From positions 2,684,498 to 2,748,497 of the forward strand of contig NC_049981.1 in NCBI RefSeq assembly GCF_000003815.2: a DNA stretch of 64,000 nucleotides, in the 5' to 3' direction. The stretch comes from Branchiostoma floridae. Its lineage: Eukaryota; Chordata; Leptocardii; Amphioxiformes; Branchiostomatidae. Under the pieces are notes generated by a model, which saw only the letters and a program-made list of their open reading frames with translations, ran no database searches and was not told where the DNA came from. Positions 1 to 64,000 of the stretch are shown here, one piece after another (position 1 is the stretch's first letter; each line of letters starts with the position of its first letter). The position numbers were made by a program, and so were the translations under genes.

Positions 1-589
1 AAGTTCAAAACATTCTTTGTACGTAGTACTACATGTACGTAGATGGCTCAAAAGTGCCAGAGATCAGTTTGTGGGATTTTTTTTTTGCGTTTTTGTGATC
101 TTAATTGATCGTGTAGTACCAATATCAACAAAAAACTTGACAGAATCATTACAGATTTCAACCATTTTAGTAATGATTTTATGTCCAATTTTCATGAGAT
201 TATCTGGGAAGATCTCTCACCAACATCGAAAGGTTTGGTGAAGGTATGGGTTCATGGAACTCTAGTTGTTTTGCTCTTTCCTTCTTATAGGTTACAACCT
301 CCCCTGATATGTGCAAGAATCAACTCACTCATGTCTGCAAAATTGTCACACATTATAATCAAATGTGCTCTCCATACTCCAGGCAGTAGTGGTAACAGTT
401 TAAACGGTTGCACAATAGTGCACGCCAAAAACTCCGTAATATTACACGATACTGGTACTGTACAGGGCTTAGTAATTTTTCCCCTTATAAAAATGAAAAT
501 AGAAATAAATATTCTAGATTGACTGGTCCCAGGATTAGGAATTTTAATTACTGTTTTAAAACAACCTCCAACAGTGATTTTTCATATTC
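1..589. other. 3' flank, no gene recognised
   Basis: AT-rich sequence downstream of the first gene. Positions 225-270 contain a short stretch (reverse complement of GAGTTCCACGAAAC- and CCTTCACCAAA-like words) shared with the insert at 11546-12783 and with 60395-60430, so it is probably a repeat fragment. Nothing else is recognised. Confidence 0.4.
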
Positions 590-595
590 TTTATT
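590..595 (-). promoter_or_regulatory. Polyadenylation signal AATAAA
   Basis: AATAAA on the minus strand, 52 nt past the stop codon of the membrane-anchored gene. Spacing fits a short 3' UTR. No other candidate lies closer. Confidence 0.6.
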
Positions 596-647
596 TTTGA
601 CATCATACTGAAGGAGCACATTTTTAGAGGACTCTTAAAGTTGAAGG

Positions 648-3600
648 TCACTTTGCTTTCACTCCTTGAAACTCCTCAGGCAAGCCACCATGGTTCCTGT
701 CAGAAGAATAACAAACAAGAACACAAGTGTTGAAGTAGAGCAGTACTGAAGTTCATTTCTGCATCATCATTTTACTATCCTGTTAAACTTATCTAAACTT
801 CTCCAACACAATCAAAAACAAATATTGTGGAGTACTGGTAGTCCCACACAGACACTGGACTGCCACACAAATGTACCCATTCCCCCCCCCCCCCACAAAT
901 ACACAGCTACAAAATGTTATGTAACCTGTATTTGTACACAAATACACCCACAACTTACCTGTAGTCCCACTCAGCTATACCCCACCCTGGCACTCCATTC
1001 ACGGTGAACTGTGCAAACCCTTCATGGATCTTGGCGGTCCATCCAAACCCGATGTAGAATATCGGTGCACGAAGCACCTTGCATTCCAGGTGATATTTTT
1101 TTCCTCCTGTTGAAGAAGGAAAAGACTGAGGTTTACTAGACATAGCACAGACATATAAACCACCTTGTTTAAAGATGCTAACTAAAATGATCATGAATGA
1201 ATTGTACCCACATCACTTATAATATATGACCTCTGGTAGAATCCCAGGACCATTCATGCAACAACAGCCTCGCCTTGAGGCACACCAGACCATCACACCC
1301 TTCTCTTTTTGAGAATTATTTTTGTGTGTTGAGTTCTTTCATGTGCAGCGAATTGATGCCTGGGGCTTGCAACCTCCCACATACATGCATGGAGCAGCCA
1401 GTTTTACATCACAATCCAAAATGATGAATGGATTCCCTTAAGCCTGCGTCAATTCAAGTGAAGCCGGACAAATTTTTAGATCGGCTGGAGCTTGCCAAAT
1501 TTAAAAATCTCCTGAGCATCAACCATATTTCTCGATGAAAATTTGCCCCATTACAAATGGGGCTGTGCTCTGTATTTTGTTCCCAAAGGTTTAAGTTATT
1601 GTCTTTTCTGCCATTTTGATGAACTTCTGACATCACAAGGACGTTTAAATCCCAATGGACAAGCTGCTAAAAGTCGCCGAAGCCCTATAGTAATCGCCAG
1701 GACGTCGGCCGTACTTTGGCTAAAAAAGCCATTTTCGAGCTCACCAACACATCGGCTGAGCTCAGTTCTTGATTCGTGACATGGGCTTTACAGCATGTCC
1801 GAACTAAACCAACCCTATGATCAAACTCAAGTCCATGTATTTGATCAAGCAGCTGGGTTGCGTTACCACTTGTGCCACAGGGACTTACAGAAGAGATCAG
1901 CCAGTTTCACACACGTACCTGCAATGAAATTGAAAGCAAACGTCTTGGGTTGAACGCCGTCTTCACCACAGGTGGACAGATCCCAGTCCAGTGAGGACAG
2001 GGAGGATTTGCTACCATCTGGATGCATCACGTAGCCCAGAGCCAACCTAGTAACAGACAATGGAGCCACATCAGTTGCAGCCAGGAATGGACAGCATTAG
2101 GGATGGGTACCGGTACAGAAACATCAGGCACAAGTCTGGTTCAGGTCCAGAGGATCAGGTCCAGGTCCTGACCTGAACCTAGACCTGATTGTGAAAACTT
2201 GAATTGTGAATGCCCACGATACTGATCAAAACAATGGTCCATTTTGCCACAAACGAATCTGTTTGATGGAGTATCTCCCACTTTTTATCCTACCTTAATG
2301 TAAGCGATAAGGACCTGCCTCTGTAAGTTTTAGAAGTCTTCGAGACTATAAACTCTACTCTACTTTGCTCATATTTGTTATTTGTCAAATGGCCGAAAAT
2401 TGATGTGCGCACGGATGGGATCCATACAATCACATCAACTTGGCCTTAGATATTATATACATTTTGTAACCCTACCTGGAGGTGGTGGCAGGCATAGATA
2501 CGATCCCAACCATGACACAGGTTCCATCTTCCAGATGCACCATCTGTAGCCCGTATCGGTGAAACAGGCTCCAGTCTCGGTACCTTCCTAGAAATAGAAG
2601 ACAGCATCTACTATATTGTCTTTTTATTCAACTTTAAAGATGTTAATGCAAGAAAAGAAATTCATCGCAATGACTTCATGGACATACAGTTTCTCTTGCA
2701 CAACTGTGATGATCTTAGGTGCACCTGATTTGCCTGGAAGATGTGGCATTATTTTGTTTTTGCATATTTGGTAAACGACAGGTGTAACAGCAAGTTTGTA
2801 CTGAACAGTGCAAACAGCTTATCCAGACAGATTTTTTGAACGACTAAAAAGTACTCTGCACCAAGAGCTATACCTAGCACTTAAAATGATACTGTATCCT
2901 ACCAACCCTACTTTTTTCCACACTGAAATGGGAAACACAACATTTTTTTCCATGCCCCTGCTGGAGTCTTGTGTCAGGTTAAATACTTCAAAATGAGTAC
3001 AACAGAATCAGACACAGATATGTGGAAATATTGTGGTAGAAGTTCTCACCATAGGAGTGGTCTCTCAGCCCTTTGATGTTAATCCTCTTGTCCTGGTACC
3101 CTTCAACACTCACTGTCCCTTCAAATGTGCCAAACTGCTCATAATGTGTCTGGTGCATGCTGCAATCCAAAACAGGGAGAACTCATCTCTTTTCTCATAA
3201 ATCAAACATAAATCAGTGTAATGTCTAATGATTTAAAAGTACAGTTTACATGAAACTACAGTTTTATTAATCATTTTACCTTATGAAACTCACAGTCATG
3301 CATCTAATGTACAATCAACAAGCTATGTATACCTTTATGTTTACAGCTGAGTCAGGTGATGCAAAGGTGCAGGTAATATTAGACACATCAGACTTCTGCA
3401 AATATACTTTCACCAGTCCTGCACTACTTGTTTTCTCCTTTAAGTCCTTAATGAAAACACTTTGAGTTGACATAACAGGTGACTATCAACTGTTCAAGAT
3501 GTCGGCCCAGAGACCACAGACTGTTAGGTTTTATCCACTCATACCAGAAAGGACTCTTTTTGATAAGTTTGGTAGTTTCGTTAACGTGCTCGAGGTGTGG

Positions 3601-6600
3601 TATCAGACATCATCATCAGGGACCTCTATTTAATATCCTATCTGAGGGACAGCCCTAACTGAAGCTATAGGTACTCATTTAACCTGAGTGAAGTAAGGAA
3701 AGTCATGTTACGTGCCTTTCTTAAGGGCACAAGACCAGTGGCACATCAATGGATTTGAACCCAAAACCTCTGGGTTATGAATCAAACACCCTGCCGATTG
3801 CACCGCACGACAACATTTGCATAGAACCCCATTGTTCATGTAAATGTTTAGAATTACTTACTCCTGTAGATTTTGGAAGAATTCCCGACTCCAAGGTTCT
3901 CTTGCCATGGCCTCAGCCACAGCCCAGGGCTCCATGTCTGTGTCAAAGTCGAAGTACGGAGTACAGGCCGTCCAGGTCAGGACAAACTCCGTCTGCAGCA
4001 GCTGGTTACCCTGGTCTACAGCTCTGGGAATTAAATACAAGAACAGTCAAAGTAAAACTATGATGTTGATGCAAGAATATGTTAGTAATCATGTTGTGTT
4101 GTAGCCTGATGAACGTACTAAATAAATGTAGAAGTGAGGTAGCCATGACCTGTAGTTGTAGAAGTGAAACTAGTTGGATAGCCTAATGATTGTACCTATA
4201 GAAGTGACGTTAACGAGGTACAATGTAGCCATGACTGTAGTAACTGTTGTAGAAGTGAAAACTAGTTGGACAGTTGCAAAAGTGGCACCTGAATATGGAA
4301 GCCATCAGTGTACTTGCCATCTTGGTAAGTGATACCAAGTACCACGCCAGTGTCACTTTTATTACACTAGTTCACTTCTTGAATACAGAAAGAATTAATT
4401 GTAAGCTGTGCTACCAGTTTTTTGTCACTTTGATTCTTTTTACAGCATCCATGGTGTCGATTTTGAAAATTTAGCCATCTCGTTGAATTTTTTACCTATC
4501 TTGTTTTTTTTTGCTCAAACCCATTATTTTGCAGCCTGCAGATTATGTCATCCATAAAATTTACCTGCTGTGGCCTAGTTGTAAAACAAGAAGGCTGGTA
4601 GGCAAACTCTCAGCTCTTTTTAGTAACTGTAAATTTGACTTGTGTACACATAATAGAGTGTTACAAGAAAGTTTAGCATTATACTATTAGAAAGGGTTGT
4701 CGAATACCCCTGTCACATTATCCATGATCTTCGGGCGTATTGATGGAAGGTCAGTCATATTTAAGATCGACAGAGGGTTGCGCGTATTTTTTAACCTAAA
4801 AAAAACGTCCCTGTCACATATAAGCCATACTGTATACCTTGTACAATTGTTGTGCAATAAAGTTATTATTACTAGCGAGGCTCAGGCGATTGCCGCAGAC
4901 TCGTCATCCGATCAATTTTCGCAAAATGTGACGGGTATAAGTTAAGCCTACCTGCACCCATTAACAAGAACATTGAAGTTAGGTTCACCTCATTTTCCCA
5001 CTGTAGGACAGTCTCCAGACCTTCATAGGTTCCACCAGCTCCAGACAGACCCCCCCTGCCGCGAACTCCAGGTCCGACTCCCGCTTCATGGACGTGTCGG
5101 GGAGAGACGGGTGTTCCAGGAGACCAATGTCAGGGAACTGGGGGGAATCACACAGGAATATCACATGGGAAGAGAGCTGGAAACTGCTGTATGATGAAAT
5201 CAACAAAAAAACATAGACTATATATTGTGGAAAATTTGGAAGTTCTTCTGTTCCAATTTTACTTTCAGTATTCTGTCACTAAAGAGATCTTCTACGTACA
5301 GAACGGTCTGAGTGGTATGTAACCTACCCTTAAGTACAGAATCGAACAGTCTGAGTGGTATGTGACCTACCCTTAAGTACAGAATCGAACAGTCTGAGTG
5401 GTGTGTGACCTACCCTTAAGTGCAGAACAGTGAGTGGTATGTGACCTACCCTTAAGTGCAGAACAGTGAGTGGTATGTGACCTACCCTTAAGTACAGAAC
5501 AGTCTGAGTGGTATGTGACCTACCCTTAAGTACAGAACAGTCTGCAGCTGAGTGGTGTGTGACCTACCCTTAAGTGCAGAACAGTGAGTGGTATGTGACC
5601 TACCCTTAAGTGCAGAACAGTGAGTGGTATGTGACCTACCCTTAAGTACAGAACAGTCTGCAGCTGAGTGGTGTGTGACCTACCCTTAAGTGCAGAACAG
5701 TGAGTGGTATGTGACCTACCCTTAAGTGCAGAACAGTGAGTGGTATGTGACCTACCCTTAAGTGCAGAACAGTGAGTGGCATGTGACCTACCCTTAAGTA
5801 CAGAACAATCTGAGTAGTATGTGACCTACCCTTAAGTACAGAACAGTCTGGGTGACTTTTCCCGGTCTCCTGGCTGTTGCTGCTACAAAGTACACTCCAT
5901 CCCTGTTAGAGCCATTGAAGTACACTGCATCTACGGCCTGGGTAGGGCAAAAAGAGGTCAAGACATTTTCTGTTGACACAACACAAGCATCATGGTTTGT
6001 TAACTCGAAGCCTAAGTGTGATACCCAGGGACCAGGTAGCTTTTGGAAATGGAAAATATGACAAGAAAGACAACAAAACACGCAGAACGTAAAAAAATTA
6101 GTCCGGAGCATAATTTGTATATTCCTTGGTAAACACTTTTATTTTTCGTGTCCGCAAACATCTTGTTTGGGAAATGGGACCTAAGGCTAAGGAGCTATTA
6201 ACCCCAGAAGGGGTGTTGTCTTCCAATAGATAATTTTAGGTAGAAAAATATGCATACTACATTTGACACCTATATATATTTATATTCCCACCGAGCCAAT
6301 AATTAAAAAACATACAGTGTATGTTGGGTTAGACATACTTCAGGCTAAAAAGGCTACTCTCTCTTGGCAGCCAAGGGCTGAATTGCAAGGCGCTTACAAT
6401 AGGCGGGGCTAAATCGCAAGGGTCTGGAGCGAGCTGCCATTGGCGCCACTCAGGTGACCTCAATAGATCGTTTTCACAGAACGTTCGAAAACCGTTCGAT
6501 CACGCGTGGGCGCCATGTTGGATGATAACCTGGATGACTAGAACACAGAACGGCACCAGCAAAGTTACTTGCGGGTTCAAGTGTGCTGTTTTGTCTCCAT

Positions 6601-9600
6601 TCTGTGAATCATTAAGTGATGTAGCCAAGGTTAGATATCGGGACAAAGTTGCAATAATACGTCTTGACCTATATACTTTTAAAAATGGCACTTTTTTCAA
6701 CGATCTAATGCTGGTGTCGATCGCGAGGATTTACTTTTGCTAAAGCGGGAAGTGGAGTGTTCGCGGTGGTTTAGAGTTCGCGGTGAAGCGGCCTCGCAAA
6801 AACCGCGATCATTCACTGTACCTGGCCCGCTACCCTGGGTGATATCCTTTCACTGACAGGCGGCGTGCAGAGGACTAGCTACCAATCCCCACCGCATGCG
6901 TGCACGAGCTGGCCCTCAATATCCACTTGCCTCACAAGGGGCAAGATTTAGCGCTTCCCCGACCCTAACTCCGTGAGGCAAGCGGATAGTGGGGGCCAGC
7001 GGGATAGTGGTATTAGATAAGTTCGTGCGCGCGTCTTTTTTCCGTATTTTGGCTTTGTCAACATGTGTATTAGAAAGATCTGTTTACAAAATTACAATTC
7101 AATTGATCAACTAACGTTAAACATGCGAATCAGGGCTGCTAGCGCTGACGTTATTGTGACAGACCGTAACGTTGCACTTAATACTGAAAATTCAAACTCT
7201 GAGAATGCTTAGCACATGTTTAGTCAAATGCCAAATTGCGTTTAGTGCCCGTCGCGGCATGGAGGTGACAGAACTCGACCAGACTTGTAGAAACTTCCCT
7301 CGCCACAAGCGCAAAACTCGCTGGAAGACACGCCACACTTTGTCGATTCAATACTAAAATCGTGCGAGATACGGAAGGGGCTGTCGAAGTTTTGTGTAAG
7401 GGTGCGTATATCTGTTGTACATGTAGACCTTACGAAATTCTTTGTACTTTTGCCGTGTCTCAATAAAGAATCTTTATCAAAGTTCGTATGAGGTCCCTAT
7501 GGACTATTTGTCTCTATCAGGCTTCACATATCTCACTGGGAAAAAGCAGAAATTAAACAAATATAGACACTCAGATAACATGTTAGAGAAGTTAGTTGGC
7601 CGAGGGAGTATGGCCTTCGACCTAGCTAACTCCTCTGGCATGTTATCTGTATATATTTGTCCAATTTTATTTTTCCAGCGACCTGTGGAGCACGGTGGGG
7701 GCTAAGAATTTCATACGAACCTCATACGGACAGTCCGTATGAGGTAACGGACTTGAAAGCATACGCATGTGTGACCGCATCCTTCAGGTGCAGTCACACG
7801 GGCGTATATATCAAGTCCATATGAGTCCGTATTGACATTTTTCTTCATATGATCATACCAGTCGTATGAACAATACACACCTCACCTCATACTTTTAGGT
7901 AAGCGTACTGGGCCGTGCTGAGCGTAAAACTGACACAACGATTGAGATGCGCGTGAGGGGTGTATTGTGCCCGTTAACACGTGTAAGTTCCGCATTGACA
8001 TGTTTTGTCTTGCCTTTGGTAAAGTTTGCGACTGAAGAAATTTTTGTTTTGTTCTACCAGCTACACAATCGTGGGTAAAAAAAAGTTCGAATTTCGTTCC
8101 TCGTGAACAAGCCAAACAATTTTTAATCCTCGCTTGATTATCGACAGAACACCGGGGGCAGTACTGGTGAAAATATCATTCACAGCTCAGGACGCGATGT
8201 GCCGTGTTTTATGAAGAAGAAATAGAACAAGCTTGCTGACATTTTCCTGTAACATGGTATACGTCCATGACATACCCTGTACCAGAAACCAACTTTCTCC
8301 CAAAAAATAAAAGAAAGCATGCACAAACTCCGCGGCAGGGCTACTGTTGGTGGGCTGGTAGGAGAGTGGTTTAATCAAGTTATTGAAAAGAGGACGGACT
8401 GTAGGTAATGTTGTTGAATAGAAACGGCGAGTAGGCCGTATCCTGTGTTTATGGAACTCGCAGTTAGCACGGCAAACATCCAGTCCGTTTCTGAATAAAA
8501 AAGGCTTCTTTCCACGTACGAGTCCACCACGTGCAACACACTGCCGTGTGGAGATCGAGCCGCTTATCATCCAACATGGCCGTTCGAACGTTCGAACGCG
8601 ACTGTGACGTCATTGTGAAAACGATCTATACGATAGTAATTGCCCCAGGTGACTGTAGGTTTTGAACCACTCACACCGCACCATTGCACGTGTGGTGGGT
8701 TCTTTAACGTGCCTTTGGTATGACAGGGGACCTCCATTTAGCGTCCTATCCGAGGGACGGCCCTAGCCGAAGCTAAGTACTCATGTTCACCTGAGTAAAG
8801 TGAGGAAAGCCGTGTAAAGCGCCTTTCCCAAGGGCATAAGATCGGCGACACGCAGCCGGATTCGAACTCGAGACCACCCGAGGCAAACACGCTGCCACTG
8901 CAATGTGATCTTACATTGTAGGTAACCCACTGGATAACGGTGAACTAGCATTACCCCAAATACCTTTGGGCGATCCTGTAGTTTCTGTACTTGTTCCATA
9001 TCTGCAATGCTGTTCTTTGACTTGACTCCAATTCCAGCTGCCATGCCTTCTCTTGCCTTAGTGTTCTTGGATTTCCACTGTCAAAAAAAAATGAAAATAA
9101 ATAAACACACATTACCAGGAAGATTACAGATGTTTAGTGTTAGAAAACACCCCACCAGTTAGAAGTCAGAGGGGCCCATTGAAGAGGGGTGGTCTACTGT
9201 AAATGCAGAAATGTTCGTGGTAGATTAATGTTCGCGGTTTTCGCAGTGACCACTTCACCGCAAACTTAAAACCAACGCGAACATTTTTCTATTATGGTAT
9301 TAGACTGCAGTCTATGGTGTTACAGCGAAATTAAAACCACCGCGAAAAGTCATTTTTCCCGCTGCCGCGAAATTAAATCCCCGCAAACTTAAATGCATTT
9401 ACAGTATCTAATGTCCACTAGCCCACCCCACTTGCTTCCCCTATTTATTCCGGAAACCCTCTAGCCCTTCCCTGAACTTTATACCTGGCGCAGGTCAAAC
9501 TCCAAGATGACTTCAAATCTGGGGCATGATGCAAAATGACAACATGTTTGAATACAAACTTAACTAATGTCAATAAACAAATTGTCCAAACCGGCAGGGA

Positions 9601-9916
9601 TCTAGGTAGGATTTTATTTCAGCCAAGAAAGCTCCTTGTTTTAGCGTAGTGGTTACTGGCGAGGCCGGGACCGTTCAGTGACCGAGGTGGGGTGGTGAGG
9701 AAGGGGGTGTCCCCCTTCATCGGAGCGGAGATTTGGCAAATTTTTGCCTACCTTCCTGAGGGCGATGATGCAGACGAACGCCCAGTACTTGAGTCGGTAC
9801 CAGGGCCCGGGCTGAGAGTACACGGCGGCGCGGCGAGGCGGGACCGCCATCAGCAGCTGGGTCAGGACGTACCCGGCTGCACTCAGCACGGCAGCGGCCA
9901 GCAGGTAGTACAACAT
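648..9916 (-). CDS. Membrane-anchored uncharacterised protein, related to the N-terminal module of metazoan PEP-synthase-like proteins
   Basis: Ten coding exons, high to low coordinate: 9916-9752, 9077-8964, 5937-5830, 5137-4989, 4023-3862, 3159-3050, 2587-2476, 2046-1919, 1106-959, 696-648. All borders are AG/GT and phases join without a break, giving 414 residues. Residues 3-24 form a hydrophobic N-terminal segment (starts MLYYLLAAAVLSAAGYV), probably a membrane anchor. Residues 94-130 carry DAVYFNGSNRDG and FVAATARR. Residues 265-291 carry RDHSYGRYRDW, then RYG and LEDG. A final block has GFGWTAKIHEG and ends EWDYRN. From knowledge of the family, this motif order matches the beta-rich N-terminal region (DUF7064/7065 type) of invertebrate 'putative phosphoenolpyruvate synthase' proteins. 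Here the protein stops without any ATP-grasp or phosphohistidine domain. Function is unknown. The start Met is chosen because it opens the hydrophobic segment. Exon structure is sure; the family name is moderately sure. Confidence 0.8.
2097..2350. mobile_element. TIR element fragment, GGTACCGGTAC family
   Basis: Begins GGGATGGGTACCGGTACAGA and holds overlapping GGTCCAGG/CCTGAACC palindromic words. The same start and order occur at 26465-26903, which has both ends, and at 45965-46127 in reverse. The right end here is degraded. It lies in an intron between exons 7 and 8 of the first gene. No coding capacity. Confidence 0.65.
3585..3825 (-). repeat. tRNA-derived SINE copy
   Basis: Read on the minus strand it starts with a tRNA-like head: an A-box-like GGTGCAATCGG and a B-box GGGTTCAAATCC about 35 nt later. 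A body follows with the words TTTCCTTACTTCACTCAGG and GAGGTCCCTGATGATG. The same order is found at 8640-8905, 55765-55870 and 57222-57480. The head-to-body order and the pol III boxes are what mark it as a SINE. Confidence 0.7.
4100..4570 (+). mobile_element. TIR-type repeat copy (GAAGTGAACTAG family)
   Basis: Contains repeated GAAGTGAAACTAG / CTAGTTCACTTC words, a stretch GACACCATGG-type core, and an end TTATGTCATCCATAAAATTTAC. The same segments occur reversed at 40300-40620 and in part at 45355-45482. It lies between exons 4 and 5 of the first gene. Element class is not certain; the exact ends cannot be fixed by eye. Confidence 0.45.
5301..5860 (-). repeat. Minisatellite built from an exon-intron boundary
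   Basis: Fourteen copies of a 36-44 bp unit. On the minus strand each reads CAGACTGTTCTGTACTTAAG or a close variant, then GGTAGGTCACATACCACT. The unit nearest the exon (exon end at 5830) is the real end of exon 3 and its 5' splice site GTAGGT; the other 13 lie downstream in the intron and keep the same GTAGGT site and the last exon codons. See findings. Confidence 0.93.
6375..6450. repeat. Dispersed repeat, GGCAGCCAAGGGCTG family
   Basis: About 75 bp starting CAGCCAAGGGCTG and ending GGAGCGAGCTGCCATT. A near-identical copy lies at 33238-33320. The ends are short inverted repeats (GGCAGC/GCTGCC). Located in the 3-kb intron between exons 2 and 3 of the first gene. Confidence 0.6.
7556..7680. 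mobile_element. Short foldback/MITE copy
   Basis: Imperfect inverted repeat: ACAAATATAGACACTCAGAT at the left pairs with TATCTGTATATATTTGT at the right, and TTAGTTGGCC with TAGCTAACTCCTCTGGCAT further in. The same GCCAGAGGAGTTAGCT word with an inverted partner occurs at 57108-57190. No coding capacity. Confidence 0.55.
8640..8905 (-). repeat. tRNA-derived SINE copy
   Basis: Same family as 3585-3825. The B-box reads GAGTTCGAATCC, and the body has AGGTGAACATGAGTACTTAG and GGGCCGTCCCTCGGATAGG. This copy sits directly downstream of exon 2 of the first gene (exon end 8964). Confidence 0.7.
9195..9406. mobile_element. MITE with TACTGTAAATGCA ends
   Basis: Left end TACTGTAAATGCA and right end TGCATTTACAGTA are perfect inverted repeats flanking 212 bp, with a TA at each border. 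The inside holds several GTTCGCGGT / ACCGCGAA words. A degraded relative lies at 6738-6830. It sits in intron 1 of the first gene. Confidence 0.75.
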
Positions 9917-10170
9917 CGCGGTGGGACGTACGAGGGGGGCGGGACACCTGGAGACGGTTTCACAGACTCTTAGAGACACCTGGGGACAGACACCCAGAGA
10001 GGTCCCGGGACAGACTGACACCTGGAGACGTCGCGAAACGAGACACCTTAAGACAGACACCTGGAGACGTCACTGGACACCTGTCAGGACCGTCCGAGGC
10101 CGGGACAGAAACGTCTTAACTCGGGGTAAAGGTCACATTGACCGCGCAGGCGCACATGGTTCGCATTAGA
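9917..10170 (-). promoter_or_regulatory. GC-rich 5' region of the first gene
   Basis: Upstream of the start codon the DNA is CpG-rich and holds a loose minisatellite of GACACCTGGAGACGT-like words (9945-10085). This is where a promoter and 5' UTR are expected. No TATA box was recognised. The promoter call is inference from position and base composition only. Confidence 0.4.
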
Positions 10171-11329
10171 CTGTTGAAGTAACAAAACACGGCCGAAAAT
10201 TCATGCTCGCTTGTATGTCATCCATAATCAAATCAACATGGCCTTACAGTCCAAAACTGATCTGTTTTCTCCTCTTTTTACAGGCCTCTCTAATTCAATA
10301 TCTTCGTATTCGTGCATGCGTCTTCACCGTAACAGGTGACTCTAAAGGTGGGTTTACACCTGCGTATATTTTCAATTTTTCATTTTCATGAGTTCCGCAT
10401 GAAATTTTGTCAATACGCGGCCGAACGCCCAACATTTGGATTTTTTGGGGAATAAATTAAATTGTACGTCGAGCCCATCTGGCGTTTGAATTACGACTTC
10501 AGCGTTTTCATTTCGCATGAGATGCGTATGATTGCAACTGAAATGCGCAACAAAATTTTCCGTACTGCGAATAGATTCGTATGGGGTACGTATGTTGGGC
10601 GTTTTCCGGACGCACACAACGTCTACCGACCGCATGCCTGACGCACCTGGTGCTAACTGCATTCCAAACGCATTTCAGGTGTGTCAGAGGAACAGTTTCT
10701 GTTACATATAACGTTACTTTTGTTTGCGAGCATTTGCCAATAGAGTATTTTTGTTAGAGGAACCCTTTGTACTACGTATGCTTTTGTTTACAGGCAGTGC
10801 AAGTAGAGCATTGACAAGTAAACAGTGAAGAGGTTTTTTTTTATTCATTTGCGAAGCAGTGAAGCAGTGACACTGTGCTTTTACAGTAATGTGGGCCATC
10901 ATTTACCTTAAGAATTTATGTGCACTGTTAAGATTGTGTTTGTTTTCACTTTGTCCTTAATGATTTCCCCTATCATCTTAGTATTTCAACTACTATAAAA
11001 TTCACACCCATACACACCACAAAACGTATTCAAGATCTTTATCAAACACGTAAATTAAACAATTATGAAACCTTACGCCCTCTTTCAAAGTTGTAATATG
11101 GCTCTATATTGCGGTTCTACACACAAAAAAGTGCCATTATCAGCAAATTAAGTCACATATCTGTTACACAAAATGGCACGTGTGTCACACAAATTGACCC
11201 AGTGCTTGAGCAGGTTCCTCTACATCTTCCCGTCCCTGGAGGCTCTGTTGGGACCAGTGTCCTGTATTCATGGTGTCCTGCAAGTTGTGACCATCTCTCC
11301 ATGCCCCCGGTACAAATTCGTCGGTCCTG

Positions 11330-11545
11330 GCCTGGATCTGACATCATAAACCGGAAGATTCCAAAAAATCCCTATCGACCAGAGGATTTGTCCATTCTGT
11401 CCAGAGCTAATAGAAGACGAATATCACTTTATGGTTGTATGTCCCACATATTCCGATATACGCAATTCTCCATACAGAAGGCTGTCATTTTGTACACAAG
11501 GATTTATCCAAATGGACCTGAAGTGCAAATTCAAATACATAACTA
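11330..11545 (+). pseudogene. LINE fragment: C-terminal zinc-knuckle-like region
   Basis: One plus-strand frame reads CPFCPELIEDEYHFMVVCPT near 11390-11450, the Cys-Cys-His-Cys signature found at the C-terminus of many CR1/RTE-like LINE proteins. It then reads GFIQMDLKCKFKYI. The rest of this copy (3' UTR) resumes at 12785-13065 after an insertion. A second copy runs in reverse at 15107-15400. Frames are broken, so it is a dead fragment. Confidence 0.6.
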
Positions 11546-12783
11546 GAGTTCCACGAAACACATACCTTCACCAAACAATGAAGGGTTGTTATGGAGAATG
11601 CCTTTATCAATGACTTAAAGGTTTTAAAGCTTCTCAAGTTATGTTATCCGCACACACACACACTCACACACTGGGCCCGCTGCAGTACCGACGGAAGATA
11701 CCGGGCGAACCATTTTCAAACTCAACCTTTGTTTCTGCGACCGCTACTCAATACCAAGTATCATGAAGATCCATCAATCAGTTCTCCAGTTATACTGTTG
11801 ACCTACATAAAGACTCACCTAACACTATGGCTTAAGCCTTAACCAAACGTTTAATCTTCTTGGCAAAGGTAATGAAAAGGCCACAAACCACCAAGCTTCC
11901 ACTTTTTGCCTGCCACATAAGCATCACCAAAATAAGGGGGAAAACACCCCTCGACATCAAAATGGAGAAACCCCTTCCCATAGAGCACAAACAAACAACA
12001 TGGCACTTGCAAAGTGAGAACTAATAAACAATGTGTTAGCAACAATAACATCTATGTTTTGCTGACACAAATATGTCATGAACTACACAAGTCTGCAGCA
12101 CAGATGTAGTTAGACACTGAGCACTGACTGTCCAGAAAAGAGGTCCATTGAAGGATTTACACATTCTTCTAATTATCATGTAAATTAAGCTCCGATTTGC
12201 ATACAATACATTTCAGGATTTTAATCATTACCTAAGGTATGTACATACCAAAAATAATGCGAATCCACCAACCCCTGCTTGATTTACTCTCTTTCAAAGA
12301 TAACAACAAAATCGCCCACTGCAGTTCAAAACAAGCCGCCAGGGGGCCCAAACTTACACGACTTACTCCCTACCCAAAGACGTATCCACTGGCCAAAAAT
12401 CCTCAACCTGCCACTTCAGGATAACTTTAACGCCAACTTCGACGCTTCACTGCAGTACCACAACTTATTGCCAGGACGCCCATAATCGAACTTGACTGTC
12501 GTTTTTCAAACCCCTAAATAGTTACCAAATATAATGCAAAACGATCCACAGCGTCAAAAGTTATCTTGTACGCAAATACACAACACACACTCACCGCGCT
12601 GCACTCACGACAGAAAGTGCCAGAAGTACCATTTTCGTACAAAACCTTGGTATACGCAAACGCAACTCATATACCAAATATCGTGACATTCCATCCACAG
12701 CTGCTCGAGTTATATGAGATTGACCTACATATTGGGACACCCGAAAATTTTCTAACCAAAATATAACCTTCTTGGCGAAGGTA
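11546..12783. mobile_element. Repeat block inserted into the LINE fragment
   Basis: It interrupts sequence that is continuous in the reverse copy at 15107-15400 (break after AAATACAT, resume at ATGACATGTGACAATCCC). It contains two or three diverged copies of a unit with (CA)n, a GCTGCAGT/GCTGCACT word, ACCATTTTC, ACCTACAT and CTTCTTGGCRAAGGTAATG (about 11640-11880, 12290-12480, 12560-12785). Unknown class. Confidence 0.55.
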
Positions 12784-12784
12784 A

Positions 12785-13065
12785 TGACATGTGACAATCC
12801 CTGCATGGCAGATATATGAAAATATATCAAAGAAGGTTTAGACATTAGAAATTCCCCAAATGATTGTAAAAGCCTCCAATGATTGTAAGAAACTTATCCC
12901 ATACTACAACTCCTGTATTGGTTAGATAAGCCTTAACTTATAGAACTTATAAAGTTAAGAGGTACAAAGTATGGTATCTACATAACTACAGTGCTATAAG
13001 CACTGTAGTTATGTAGATGCCATACTTTGTACCTCGTACAATTGTTGTGCAATAAAGTTATATAC
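12785..13065 (+). repeat. LINE 3' end, interrupted copy
   Basis: Begins GACATGTGACAATCCCTGCA and ends CAATAAAGTTATA. It matches the reverse complement of 15107-15345 closely. The tail GTACAATTGTTGTGCAATAA also appears at 4850-4875, so it is a common LINE 3' end. A hairpin is embedded at 12960-13034. Confidence 0.65.
12960..13034. repeat. Near-perfect 36-bp-arm hairpin
   Basis: Left arm 12960-12995 and right arm 12999-13034 are reverse complements with one mismatch and a 3-nt loop. The arm starts AGGTACAAAGTATGG. In the reverse LINE copy (15140-15180) only one arm is present, so the second arm arose by an inverted duplication inside this copy. Confidence 0.85.
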
Positions 13066-13612
13066 ATCTTGAGGTGATTTTTTTTGTCTGGAGTCAGATG
13101 CACCTTCGTATTTATTCCAAATCTGGAGTGTGCGTCGATCACGCTATCAGTACGCGTAGTATGCGCAAAGCGATCGCAGAACGCACGGTACTAAATCGTG
13201 ATCTATGTGTGCATTCGTTATACGGTCGCTCATGGTGCGTTGTGTCTGCGCTGTAAGAACGCTATGTACTCGCATTACCGCGATTTCCGCGTATTACTGC
13301 GTGTAAAGCGCAAACATGTAGCGTCTTCATAGCGCAATCGACCGACGTGGGACCACTGTATTGCGCATCCATAACGTTTTGGGCACCAAACTGCGTACGA
13401 ATGATAGTTTTGTGCATGTCCAAAACTATCAGACGAACTGGGCGTATATTTTCGTTTGCCTGCGTACGTGAAACTTTCTAAAGACGATTCAGATGCGATA
13501 GAGGTGCGACTTGTGCGTGCGGCCGCGTATTGAAGAAATTAGTCAAAATGTCGAAAAATGTCAAAACGGAACTCATGCGGCATGAAAATATACGCAGGTG
13601 TAAACCCACCTT

Positions 13613-14705
13613 AAAACCCCGGTCACAAAGCGCGTACGATTCCTTGCGATTCCTTGCGATGCGCGGTATAAGCGTAGCGCGTCGTAAGTCGGGGGAAAAT
13701 CGGAAGCAATGGTTTAAATATATAAAGCCGTGGTCACAAAGCGCGTAGTGCATCGTACGATGAGATCATAAGAGCGTACCTGCGTCAATCGCAGTAAATC
13801 ATAGTAAATCGGGGAGCGTCCTATGACGAAAAATAGAGCTGAAATGGATTTTGAACATGTTCAAAATTTCGCTATCGTCGTAAGATTTTATTTGCCCCCA
13901 TAGCAGACTTCATTACGGCAAATTTTGTCTACTGATAAGGTTATAGATTTATGAATTGTTAGCATGTTGTGATGGTTTCAGTTTTCCCTGATATTGTCGA
14001 TATTGACGAAAAGGGAAAATATATCATTCGCAACTGCCACAGTCGCAACCAGAGAACAGCGCGCCCCGCACAGGTGATGCAGACAATTGTTTGATCGCTT
14101 CATGCACGTGAGTTTATAATTAGATCAATTCAAATCTCAGCTCTCGTCGGTCTTGGGTCAGTTTACCATAATCGTAATAACCATGGGGACAACTCGAACA
14201 TAAAGGCAGGCTCTATGAGTCGGAAATATATATGATATAATGCTTATGATATGATTTTTGTATGATGGCATCTTTTTGTTGATAGCATATCATGATACGA
14301 TCTTCGAAAGAGCCTGACACGTAGAGCCGGCAAGCAGGCCGAGATAACCATACCGGCACTCACGATTGATTTGAACTTTTCTTGTAATACTCTGTTGTCA
14401 TGACTCATGATCACTCACTCACAACCCGCTTGCTCCTGGGAGCGTAGCGCCTCGACATCTTCTCCAGAAAGACCTGTCCTGGGCAGCCTGCCAGGCAGTG
14501 GGGAGGTCCATGTTCACAGCTGCCAGGTCTGATGTTAGCTGGTGCAGCCTGTTGTCATGGTCTCTTTTAATTTATTTTTACAGTTAAAGATATTATAGGA
14601 AGGTATTCAACAGCTAAGTCCACATTCCCCTGATACTGGGATAAAAACGGACAAGAGGGAAACCGCCTTGCAAAATTTGACATTCTTTATCCGTAAGTTT
14701 GTACA
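13613..14705. other. Spacer, no gene recognised
   Basis: CpG-containing unique-looking sequence. Two direct copies of GGTCACAAAGCGCGTA lie at 13621 and 13733, and a GATTCCTTGC tandem at 13639. Nothing else is recognised. Confidence 0.4.
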
Positions 14706-15081
14706 TAAGGCCATGTTGATTTGATTATATGGATGACATCCTCTGGGAATCCCAAAAGTGGGCGTGCGAATAGAAAAAAAGGTTGCCTTCATTATGAAAC
14801 CAAAGTGGTCAGGAAGGTCTAACAAATGACTGAACACACAGAATATAGTATACCAAACAATAGATTCTTCCGTTTTGTTCTTCCATATCTTCTTTTGACC
14901 TTTTAAAGTTCTATGACACTAGTATACATTTTCCAATATTTGTTTTTGCAATCCACGGCATGTATCTGCTTATTTTGAAGCTACTTTGTACGATTTAGAC
15001 TATGGCTGAAAACTTTTTTATTTTATTTTGCAAACGACAGAAAATTGATGCGCGCGCGGATGTCATCCATATCATTTGATT
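14706..15081. mobile_element. MITE with AAGGCCATGTTGATTTGAT ends
   Basis: Left end AAGGCCATGTTGATTTGAT, then TATGGATGACATCC. The right end is the inverse (GGATGTCATCCATATCATTT). About 375 bp, no reading frame. The full-length sister copy is 22187-22549. Single ends or fragments of the family occur near 2388-2450, 10195-10245, 22740-22885, 33355-33505, 38350-38420 and 53870-53930. Confidence 0.75.
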
Positions 15082-15106
15082 GTAATTTATTTTATCCGGA
15101 TTATAA

Positions 15107-15400
15107 TAATAATAGCTTTATTGCACAACAATTGTACGGGGTACAAAGTATGGCATCTACATAACTACAGTTCTATAAGTTAACGCTTATCTAACTAATA
15201 CAGAAGTTGTAGTATGGGATAAGTTTCTTACAATCATTGGAGGCTGTTACAATCATTGGAGGAATTTCTAATGTCTAAACCTTCTTTGATATATTTTCCT
15301 ATATCTGTCATGCAGGGATTGTCACATGTCATGATGTATTTAAATTTGCACTTCAGGTCCATTGAGATAAATCCTTGTGTATAAGATGACAACCTTATAC
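15107..15400 (-). repeat. LINE 3' end copy
   Basis: On the minus strand it runs from ACAAGGATTTATCTCAATGG through GACATGTGACAATCCCTGCA to GTACAATTGTTGTGCAATAA and a run of ATT triplets. This uninterrupted copy shows where the plus-strand copy at 11330-13065 was split. Only the last codons of the LINE protein are present. Confidence 0.65.
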
Positions 15401-16157
15401 AATCATATCAACAACGACTGCCCCCCCCCCCCCTGTATATTAAAACATTAGCTAGATGTATACCTTTTTACTGTTTGCACTATGGTCATTAGCTTACGGG
15501 CATGGTTTTACAAATAGAATCATATAAAATCATATTATACTGCATGAAAAGGCCAGATTGAAGAAAAAAACTCAAGTAATATTCATTGACCATACTTTAT
15601 TAACATACTTTTCGTAGTCTGTGCCAACAGAATTTAATAAGACACACGTTACATACGTACAACCCATAGCTGACGCTCATCAAATAATAAAAACTCAATC
15701 TACGAATAATACATGTTTTCTTTCTTCTTTCAACTCCACGCTAAGCCAGATAAACAAAAACAAATTACATATCATACAAATAATATAGATACACGAAAGG
15801 TACATGCAAGTGCTCCTGATTTGAAATACAAGTGAAGGAGAAGTTTCCTGGTTGTTGATTATTTCACTGCGTTCCAAACAGTGAAGTATCAGGTTTGTAT
15901 CAATCTAAGTTTTACTACAATTACGACATATAGCAAACAGTTGATTGCTTCTGCAGTGTTGGAAATGGTAACATTGAATGATCAGCCCCATTTATACATT
16001 TTCCACAGTGTTACCAATATTTAGAATACAGCATATAAGAATAAATAAAGGTTTATACGTATCATATCAGAATAAGGGCTGATACGGATCATATCAGCAA
16101 TAACACTGATACTTAACTGTAGTATAACAATAGCAAACATTACCAACAATAAGAAAT
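15401..16157. other. 3' flank of the LRR gene, no gene recognised
   Basis: AT-rich sequence with a 13-nt C run at 15421. A minus-strand AATAAA lies near 15595, too far from the stop at 16408 to assign with confidence. Two close words (CGTATCATATCAG/CGGATCATATCAG) lie at 16058-16095. Confidence 0.4.
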
Positions 16158-16387
16158 TAATGCTAAAATCACATTTGCAAAGCGGGGCCCGGTCGGGCTG
16201 TTTGTGGAAACGAATAAAACTGAAATGTAGTCATGTATATGTGAAAATATACACAAATAATGCCAACGACTACTGAAATCATGATTGTCTTTACGTCTTG
16301 TGTAGTTTGGTGTCTTTTGTCTCAAACCTTTTGTTTCCGGAAGCTACCCGCCCGACCGGGCCCCGATTTGGAAATGTGACGTAGGCC
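16158..16387. mobile_element. MITE with GGCCCGGTCGGGC ends
   Basis: Ends are inverted repeats: TCACATTTGCAAAGCGGGGC at the left, GCCCCGATTTGGAAATGTGA at the right, each next to CCCGACCGGG. Sister copies are 49418-49612 and 52497-52708. It begins 20 bp downstream of the LRR gene's stop codon, so the 3' UTR of that gene runs straight into it. Confidence 0.8.
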
Positions 16388-16407
16388 TTAGTTCGCTTTC
16401 CTCAAGC

Positions 16408-19400
16408 TTAACTCTTTGGATTTAACTCCGGTCCTCCAGTCACAGTTTCGCCGTTACCAACACGTTGTTCCGAATGTTCTTCTCTCCATTCTCCAATGAT
16501 TTCACCAACGTTTTCTGACGTTCCAGGAATGCTAGCAATGTTTTCTGATGTTCTAGGTATAGTAGCAAAGTCTTCTGACGTTCCAGGCAGGACAGTAAGG
16601 TTTTCTGACGTTTTAGGAAAAGTAGCAACGTTTTCTGACGTTCCAGGTATGGTAGCAACGTTTGGAGACATTCCAGCTAGGACAGTACCGTTTACTGACG
16701 CTCCAGGTATGCTAGTAATAACGTTTTCTGGCGTTCCAGGCATGGTAGTAACGTTTTCTGACGTTCCAGGTAGAACAGTAGTGTTTTCTGACGTTCCAGG
16801 TTGGACAGTAACGTTTTTCGACGTTCCTGGTAGGACAGTAGTGTTTACTGACGCTCCAGATAGGCCAGTACTAACGTTTTCTGGCGTTCCAGGTAGGACA
16901 GTAACGTTTTCTGACGTTCCAGGTAGGACAGTAACGTTTTCTGACGTTCCAGGTAGGACAGCAACGTTTTCTGACGTTCCAGGTAGGACAGTAACGTTTT
17001 CTGACGTTCCAGGTAGGACAGTAACGTTTTCTGACGTTCCAGGTAGGGCAGTAACGTTTTCTGACGTTCCAGGTGGGGCAGTAACGTTTTCTGACGTCGA
17101 GGGCATGCAGGTAATGTCTGCGTCATCTGAATTATCCGTACAGTCTGATAAGCCATAAGCTGTCTGGTCTCCACTGACGCTCTTTGTGACCGACACACTC
17201 TGCATTTTAGAGTCCACAAAAGCGACCGTCTCCGGGCCAGTCTTATACAGTAATGTTTTATCGGTAATGTTCTTTGTTGTAGGTAGATTAACTTCGGCTC
17301 TGGCAGCGTAGAAAGTACAGGATTCTGTGTTTTCGTTTTCACCGTTCTCGTTCGGAAAATCTTGTCCTGAATTAGTTTCAGTCCTAGTGTCATCTTTTAT
17401 TTCACTGTAGGTGTGCCCGGCTGCATTGTACACTTCGTCTTCGTTAATTTGGTTGTACAAATTGTCGCTTGTTTGACAGGAGCTCGCTCCTTGGGTCGTT
17501 GTTTCTGAGGAACCACCCTCATACAATTGGTTACTTTGAACGGTAGATGCAGGAAAGTTTGCTCTGTTTCTTAGCGGATTCTTATGACTTCGGCGTCTTT
17601 TTATGTAGCAAAACAAAGTGATTGCAAAAACGCACATTGCAGCAGCTGAACCTGCCAACACAAGGCCCAATGTTACCTGAAACAGGTAAAAAGTGTTAGA
17701 CATTTTTGTAGTTTCTCCTCTGCTAGGAGTTGTATACGTTTGTGTGACGGAACATAGAGATATTCCTGTGATAGTGTTCACGGTACTATTCAGTGTTCGT
17801 GAGATCGGTTCGGTTACATTAAATGAAGGTACGGAGGTTGTATTTTCCAGTGTGCTCATGATATGGTCGAGATGCGTTGATACGTCAACGAACGCAGTGT
17901 TCGTTTCTACAGTCGAGACGGTGCCATTGACAGCAATGTCCCCCGCAAAGCACGCGCTGTCGCCTGCTTGTTGTACATTACTGGACACGTTGAAGAACGA
18001 AACGTCCCGTTGGTGATGAAAAATGACATGGCAGGCCACAAGAAATGTATGAGAATGTCCTCCGCCGTTGTTACTATTTGTAGCTTCACTTGCAGGTTCC
18101 TCAATTTCTGAGACAACCATTTCCTTTTCCATAGTAGGCACCACTAAGGCGAATGTACCTTTACTATATAATTCAGGACCTGGTTTACCGATCGGTCGTA
18201 AGCTATTCACTCTTAGTTCGCGACCGGGAGCACCTTTGAAGGTCAAGTTTAAGCCACCTGTGTACCAAGCTTCCAAACATCGGGTCGGGTGCAAAGAATC
18301 TCCACTATCCGTTGCTATTATGACGAAAGGAGAGTGCGCTGTAAAATGTCCGGGTCTGTCTTTCTCCGAGAACGGTTTACACCGGTAGTGTGGCGTGGTT
18401 GGGGCGTTTAACAGCTTGCCACGCCAGGTGATGGTGAATCGTTCATCGCTAGCATCATAATAGATATCTAGAACGATGCCAACCATCTCCACTCGCATCC
18501 ACTGCCTAGTTTGGTCTTCACAGTTTTGAAACACAACGTCCCATGTCGTGCTATGGTCCGCGTGCAGCCCGTATGCCATACCGAATATGACTCTGCTCAA
18601 GTTCGGTATAGCTAAGAGCGCTTCCCTGTTCAGACATACTACGCCGTTGCCACTTAGATCCAGAAACTGAAGTTTCTGCAAAGGCTCAAACGCATCGCGT
18701 GGGATCGCCTGGATTTTGTTTTCCCGTAGGATCAATGTGTTTAGTCTAAACAAACCAGTAAACCAGTCACTTTGTACACGTTGCAACGCGTTGCCCTCTA
18801 GGTCTAGTGAGTGCAGGTTGTTCTGATTTTCAAAACACGAGGGCTTCAGGCTAGAAATGTGGTTGTGAGAGAAGGAAAGCTTTTGGAGCAACCCGCCAAT
18901 CGGCGAAACAGCGTACCAGTTTTTAGGGACGTATTCCAACATATTGTGATCTAGATTCAAGTTTCGTAAAGTATAGAAATTACTAAAAGCAAAGTTGTCT
19001 ATCTTCTGTATCCCTGCGTTAACAAGAAAAAGACTTGTTAGGGTCATATCGTGGAGTATTGAAAGTTTTTCCGATGACAGTGTCCCAAACCACTGAATGT
19101 GAAGATCTCTTAGGACGAGTAATTTCACCCGCGGAAAGCACTTCCCTGTTGGCATGTCTACACGATTGTTATGGCATGAGATACACAGCTTTTCATCGTC
19201 ATAAATATTGGGAAATTGGTGCCCGTTAATTTGACTTAGTAGTTTGTCCGCGGACACGCACGAAGTCACCGCTTTCCTTTCGCAAGTAGGAAAACACGAC
19301 TCGGGCGCAGATCGGCCGCACATGGCTGATAGAGCGAGAATGATCAGAAGTCGAATGACGAACTCGTGCTGAAAATTCGACTGCATTTTGAACCAAAAAG

Positions 19401-19449
19401 ACTTGTTATAGATGCCTGGTGGTTGTATTTTGCCTATTGGTCCCGTCAT
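16408..19449 (-). CDS. Intronless leucine-rich-repeat single-pass receptor with ITAM-like tail
   Basis: One open frame of 1013 codons. A signal peptide lies at about residues 30-49 (FVIRLLIILALSAMCG); Met22 (19386) may be the true start because it places the signal at the N-terminus. Cys-rich N-cap at 52-104, then about six LRRs at 137-290 with LxxLxLxxN spacing (LRNLNLDHNMLEYVP, LHSLDLEGNALQRV, LQFLDLSGNGV). A Cys-bearing extracellular stretch follows with N-glycosylation sites at 530-560. One membrane helix at 587-615 ends CYIKRRR. The tail has Tyr665-Asn-Gln-Ile and Tyr681-Ser-Glu-Ile with 12 residues between, the spacing of an ITAM. Residues 783-982 are about 20 ten-residue repeats of the form PGTSENVTVL. 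No TIR or kinase domain. Ligand unknown. A possible 5' UTR 3' splice site lies near 19530. Confidence 0.9.
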   Translation of the reverse strand: MTGPIGKIQPPGIYNKSFWFKMQSNFQHEFVIRLLIILALSAMCGRSAPESCFPTCERKAVTSCVSADKLLSQINGHQFPNIYDDEKLCISCHNNRVDMPTGKCFPRVKLLVLRDLHIQWFGTLSSEKLSILHDMTLTSLFLVNAGIQKIDNFAFSNFYTLRNLNLDHNMLEYVPKNWYAVSPIGGLLQKLSFSHNHISSLKPSCFENQNNLHSLDLEGNALQRVQSDWFTGLFRLNTLILRENKIQAIPRDAFEPLQKLQFLDLSGNGVVCLNREALLAIPNLSRVIFGMAYGLHADHSTTWDVVFQNCEDQTRQWMRVEMVGIVLDIYYDASDERFTITWRGKLLNAPTTPHYRCKPFSEKDRPGHFTAHSPFVIIATDSGDSLHPTRCLEAWYTGGLNLTFKGAPGRELRVNSLRPIGKPGPELYSKGTFALVVPTMEKEMVVSEIEEPASEATNSNNGGGHSHTFLVACHVIFHHQRDVSFFNVSSNVQQAGDSACFAGDIAVNGTVSTVETNTAFVDVSTHLDHIMSTLENTTSVPSFNVTEPISRTLNSTVNTITGISLCSVTQTYTTPSRGETTKMSNTFYLFQVTLGLVLAGSAAAMCVFAITLFCYIKRRRSHKNPLRNRANFPASTVQSNQLYEGGSSETTTQGASSCQTSDNLYNQINEDEVYNAAGHTYSEIKDDTRTETNSGQDFPNENGENENTESCTFYAARAEVNLPTTKNITDKTLLYKTGPETVAFVDSKMQSVSVTKSVSGDQTAYGLSDCTDNSDDADITCMPSTSENVTAPPGTSENVTALPGTSENVTVLPGTSENVTVLPGTSENVAVLPGTSENVTVLPGTSENVTVLPGTPENVSTGLSGASVNTTVLPGTSKNVTVQPGTSENTTVLPGTSENVTTMPGTPENVITSIPGASVNGTVLAGMSPNVATIPGTSENVATFPKTSENLTVLPGTSEDFATIPRTSENIASIPGTSENVGEIIGEWREEHSEQRVGNGETVTGGPELNPKS
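16504..17106 (-). repeat. 30-bp coding minisatellite in the LRR receptor tail
   Basis: About 20 units of 30 bp (two of 33 bp) encoding PGTSENVTVL variants. The six units at 16890-17095 are nearly identical at DNA level, so that part expanded recently; the distal units (16504-16880) are diverged. The pair PGTPENV..-GASVN-TVL occurs twice, pointing to an older multi-unit duplication. Confidence 0.95.
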
Positions 19450-21675
19450 CGGTGCTTACCCTTTGTTTATAGCTGTCGGCTGATTGAGCAGACCTGGCCG
19501 GCTGTACGTACCTCACACTAACCGGGAACTAAAACAATAAAAATATAAAATTGAAAGACGAAGTTCAGTCGAAAATTTGGGTGAGTCCAATTTTTGTGTT
19601 GGATATCACAGTTGAACTAGTTTGATGATGACTTCTACCAACACAGATGAACTTTCAAGTACAGACGTACTTATTTCTTTTGCAAGTAGTTCAACCTCCC
19701 AATTTGTAGAAAGGACTGTAAAATCCAAAGAATTCGATTGTCACTTTAAACAGTTGTTGTTGGTACCTTGGGTGATCTTCAGTTTACAAAGCGTAGTGGC
19801 GAGTTGCAAATGTTTTAGCTACCGTATCCTCAAGGGAAGAATTATTGAAAATCCAGAGGCAAATCCTTCTTGAAAAATATTTTGTAACTCCCCTCTCCCC
19901 TCGTAGCAGGAAAAATACGCCAAGACGCACGATCTCACGTTTAAAACAACCAGGTCTTTTTACCTGACTTCTTGGCGTCGACGTGAATCAGTTCAAGGCC
20001 GTTCCGACTCGGAAGCGATGGCTGGACGCGGCGGGTGAACCTTTCTCCTCTTGCGGCAGGATTTTTGAGGCGTTGCCGCTACTGTAGGTCGATCTGGCAC
20101 AGTCTACAACCGACGTAGCAACTTCGCTCTGTCTCCAAATCTATTGTCGGGTCTATAACTTTTTATGAGACGGTTTGATCAGACTTCTAGAACATGCACA
20201 CGCAGTGACGAACTCTCACTTTCACAATACACTGTGATGAACTGACTCAAAGGAAAGCAAAGCAATGTGTCGCCACGCTAGCTTCAAAACATCGAATTTA
20301 TTGGAAACCACAGACTAATTTGGATGTACTGTATATTGAATGATTAGAACAACTGGTTTCAATCTGTATTTTCCTTTACGGGATTAAATGTTTGGCAGAT
20401 TGAACACCTGGAGGACTTAGAAGATGATGCGCCCCCACGTGGCTACACGTGCATGCAGGGGCCAGCCGATGATGGTAAAGGCCTAGATTGCAATAGATGG
20501 AGGGATCTATTTCGTGGCCTATGCCAAAATTATGGTCTGTAGGCGTCAGTAAGTTGTTCGTCCATCGTGCGTTGATGCGGTCTTGTCGAAGGGTCCGACC
20601 ATGGCTGATGGGCCCAATCCTAACACGGAACTGCAGAACGCAATCAAACGTTGTAATCTCCAAGTATATCCTACGGTGCCATAAGATAGTATCAAAGCTG
20701 GCCAAGGAGTATAGCCGGCTAAGGGAGTCAAACGGGCCCTACGAGGAGTTTGATACTATACATTACGCACCGTGGATCTGGTTGGAGATTGAAACGTTGC
20801 ACTGAAGACCTGGTGCGGTATTAAGTAAGATCAAAAGATCAGATATAGACCCGGGTCTCGATTTTCCTTTTCCGTCATGAGCTGATCGGGAGATGAAAAG
20901 ATTACAAGAACTTCTTTGAAATATAGACTTGTATATTTGTATGGTTGACTTAAGAAAAATCCAGGTAAGCCAGGTACGCTCATCTGGGGACTTATACACC
21001 TGTGGACCGCACGTGCCAGGTAATCCCTTCTTAAAGGTTTCAAAAGAGGAGAATACAAGTAAGCTCATGTGTGTTTAAGTCTGTTTCTGAGGTGGTGCGA
21101 AATCAGTCTTAGGTTTTCAATAATGATAGAAGAACTATATTGCACGACAATTGTACATGGTTCAATGTATGGCAACGACTATTTCACAAAGTACAAAATA
21201 GATGTATAGAATAGGACTTAACATCATAATTAACATAACGATAAGGGCTAATACAAGTCTTTGATATAGTGTTACATGTACTTAATCGAGTCGGGCTAAA
21301 CATGGGTTTCGGTATTCTTTCTGATAACAAAACAGTCTTTCATATACTTACCTATTTTTGCATTATGGGAGTTGTGGCATCTAAAGATATATACAAATCT
21401 TTCTGTAGCATCGAGTCTCTTAAAATCTGCAGTACTGGATTCGAGAAATGTAAATAGCTCATCACGTAAAATAGCGTATCTAGAGTATTCCATTATAAAG
21501 TGAAATAACATCACATGAATCAGTTCTAGTTCTTATGAAAAGGCATGTATTAATTTTTCTAACTCTCATCACCGCGACATAACTTTATATTCAATATATT
21601 ACGACGCCATGCAGAAGAAAGATAAAGGCCATAGGTCTTTTAGGCCGCATTGGCAGTAAGTTGTCTAGGACATGT
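19450..21675. other. Spacer upstream of the LRR receptor, no gene recognised
   Basis: Contains the presumed promoter of the LRR gene. 20398-20790 has an inverted word pair around TAGTATCAAAGCTGG/GTTTGATACTATA, and CAAAGCTGGCCAAGGAGTAT resembles a stretch near 35005, so it is probably a repeat. 21127-21260 is a weak copy of the LINE 3' end (GCACGACAATTGTACATGG). Confidence 0.45.
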
Positions 21676-22158
21676 TACAGTCAAACCTGTCTATAGCGGC
21701 CACTCAAGGGACTGGGGAAATATGGCCACATAGACAGGCGGCCACTGTAGAGAAAATGTTGATTAATTGACCACGAGCAAGCTACACATGGTTTCAGTTC
21801 CCACTAATCTTTCTCACCAAGTAACATTGTCTCGATCGGTAAATTCACCGACAAAGCACTTTAATGCTCAAGGTATGCATACCTTCTGCTACCGCCAAAA
21901 TGAACCAGACAGGAACTTCAAATCCTCGCAAACTACAATTTCAAACTCGGTGCAGGGTGACATAAGGCTGCAGTATGGTTGCAACAGGCAGTGTTTCTGT
22001 ATCAACGGGACCGGAAATTGTGTGGCCGTGGCCGCGTTGGACAGGTGGCCGCTAAGCCTATTTCTTAATCATTATGAATCCAAGGGACCGACAAAAAGTG
22101 GCCACTGTGGCCAGGTGGCTGCTATGCAAAGGTGGCCGCATATACGGGTTTGACTGTA
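21676..22158. mobile_element. MITE with TACAGTCAAACC ends
   Basis: Left end TACAGTCAAACCTGTCTATA and right end TATACGGGTTTGACTGTA are inverted repeats with TA at both borders, 483 bp apart. The subterminal parts repeat GTGGCCGC/GCGGCCAC words. No transposase frame. Confidence 0.75.
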
Positions 22159-22186
22159 CATAGAACAACTCCCTCTTTCCACCACA

Positions 22187-22549
22187 TAAGGCCACGTTGA
22201 GTTGATTATATGGATGACATCCTCTCGAAACTCCAAAACTGGTGCGAGCTTGCGAATAAATAAATGCAAGGAATGCACTGAATGCAAGGAACATGGAATA
22301 CCAAACAATAGATTCTTCATTTTAGCGCTTTCACATCTTATTCCTTGATCTTGGAATTGACATTGGCATTTTATGATATAAGTATACTTTTCCTGATATT
22401 TTTGCGCAATCTATGGCATATAGTTGCTCATTTTGCAACTGCTTTGTACGATATAATATATGGTTCAAACTTTTTTTTCTTCTTTGGAAGCGGCCGAAGA
22501 TTGATGCGCGGCCGGATGTCATCCATTTAATCAAATCAACATGGCCTAA
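22187..22549. mobile_element. MITE with AAGGCCACGTTGAGTTGAT ends
   Basis: Full-length sister of 14706-15081: same ends, same interior words (CAAACAATAGATTCTTC, CTATGGCATATA), similar length. Confidence 0.75.
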
Positions 22550-24283
22550 GGGTTTTTTACGGAACGATTCATCTTTGCGCATCAAACAGGCGGTGGCAGA
22601 TTAGGTTATGACAGAACCACCGTATAAAGTTAAGTAGTTATATGTCATAATAAATTCCAAGGTCAAAGAAGAGGTGAAAGAATGAATACGAAGACTCTGT
22701 TACGTTAGTATACATAGCCATGTACAATACTTTGTGTGTTTAGTATGTAATTTGTCCAACCATCCTGAGGACTTAGATTTCATAATGAAGCCAACGTTTC
22801 GGGGGCCAATTTTTCTCATTCGCACGCTCCGTTTGGGGGTTTCCAGAGGATGTCATCCATATAATCAAGTCAACATGGCCAAATATGAAGAAAAAATGCA
22901 CAAAGTGTTGCATGTAATACATTACGAATTGTGATTATTTCTCTTTCCTGTGTTTTGTTTTAATGTCTTTGGACTTAGTTTTAAGAAAGGTTAATATAAG
23001 GACTGACTAAGATCATATTTTATTGCATCATTACAATGTATCATGATTGTAAATAGTAGTAAACATACACATACATTAACACACCATATTCCCATCGTAA
23101 TACCTTTATTAGCATGACTATTATCACATTGTGAAACCAAAAAACTTCACTCCAAAGACATACCATTACATAGGAATCATACTGTCCTTTGCGTCACAAA
23201 TCATGTATTAATTGTTTTCCCCTAATGTATGAATGTACGTCATAACCACTAATATTACGTTACAGATAAACGGCTGAAATTGTACCGTTTCTATCTCAGG
23301 AAAATAGGTAGACTATATACTATGGAAGAACCTCACTGACAGGCCAAGGAGTCAGTCCCTGGACTTGGTACTTAGGCTTAGGTCCCAATTGAAAAAGGGA
23401 TTCGGCATTCACCGGGATGAATTTAAGGCTTTGGAGCCCGGCCGGGGGCTGCCATTCTCCTACAGCAGAGTACCGTCAGTCATTTATTCCTGACTGTACT
23501 CTGCTTTCCTTCCCTTTTGCCGGCGGTATTACCCGCCCTACTTATTAGATATTAATGAGCTTGCCCTTATATGGGCAGTCAGCCGTTGGGGATCGGGCGT
23601 TGGCATGGTGAGCAAACAAAGTCATGGTAATACGTAACATGATTGGCTGATAGCTTCCCAGCGGCCTTTGCGAGACAGCTTGCGACAAAATGAAGCCCAA
23701 GGAAGGCCTGTTCTCTGATTGGTTGACAGCTTGTTTGTGGCGACAATCATAATACCCGTAGGTAGGGCCTGGGACAGCAGGGCCCCATAAGGTAGTGCCG
23801 TTGGGGACCGGGCGTTAGGAGGATGGGGGCTGCATCCCCGACAGGCACCTAGGAAAGAAAGCTCAAGAGCCACCTTGGAAATAAAGCTCAAGTATACAGA
23901 GGTTGATAATACCTGTAATAGTGTCTTAACTTCATTCTATGTAACGCACCTTGTCTATACTTTACCATTATGATTAACTGAAAAAAGACTAATTAACTAT
24001 AAAAACAAACTAAACTAAGAAGTCTTTCTTATTCTAATAACTTAAAAGTCCTAAAAATTATTGATGCTAAAATTGCTCTGATTCCTCCAGAAATGCAAAA
24101 TCCCAAACAACTTTTGAAAACTGTTGATACCTACTGTGTATACTGCAATTGCCTTCATCAACTTATTACTTATTGAATAACTATTCCCCTCTAGTTTTCC
24201 ACCTTACATTATGCTAGGTCCTCTGCTTCCAAACTTGAATGATGTTGTTCTTCAAAATCCCCCGTCTTGCGATACGATTCCAC
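22550..24283. other. Spacer downstream of the ShKT-VWA gene
   Basis: 22740-22885 is a truncated copy of the AAGGCCATGTTGAT MITE. 23464-23505 is a hairpin with 16-nt arms and one mismatch. 23570-23610 and 23795-23830 share a GCCGTTGGGGAYCGGGCGTT direct repeat. No gene is recognised. Confidence 0.45.
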
Positions 24284-24466
24284 GCTAGTTCACCTTTATC
24301 CGGGGGTAACCTATATCCATTGTTGTTAAGAACAGTGTACTCAGGATTATCAAAATATTGAATTTGAAACCACCGTTCGTAGACTTGATACCCCCAAATG
24401 CAATCATCAATGAAGTTTTAAAAAAACAACGGTTATAGGTTACCCCGCGGATAAAGGTGAACTAGC
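24284..24466. mobile_element. MITE with GCTAGTTCACCTTTATCCG ends
   Basis: Left end GCTAGTTCACCTTTATCCG then GGGGTAACCTA; the right end is the inverse. Copies: 34540-34756, 36993-37202 and 54405-54598. The cores share ATATTGAATTTGAAACCACC-like words. It ends 26 bp past the stop codon of the ShKT-VWA gene and so lies in its presumed 3' UTR. Confidence 0.8.
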
Positions 24467-24491
24467 GTTACAATTGTACTCATTGCTTGGT

Positions 24492-27400
24492 TTAAATTCC
24501 TTGCTCCAGCTTATCCTCCAGCGCCCCCAACGCGTTCTTCAGGTACTGCAGGCCATTGGTGATCTCTTCCTCGATATCTTGGCCACGTTTCTGTTGGGCT
24601 GTGGGAAAAGGAGGCCAAACCAATATAAATGATTGGTTCCCGGAACTCATGTCTTTTTCTAAAATGGAAAAAAAAATACATTCCATTCGCCAATTTGTCG
24701 CCATTGAATTACTATGAAGCCAACAGTACGGTACAGTATGGTAAATTGGCCTGCAGTTGCATGGGAAATCTTTCAACATGATTTCTCTTAGAATTTGACA
24801 GTTTTGGCAAAATAGGAAACATCACAAGTGCCGACTGTTACTAAGTGATATGAGGACTGAAAGAGAGTTTAATGCAATCTAACTCCAGAGGAGAAGTCAA
24901 TATCTATTTCAGAGTTTATCCAAAATTGCAACAATCACACAAAATGTTTGAAAGAGCGCTACTGAGTTGCAATTTGGATGGACCAAGGAGATTATATAAA
25001 AGAGATTCCTTTTTTCAACCTCCTTGGATGGACTATGAAATAAATCTTGACTTTTGCTCTATCGTTGAATTATGATATGTTATCCGTCAAGCACTAATGG
25101 TATTAGTGACCGCCTGTAGTTGTAATGTTTCTTTGGCATGAAATTATCATTGCTCATTTTAATCTATGCAATAAGTATGACTTCGCGTTTTTTACCATTC
25201 TCCTACGCAGACACAACCAATGGCGCCAGCAAACCGCCGCCTGTATGTACTCTGCTATCTCAACCGTCACCATCATTTCAGATGGGCGTCTCCACAACCC
25301 AGCTGTCAGCGGGACAGCCAGCCAATCAGAGAATATGCCTTTCAGTTTTCGAAAGGGATCTCGCATGTTTAAGGGTAAGCTCATTAATATTTATAAGCCA
25401 GGAACTAATGGTGACGAAGGAACTGCAATCAGATCAGGAACTGATGGTGACGGTTGAGATAGCAGAGTACAGACAAGACGCGGTTTGCTGGCACCGTTGG
25501 ATGTCTCTGCGTAGGAGAATGGTTTTTTGACACGTCAAAAAAATGCACATTAATTATTCCTACCTTGACAGACAGCCTTCAACACTTTGTCCCTGATGCT
25601 GTCCATCTTATCAAACTCTTTCACTGTGGCCACATACTCGGGTCCATCGGCAATGTCCTGGACAGTTACAACACATTTCATTTCATTATATAGTAAAGTA
25701 GATTCATTCCTCAAGCTACCGACATCTTGCACACAGCATTCGTCAGCCATGCGGCTCCAGATGTCTTACTGAGGGACGACTGTAGTGTGCAAAGTGTCGG
25801 TAGCGCTTGAGGAAATAATCCACTCTACTATATACAACACATTTCATTTCATGTTAGACATGTCTTGTGTGATCTCTAATGGCGCTACAATGATAGATTT
25901 CAGCATAAGTGTGGTAGAGACCAAACTGACTGTTGATTTGACGTCTCTAATAAACAGTTATGTAACAATATTCTGGTACACCATTGGAATGGGCCTGTCC
26001 CTGGTGCTGACACAACTCAACTATCCTTACTCTATGTGAAGTGGTAGTAGCCCATCAACTTTTCATTCACCCCTTTATCGTGACAAAAATCTGAAGCAAC
26101 AGATCAAGTGCCTAAAAATCTTCTACAGTGCCTCGCTAATTTCATACTACTGTATCTCATTTTACTAGACAAGTGTACCCACTTGATTTAATCATTTCTG
26201 TTAAGTTGATTTACGAAGCTGATTTCTATATTGATTTGAATTAGTTGTTTTTCTTTTTGTATCAATTTTGATTATTTGTTGTATTAGTCTGTTACTCTGT
26301 GACGGAGGTTAATCTCCGACGACAGTGTATTGTTTTTAGTCCGATGGGATGAGTGTTCGCATCTCTGTGCGTGTTACTTACGGCTACTTGTTACGTTTGT
26401 GTCGGTATGGTGGCCTTAAAATGTGCCTTTGGCAAGGAACACTTGTTTCACTATAATGTCAACTAGGCGCGGGTACCGGTACAGAAAATTCAGGTTCAGG
26501 TCTGGTTTAGGTCCAGAGGATCAGGTCCAGGTCCGGACCTGAACCTGGACCTGATTGAGTATGTGAGAACTTGTGAATAAACGATACTTAAAACAATGGT
26601 CTATTTCGCAACGAAATCTGTTTTGTGGTGTATTCGACTCCCACTGGCGTTTGAAAATCCTACATGGCTAACTGCCTCTGTACTTTTGACTGTAAAAGTT
26701 TGTAGAAATGACTATAGAATATACTCTAATTCGCTGTTGTCATTTTCCTCGACCGGTAACCTCGAAACGAATTCCTGAATTCCTGAGCATATCTGTTTAT
26801 TTTCTAATAGGTCCAACATCAGGTCCACCGAATTTTTTTCAGGTCCGGTTTTTCCGGACCGGTCCAATAAGAAAAACCGGTCTGGTACCGGTACCCGCCC
26901 CTATTAGAAGATAGATCTAATGTTTTCTTACCTGAAGCTGTCCCATGTTGTAATTGGCTACTCCTACAGCAGAAATGGTGACACCTTGACTCTTGAGGCT
27001 CTGTGCCGGTGTGCGGACATCGTCACTAGACTGGCCATCAGTGATCAGGATGACCACCTACAACAGGAAGGTAAACAAATTGTTTTTGATCTGTTTCATC
27101 TTCTCTCCAAACAAATAAAGTCAACGACCTGTTGTCACCATGGTTACCGGTAAAGTAGCAGGCACCCTGTGGTGTTTGGTTACATAATGTTGCAAATGGC
27201 TAAGCACAAAGCAAGAGGGGCTCGGGGCATTAGATCTAGAAATGTATTGGAATACGATAAACATAACAGTTGTCAGTGTTGGACTACGGCATGTGAAGGG
27301 AAACATTATATATTTGCTTGCAAATGTTACCTTTCTAGTACACAATGTTTCCTTACCTTCTTCACCCCAGGGCGTGCGCCATTAGCAGTGGTGAAGTCCT

Positions 27401-30400
27401 GCTGGATTTTGGTCAGTGCTGCACCAGTAAGCGTGCCCATGCCTTCCATGAAGGTGATCCCTTTGATTCCATCCAGCAAATCCTACATACATGTACACGG
27501 AAATAATGGATATATTTGTAGACCAACTATTAGTGAGTATTGAATGTTGCTGTATTCTGTATTATTTTATTTTGCAAATTTATGCCCATGGGGCTAATTA
27601 CAAGTGAACAAAATCAAATACATGAAGTGATTGAAAACAGGTAAATAATCTAAATTCTAGTATACAAAGATATAGGTGATTGATTGGATGTGCATGCAGA
27701 ATATAGAATAGGGTTCTAAACTTATAGCGGAGTTTGACTTCTTGACAGTTGAAAATGAAACGTGACGTGTTTTCTATGCTAGAGTGATTCGATGATATTA
27801 GTAGGAAGAATACCTTTTGCGTTTATTTAACAATGGAAAGCTTTGTGTGATATCGGTTTCTTTCGTCATCGAATCGGGGACATTCACAAATGAATTGTGT
27901 TTCAATTTATTTATTTTTATTTTTATTTATTTCATCTTGAGACAGATGGGTTACCCCTACAACAGTGCATACAGTAGTTGATTTCCAAGGGGGCCCATCA
28001 AACATACATGTAAATAATAAATACAGGACAAAAACATGATAACAATCAGTCAAACTTTGAACACCAGGGACAACATACAGTACAGAAAACATAAAACCGG
28101 TGCGTCAAAACATAATCAGTGTCCATACTCATGTCGAAAACGTTCCAAGGTCAAAATCAATATGTCAAGAGATGGGGTGGAGGTCAGAGGTCAAATCATA
28201 TATCAAATCATGTGTAAAACGAAAATTAATGAAACTGAAATTTACAAAGCATGGATACTAAATCATATGTAGAGATTGAACAAACAAAAAAATTTAAAGA
28301 ATAGTAAGGCACATCAGAGACAAAGGTGCTTTTCCATACTAAGTTTCAATATTACTTGAGGTCAGATAAACATATGTTCTTCAGAGCTGTTTTAAAGCCT
28401 TTTAGTGTTGTGATGTTTCTTATGTTATCTGCTAGTTTGTTGTACAGGCTAGTTCCAGTGTATGCAAATGTTTTTTGTCCACATGTGGTGGTGTAGCTTG
28501 GTGGGTGTAGTTTAGTGGTCTGCCTAGTGTTGTAAGTATGGATACGAGAGTTGTGCTGAAATGTGGCGGATAGGTATGTTGGTGCCAAGCCTGTCAGACA
28601 TTTGAAAACCATAATGCACGTGTGCTCAAATCTCCTATCAGCCAGGTATTTCCAGTTGAGAGTTTGGTGGAGGTTCACAGTGCTGATGTCCCGTTGCCTA
28701 CGTTGTAGCACCACCCTAGCCGCTCTGTTTTGTAGTATTTGTAGTTGCCGTTGTTTGGTGGCCCCACAGGTTCCCCAGACAGTGTCACAATAGTCGAAAA
28801 TAGGCAATATCATAGTCTTGTACAACATGTCAGCAATACTGAAAGTCAGGCAGTGTCTGAGGCGTCTAAGTAGTCCAATCCTTTGTGACACCTTACTACA
28901 AACTTTGTCTATATGTTCATTAAAGGACAGGTGGGAGTCAAGGTACAGACCAAGATATTTGAACGTATGAACTCTTTCTATGATTTCTTGGTCAATTTTG
29001 ACTGTCAAGGACTGTGCTTGCTTTAACCTGTTAGCAGTGCCAAATAACATCCATTTAGTCTTGGTTACATTTAATGTTAAACGATTTGTTTGGAACCAAG
29101 TGGCCAAACCAGAGAGTTCATAGTTCAGAATTGACTCAATATGTTTTACATTGTTGCTGGGATAGAATATTGCTGTGTCATCAGCATACAAACATATTTT
29201 ACATGTGGTAACTACATCAGGTATATCATTAATAAATTAATTGAAGAGCAACGGGCCCAGTATGGAACCCTGGGGCACTCCCACTGTAACAGGTAAGTAT
29301 TCTGACCTACAACCATTCAGAGAGACAATTTGTTGTCTCCCCGACAGGTAGTTACTGAACCAAAGATGCTCAATATCCACTACACTCGTCGTGCACTGCT
29401 TACAAAGTCTTTCATGAACAGGTAGCTTGTCAAAACGTAGGCGATTTATAGCCGATATAGGAGTCACGTTTGGGACAGCATTCTCACTGCTGCAGCGCCA
29501 CCTACATCGGCTATAATTAGCAGTGAGAAGCAGATCCAGCCATTCTAACCCTGGTGATGGTGTCTGATAGACACTGAAGCGTTGGAAGTGAGTACAACTT
29601 TTGGTTGTGTTTCAAGAACCTCACTATATTGAGTATCTACCGACCTGGTGAAATTATTTACGGAGTACGAGGGGCGTTTAATAAGTAATAACTCTGACCC
29701 ACTTCCAGTTGTCTGATCTAGATGAAATTTTGCATGTGTAATGATTCATATCTCTATAGTTCATGTTGCAAAAAAGAGCTCTAATTGTGGTTTCTGATTT
29801 ACTGGTGTTTGAACTGAGTGTTAAATGGACAAGGTGTGAAATGGAGCCAGTTGAGTGTCGCGCAGTGATCCGGTTTTTGTATTTGAAAGGACGCACACCA
29901 AAGAAGACTTTTGATGAAATGAAAGAAACTTATGGTGATGATGCCCCATCATATGACCTTGTAAAACGCTGGCATCCTGAATTCAAACATGGCCGGAAAT
30001 CTGTGGAAACAGCTCCCAGACCTGGTCGTTCCTCTTCCGGATCCTCCATTTATGAGGCATCTGTTGAAGGACCAACCTGGGGTATCCTACAAAAGCGGTG
30101 TCCAGAACTGCATCAAATGATGGGAGAAATGCATAACTCTGGGTGGTTCCTATGAAGAGAAATACTAATAACTGTGCCAAGTTTCATTAATCTCCTGCTA
30201 TGGGAAATGAGTCAGAGTTATAACTTATTGAACGCCCCTCGTATCAATAGTGACATTACCTGTCGATTGTTGAACTGGTTCAGCCCAATCTCCTTCTGCA
30301 CCCCGATGGCGTACTGGTACACGCCCACCCGGGCACCGTTGGCACCGAAGTCGAAGCCAGCTGCCAGGGTGAGGACAAAGTTCTTGACATCCGGGAAGTT

Positions 30401-31174
30401 CCTCCTCTGCACACTGGCCGAACCGTCCATCAGAACCATGACGTCCACCTTCTGGTGGCAGGTAGGTTCTGTGAATTAGTGAGACATGAAATATGTGAGT
30501 TCGTGAGATGATTAAAAAACAGTGTTTGCAATGTGAATTTCCTATCACAACTACATTTAGCATTTCTGATGAGTGGTCCACTTCTTGTAATACTCAGAAT
30601 GTGTTCTCAAAGCATTTGAAGAGTCCGGGAAGTCTAAAAGTTCAAGGGAAAAACATACACATGCAACAACAAAATAACAGGTAGGTTCTTCCGTTCTTCC
30701 ACAGACGGTGTTGTACCAAATGCTGTTTTGCACATACACAAAGAAGAACAATAACTCGTAAAAAGAAAGCTAACTTACTTGGGACTTTAGCTTGAGGTTC
30801 AGGACAGTTCTCGCCGGCCTTCACTGGATTGTTGTTGCCATCTGAAAACAATGACAATGGTGTATTAACTTTCAGTGTTGTAACTGTATTTTAATATTTT
30901 GCACGATGCTGAGTGTTAGCAACTCTTACCAGTTTCAGGTCATTTGTAAACATACCTTAGATCTAACCATGTTGCTGCAAATGAGATCTATGCAGCGTCT
31001 GTAACTCTCCAAATAAAGACAAGTCAATCATATTTTCTTAATCCTTTACAGCATTGGTTCTTGTACAAGAAGATTTCCATTTGACGTCATACTTTGAACC
31101 ACACTCGTCACTTTTGGACAATGTATTCTAGAAAAGATTATGACAGAACTCAACCATGTGTTAACAAGACGGCT

Positions 31175-31216
<42 letters not shown>

Positions 31217-34200
31217 GATCTTGTGTGACACAAAAACGACTGACCTTGATTTTCTATCCTATCCAACCTGTCATAAGACGAAAGTAAGTAAGCCTTTCTT
31301 CACTGGGGGCATAACGTTATCTTTAAAGGGGTCAGCATCGCTTTCACACTTACAAAACTGTAATAACTTTGATAGTGCCCATTATATCCATTGCACAGCT
31401 AGATTATCCTAATTGATACAGCACCAACTTGTCTTGTCTAACCTTTCCGTTTTCCATTTTGTATTTCAGTATGTATGTTGACAATGCTTGTTAATCTTGC
31501 TTTATGCATATGTTCTTGAGTAGAAGGCTTTATATAAGCTTATTACTCTTATTGCCTGATGCTCACAAAATATATGTGAATAATAGATAAACGTTACTTT
31601 GGCGGCAAACGTTGCAGCTGCCCCGACAGTTGATCAGCATGTAGCGAGGGTTTTTCTCACATTCTCCAATACAGGCCCAGTAGGCGCAATGTGGATGGCG
31701 ATCCTTGCAGGTGCCTATGCATATGTGTATGTGTACGTACATGTAAAGTTAAAACTTTCAGTCATGGCGTTTCATATTCTCAGGTCCCAGTGGCGGACCC
31801 TGTTTCATAGATTACTAAGAAAATGTAAGTTTGACTAGCCTGTAATCCATCATATACAGTATACACCTTTGTCACGGGGCGACCATGATAGATCGAAAAC
31901 GAGGTTAATGAGGCAATTAGACAAAAATTATTTCTAAAATCAGCTCCATTTTAGCTTCCTCCCAAAGCACACAAATTTTTACAATACAAGATCAAAAAAT
32001 AAATAGCTGTTATGCACCGAAAGATGTTTGCCACATTGGCCTCGGTTTCGATCTATCATGGCCGCCGCGTGAGAAAGGTGTATGGACTGCGAGAATAGGG
32101 TTGTTTCCGGGCTAACTTTTGAATGCAGTTTACTATTTTAAAGGATATTCAAAGTACATCAAGTAAAGTGCTTTAATTCTCAACACGTGGCTTGTAGATG
32201 TCAAATGATTCTAATACTTTGTCTTAGATATCCCATTGTGAATGAAAAACAACTGAATAAATGGACAGAACATATGTTAGAGTGATACCTGTTGGACATG
32301 CCATGCAGCTCCAGCAGCAGTTAGGTAACATGTAGTTAGGGTTTTTGGTGCATTCCCCTCTCTTCATCCAGGCGTCACAATTCTTGTTCTTGTCAACGCA
32401 GCTACCTGTGAGGTGTGCACAATTTCTTTTTTTTTATCATTCTTAGGAAAATCATCCAGGGATCAGAACTCGGATATCGATTTTACAATACATTCTTTAC
32501 CTGTTATTGTATTAACTTTGTAATCACATAAAGATAATATGTAGTGCTCAAAAGAAATTTAACACACAAGAGCACCTGGTCATGGTTTACAATAAAACAA
32601 ACTTTAAGGTCCAACAGTGTATTATTGATGTAGGTTGTAACCTCTATACTGTGTTGAAAAAAACAAACAAATTTTAGCAATATATCTGTGGTTGCAGTAG
32701 GTTTTAAAAGTTAGGTGTTTTGGTGTTGTTTACATTCAGTGAAAAGGAGTCAAAAGATCACTACCTATGTATTGATCCCGTATAACGTAATTCGTAATTC
32801 CCCCCCCCCTTTTTTGGTCGTCAAATTACGCTTTAGAGGCCGGACAACTATGCCAATTTGAGTTTTTTTTATGTTCTACAACTCAGATAGGTGATTTTGG
32901 ACATCCTCTTTCTGCCATGATTCCCATTGCTAAGAATGTCTAAATACTCAAATTTGTCTATGATTTAGAAATCCCGGCCATTCCAATCCACCCCCCTCCC
33001 ACCGAACTCTTGGTTTGGAGACGTATCCTTACGTAGTGGTCCACAGGCCCCACAGCTCCAGGTGCACTTAGGCCTCATGTAGGCAGGGTTCTTGTGACAC
33101 TCGTCACGACAGGACCAGGCATGGCACTGTGTGTTCTTGTTAGTGCATTGACCTGATAGGAAGGAAACAAACAGTTACGGATGTCAGTATTAGAAGTATT
33201 GCTATTGTTATTGGGTGGACCGACTACTATATCTTCGCAGCCAGGGGCTGCATTGCAAGGAGCTTACAATAGGCAGGGCTAAATCGCAAGGGTCTGGAGC
33301 GAGCTGCCATTCGGCGCCACCCATTCACCTTTTACATTGTATGACATTAGTTACCTGTTTTCCGATACTTCTTTTATATAAATCTACAGCATATACTAGT
33401 AAGTGCTCTTTACTGCTTCTTTGTACGGTTTACAGTATGGTGGAAATCTTTTTTGGGGGAAAGGCCCAAACATTTATGCGCGCGCATAACCAAATCAACA
33501 TGGCCATATCTGTTAAAGCCAAAAATCTGACCTTGACTATCCAGCTCCTTGTATTTTTTCTGGTGATAGTACAGGTCCAGACTGCTTTCCTGTCAAGCAA
33601 ACACTCAGAGCCATATTACACTACTTGTCAGTTTGTGATTATAGTAATATGTAACTTGATAACATAATATGTAACTTGATAGAATACCTAAAAAAAGTTC
33701 TTGCCGCACATAGGATTAAAATGTTTGGTGTATCTTCAAGTTTGCAATTGTGTTCTCAGTGTTCAGTATCTATAAACAACAATGATCAAGATAGAGGTGT
33801 AATTCTATACATAACGTACCTCCATCTCAAGTTCATCTAGTATGTCCTGCAGCTCGTCTAGAGGGGTCTCTTCTGGGTCAGGTCCCATCTCAGCAGCCGA
33901 CTGCACCTCCATACTGTATGCCCCATCTATATGGACAGAGCAGATCCCCCCATAATTTGAAAATGATTGAGCAAGATTGTACCCTTTTCTAGTGGCTTCA
34001 AATATAAATATTTCTCATTGATTATACAAGTAAGGTCCTCATTTGCATTACTTATATACGTTGGTCCTCTTTTCTATCCACATAACACAGGTTGCTCGAT
34101 GTATAAAAGTCTTGTCTGAGCAAGGAAAGCTATTCTCCTCTATTGTCTGCTGACACCTCCCCCTTTTCATTTGGACGCCATGCGATGTTCTAGTGTCCGA

Positions 34201-35232
34201 ACTAGTGCCCTACTTTTTAACTGTCCCTTCCCAAAACCAGCTGTTGAGGTCCATGACGTCGATTTGAACACTTTTGGTGATGAACTTCACTAAGGAGGGA
34301 AACTAAAAAGAGACTCTGGACACTAAAATTTTGGTATGATCTCTATATACACCCATGCCCTACTTGTTCACTGTCCCTTGTATTGTGTTGCTTTTCGATG
34401 TTTCGCCATTGTCTGCTGACAGCGCCCCCTTTTCCGTCATTGAAGAATAATCCTGTGGCATCAAAGCAACCTGATTTGGCAAGTTTTCTCAATTTTCACA
34501 TCACCTTCAGTTTTGCCACCACGCGGTGTTCTCGATCAATGTAACGCGTGGGGTAACCTAAGTCCATTGTAATATCAAACTGCAAGATTTTCAGATATTG
34601 GGATAACCTATATCCGTTGTTATAACTACAATAATTTCAAAATATTGCAGTTTGAAACCACCGTTTATCGTCCATCGACTTGCATGATTTCCCAAATACC
34701 CTGTTTTTTAAAACAACGGATTTAAGTTACCCCGCGAATAAAGGTGAACTAATGCTACTATCTACTAGTATTTGCCATGTTTCACCACAATAGTGGAAGG
34801 TATGGTGAAACAGGTGTTTCTTGTCAAGGTCGTCAAAAATCTCCAAGCAGATCCTACTGTGGCAGGCAGGTCATATCCATGTACCGGTGGCACATAGAGG
34901 GACATATTTCGGTACATGGATACTGCCTGTCTGCCACCGTAGGATATGCTTGGAGATGACGTCCTCAAACGTCTACAGCAGATCTTACGGATAATATCAA
35001 CGCTGGCAAAGGAGTACAGCCAGCAAAAGGGAGCCGGATGAGGAGATCTGTCGTCACCGAAACATGGGAGCATTTCTCCGGTAGCAAACGTAAACATACT
35101 CCTTGGCCGGCTTCACTCCTCTGCCTTATGCTACCGTAGGATCTGCTTGGAGAGTAGCTACTTACCATTATCCAGTTTGATGAAGAGTAGGAGCAACAGA
35201 AGCGCACACCTCCTGGTAAGAACTCCTGACAT
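24492..35232 (-). CDS. Secreted ShKT (x3) and VWFA domain protein with C-terminal helix
   Basis: Exons: 35232-35166, 33926-33816 (or 33820), 33152-33033, 32405-32289, 31714-31598, 30841-30779, 30468-30260, 27482-27357, 27057-26932, 25657-25564, 24598-24492. Exon 1 gives a signal peptide ([20 protein letters not shown]). Exon 2 is acidic. Exons 3-5 each hold one ShKT domain, all phase 1-1, with C-x6-C, W, C, NPxYM, C-x3-C-x2-C. Exons 7-10 hold one VWFA domain with an intact metal site: [13 protein letters not shown] and [10 protein letters not shown]. The last exon is an amphipathic helix ([20 protein letters not shown]), like the oligomerising coiled coil of matrilins. About 418 residues. It is probably an extracellular matrix or body-fluid protein; the partner is unknown. 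The end of exon 2 is ambiguous (see findings). Confidence 0.86.
25194..25523. mobile_element. MITE with long TIRs (ACCATTCTCCTACGCAGA)
   Basis: Left arm from 25194 (ACCATTCTCCTACGCAGA) and right arm to 25523 (TCTGCGTAGGAGAATGGT) are imperfect inverted repeats of about 85 bp that include GTACTCTGCTATCTCAACCG. Flanked by T runs. It lies in the last intron of the ShKT-VWA gene, close to exon 10 (25564). Confidence 0.75.
26465..26903. mobile_element. MITE with GCGGGTACCGGTAC ends, full-length copy
   Basis: Left end AGGCGCGGGTACCGGTACAG and right end CTGGTACCGGTACCCGCCCC are inverted repeats. Inside are runs of CAGGTCCAGG and CCGGACCTGAACC that can fold. It lies 28 bp from exon 9 of the ShKT-VWA gene (exon end 26932). 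Confidence 0.75.
27901..29470 (-). pseudogene. 5'-truncated non-LTR retrotransposon (CR1/L2/Jockey-like) with reverse transcriptase
   Basis: The minus frame reads [25 protein letters not shown], one stop (29235 area), then FINDIPDVV and [10 protein letters not shown], the reverse transcriptase catalytic box. The C-terminal part continues to 28352 ([37 protein letters not shown]). The 3' end has a run of AAATAAAAATAA at 27901-27930. Only one in-frame stop interrupts about 1.1 kb, so the insertion is fairly young. It is cut at its 5' side near 29470. It lies in the intron between VWFA exons. Confidence 0.85.
29668..30241 (+). pseudogene. Mariner-like element, internally deleted
   Basis: TIRs CGAGGGGCGTTTAATAAGTA and its inverse (CTTATTGAACGCCCCTCG) extend about 35 bp and are flanked by TA (29666-29667, 30242-30243). 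Inside, one frame reads [20 protein letters not shown] and [13 protein letters not shown], the helix-turn-helix start of mariner transposases, then PRPGRSS. The catalytic domain is missing; 574 bp remain. It sits 18 bp from the end of the first VWFA exon (30260). Confidence 0.85.
31174..31216. repeat. (AATC)n microsatellite
   Basis: About ten uninterrupted ATCA tetramers, in the intron between ShKT exon 5 and exon 6. Confidence 0.95.
33238..33320. repeat. Dispersed repeat, CAGCCAGGGGCTG family
   Basis: Near-identical to 6375-6450 (GGGCTAAATCGCAAGGGTCT shared). Lies between exons 2 and 3 of the ShKT-VWA gene. A truncated AAGGCCATGTTGAT MITE follows at 33355-33505. Confidence 0.6.
34540..34756. 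mobile_element. MITE, GTTCACCTTTATCCG family
   Basis: Sister of 24284-24466. The right end AACGGATTTAAGTTACCCCG then AATAAAGGTGAACTA is clear; the left end is degraded and starts near GTGGGGTAACCTAAGTCC. It lies in intron 1 of the ShKT-VWA gene. Confidence 0.65.
34831..34961. repeat. Foldback hairpin element
   Basis: Left arm CTCCAAGCAGATCCTACTGT then CATATCCATGTACC pairs with the right arm GTACATGGATACTGCC then GTAGGATATGCTTGGAG. Arms are about 60 bp with a short loop near 34895. An extra single arm (CTACCGTAGGATCTGCTTGG) lies at 35131-35152, next to exon 1 of the ShKT-VWA gene. Confidence 0.7.
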
Positions 35233-35604
35233 TTTGCTAGGTTGGCGACCTGAATCAAAAACAAAAACCGCATCATAAGAGAATTGAATACTAATCCAGA
35301 TTTTCCAAAAACAATTTATACGGTATAACGTTATCAGTTTCCACCCAAAGCACTAAGCGTAATGAGTGATTTTGGAACAGTTCAACAATAGTCTGCAAGA
35401 GTTCTTTGCTAGGCAACACTCCCGAACGTATCGCTGCCGTACGTCGTGCACCATCTATGGTCATCCAATTTGGGCCTTTCACTGGTAGACCTTCTACAGA
35501 CAGATCATACAATTTTTCAACGAAACCCCATAGCTATAGGTGATATTTTTCCAGAGTAACATTAAACAGTGTTTTGTGAGGAGATATTGGTTAATAATGT
35601 GTTG

Positions 35605-36913
35605 CAAAAGTAGTCATGAAAAGATAAAATTCTTGATACGAAGTAGAGCAATAGTTATTTACCCTAAGGCATAGTCCTTGAGAAATCAATAGAAGCTTTA
35701 GACACAACAATTAAGATAGCCATGAAATATGTGGAATATTACTAGCAGCAAATCAATCATTCCCTATTTGATATGTCGGTCGTCTGTTATGATGCAGATG
35801 AAAATCTTTTGTTAACACACACTGGACGATTATTAGATATGAAAAGGTTTTGAAGTCATCAGTCTGGAAAATGATAGGATTACAATGTCCCACAGAAGGT
35901 GCCAAGCGTTGGAAGCAAAATGATGGTGTCTACGTACACCATCGAAGCGCTTTAGTTACTGTTATTTACTGTTTTGGCTGTTCAGCACGCACAATCAGAG
36001 ATGTATTTTCTACAAATGAGATCATATGAATAATACGTTATAATTCTTACTAATGTCCTTCTCTGTTTCCAAATAAGTTTGCATCCAGCGACATAAGAGA
36101 TTTAACTCCTAAAAGCCGTAACAATAGGTATCCTCTTGGCATCACAGTGGACATATTTCGTACGTAATTTAGTACTGTGCATTTTGTTCCTTTTTACTAA
36201 ATTGCACGAATGATTTTCAACTTTTAAAAGAGACTGGCGTCGAATCTTAAGCTTGATTTTTTAATATATCCCAATCCTCCACTGAGATAGCAGGTATGGG
36301 ATCCGGCGTGTAGCTTGATTGTCAGTTGTAAGCGCAATCCTATTACGTGCAAAGCTCTACTGCATACGATGGTGTAGACACTATCATTTTGCTTTCTACC
36401 CTTGACTACCGTAGCCGACAGCAACAATGGGCAACACACTTTTTTCTGGTCAACACACCTATTTTCTGCACAACACACGTACTTGTTTTGCAATACACAC
36501 TTTCTTTTTTCAGTGCAGCACATCTGCTTTTTCTTTGTTGCGCAGAAAATACGCAGGAAAATAGGTGTGTTGACCAGAAAATGGGTGTGTGCACATTGTT
36601 GCTGTCGGCCATGGTACTTTGACACCTTCTGTGGGACATTGTCATCAAATCATTTTCCAGACTGATGACTTCAAAAGTCCTTCACATATAATAATCGCAC
36701 ATTGTGCGTTAACAAAAGATTTTGATCTGCATCATAACAGACGACCTACATATCAAATAGGGAATGATTGATTTGCTGACTCTTCCACAATTTTCATGGC
36801 TATCGTAATTGTTGAGTTGAAAGCGTCCATTGATTTCTCAAGGCCTGTGCCTTAGGGTGAATAACTATCGCACCACTTCGTATCAAGAATTTAGCCTTTT
36901 CATGACTGCTATT
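35605..36913. mobile_element. Large foldback element with about 300-bp arms
   Basis: Left arm 35605-35910 and right arm 36613-36913 are reverse complements at roughly 85% by eye. Matched words include TAGTCATGAAAAG/CTTTTCATGACTG, ATGATGCAGAT/ATCTGCATCAT, GACTTCAAAA-type and CCCACAGAAGGTG/CACCTTCTGTGGG. The 700-bp middle holds a second element at 36411-36612. No reading frame. Confidence 0.75.
36411..36612. mobile_element. MITE with TAGCCGACAGCAACAATG ends
   Basis: Left end TAGCCGACAGCAACAATG and right end CATTGTTGCTGTCGGCCA, with paired CAACACACCTATTTTCTG and GAAAATAGGTGTGTTGACC inside. 202 bp. It sits in the loop of the larger foldback, against its right arm. Confidence 0.75.
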
Positions 36914-36992
36914 ACAACAGTGGATTATCGACTAATATCCCATTATACAATACTGTTTGATGTTAGGAAACGCACATTTTGCAATTAACGTT

Positions 36993-37202
36993 AGTTCAGC
37001 TTTATCCGCGGGGTTACCTATATCCGTCGTGTTGCTAAACAGGGCATCAAGGGATATCAAGTCGATGGACGGTAGTTTCAAATTGTACTATTTTCAAAAT
37101 ATTGCAGTTTGAAACCATCATCTGTCTACTTGATATCCCTAAAAATCGTTCTTAAAAAGAACGGATAAAGGTTACCCTACGGATAAAGGTGAACTAGTGT
37201 TA
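36993..37202. mobile_element. MITE, TTTATCCGCGGGG family
   Basis: Left AGCTTTATCCGCGGGGTTAC and right GGATAAAGGTGAACTAG ends, with GATATCAAGTCGATGGACGG in the core. Sister of 24284-24466. Confidence 0.75.
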
Positions 37203-40200
37203 CTGTTTACCTGGTAAAATATCACATATAGCTAGGGGGTTCGATGAACAATAACGCATTGCATGACCTGTTTATAAAAGGTCTACCAGGTTATTCACCT
37301 GTAACGTTGTAGTCTGCACACGAAGCCTAAGGGCATCCCTTGTAACATTATCTACTTAGCATTAGTATCTACTACTTAGTATCTACTGTTTTTGCAGCAA
37401 TAAATCTTTCCAATGCTTTGAATATGTCAGGAGAGACAATTTGTGCAACGTTGTAAAGTTTTGTCAAGTGCTTCTATGTCAATAATGAGCGAAATACAAA
37501 CAGTGCAACTCCCAAAAGACACATTTAAGTCTAGACAATCATTGCTTTCTTGCATGAAAATGCATACGTTTACTGTGCTGCCTTTGTTACCTTGGTCTTT
37601 GACAACACCACCTTTAACGGTGAAATCATTATGCTGAAGTTTTCAATGATCGAGTTCACTACTAAAGTTTAGGGCACAACCGCCGTCCGTACGTCGAACG
37701 CCACGTTTGTCTGAAACCGTGGGGGAGGATTGGCAAGAGCANNNNNNNNNNNNNNNNNNNNNNNNNNNNNNNNNNNNNNNNNNNNNNNNNNNNNNNNNNN
37801 NNNNNNNNNNNNNNNNNNNNNNNNNNNNNNNNNNNNNNNNNAGCCCAAACGCAGAGAAAGTTCTGCATATACTTAAAGTTCTGCGACGTGTCTGTGTGCT
37901 CCCACATCCGTACGATTTCGTACGGAGGTGGTACTTACCACTTACGCATCCCAAAACATTGCATACATTTTTGCACGTAGACAACACGCAGTACGGCGGG
38001 TTGTGCCCTTAGCTTAAGGCGTGTTGTGCCCTTAGCTTTAGGTAGTAGATGATGATAATTCAGGGTAGCGCTACGTTACTTGAATGCAAAAATTCTTACA
38101 ACGAAGCTAAGGGATGCAATTCAGATGAAGAATTAAACTTACCGACAGTTGAAGAAATTGTAAGATCTGTAGGACCCTACTCAGCTGGGTGTCCGGAGCT
38201 GTGTGGACTGATTTCTTGGCGACGTCTGAGGCTGGCGGTGCAGCAGTGCAGCTTTGTACTGGTTCTCACCTGTTCAACAGGTCTTCTGGTACCCATGGTG
38301 ATGTCATGTCACCAGCACCAACTCTGTCACTTAAAATGGATTGCTTGACACAGCTAGGCCATGTTGATTTGATTATATGGATGACATCCTCTGGGAATCG
38401 AAAAACTGATGCGAGCGTGCGAATAATGATAAAAAGTTTGACCAAAAAATGTTGCCGCGCAGGTTCAGATTCCGTGGTTAGCAAGCGAAAGTATTGAGGA
38501 TGGTACTCAGGCTAGTTTATTTTGGCTTATTCCTGCATACTAGTAACTGAAAACTAAGGATATGAAATGCTTTGTTGATCGATCAAATGAGTTGTTGATC
38601 GAGTGGGACTACCCTCTAAATGGAGTTCGTCTTTTCTAGGGGATAGGTTCACAAACACTGAAAACACGAGAGGTACCACAACGCACATTACCTGTCATAG
38701 TCAAATTTTAGCTCCTCTGCAACGCATTTTACTTGGTGTTCTCATTTTAAACCTATATGTAGCTATAGAACTCAGTGAGTTTCTTTATCCCGTATAAGGT
38801 TCTCTCTGTCCACTCGAACAGATCAAAATTTAGTCAATGCTAGCTGTGAGGTTTGAATAACGCCGCAAAGGGTGTCGGTTAGGAGTTATTGACCGCACAG
38901 CCATTTAAACACATTCAAATGTTGACAATCTGTTCATATAAAAGCGAGATTTTGTACGGTTTTAACATGGCTAAAACAGACCATAAGGGTTGAAAAGAAA
39001 AACGTTAACTTACTATTTACTTTTTTAAGGTTTCATTCAGCGTTATGTTGACCCTTTCAAACTCATTGAGGCGAAATTGTGTCAAAAAACGGTGTCAATG
39101 GTTAGTTATTCAAACAAGTCTTCATATGTTGGCGACTCAACGTCAGTGAACAAACCAATGTACTCAGCGTGGTTTTGAATGATTTTTCTCTTTTTGTTTG
39201 TTGTTTCAGTACCTTTTTACTCCGTCTTAAACGATTTAATTTTTACCTTAAAGACAAGAGTTATGTAGGCCCTCCGGGGTGCACCTGGATAAGACGCCCC
39301 TGGCCTTCTTAGACAACGGTTGACCCCTTCAATTGTTATTGATGTCAACTGAAAGTTGGGTTGATGATGATGGATATGTCTAATTTGATTTTCTGTGCCC
39401 CCTCTTAGAATAATAAGTGTTACCAGCGTACATCGCACGTTTCAGGTGGAAGATTACGCAACCTTGATGTCAAACAGCGACACGTGCGTTCATTGACCTT
39501 ACCAGAATTGTGACTGTTACTGTTTAGAACAGCAAACCGCACATGTGGTTAACGTGTTTATTAATTAGCTAACATTGCATCGAACGAACAATTGCTCATA
39601 ATTGAACTTACAAAAAGGCACTTGGGTCGAAACAACTTAAATTCAGCAGGTTGACCTTACTAAAGTTGCAACGGCAGGTTCACCTTACTAAAGGTGTAAA
39701 TAGTCTGTTTAAAATAAAAGTCAACTACTATTAAATGTGTACTAACGTGCCATATATGGAGATAACAAATGATCAAAATCAAACTCACTGAAGGCACGTG
39801 AGAGAAAGATACATGACAGGTGTTTTTTGTTTACTACATAACATGCTTTCATTTTTAATAGAGTGATTTTCTAACTTTAACACTTCTTTTAACGCAAACA
39901 TGATGACTGCACTTAAGTTGTAAATAACGAATAATCACTGAAATGAAACTCACTAAAAGGAACGTGCGAGAAAGAGACATGGCAGGTGGATGTTAACACT
40001 TAACGCTACTTTTATGCGGACATTACAAACGGATTCACTTTGCCAGTCAGTGGGCACTTTTCCCCACTGATAAGGTTGTTTCTTCCCACAATCTAAGAAG
40101 CTGAGTTGTCTGCGTGTGCACAAAGCACAATGATTTAATTTTGCGTCTCGTGGTGCGTTATAATGATGGTGGCTTCGTGTTAGACCAGCCTTTCAAGATC

Positions 40201-40475
40201 ACTGACACAGACATGATGTTTAATTACCGGTGTCAAGGGTTAGCAAATGCAAATTGTCACCATACGTTAACGAGGACAACGCCCTCGAACGACCTAAGGC
40301 CACATCAAGGAAACTTTATGGATGACATCCTATGCAGAATGCAAAAATAAGGAGATAACGCGAAAAAAACAAGATGGGTAAAAAAAAACAAGATTGCTAA
40401 ATTTTCAAAATAGACACCATAAGCGTCGTAACAAGATTTGAAGTGACAAAACGTGGCATCACAACTAATAAGGCA
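37203..40475. other. Spacer between MAN2B1 and the ShKT-VWA gene
   Basis: No gene is recognised. 37742-37841 is an assembly gap. A direct repeat GTTGTGCCCTTAGCTT lies at 38000 and 38024. 38350-38420 is one end of the AAGGCCATGTTGAT MITE. Two diverged copies of a stretch with GAGAAAGAGACATGGCAGGT lie at 39790-39820 and 39965-39990. 40300-40475 belongs to the GAAGTGAACTAG repeat. Confidence 0.45.
37742..37841. other. Assembly gap
   Basis: Run of 100 N, probably of nominal length. Confidence 0.99.
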
Positions 40476-40481
40476 TTTATT
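40476..40481 (-). promoter_or_regulatory. Candidate polyadenylation signal of MAN2B1
   Basis: AATAAA on the minus strand, about 200 nt past the MAN2B1 stop. It lies in a repeat copy (40300-40620), so the gene may have taken its polyadenylation signal from a transposon. Confidence 0.5.
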
Positions 40482-40683
40482 CCGATAAAAGAAGTGAACT
40501 AGTGTAGTAAAAGTGACACTAGTGTGGTACATTGGTATCACTACCCAAGTTGGCAACTACATTTATGATGTCAATATTTGTTGCACTTTTACAACTATCA
40601 AACAAGTTTCACTTCTGAAACCACCCCTGGGTATCGTCTGGTAACAGCTAGGGTAGGACGCCTCATGCGTGCCGAAACGTGCC

Positions 40684-43600
40684 TCAGTCCCGCTGCTGCA
40701 CCTTGAAGCGCAGTGTACAGATCTGCATGGGCTGGAGAGACACTGTGGCCGACCCGGAGTCCCAGCAGCGGAGAGCCTCGGACTTTGTCCGCCCGCCTTC
40801 TGTTAAAGTGATGACATGTACGATGAAATAAATGAACACCTTACGAAAGTTGCTGCACGTTTACTTGTGTCACATATGACAAGATCATGCGAATGAAACA
40901 AGTTTTAACTTCGCCGCAGTACCAGGGGGGGGGGGAGAGCGAGAGACAGAGAGAGAGAGAGAGGGACAGAGAGAGAGAGAGGGACAGAGAGAGGAGGAGA
41001 GAGAGAGGTAGAGAGGGGGAGAGAGATAAAGAGAGGGAGAGAGAGAAAGATGGATGGAGGGAGAGAGAGGGGGAGAGGGTGGACAGAGAGAGAAAAAGAG
41101 GCTCAGAGGGAGAGAGAGAAAGAGGGAGAGAGAGAAGGAGAGAGAGAGGGAGAGAGAGAGAGAGAAAGAGAGACAGAGAGAGACAGAGACAGAGAGAGAG
41201 CAAAGTCACCAACGGAGATAGCTAGTCTCGTGATGTCGCGAGATTAAATCACTCCTTGATCAAGATGTACTGTGCAGACATCGAAAATTCGGAGGTACGT
41301 GTCTTACGTGCTTTCAAAGAGTAAATGATTGACGAGTATTCCATGAACTGACCTGTGTTCCATGCGAGCCGCTGTACCATGGTGGCAGGGTAGTTAGCGC
41401 CCAGGGTCAGCTCTTCCACCGTGTTAATTTCCACCTCGAAGGGCTCAAACAGTCCCTTATAGAACATACGAAATTGTTAAAAACGTTATGCCAAGATCAT
41501 ATTTGATAATAGTTACTATAGACCGTAGGATCTGCACATCTGACAGGTCCATGGCAATAGCAAATAGCAGCCTTACCGAAAATACACGGAAATCCGAGAT
41601 TGAAACATAAGATAAAACAGTTTTATTTTGTTGCTTACTCCTTTAGGAAATTGATTTTCTTTTCATAATCTATGGTCCAGATTTCGTAGCCCACCCTGTA
41701 CATTATTATTTAGTTCACTATCATAGAATGATATCTCGCACCCCCGGGATGTCTCCCGATCATTTTAAGGTATGTTGTTCTATGGCCCTGGTTCAAGGAT
41801 CATGATTCAAGGGCTCTTTATGCAAAGTTATGCAAATTAGACGATTATGCCGATTATTTAAACAAGCATAACGTGAGTAATACTTGTGCAAATAAATCAA
41901 ACTTAGAGAAGGTCACGATCAGCAGAAGAGTTTTACTTTCCTGAAGAAAAATTACCTTTCAAGATATCTTAAAGTATCTTGACATTTTAAAGTATCTAGA
42001 GACATCTTCTACCATTCTAGGATAGTGGACTAAATACATTATTACACTAAATATTACTGGGTGGGCTACGAAACCACATTTCTAAGCCTCTTCTGAGAAT
42101 CTCCTCTTGGACTACTAACCGTCAAAGTCACGTTCTGAGGGGCGCCGCCCTCCGCCTTCTGCAGCTGATTCTCCAGCCTCATCAGGACCGTCTCATCTTC
42201 AGACATCTCCAACGTCAGCAGGTGAACACTGGATGGCAGTTCGCGCTTCATAGCTGTGTACTAAGACACAATAAATAGAGACTGGTCTTAGATCCGGGAA
42301 TGATCGCCTCAGTTTGAAAAATCACACATTTTCTTATTAACAACCAGGATCTATCACCGATGGATAATATAAAATATATACATCTGTGTTCACCTTACGC
42401 ATTGTGCAGTAACAGTAGCAGAAACAGTGCAGTACACGCAAAGATTATTATATAATTGCAATACAATATGCATCACTTAAAAGTCAGATAATATAGATGC
42501 ACACAACTTCTGCCTTGCGCCCTCCAGATTTTTTTTACTAATCTGATCAAGGTGTCCGCCTAGGTTTCTTCTTTTTAAATCGTTCATTCTGTGTGTTGAT
42601 TTTAAACGGGTTTTGTTAATATATCAATAAAGATCATGTCAACTACTGTCATCCATCTATTCCTTGATTAATTCACATACGAACTCACTCACTCAATATT
42701 TCATTAATTAATTCATCTATTAGCTAATCAATTCATTTCCCATATTCACGTATCTATGCAAATGACCACACATGGACGCTCTCATACATTTGTGCGGAAC
42801 TCTTTCCTGTACTGCTTGGGATCGTTGCCACCGGCGAGACCGAGCAGGACGGACGGTGCCATGTACAGTTGCTCCCCGAGGGCGCGGTGGAGCTGTCCCG
42901 AGCTCTCAGGGGTGTCCAGCAGGAGATAGTGCTTCCCACGGACAACCAAACCGTCTCCGAACACTCCTGAAATGTTTTAGTACCGTACATCGTGAGAGAA
43001 CATCTTTCATTACATTGGTCAAAAAGTCCAGTGTCTCGGTATGCCCGTAGCCAGGTTTTTGGTTGGGGGGGTTCTTTTTAGTACTTGTTGGACCATCGAG
43101 CACATCAAGCTGCCTAGGGGGGTCCGGGGGCATGTTCCCCCGGAAAAATTGAAATCTTGACCCTCTGAAACGCCATTTCCTGCATTTTAACGGACAAAAT
43201 TCGCTGGCTAAGTTTAATGGAATTTCTATTGAAATACACAAGACTTTTGGCATAAGTCTTTGAGGCCGACTCCCCCAACATATTTTCACCATGTCCGACG
43301 CCAAAGGCAAGAGGCGTCGCAATGAAGTCCGGGCGAATTTTGAGATCTGGACCCTCTCAAAAGCCATTTCCTGCACTTTCTGGGGCAAATTTTGCTGATA
43401 GACTCACTAAAATTGAATGAAATGTCTATAAGTGAAAAATGCAAGTCAGTCATGCCTTTGAAAAAAATCTTGGACATGAAAAAGTGGACATTTGAGCCTG
43501 AAAAAGTGGACCTTTGAGCCTGAAAAAGCGGACCTTTGAGCGTGTGGGGGGGTTCTTCCCCCCCCTGGCTACGGGCATGAGTATTGGATGACCGGGGGCA

Positions 43601-46600
43601 CCATCATGTCTATGGTGCCCCCGGTCTCTGTTGTCCATATGTGCTACGAAGACAGTTCTATCTGCATAACGTGACGCCATGGAAGAGTGGATTGCTCAAA
43701 CCTCCACAAAGACAGGAGTTGGTCTGTCGAAAATTTGTCAGAGTCATGCTGTAGTTCGACTTTGATCCAGAATGACGTCTACCAACGCAGATGAACTTCA
43801 AGGTTTGTTTATTAACAAGTGTGACAAAGTACATTACACAGACTTCAAGATAAGTCAAAGGTCTCTAGTATCTTACCTGTCTCATTCAGTGGTTCCCCCA
43901 CGCCATACCCATCATCATAGAGCATGCGCCTATGGACCTACATGTTCAGGAGTCAAGCAATATTGACGTTACCATGACAGAAAGGCAGACCATGGGTACC
44001 AGCTGCGTAACACTAGTTACCGCTTAACACTAGTTAGATCACATTTATTGCTAACGTGAATTTGATACATTCATGTTAGTTCTAAATATGACGATAAGGA
44101 TGAGATATGTATTTTGAATAAACGCCCATACCATGAGTTCCAGAGATCCGTTCCTTAGGCTACTGCCACCCTGCGATCGGTCAGTGAGAACAGTCAGCTG
44201 CTTGGACTTATCCTGTGTTCACAAGAAGACTGTGTTCATTAATTCAGTTGACAAGGAGAGGATAATCAAGTTTTTGTCCACAATGTAAACTTTGTGACAA
44301 GCACAAATAAACAAACAAGCGAAAAAATGAACAAAAACTCCACAGCATCCGTGCTGATAAGTTAATCGGATATTGGAGTTCTCTTTTCTCATAACCAATA
44401 GCGTCCTTTATCTGTTACGTTTAGACATCTTCTTCAGAGCTTCTGAATGGAGTTATGCTTCTCGCCTCTAAATGTAGCTGGTGTAGGTGGCGCTTCAAGG
44501 CTAGAACACAATCCCAAACGTGGCTAAGTTTTTACCCCCCCCTCGTCCCAGTTCATCACTGTGGTTGACTTTCTCATCTAGACCAAGCGCCATTTAAATT
44601 GGTTACATATATCGTCGAGAAGCAGAACTCCAGTCAGAAGCTCTGAGGAATATGACGTAGATGTCTGATAGACATCTAAATGTAAGCAGGTAAGAGACGC
44701 TTCTTTTATGCATGAGAAAACAAAAACTCCAATACTAGTATCTTCAGTGACAAGTTGATCATTAGCTCAGTATATCTCAACTCAAAATCTACTTTTAACA
44801 AATTAAAGAGGCAACATATTGAGTACCTTGATGAGTATCCTGCTATTGACGGGGTAGTAGTTGCCTGCCACCGGTTCAGTCTGGTTGAGTTTCCACGTCA
44901 GACGGCGGTCCACAACCCGCGCTAGGAGCTCACGTCCGTTCGCATCTGTGTAAAACGTGCTGTAGTAATGACAAGGAATTGATTACTTCAGAATAATAAA
45001 TTCTTCGTACTACACAATCAAGTGGTTTTCGTTTCGGGATTCGACGTTTCGGTGTCTCAGTCACCAACCTCTAAATTCTAAAAGGTTCACTTTGAGCTGC
45101 AGCCTAGGTGTGCTGCTATCAGATGTGGTCCAAAAATTACTTATATTAGATAGTTTATATTAAATGCGGTCCCTCGGCTAGGTGTTTGAAGACAGACACA
45201 CCTCGAGCATATAAAAGATCATTCTAAACCTTTCGAAAAAGAGTGTGGACATGTCCCGGTGTGCGATGTTCCAGATCATACTGACAGTATGATCTAAAAC
45301 ATCGTACCCTGGGACACGCCCATAGTTGTGGGTTCACTACACATTACCCGGATGGAGGCCTACAACTACAGTTACGGTCATGGCTACATGTTCTTTAGTA
45401 GAGTCATTTCTACGAGTACGTACAACCAGGCAAACATTCATGAGCATGTTATGTTATCCATAAAATTTACTTTGCTGTAGCCTAATCAGGAACTGCCGAC
45501 ATTTAAACCCCCACCTGTCGGACATAATGTCCGTGTCGAACCGAGAGATGATCTCCTTCCCCAGATCGTCCTTGATGGGGATCGGTCCCACTGTCCACTC
45601 CAGCTCGGCGTGGCGCTGTCCGGAGTACAGCCGGACAACCTGGCTGACCCACGGGCTGAAACTCTGCTGGACCTCCTGACACAGCTGTCCATCAACCTTA
45701 CAAAGGAACAACAAAATCACGTTTGAACTGACAACAAACATTACATTTTGCTTCAAACCGACACTGTCTTAGTACGGTGTACGGGTACAGAACCTGTTTG
45801 TATTGTCGGACAGGTACGGAAAAAACGAACTTGAGAAAAAAATTAGTAGACCGGATTTTGGACCGATTGGAAAATGAACAGATTATACCGGCAGGCGTTC
45901 ACGTGTTTTGGGGCTTACAGGCCCAAGAAAATAACAAAGGAGAAGTAGAGAAGAGTTGATAGTCATTTTAACCAAGCTTCTACAGTCAAATTTGGTTTAC
46001 GTTAACAGTTTACAAGAAGATATTGTCCATTCACAAGTTTTCACATACAATCAGGTCCAGGTTCAGGTCCGTACCTGTAAGTAAAATCTTCCGGACCTGG
46101 ACCGAACCTGGACCTGAATTTTCTGTACCGGTGTGACAGCGATCTCGCCCCCCCGGCGATCTCGCCCCCCCGGGGGGCGAGATCACTAGCGTTTTCGCCC
46201 CCCTTTAGCGTTTTCGCCCCCCCCCCCCAAGAGCAGCTGGTTACTACATATTACAGGTGCGCTACCTGGTACTATACTGCACCTGGGGAGTAACGTATAT
46301 GGTGTGTTACCTGGTACCTTATGGCACCTTATTACTGTACCGTAAGATGCCTGTCATACCTCGAAAGTCGATACTATATTGTTCGGTGCAAACATGACAT
46401 TGAAATGAAAAAGACAATTTTTGCAGCTGAGGTGGCATAAAAACAGTGCTACTGCGAACGTATAAATCAACACCGTCTATGGTACGGAATACGTCAGCTA
46501 TATGTTTTCAATTTGTCACGTACAGTGTTTTCTTTCTTGTGCTGGAAACATTTCCAAAGCACTAACAAAAACACACGTGAATAATAGTTTCTCATTATAA

Positions 46601-49600
46601 ACACTATCTACGCGCAGGTTGATATAGCTGTTGCTAAATGCTACACAAACACTGGTAAAGTACCAGTCTTAAGAAACACGGGTAAAATGCATCAGTTCCT
46701 AAATACTAGAAAAATAACCAGTCATGTTGGAGGTGAAGATATCCCTTGGCCAGGTGCATATACCAAAATGTGCGTTATTCTAATTAATACCTAATATTTG
46801 CATAATTAATAAAGACATTACATAGTTCTTTTGTGGTCACTTCATGGTAGNNNNNNNNNNNNNNNNNNNNNNNNNNNNNNNNNNNNNNNNNNNNNNNNNN
46901 NNNNNNNNNNNNNNNNNNNNNNNNNNNNNNNNNNNNNNNNNNNNNNNNNNNNNNNNNNNNNNNNNNNNNNNNNNNNNNNNNNNNNNNNNNNNNNNNNNNN
47001 NNNNNNNNNNNNNNNNNNNNNNNNNNNNNNNNNNNNNNNNNNNNNNNNNNNNNNNNNNNNNNNNNNNNNNNNNNNNNNNATTTTGTGATTTGTACCAATC
47101 AACTTCTAAAATGTCATGTAAACCCGTTTTTTTTTGGGGGGGGGGGGCGAAATCGCTAAAGGGGGGCGAGGTAGGGGGGCGAGATCACTAGCCGGGGAGG
47201 GCGAGATCGCTAGCGATTTCGCCCCGGGGGGGCGAGATCGCTAGTGATTTCGCCCCCGGGGGGGCGAGATCACGGGGGGGCGAGATCGCTGTCACACCGG
47301 TAGTCTTAATAACCCCAGTCTTAATACAACTTGAGACAAAAGTTCGGAGGCCTCATGTATTACCTCAAGACAATTTTGTAATTATGCAAATGACATTCAT
47401 AAGATCTATGCATGGTTACGCACACCTTTAACTAGCTCACACCTGTCACAAGTATGAAAGTACTATCATTTACCTCTAAATGGATTATGAAACTTTCGAA
47501 TGCGGGCAGAAAGTTTGACTAATGACTCACCACACTTGTAATGACAGACTGTTGAGGCAGGATGGGCATAGCCTCGGTACTGTTTGGCCTGAAGACGTAC
47601 GCTCCAGACTTCTTGTTGCTCGCCTTGTTGTTTCCCGCGCTGGAGTTGTACCAGTAGAAGCCCTGGTTCACCTTCAGCGTTAGGTTGGTCTCCAGGTTGA
47701 CCACACTTTTCAGGAGGCCGGTTTTCCCGTCAAACAGTAGGCTAAGGTGCTACATTTAATAAAGGGGTGGAAGGTTGTTGTCTTAAGAAAAACGCTTTTT
47801 ATTTGCTTCAACACAAACATGGAATAATACGCTAATGAATGAATTCATAAGCACGGATTGTGAAATACAAATATACAGTAATTGGTTCCATCTACACTGG
47901 GGGCTACTCATAATAGGACACTAAGAAAGAACGACAAATTCTCTCAGAATGGTTCAGATGTAGAACTGCTCGTTTCACAAACACCTTTACCTTACTACGT
48001 AAAGCTCATGAACGGGACATGTAATATGTGCAGTGAATGTTGCTTGTGTCATTACTTTTTCACTCACGAATCAAATACCTTAACCCTATTCAGACCGGGG
48101 GGGGGGGGTGAGGCCCGCGCTAACTTCGATGCCCTATAACGCCAGAACGCCTTACGCTAAAGCCACCAAATTTGGTGAGTTTTCGTAAAATATTGTTGGC
48201 AACAATTTTACGAATTTTCCATTTTTTCGTGTTGCCATGGCAACCGTTTGCTGACAGTCAGTTTTGCCAAAAATCACAATTTTTGGTTCTAACAATGTAT
48301 TTTTCACATTTATTTGCTATATTACTGCTATTTTGTTACATAAATAAAATCTTATATTATCTAGCATATCTTTCATAATTATGTATGCATAAATTATGCT
48401 AATTTGATGACGTCATCAGCCCAAAATCCAAGATGGCGGACCGTATGGCCAGATCAAGAATAACATGCTAATTATCCCTTAAAATTTGTAACTACCTGGT
48501 ATTTTTTCATCAAAAACTATCTAAATAAATGAATTTAATCTATTTCCATTGCCCTTTGTGATAATTTGTTGCAAAAAAAGAACTTTTAAAAATTCAAGGT
48601 AGTGGATATAATATGGCGGAGCCTAACTCGTATCTTAGATGTGCATGACGTCATCTTATGACGTCATTATGACGTCATCGATGTTGCTATTGGCAATACA
48701 AGTCGTAATAAACATTATTATTCTGTTATCTGCACTTGTTACATTTTTGTAGTATAACTTGAAGTATTCTGAGAATACCCTTTTTTCATGGGTCCGGCCA
48801 ATATAATCAGATTGATGACGTCATAATTACGTCATTTTACGTCAACGTAACGTGAAACGTCAAATACTCGTCAGATATTATGTCGATATCATGTTCTGAA
48901 AATTTGGTGGCCCTACGGCACGTCGTTCAAGAGTTAGAGGACTTAGAAGTGGAGGGCCTCAAAAGCCCCCCCCCCCCCTGTCCAGGGATGACCAAAAAAG
49001 CCCGGTCTGAATAGGGTTAAAGACCTAGATGTTATCTTGTCACCCGAAGGCTTCTTTACATGATGTTAAGTTAGGGTTTGAAATTCTTCCTCTTTGTCCA
49101 CTGAGAAAAACGACAATTCAGCCTTTTGACCTGCAAAAGTATTAATTCAATACTCGTAAATCATTTCTCTCCCCCATGGACGTAGAGTGAGATATGGCCA
49201 GGATCAGAGTAATTTTTGTGACTTAGGTCAAGAGTTCAGATATGGGTGCTTTACTGAAATTCTTGTCTCGCCAATCACATTTGAATTGGACTTTTTGCTA
49301 TCGACTGAAGCTTACTTTTCCAGCTATTCGACTGTCAATCTTATTACCTCATTGTGAATCTCTTGGTCATCTCCAGCTTTCGGTTGCTTTCCTGGAGATA
49401 AGACATCGACGCGATTTAGACCTACGTCACATTTTCAAACCGGGGCCCGACTGGGCAGCTTTCGGAAATGAAAAGTATAATATAAAAGACACCTAACTAC
49501 ACAAGACGTAAACAGAATAGTCGTGGGCATTATTTGTTTGTATCTTTCAATTTTTCGTTTCCACAAATAGCCCGGCCGGGCCCCGGTTTGGAAATGTGAC

Positions 49601-52600
49601 GTTAGCCTACACATTCGTCATATGGAGCACCAAGTTGCGAAATGACTATATTTAGCTATAGCTATTGATAAAACTTTTTTAACACTTTGTAAAAATACAC
49701 TGCGTAGCCAACGTACGTATAATTTTATGTATATTTCGAAGGTGATTAAAATGGATCTATACTTACTCGACTATATTGTATATATATTTTCTAACCATTG
49801 CTACTAAACCAGGAATTTTTATGTTTGTAAATTTGATTGTATGTGTATGTAATCATAGTCCGTGTACCTAATTTCGCAAAGGAAGATATATAATTATTAT
49901 ATGCTTCACAAGGAATTGTTTTGTGTATGTATGTATGTTTGTTTGTTTTGTATGCTTGGGTGTTTATTTAGATTACACGTTAAAGTAGAAACTCACCTGA
50001 TCTGGAACTGTTTTGGGACTGGCTGACGAAGTACGTACTGAAACCTAGCGCAGGCGCAGAAACGGGAAAGAGAAGTTCGTGTTTGGCTTTCCCTCGTTTT
50101 CCTCTGATTTCCTGTGTCCGCTGACTCACCTTCGTCACCTAGGCAACGGGAGAAAATAGATACAACCAAACAGCACCAGATGAAAGTGATCTAGATCCAG
50201 TTTTGCTCACTACTCTTCCACCGGTTGTGACAGGGAGCTAAAGGTGCACTCCCACCGTACTTGCGTCAAGCTTGCGTCACTGCGGGGTTCGTTCACTGCG
50301 TCGCTGTTTTGTTATTTTCTCCGATTCAAAAAAAAAAAAATAGATACTGCGTAATACGTAAAGGTATGACGTAGAAGACGACAAACTACACAAAAAGTAA
50401 GAAAATTCGTTCTTTATCTCTGAAATTCAGTGAGAGTGCACCTTTAGTCTGTACAGTATTTACAGGTTCAATATAAGGGGAAATTCCCCCGTTTTTTTGA
50501 CAAGCACAACGCACAGTGAACCACTGCTTGGCGTCCCGTCCCAAGGACAATAAAGCAATTCAATCTCTATAACTGGATAAAAAGGATATTTACTACCGGA
50601 CGTGTCGAGTGACATCCATCACACTTCTTCAGCGTCACTAGAATGAACTGGCAGAACAATTCGATACAAATACAGCTAACTTTTTAACTGGTTGAACCGC
50701 CAGCTAACGCCTAAGGATTATTACAGCACGTACAGCACTTGATGTAAGCCACAAAGATATACATGTACTTGTCTTTATAGGCATTATTAATTTCGAAACA
50801 AGTAAGTATGTTTACTTGTTTAAGTCTTAAGTTGTTAATGTCAATTAACTGTAAACTATAACATATTACATTCATCCGCACGTTTACCTGGGTTACAACA
50901 TTGTTGCCTTCCGGATCATTAACAGCATAGGCATCTCCGGTCACCGGAAGTCTGACGTAATATCCGGTCCGCCGACGTGCCAAAGGGTTGTACACTGTGA
51001 CAGTGAACTGGAGCAAACAGAAAACAAGAGTTCGTAGGACACAAACCTCCATGAACCAATCATGGTGTCTGCTGTGTGAGATAATGTGTTCCGCAATGAA
51101 TCTGGCTATATAAGGAATGTGGACGATTCCAATTATAAGAGTTGAGTTCTGTGTTAAGCTCTTTTGTCTAAATCAAATTTGACTTGAAATAATTTTTTAT
51201 TTGTCATGCGTTTTCAGTATTTTATGTTAAGATGGTAAGCATTTTTGGGACAAAGAAATGTGCAATAAATGTTAACAAAAAAGTCCCCCTACGTAATGGA
51301 ACAACCGAACAAGTCATTTATTGTAATAGCTGACCTCATGAGATTAATCATTTGCTACTTGAAACACCTCTGTAACGTTAAATCGTCACAACCGATATGA
51401 AATGGGGGACTTCTGATTGGTCAACGCCATGTGGCTATATCATGAGAAATATAATCTCTGCTATCATGAATGACATTTTCATTGTCTGAAACTAGTAAAG
51501 CTGCATCGGTTTTGCACTGCGTACTACACCGTTGTAAACGTACTACTTTTTGCAATACTGAGTTTTCATATGTTCTATGGTACTTACCGACTTTGTAAAT
51601 TCGTCCTCAGTGAGCGGACAGACGCTGATGTTTAGGTAGTTACAGAACTCGGCTACAGGCGGGAGGGCACCAGCTTTCGCCATCCTCTGCTGCAGGGTCA
51701 TACTGGTGATAACCTGTGCAACAGTTACAGTCAAGTTACAGTCAAGTTACAGTCAAGCTACAGTCAGGCGTTCCTGCGGGAGGCCCGGGACCGAGGACAA
51801 TGGTAAATACACCGTGCTGTATTTTATGTATGTCATACTCATCCAAGAAAAACATAGTCACGTTTCAATGAGAAATGCGCCAAAAGTTGAGAAAATTTGG
51901 TGTCCTCGAACATAAAACTATAACAGCAGCATCCAACGTCCGAATCCGGCACTTAAATTTTCGACGGCGTCGCACTCGGCGCACACGGAGTGCGTTCGAT
52001 TTACTACTATTCGAAGGAAGCTCGTGTGATATAACTTAGAACCCAATGTGATACTGAAAATTATCACCCGGTCCGGAACACCCGTTATCGCGGCCCAGGT
52101 TTAACAGTAGGTACGAACGTTACCTGGCACTCTACTGCGCCTGCGTGGAGCCGCATAGCGTAGTCATTTGCCACGTGTTGTTTCTCTGTGCCGCTAATAA
52201 AGCAAACAAATAAACAAACATCAACTATATAACTTTATGACTATCAGAAGTTGTTTGACTGACTTGGACATAGAAATAATCTAGGGTCGATAATGTCGCA
52301 TACAGAAACTTATTAGAGAACAAACTTTCAATATCTTTAGGAAAGACAAAATTGTTTTATTCATAATAGGTACCTTACGGCGTCGTGATGTTGTGCTACG
52401 CCCATCGCCTCCCCTGTGAATATTGAAGATACGAAATCATAATTTTGCTATGAGAAGTCGTTTTCAATATGTAATGGTTTTGTATTCAGTTAGGGTCACG
52501 CTGACGTCACATTTTCAAACCAGGACCCACCCAGGCTGTCTGTGGAAACTCAAAAATAGAAATGTAACGTTATACATAAAATTATACACAAATAATGTCC

Positions 52601-55600
52601 GCGACTATTCTCCTAGGTCTTGTGTACATTGGTGTATTTTATATCATACTTTGTCGTTCCTGAAAGCTGCCCGGCCGGGCCCCGGTTTGGAAATGTGACG
52701 TAGGCCTTAGTACTTGGAGAAGGCAAGTTAAACCTGTATGATACTTATAATCAAGAGTTAAGACCAACCAAATATGGTGCACATTCATACAACAGAAAAA
52801 AAAAAGATTCTGCTATACAAAGCGCTGCTTTTTCCTGATTGCTTCTTTCACTTCACGCCAACGTATTTTATTCAAATTAATACATGTAAACTTACTGAAA
52901 CGCTTCGACGTCGGCAGAGGAACTTTGTCGGAAACTTCGTGCTCCGATACTTCCAACTGCTTACAAACCTGCCGAAGAGAAAGGCGTCTAAATATTTCCT
53001 ACCACTTGCAATTATTGTACATTCTACACCCAGTTGTTACATCCCCATATACTAAGATGTTAGAAGTTGCAAACGTAATATAAAATCCGCATGTGCTAGT
53101 GACAGGAACCCTGGGTAATATGTCAAAGGTGAATTCCCATTACAAGTAAACAGTCTCGTGTCGACCATTGTTACGATTTGAGAAACAATGTCTGGAACGT
53201 AACGGCGCTTGCAAAAACATGTAGCAGTATTCTTTACATTTATCGGGCCTTAATCTTTGACATATTACCTAGAATTCCTATCACCCGCACATGCGTAATG
53301 AACTCTGGAAAAGGCTTATTCACCTTTCTGGTGTAGTAAATTGTTGCACTCCCAGTAAAGTGTCAAATAACATGCTACACTTTGCAACATTTTTGCCCTA
53401 CCTGTAGCAGATTGTTACATCTCCTGACATATCCCTTGAATGCAGGCCTGGAGGTGAAATAACCAGACCAGAACGCGTGCGGTTGGTCAGCGTACGGGAA
53501 GAAGTCGGCCGTGTTGTTGTGCGCAAACTTGACGCCAGGGGGCGTTGCTGAAGCCTTGTTCTTGTGGTAGATGTAACAGGACGGAGATGAGTACAGGAGA
53601 TTCACCTTGTGCTTGTCCTGCAATGTAAGATTAGACAATCATGACTCAGCAAAGAGCATTATTGTCCAAAAGTCTCTCTTATACAATTGTTTTTTCAACA
53701 ACAAGCAGAAAAACTTCAAATATTTGAGATTGGTATTCATCCACCTTGATGGTTTAACTCATGTTTGTCTATGAAAAGCCTTTCAAACATACCTTAGGTT
53801 ATGTCATCAGGCCTCTCGTATTTCTATGTCTTCACAATAACCGAATAGTCTAGAAAACATGCTGAGGCCACTCGGGCTTAATTCTATGGATGACATCTAC
53901 GCATGCATTGATGTTTGCCTGTGCTCAAAACAAAGATTTGGCCACATGCGACTTAGTAGCTTCGCTTGTCAATCAGAACTTCATGCTTGTCAGAAGACCT
54001 GTTCTCCAGACTAAGGGGGCAAATGGTCTGGGCATGGTACCACGGCGCCCTTGTTCTCCTCTTTGAACAAGAATCAGGATAAAAACATATTGAAATGTTG
54101 ACGTTTGTCTCTGTATGTGAACAAAAGACAAATCAGAAAGAATGGGACGTTGCTTAGCAGAATTTGTTTTTGTTGGATTTTTCTTCGCCGCCTCGCATTA
54201 GTTCTAGGGTCTTAATCGAGGATAAAGTTAGTGCGGCCTTTACTGACTACTCTCATGGTCTTACCGCCATACTGTTGGTGTGTGTAATAAGTTTGTCCAT
54301 GTTCTTGAACCACGTGTGCGCCGCCTGGTACTGGAAATCCGACCCCATGGTCCACATGATGTGGTCTGTTTGGAAATGCTTCACCTGGGGGTACAAAATA
54401 ACGATAGTGCACCTTTATTCAAGGGGTATTCTATTTAGGGAATATCAAGTTGACGGACTGTGGTTTTAAATTGCAATATCTTCAATACATGATGCAGTCG
54501 TGATGATGCAGGGCACATCGTCGTCGCCTTGACATCATTAAATGCCCTGATTTTTAAAACATTGGATAAAGGTTACCCCGCAAATAAATGTGAACTAACT
54601 GCTTAGAATAACTACCGAGGAATTAGTACAACACGACTTATAACAAACATGATTGTATTCCATTATTTCCTATGCTTTCTGTGCATGGTTTAGTGTGGTT
54701 CTTACATTTTCATAACTTAATGGGTATCAGAGGCCTTTTTCACAAAGTTCAGGTTATTTGTGTTTGCTTCTAGATCTGGTTAATATTAATATCGTTTGAT
54801 TTTACGTGCTATTTTAAATTTTATACAGGGTTACGTAGCTTGCTCACAAAGTTATGGCCACGCTATCAAATGTGATTCAAACCGACATGGAAGCCTGACT
54901 ACAATCCCCATCTGTACTGACCTGATCCAGGACGTGTTGACAGCGATGCCGACCCGATTGGCCACGTTGTAGTCATGTAGAGACATGTCATCCTGGAACA
55001 AATAAAAAAGATCTTTGGTGGTTAAAGCTGATATTTGCTACCAATGTACCAAAACCATTGAACTGTCCGAAGATTAACTACAGTTCCACGACCCCATACC
55101 TTTGCCAAATGATTTTACGTTCACAACTGGTGTATTAGGCGTGTTCCTCAAGAAGTATGCAAATAAAGGTCCTTATTTGCATAAATTATTTTGTTTAATC
55201 ATCTCCTCAACCCGAATAAGAGACGTACACAAACGGTCGTAAGCTATATAAGAGAGAAGGCTATAGTTACTGTAGCATTTATAAAATTAACTTATGCAAA
55301 TGAGGTTCTCATTTGCATAATGAATGCATGTCAAATGATGTTCACCCAGACCTAACTTCCAAATGACACATGTAAGATATTCCCGTCATTTACTTCAATC
55401 TCATTATACATGCAAATTAGACATTCATTTGCATAATGTTTATCTAATGTTTATCACCTCACCTCAACAGGTTGGTCCTGACAGCCGATGTCGAAGCACA
55501 GGCCGCCTGGCGGGACGTAGTGGTTGTACAGGGCGCCTGCATGGAGGGTGTGAATTAATGTTGAACCACGAACATACACAGCTGTTTAATGTCCTCTACT

Positions 55601-58600
55601 TAGATACCACTTGTAATTGGTTCACTGATAGATCTTTTCTAACAGCTAGACATTTTATAATATTTTTTTCTATTTGGACAGACGGGGACAATGTGGCACA
55701 GTACAAACAGAAGGTAAAGGTAGTCTTTTCTTTTACCTCCCCTACTGAAGTCAGATACGCATTATTACACCTGGGTGAAGTGAGGAAGGTCGTGTAAAGT
55801 GTCTTTCCTAAGGGCACAACGTCGGGGGCAAAGCGGGTATCGAACTCGGGACCTCTAAATTCCCAGCTGAACGTGACATAAGAACGTGAGAAATGTGACA
55901 TAAAAGCAGTATGTCACGTTGTGGTACTCTTAGACTAGTTCCTAGCCTGTGATGTTATTGTACCCACCTGTGAAAAGGTCTGCAGCCGCTCCAAGATCGT
56001 CCGGACTCGCTCGCCAGATCTCCTCCATGTTCCTGTACTTCAGTCGGTTCGCCTTGTCCTGGTAGTCCAGCCGCCCGAAGAAGAACCCGTCAAATCCCAT
56101 CTAGAAAAAGAGAATATAAGGAAGGCTCTTCAGCGGTTTTAGTCCACAGAGAAAGTGTACAGTTAATAGAATAGAATAGATAGCATTTGTGGCTGTACAG
56201 GACACAATTTTTTGGTGGTGGATAGCTCATGTGCTCGGAAGAAGTCACAAAGTTTGGGCCACCTAGCATTTATTTCTGGAATCGCAGTGTCGTTTTTGTC
56301 AAAAATTTCAGAAGAGGATAACTCAGGAAAGGAATAAAGGATTTTCACGATTTTTGGTACGCAGGTAGCTCAGCGTTTAAGATGAAATATCATTTTTGCA
56401 AAATAGGAGGGAAGAAATTTGCCCAATTAATGTGAAAATTCCGTCAGAGCGCGCAGTTTTCAAGGTACATCCATCTAAGCCCCAGACATAATATGGTCTT
56501 GACATTTGAATGTCTGATAGCAAAAAGGTCAGGATAAAGAGAAGCAAGTTTGGGCTCCCTATCATTTAATTTTAGAACTGCAGGGGCGTTTTTACGAAAA
56601 TTTCCAAACACTGAATAATGATGGGAGCTTCGTACTTGCATGACTTGTGACATGTGACATTTAGTTGAAGGTGAATATCAACATGCATAAATTATGAAAA
56701 TTAGTGAGTAATTTGTATTGAGTCTATTTTATAGACGTATGAGGTCTCCAAATTCTAGTTTGATTTTTTATAGGCAACATGTTCGGTTGCATTTACCTGC
56801 GCGAACAGTGAGGCCTGCTCACGGGAGTGTCCGAAAGGATCTATGTGCCAGGCCGCTAGGGGGCGCCCGCACTCCCCAAACGTGCTGTTGAGGAACTGCA
56901 GACCCACAGTCATCTGGTCGATGATAGCGTTGTAGTGCGTACTGGCCTCGTCATTCATGCACCAACCTCCGTTTATAAACTCCAGCTGGCCTGAAGAAAG
57001 ACAGAACAGTTTTATTCTCAATGTTTCGTCACAGAGCGCGCACCCAGAATTTAATGTACACGGTATATGGCCTCTACCTTCACAGGTCTCAAGAAAAATA
57101 GAAATTGGACAAATTCAGATGACATGCCAGAGGAGTTAGCTGAACGAGGAGTATGGTTTGCGAACTAGCTAACTCCTCTGACAGTCATTTATAAATGCCC
57201 TGAAGAAGATCACAGTTGGTGGCATCGTGTGGCGCAATCGGCGAGGTGTTTGGCCAAACCCAGAGGTGCTGGCCATGGGTTCAAATCCGCTAATGTGCAC
57301 CTATGTTGGGAAATGCCTTTTACACGACTTTCCTCACTTCACTCAGGTGAAAATGTGTACCTAGAGTCCCTCGAATAGGACATTAAATCAAGGTCCCGTA
57401 TGCGTGTTGGGGAGAGGCACCAACTTAAGGAAAAGAGTAGGGGTAGGTTGATCAAACCGCTAATGGTCTGGTCTCCGGGTTGACTTCTTGACAAGGTTTT
57501 AGTCACATTTTATGTCAATCCTTCCACAAATGTTGTAAAACTAAATTAACAATAAATATTTGTTTAATGGATGAAGAATCTTGTGATTCGGTTCGTACCT
57601 TTACCGACGAGTTTCCTGACCCTATCCCTCATGTCTCCGTCCTGTTCCTGCCACCACCGGTAGAAGAACGCCATCTCCACGTAGATGAACGTCCTGCTCG
57701 GCTTCATCTCCAACTGGGGGATGACTGAATCCAGGATGTACTGAACACCCGCGATCTGGATACTGTTATTGGCTGGGAAAGGACAACATGATCTTTGAAA
57801 CATCTTGAGAACAAGGCTGAGTGAAATAAATAATAGAGGTTTATGCTCATAGAAGTTTTTGCCACGGAAATCTTGTTTCTTGCGCATTGTATGTGTTTTA
57901 TAAAAGCTCTGAGTCATTGAGAGAGCTACCCCAGGAAAGGAAGAGAGAGAGAGAGAGAGAGAAACAAAGAGAAAGAGAGCGAGAGAGAAGGGGAGCGCGC
58001 ACGTGCGCGCGCGCTAGAGAGAGAGACAGACAGAGAGACAGAGATAGAGAGAGACATGGAGAGAGAGAGACAGAAAAATCTGAGACAAACGGAGACAGAG
58101 AGAGAGAGGGTAAGAGAGATAAGAGAGCGACACAGTAACAGTGGCATAAGGAAAAGGATGACAGAGTGGAAAATAGATAGGAGAGAGGGGAGACACAGAA
58201 AGAGAGCTAGAGAGGTAAATCCAAAGTGAGAGAAAGTGAGAGAGTGAGAGAAAGATGGAATGAGAGAGAGACTTGTACCTCCGTAGTAGTACTGGTCCAC
58301 AGTCTTGAGCCAGCCGACGTCGTCATGAGTGTGGGGCACCAGGTGCACATTTACATAGCCTGGCTTCACAGGCAGCGCCGCGCATTTCTGCAAGAAGATT
58401 AACCGCGAAGATACATGAGTCTGTTTCTAGGGTCTGCATATAAGCCTTCTTTCGTAAGATCAGACTTTAAAAAATTCTGGTTATTTTGATAGAGATGATT
58501 AACGAATTGAAATTATGTAAATGAACCTTATTTCCATAATCAATGAGAAATACACAAAATACATCAGTAGTAAAGGCTAAACTTATGGCGCTGTTATGGG

Positions 58601-59580
58601 GACGTGCAACTCAACAATAACAAAATCCTACATATTCTAGGATTTTTACTGGCCGCTGGCTGGGGTATAGAATTTTCGATGCACGACTTTTTGTATTTAA
58701 CACTCTGTTTACAATCAAATTCTTTGAACAGTTGATGTAAGAATGCGCAGCAAACATTGTACTTTTTGTTTAGTTTGTTAATATCATTGTTTTTGTACGA
58801 ATGCAATATGTATATCTGTTTGCTTAATATGGGACGTTAAAATACAAGTGCCTGATATGCATTTCAGTTTTACATTGTTGAACTGTATCTGTTGGATGAC
58901 TTAGACTCCCTAAAATTGCAAATATAAAAAATGAAGCAAGCATCACTTAAGCTTTCTGCATACCAAATATCATGACGATTTGTCAAGCCCTTATTTAGTT
59001 TTTCTTTTTCAAAATCTAAATGCCTCAAGAGCTATCTACCACTCAAAAATCATAACCACAGCATGTTTAGAACTCGAGATGTAAAAAAAAAACGGAAGGG
59101 GCTCAAAACCTAATCGTTTCAAAGTCTCATGAGGACCTACCCACATACAAAATATCAATGAAACCCACCCAGGCCTGTAACCGGGAACACGTTTGTTTTT
59201 CTAGGCCTCATTGCTATAGCGGGGCCAGCCCGACAAAAACAACAAAGTATGAACCAAGATTAAACATTAACGATATATTTATATTGGGCTCGTTGGGTGA
59301 TTACTTTTCTAACTTAAAACATTGCATTTGTATTATTATGTCACATATGATGCATGATATCTCACAGTGTACTACATATAATCATGCATCTTTCTTTTAT
59401 ATAAGAGAACAATACATGAATGGAAAATATTATTAGTTACGTTGAATAATAAAATAATATTAGTTACGTTACTATAGAAGGAAGGGTATAGCGTGTTACC
59501 TTGTAACCACAGGCGTCTTGTGCTGATCCCCAAACGATCACAAATGCCAGCACCAACAGTAGACACACCCAACGGTACAT
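40684..59580 (-). CDS. MAN2B1: Lysosomal alpha-mannosidase (glycoside hydrolase 38)
   Basis: Hydrolyses alpha-mannosyl residues of N-glycan fragments in the lysosome. 25 coding exons: 59580-59500, 58387-58279, 57772-57599, 56990-56797, 56100-55968, 55536-55463, 54992-54918, 54384-54265, 53617-53402, 52968-52896, 52413-52374, 52193-52124, 51713-51588, 51007-50888, 50138-49997, 49391-49348, 47749-47531, 45696-45515, 44959-44827, 44212-44132, 43937-43877, 42966-42788, 42260-42120, 41455-41353, 40799-40684. Phases join throughout: 3006 nt, 1001 residues (human about 1011). Signal peptide at 1-21. Zinc ligands His48 and Asp50 in HTHDDVGW; nucleophile Asp172 in [12 protein letters not shown]; a further zinc-site His in QHHDAVSGT (about 426). 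Later family motifs: [81 protein letters not shown]. Many N-glycosylation sites. All key residues are intact. Confidence 0.97.
40929..41203. repeat. (GA)n-rich tract in the last intron of MAN2B1
   Basis: 275 bp of GAGA with AGACA and GGGA interruptions, preceded by a G run at 40925. On the transcribed strand it is a long CU tract ending about 130 nt before the last 3' splice site (40800). Confidence 0.95.
43041..43578. mobile_element. MITE with ATGCCCGTAGCCAGG ends
   Basis: Left end ATGCCCGTAGCCAGG and right end CCTGGCTACGGGCAT are perfect inverted repeats, with G or C runs just inside. The interior holds two diverged copies of a stretch with GACCCTCTSAAAMGCCATTT and CATTTCCTGCA. Three tandem GAAAAAGTGGACCTTTGAGC-like units lie at 43478-43540. 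In the intron between exons 21 and 22 counted from the 5' end. Confidence 0.8.
43590..43626. repeat. Perfect 15-bp hairpin
   Basis: GACCGGGGGCACCAT, 7-nt loop, ATGGTGCCCCCGGTC. It lies 12 bp outside the MITE ending at 43578. Confidence 0.95.
45253..45315. repeat. Long near-perfect palindrome
   Basis: Arms of about 30 nt (AGATCATACTG at the tip, GTCCC at the base) with a 3-nt loop and a few mismatches. In the intron between MAN2B1 exons 18 and 19. Confidence 0.85.
45965..46127 (-). mobile_element. GGTACCGGTAC-family MITE, interrupted copy
   Basis: Reverse copy of the family at 26465-26903: CAGGTCCAGGTTCAGGTCC and GGACCTGAATTTTCTGTACC are present. Its GGTACCGG end is split at TA by the next element. 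Confidence 0.7.
46128..47300. mobile_element. G/C-run-rich TIR element (CCGGTGTGACAGCGATCTCG ends)
   Basis: Left end CCGGTGTGACAGCGATCTCG and right end CGAGATCGCTGTCACACCGG are perfect inverted repeats, with TA on both sides. Both ends carry several tandem or inverted copies of GCGATCTCGCCCCCC and GCTAGTGATYTCGCCCC, so each end can fold on itself. 46851-47079 is an assembly gap inside it. No reading frame is seen in the rest. Confidence 0.8.
46851..47079. other. Assembly gap
   Basis: 229 N, inside the G/C-run-rich element. MAN2B1 exons on both sides join in phase without it. Confidence 0.99.
48084..49016. mobile_element. piggyBac-like non-autonomous element
   Basis: Ends CCCTATTCAGACCGGG and CCCGGTCTGAATAGGG are perfect inverted repeats, and TTAA flanks both sides (48080-48083, 49017-49020). 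CCC/GGG ends with a TTAA target duplication are the hallmark of piggyBac-type elements. 933 bp, no transposase. It contains five perfect TGACGTCA palindromes and AAGATGGCGG. It lies in the MAN2B1 intron after the micro-exon. Confidence 0.85.
49348..49391 (-). other. MAN2B1: MAN2B1 44-nt micro-exon (exon 16)
   Basis: CTTATCTCCAG precedes it and GTAATAAG follows. In phase it encodes [15 protein letters not shown], where EIHNE followed by [11 protein letters not shown] of the next exon matches the family's ENE-H-F-D-TG segment. Without it, exon 15 (phase 1) cannot join exon 17 (phase 0); its length (44) is exactly what the frame needs. Confidence 0.9.
49418..49612. mobile_element. MITE with GGCCCGGCCGGGC ends
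   Basis: Sister of 16158-16387: ACGTCACATTTTCAAACCGG at the left, CCGGTTTGGAAATGTGACGT at the right. Its left edge lies about 25 bp from the 3' splice site of the micro-exon. Confidence 0.8.
50241..50444. mobile_element. MITE with AAGGTGCACTC ends
   Basis: AAGGTGCACTC and GAGTGCACCTT, flanked by TA on both sides. 204 bp with an A run. In the intron upstream of MAN2B1 exon 15. Confidence 0.75.
51719..51766 (-). repeat. 12-bp tandem repeat at a MAN2B1 branch-point region
   Basis: About four units of TTGACTGTAAC on the minus strand, ending a few nt before the 3' splice site at 51714. See findings. Confidence 0.9.
52497..52708. mobile_element. MITE with GGCCCGGCCGGGC ends
   Basis: Sister of 16158-16387 and 49418-49612. 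The left TIR (ACGTCACATTTTCAAACCAG) is more diverged than the right. It lies upstream of the 40-nt MAN2B1 exon 11. Confidence 0.8.
54405..54598. mobile_element. MITE, diverged GTTCACCTTTATCCG family
   Basis: Right end GGATAAAGGTTACCCCGCAA then GTGAACTAA; left end GTGCACCTTTATTCAAGGGG. Its left edge is about 20 bp from the 3' splice site of MAN2B1 exon 8. Confidence 0.65.
55765..55870 (-). repeat. tRNA-derived SINE, partial
   Basis: B-box-like GAGTTCGATACC and body GTTGTGCCCTTAGGAAAGAC then CCTTCCTCACTTCACCCAGG. Same family as 3585-3825. Confidence 0.6.
57108..57190. repeat. Short foldback/MITE copy
   Basis: TGCCAGAGGAGTTAGCT at the left pairs with AGCTAACTCCTCTGACA at the right. Same family as 7556-7680. 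Confidence 0.6.
57222..57480 (+). repeat. tRNA-derived SINE, best-preserved head
   Basis: A-box TGGCGCAATCGG at about 57230 and B-box GGGTTCAAATCC at about 57277. The body has ACTTTCCTCACTTCACTCAGG-type words and ATTAAATCAAGGTCCC. Opposite orientation to the other three copies. Confidence 0.75.
57937..58270. repeat. (GA)n-rich tract next to MAN2B1 exon 2
   Basis: About 330 bp of GAGA with CA, GC and AAAG interruptions. On the transcribed strand it is a CU tract that starts about 8 nt after the 5' splice site of exon 2 (58278). Confidence 0.95.
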
Positions 59581-60591
59581 CTTAGGGTCTGTAGTGAAGC
59601 CACAAAACATTGGAGACGATACGTTGTGAAAGCACCTGCTGTTATGCCCAGCGTGTGACCCGTGTGTCATGTGAGCGGTATCGGTGACGTGAAAAGTTCA
59701 ATGTCCAAACTCTGGCCCGTTCCAGGCTACCTGGGTTTGTATTGTTGATATAATGATCATGTAATGGTAAAAGGAGTATGTGGAACGTACCTCACTTTAG
59801 CAGTGTTGGCTTGCGCAATTGCATTCCTCTTTTCGCTCTCCCATCCCAATGTATTCCGCAAAAATTTCGGGAAAATGCAGATGTTTTCCCCGTAGCCCTT
59901 TGTCAAGCTACTTGCACACAAGAATACCATTAGGCTTGCCCTGGAGTATTGTTTGCGAGTAAAAAAAGGAAACTATCTACTTTGTGGACCAGACTTATTC
60001 AGAATTATTCTTTACCATTTGGCTAGCTCTATACTATTGTGTGTGAGAAAAAAGTTCATATTTACAGTAACACCCAATATCTAACCTACGCTTTGATTGA
60101 CTAATTACAGATTGAAGTAAAACAATAAAACACAAGGAAAAAAGAATCAAGTATACCTACAGGGGAAAACATAATAAACCAGTCACTAACACATTCACTC
60201 AATAAGAGTAGTATCCAGAACTGGTTATCAACACGATTATTGCATGTGAGCCTACAGGTAGTACTAATACATAAAAGGAAGCACTCACTTTTGTAATGTA
60301 ACAATACAAATTTTTGATATCTGTACATTTAATAGAAGTAGCTACTTAAGTGTTCTACTGAAATATACACAATATTTTGCAGTTACATGTTAAACACGAG
60401 ACTTCCACGAACACATCCCTTCACCAAATAATCATAACTTTATTAAAGACTTTAACTCTTATTCATGTATTACTAAAGAGTACCTATCCCAATAGCAAAT
60501 GACTGCACAAACGCGAGTTCCCCACAAACCCACGCACACTACCAAAAACATATTCACCTTCTTGATGAAAGTAACAATTAATTTATGTACA
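59581..60591 (-). promoter_or_regulatory. MAN2B1: Upstream region of MAN2B1
   Basis: Expected 5' UTR and promoter. No TATA box or CpG island is obvious. 60395-60575 carries a repeat fragment (CTTCCACGAACACATCCCTT, CACCTTCTTGATGAAAGTAA) related to the insert at 11546-12783. The promoter role is inferred from position only. Confidence 0.35.
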
Positions 60592-63500
60592 CCTTTCGGT
60601 AACCGCAAAGAGACCCCATACGATCGAACTTTCAGAATCTTGAAGAAAATGTGCGTTACTTCTATCACTTGAATTCAATGAGAGGACAAAAAGTGATTTG
60701 AGTACTAAAAATTACTTCCTTATATTTGTACAGGGCTTGAAAGCGAATGAAGGGTCGCCTAGTAACCGCTAAGCGAACCTTTCGGTAACCGCAAAGAGAC
60801 CCCATACGATCGAACTTTCAGAATCTTGACGAACATGTGCGTTACTTCTATCACTTGAATTCAATAGTCAAGCTGTCAGGAGAAGACCACAAGTGATTAG
60901 AGTATAGTACTATGAATTACTTCCTTACTTTTCTACAGGGCTTGAAAGCGAATGAAGGGTCGCCTAGGTAACCGCTAAGCGAAAATTTCGGTAACTGCAA
61001 AGAGACCCTATACGATCGAACTTTCAGAATCTTGAAGAAAATGTGCGTTACTTCTATCACTTGAATTCGATAGTACAACCCGTAAGGAGAAGACAAAAAG
61101 TGATTTGAGTACTAAAAATTACTTCCTTACTTTTCTACAGGGCTTGAAAGCGAATGAAGGGTCGCCTGGGTAACCGATAAGCGAACCTTTCGGTAACCGC
61201 AAAGAGACCCCATACGGTCGAACTTTCAGAATCTTGAAGAAAGTGTGCGTTACTTCTATCACTTGAATTCAATAGTACAACCCGTAAGGAGAAGACAAAA
61301 AGTGATTTGAGTACTAAAAATTACTTCCTTACTTTTCTACAGGGCTTGAAAGCGAATGAAGGGTCGCCTGGGTAACCGCTAAGCGAACCTTTCGGTAACT
61401 GCAAAGAGACCCCATACGATCGAACTTTCAGAATCTTGAAGAAAATGTGCGTTACTTCTATCACTTGAATTCGATAGTACAACCCGTAAGGAGAAGACAA
61501 AAAGTGATTTGAGTACTAAAAATTACTTCCTTACTTTTCTACAGGGCTTGAAAGCGAATGAAGGGTCGCCTAGGTAACCGCTAAGCGAACCTTTCGGTAA
61601 CCGCAAAGAGACCCCATACGATCGAACTTTCAGAATCTTGAAGAAAATGTGCGTTACTTCTATCACTTGAATTCGATAGTACAACCCGTAAGGAGAAGAC
61701 AAAAAGTGATTTGAGTACTAAAAATTACTTCCTTACTTTTCTACAGGGCTTGAAAGCGAATGAAGGGTCGCCTAGGTAACCGCTAAGCGAACCTTTCGGT
61801 AACCGCAAAGAGACCCCATACGATCGAACTTTCAGAATCTTGAAGAAAGTGTGCGTTACTTCTATCACTTGAATTCAATAGTACAACCCGTAAGGAGAAG
61901 ACAAAAAGTGATTTGAGTACTAAAAATTACTTCCTTACTTTTCTACAGGGCTTGAAAGCGAATGAAGGGTCGCCTGGGTAACCGCTAAGCGAACCTTTCG
62001 GTAACCGCAAAGAGACCCCATACGATCGAACTTTCAGAATCTTGAAGAAAATGTGCGTTACTTCTATCACTTGAATTCGATAGTACAACCCGTAAGGAGA
62101 AGACAAAAAGTGATTTGAGTACTAAAAATTACTTCCTTACTTTTCTACAGGGCTTGAAAGCGAATGAAGGGTCGCCTGGGTAACCGCTAAGCGAACCTTT
62201 CGGTAACCGCAAAGAGACCCCATACGATCGAACTTTCAGAATCTTGAAGAAAATGTGCGTTACTTCTATCACTTGAATTCGATAGTACAACCCGTAAGGA
62301 GAAGACAAAAAGTGATTTGAGTACTAAAAATTACTTCCTTACTTTTCTACAGGGCTTGAAAGCGAATGAAGGGTCGCCTGGGTAACCGATAAGCGAACCT
62401 TTCGGTAACCGCAAAGAGACCCCATACGATCGAACTTTCAGAATCTTGAAGAAAGTGTGCGTTACTTCTATCACTTGAATTCAATAGTACAACCCGTAAG
62501 GAGAAGACAAAAAGTGATTTGAGTACTAAAAATTACTTCCTTACTTTTCTACAGGGCTTGAAAGCGAATGAAGGGTCGCCTGGGTGACCGCTAAGCGAAC
62601 CTTTCGGTAACCGCAAAGAGACCCCATACGATCGAACTTTCAGAATCTTGAAGAAAGTGTGCGTTACTTCTATCACTTGAATTCAATAGTACAACCCGTA
62701 AGGAGAAGACAAAAAGTGATTTGAGTACTAAAAATTACTTCCTTACTTTTCTACAGGGCTTGAAAGCGAATGAAGGGTCGCCTGGGTAACCGATAAGCGA
62801 ACCTTTCGGTAACCGCAAAGAGACCATATACAGTCGAACTTTCAGAATCTTGAAGAAAGTGTGCGTTACTTCTATCACTTGAATTCGATAGTACAACCCG
62901 TAAGGAGAAGACAAAAAGTGATTTGAGTACTAAAAATTACTTCCTTACTTTTCTACAGGGCTTGAAAGCGAATGAAGGGTCGCCTGGGTAACCGCTAAGC
63001 GAACCTTTCGGTAACTGCAAAGAGACCCCATACGATCGAACTTTCAGAATCTTGAAGAAAATGTGCGTTACTTCTATCACTTGAATTCGATAGTACAACC
63101 CGTAAGGAGAAGACAAAAAGTGATTTGAGTACTAAAAATTACTTCCTTACTTTTCTACAGGGCTTAAAAGCGAATGAAGGGTCGCCTAGGTAACCGCTAA
63201 GCGAACCTTTCGGTAACCGCAAAGAGACCCCATACGATCGAACTTTCAGAATCTTGAAGAAAATGTGCGTTACTTCTATCACTTGAATTCGATAGTACAA
63301 CCCGTAAGGAGAAGACAAAAAGTGATTTGAGTACTAAAAATTACTTCCTTACTTTTCTACAGGGCTTGAAAGCGAATGAAGGGTCGCCTGGGTAACCGCT
63401 AAGCGAACCTTTCGGTAACCGCAAAGAGACCCCATACGATCGAACTTTCAGAATCTTGAAGAAAATGTGCGTTACTTCTATCACTTGAATTCGATAGTTA

Positions 63501-64000
63501 CAACCCGTAAGGAGAAGACAAAAAGTGATTTGAGTACTAAAAATTACTTTCCTTACTTTTCTACAGGGCTTGAAAGCGAATGAAGGGTCGCCTAGGTAAC
63601 CGCTAAGCGAACCTTTCGGTAACCGCAAAGAGACCCTATNNNNNNNNNNNNNNNNNNNNNNNNNNNNNNNNNNNNNNNNNNNNNNNNNNNNNNNNNNNNN
63701 NNNNNNNNNNNNNNNNNNNNNNNNNNNNNNNNNNNNNNNNNNNNNNNNNNNNNNNNNNNNNNNNNCAGGGCTTGAAAGCGAATGAACGGTCGCCTGGGTA
63801 ACTGCTAAGCGAACCTTTCGGTAACTGCAAAGAGACCCCATACGATCGAACTTTCAGAATCTTGAAGAAAATGTGCGTTACTTCTATCACTTGAATTCGA
63901 TAGTACAACCCGTAAGGAGAAGACAAAAAGTGATTTGAGTACTAAAAATTACTTCCTTACTTTTCCACAGGGCTTGCAAGCGAATGAAGTGTCGCCTGGG
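60592..64000. repeat. 202-bp tandem satellite array
   Basis: About 17 units, starts near 60592, 60778, 60984, then every 202 bp (61186, 61388, 61590, 61792, 61994, 62196, 62398, 62600, 62802, 63004, 63206, 63408, then 63612 and 63814 after two 1-bp insertions). Each unit begins CCTTTCGGTAACCGCAAAGA and contains TTACTTTTCTACAGGGCTTG. Units are very similar except the first two, which are diverged and of odd length, as expected at an array edge. The array runs off the end of the window. The N run at 63640-63765 fits the unit spacing exactly. Confidence 0.97.
63640..63765. other. Assembly gap inside the satellite
   Basis: 126 N. The unit phase is kept across it (63612 to 63814 is 202 bp), so its length is real and not nominal. 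Confidence 0.99.

Follow-up and report, generated by a model that had tools for sequence, protein, structure and literature searches.

Minisatellites that duplicate exon-intron boundaries, or mirages, have already been described in amphioxus genes (PMC3087553, PMC3902484). The name was given in Adh3, whose boundary-spanning repeats have units of 10-72 bp and show somatic instability (cited in PMC3087553), and length instability belongs to the published class (PMC3087553). Tandem repeats also span exon-intron boundaries in BflGb6 and BflGb9 (PMC3087553), and repeats of 60 bp and 108 bp lie at splice sites of PGBD5, alongside which TnC is cited (PMC3902484). Adh3 data and globin RT-PCR suggest that splicing is regular despite the mirages (PMC3087553). 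A new intron made by tandem duplication has also been reported (PMC4974935).

The window, i.e., the whole stretch of 64,000 nucleotides from Branchiostoma floridae analysed here, contains an array that has the structure by which mirages are defined (Table 1): its repeat units carry AG/GT splice signals, AGG/GTAGGT (here and below, the slash marks the cut) being found at 14/14 donors. It is a new case of a published amphioxus peculiarity, a class that the sequence-only reading preceding this analysis had not recognised. TRF returned 14.0 copies with a period of 36, together with a second row on 5431-5847 that corresponds to a 116-bp higher-order period within the donor array. The 13-mer CTTAAGGGTAGGT has 14 exact matches on the minus strand, one per donor; when up to two mismatches are allowed, only those 14 sites are found and none elsewhere in the window. 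The number expected by chance in the window is 1.48, and 14 matches were reached in 0/100 shuffles. From donor 1 to donor 14, the first intron bases are located at 5829, 5791, 5755, 5719, 5683, 5639, 5603, 5567, 5523, 5485, 5449, 5413, 5370 and 5327 of the minus strand, with successive spacings of 38, 36, 36, 36, 44, 36, 36, 44, 38, 36, 36, 43 and 43. These data bear out the sequence-only reading that had preceded this analysis, which described 14 tandem copies of an exon end plus its donor spaced by 36-44 bp and 13 surplus donors inside the intron (donors 2-14, at 5791-5327). The same reading saw CTTAAG/GGTAGGT in every copy: the letters are correct but not the cut, as a GT donor requires CTTAAGG/GTAGGT.

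Table 1. Coordinates of the array, its donors and the host gene in the window
Feature	Position	Strand	Basis or remark
Mirage minisatellite, 14 donors, 36-44 bp units, 116-bp higher-order repeat	5309..5847	-	TRF and 13-mer count
Donor 1 (AGG/GTAGGT), first base of intron 3	5829	-	Sole full-frame donor of 14
Decoy donors 2-14 within intron 3	5327..5791	-	First intron bases 5791 ... 5327
Truncated last exon-tail copy CAGACCGTTCTGTAC, without donor, closing the array	5296..5310	-	Read from sequence
Host gene, DUF7064-containing protein, function unknown	648..9916	-	Predicted model and Pfam PF23212
Exon 1	9916-9752	-	Predicted model
Exon 2	9077-8964	-	Predicted model
Exon 3, 108 nt, phase 0, AVDAVYF...TVLYLR; last 21 nt are the authentic repeat tail	5937-5830	-	Open frame, splice-consistent model, homologous residues in two paralogs
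Intron 3, 692 nt, missing from both C6 paralogs	5138..5829	-	Model and paralog comparison
Exon 4, 149 nt, FPDIGLLEHP...	5137-4989	-	Predicted model
Exon 5	4023-3862	-	Predicted model
Exon 6	3159-3050	-	Predicted model
Exon 7	2587-2476	-	Predicted model
Exon 8	2046-1919	-	Predicted model
Exon 9	1106-959	-	Predicted model
Exon 10	696-648	-	Predicted model

The repeat unit is made of the last ~21 nt of exon 3, the donor GTAGGT and ~14 further intron bases. The repeated exon piece, CAGACTGTTCTGTACTTAAGG, had been estimated at about 20 nt, which is close to the ~21 nt found here, and its copies vary: the tails ahead of donors 2-14 (n=13) match it at 15-21 of 21 positions. The 13 units between donors are 36, 38, 43 or 44 nt long; units 3, 4, 6, 7, 10 and 11 are mutually identical, and units 5 and 8 are also identical. 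Their alignment has 28 invariant columns out of 44, and every donor 13-mer is intact. A block of 36-36-44 units recurs in the array, which suggests that several units were exchanged at once. The conservation of the donor 13-mers across variable units would be explained by homogenisation, and selection may also contribute. An over-expansion of the copies during assembly has to be considered, as short, near-identical repeats are error-prone and one globin mirage was apparently misassembled in an earlier genome draft (PMC3087553). However, the ordered and distinct variants of the four unit lengths are not expected of simple stutter and the contig is chromosome-sized (34,247,348 bp), which makes such an artefact very improbable. 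When 5301-5860 was used as a DNA query against 513,431,437 bases in 431 contigs, its sole match was itself, in a search that skips very common words and thus leaves uniqueness unproven.

The array had been assigned to the end of exon 3 (..VLYLR), and the predicted host gene agrees with this, since exons 1 and 2 are found upstream in a model of 10 coding exons. This minus-strand model, built by eye and script, encodes 414 aa without internal stop, and its exon 3 closes with the codon AGG (R), in phase 0, at 5830. Residues 274-396 match the Pfam domain DUF7064 (PF23212; E 1.6e-7, 32.1 bits for a cut-off of 24.7), while residues 232-271 give a DUF7065 match that is below cut-off. A search of the genome for the DUF7064 family gave no match and missed the window gene itself, and is therefore insensitive to intron-split genes. 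Solved structures searched by sequence gave only one match (E 0.53), which is not useful.

The 14 donors are predicted to be equivalent for U1 pairing: the energy of their duplex with the 5' end of U1, which reflects donor strength only roughly, is -9.7 kcal/mol for 14/14 donors. It is -7.0, -8.0, -8.1, -11.2, -9.8 and -12.1 kcal/mol for six other donors of the gene (the donors of exons 1 and 2 being left out). Such equal pairing suggests that the donor would be chosen by its position and not by its sequence. Joining at donor 1 gives a gap-free frame that matches two paralogs (see below), and donor 1 is the only one among the 14 that keeps the frame. If exon 3 is extended to any of donors 2-14, it reads VGHILLRLFCT followed by TAA (13/13), the stop being the 12th extra codon. 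This TAA ends 2 nt before the donor 2 junction and 38 to 466 nt upstream of the other junctions; even the extensions to donors 9 and 13, with lengths divisible by three, run into it. The earlier prediction that the next donor adds 38 nt is confirmed by the spacing between 5829 and 5791. The frame shift expected from this extension was an incomplete account, the true effect being an in-frame TAA at all 13 later donors.

The same reading proposed a role of the array in buffering or varying donor choice; such a buffering or decoy function is not supported. It can be viewed as follows: the later donors would either serve as decoys for U1 or, as a U1-rich enhancer, promote exon definition, and copy number would tune the ratio of productive to NMD-bound mRNA. 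Intact donors with equal predicted pairing fit this scheme, as does the stop reached from every decoy, which a poison-type switch would need. However, the identity of the copies can be explained by homogenisation alone, and no conservation is seen, as the array only matches itself in the genome and the intron is missing from the paralogs. Furthermore, data on mirages at other amphioxus loci suggest that splicing is undisturbed (PMC3087553, PMC3902484). Taken as a whole, a selected role of this kind appears improbable.

The array might also supply in-frame microexons of 18 nt (TVLYLR or a close variant) between exons 3 and 4. In units 1, 5, 8 and 9, an AG immediately precedes an 18-nt copy of the exon tail that ends at the donor, in the right phase. 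This arrangement is missing in 9/13 units, no strong polypyrimidine tract is seen by eye, and very short exons are poorly recognised, so that such microexons are hardly credible.

Two paralogs of the window gene are carried by contig C6 (12925802-12929438 and 12959793-12967172) and share 41 and 39% identity with it over the joined exons. Among the best 20 and 15 candidates scored, the gene loci found in the genome are the window gene and these two. In both paralogs, the residues of exons 3 and 4 belong to one continuous exon and intron 3 is absent. Seven other introns (2, 4, 5, 6, 7, 8 and 9), read by hand, agree in position and phase with the paralogs. For introns 4, 5 and 8 the agreement covers both sides, whereas for introns 2 and 7 it is seen at the acceptor alone and for introns 6 and 9 at the donor alone (no counterpart of exons 7 and 10 was found in the paralogs, and intron 1 was left out of the comparison). 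This absence of intron 3 from both paralogs, with seven other introns in agreement, is a new observation. It would be explained equally by a gain in the window gene or by a loss before the two C6 genes diverged. TRF found no array in the C6 paralog sequence L019; the C6 paralog L020 carries large arrays, but in another intron. The two large intronic arrays of L020 (2427-2998 and 3027-4337) are made of one ~51-bp unit in opposite orientations, whose consensus holds CAG/GTGAGT, CAG/GTAAGA and TTTGATTACAG motifs, and they are located >1 kb from the nearest recognised exons.

The idea that intron 3 arose when an AGGT exon segment was duplicated was rejected as unsupported, the predicted end homologies being missing. 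The stretch of intron included in the unit shows no similarity to the beginning of exon 4 (its score is attained in 984/1000 shuffles), and in the remainder of intron 3 the only similarity to exon 3 comes from the final copy of the array itself. Intron 3 might nevertheless be a young intron, born from its own mirage array and still mostly made of it, i.e., an intermediate of minisatellite-driven gain in which the array gave the donor and most of the length, a route that has been proposed for amphioxus globin introns (PMC3087553). Besides the comparison with the C6 paralogs, the share of the array in the intron (521/692 nt, TRF bounds) is consistent with this. On the other hand, an ancestral loss on the C6 side explains the three gene loci found equally well, the coincidence of the odd intron with the array amounts to a 1-in-8 chance event, and the end homologies of AGGT duplication are missing. 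Such an origin is unlikely.

Donor arrays were also counted in a fixed-position sample of the genome, made up of twenty 10-kb stretches from seven contigs (200,000 bases including 19,834 N). Arrays were defined by a TRF period >=15 and >=2.5 copies, such rows being merged, and a strong donor by a U1 energy of -9.5 or better. The 57 TRF rows of the sample yielded 22 merged arrays that cover 7,043 bases. Two strong donors on one strand are found in 2/22 arrays (L035:7102-7510 and L036:7830-8096), a single one in 2/22 and none in 18/22. Strong donors number 138 in the sample (0.383 per kb and strand), and the arrays taken together show no enrichment for them (6 seen versus ~5.4 expected from sample rate and array length), which suggests that mirages are at most a minority of arrays. 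The L036 array is not tied to an exon. The region 7036-7510 of L035 is likely a second exon-end mirage, with a donor present three times at ~136 bp spacing and one copy changed: the boundary AAG/GTGAGA recurs as AAG/GTTAGG and AAG/GTGAGG, three in all. The corresponding exon (DDACRLWCQ...ICVKGSCK) has a Pfam match to Adt-1-like (E 7.3e-6, 26.7 bits), which is below the cut-off of 31.8 and which we take to be of ADAMTS type; Salp15 (23.4 bits) and DUF6436 also match below cut-off. At least one further boundary array is thus likely present in the ~180 kb of readable sequence, a frequency that is poorly fixed by such a small sample.

Other repeats occur in the window. The array at 16507-17097, made of CCAGGTAGGA units, was considered as a second mirage and rejected, as it lies inside a 1015-aa stop-to-stop frame of the minus strand with LRR matches (Pfam LRR_8, E 1.5e-23; a membrane span is seen by eye). 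Its 19.5 copies of a 30-bp unit encode repeats of ten residues (like ENVTVLPGTS) towards the end of this frame. Both this minisatellite and the intron 3 array are tandem and have a similar repeat size, but the former is coding within one long frame, whereas the latter is intronic except for its first exon-tail copy. Further along, 14.6 copies of a 202-bp unit (96% matches) extend over 60680-63636 and resume past an N gap to 64000, most of them carrying an acceptor-like TTTTCTACAGGG on the plus strand. Exon pieces of a glycosyl hydrolase 38 (alpha-mannosidase) gene are found at 57564-58426 on the minus strand (Pfam E 6.4e-8, one piece searched), adjoined by AG/GA-rich repeats. By their motifs, fragments at 28352-29611 (minus strand) resemble a non-LTR reverse transcriptase and those at 29760-30155 (plus strand) a mariner-type transposase.

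The array is very probably an amphioxus-type mirage, a minisatellite that has grown through tandem duplications spanning the junction of exon 3 and intron 3 and has no selected function. Combined with the data on the donors, the following scheme may be drawn for such a mirage. The array would expand and homogenise through unequal exchange or replication slippage and would be tolerated because all the extra copies are intronic. Splicing would take the first, exon-proximal donor, as it closes the shortest exon (108 nt) with the exon 3 acceptor and is transcribed first. Transcripts spliced at a later donor would carry the TAA and would probably be cleared by nonsense-mediated decay. Exon definition with the near acceptor, the order of transcription and the decay of errors are the likely grounds for the choice of donor 1. 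With fourteen donors that are identical over 13 bases, 36-44 bp apart and of which only the first is in frame, the locus provides a natural test of positional donor choice by the spliceosome. Should intron 3 turn out to be a gain, the locus would in addition show directly that lancelet introns can arise from minisatellites.

The window array thus belongs beside the mirages of Adh3, BflGb6, BflGb9, TnC and PGBD5, from which it differs by its location in another gene. With the AGGT intron gain, the window array has in common a tandem duplication across an exon-intron boundary, but the AGGT system is reported to yield a new intron (PMC4974935), whereas intron 3 may have been gained in the window gene or lost on the C6 side and the end homologies are missing. 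Set beside the known amphioxus mirages, it combines 14/14 intact donor 13-mers, units of 36-44 bp and a 116-bp higher-order repeat with an intron that is missing from two paralogs.
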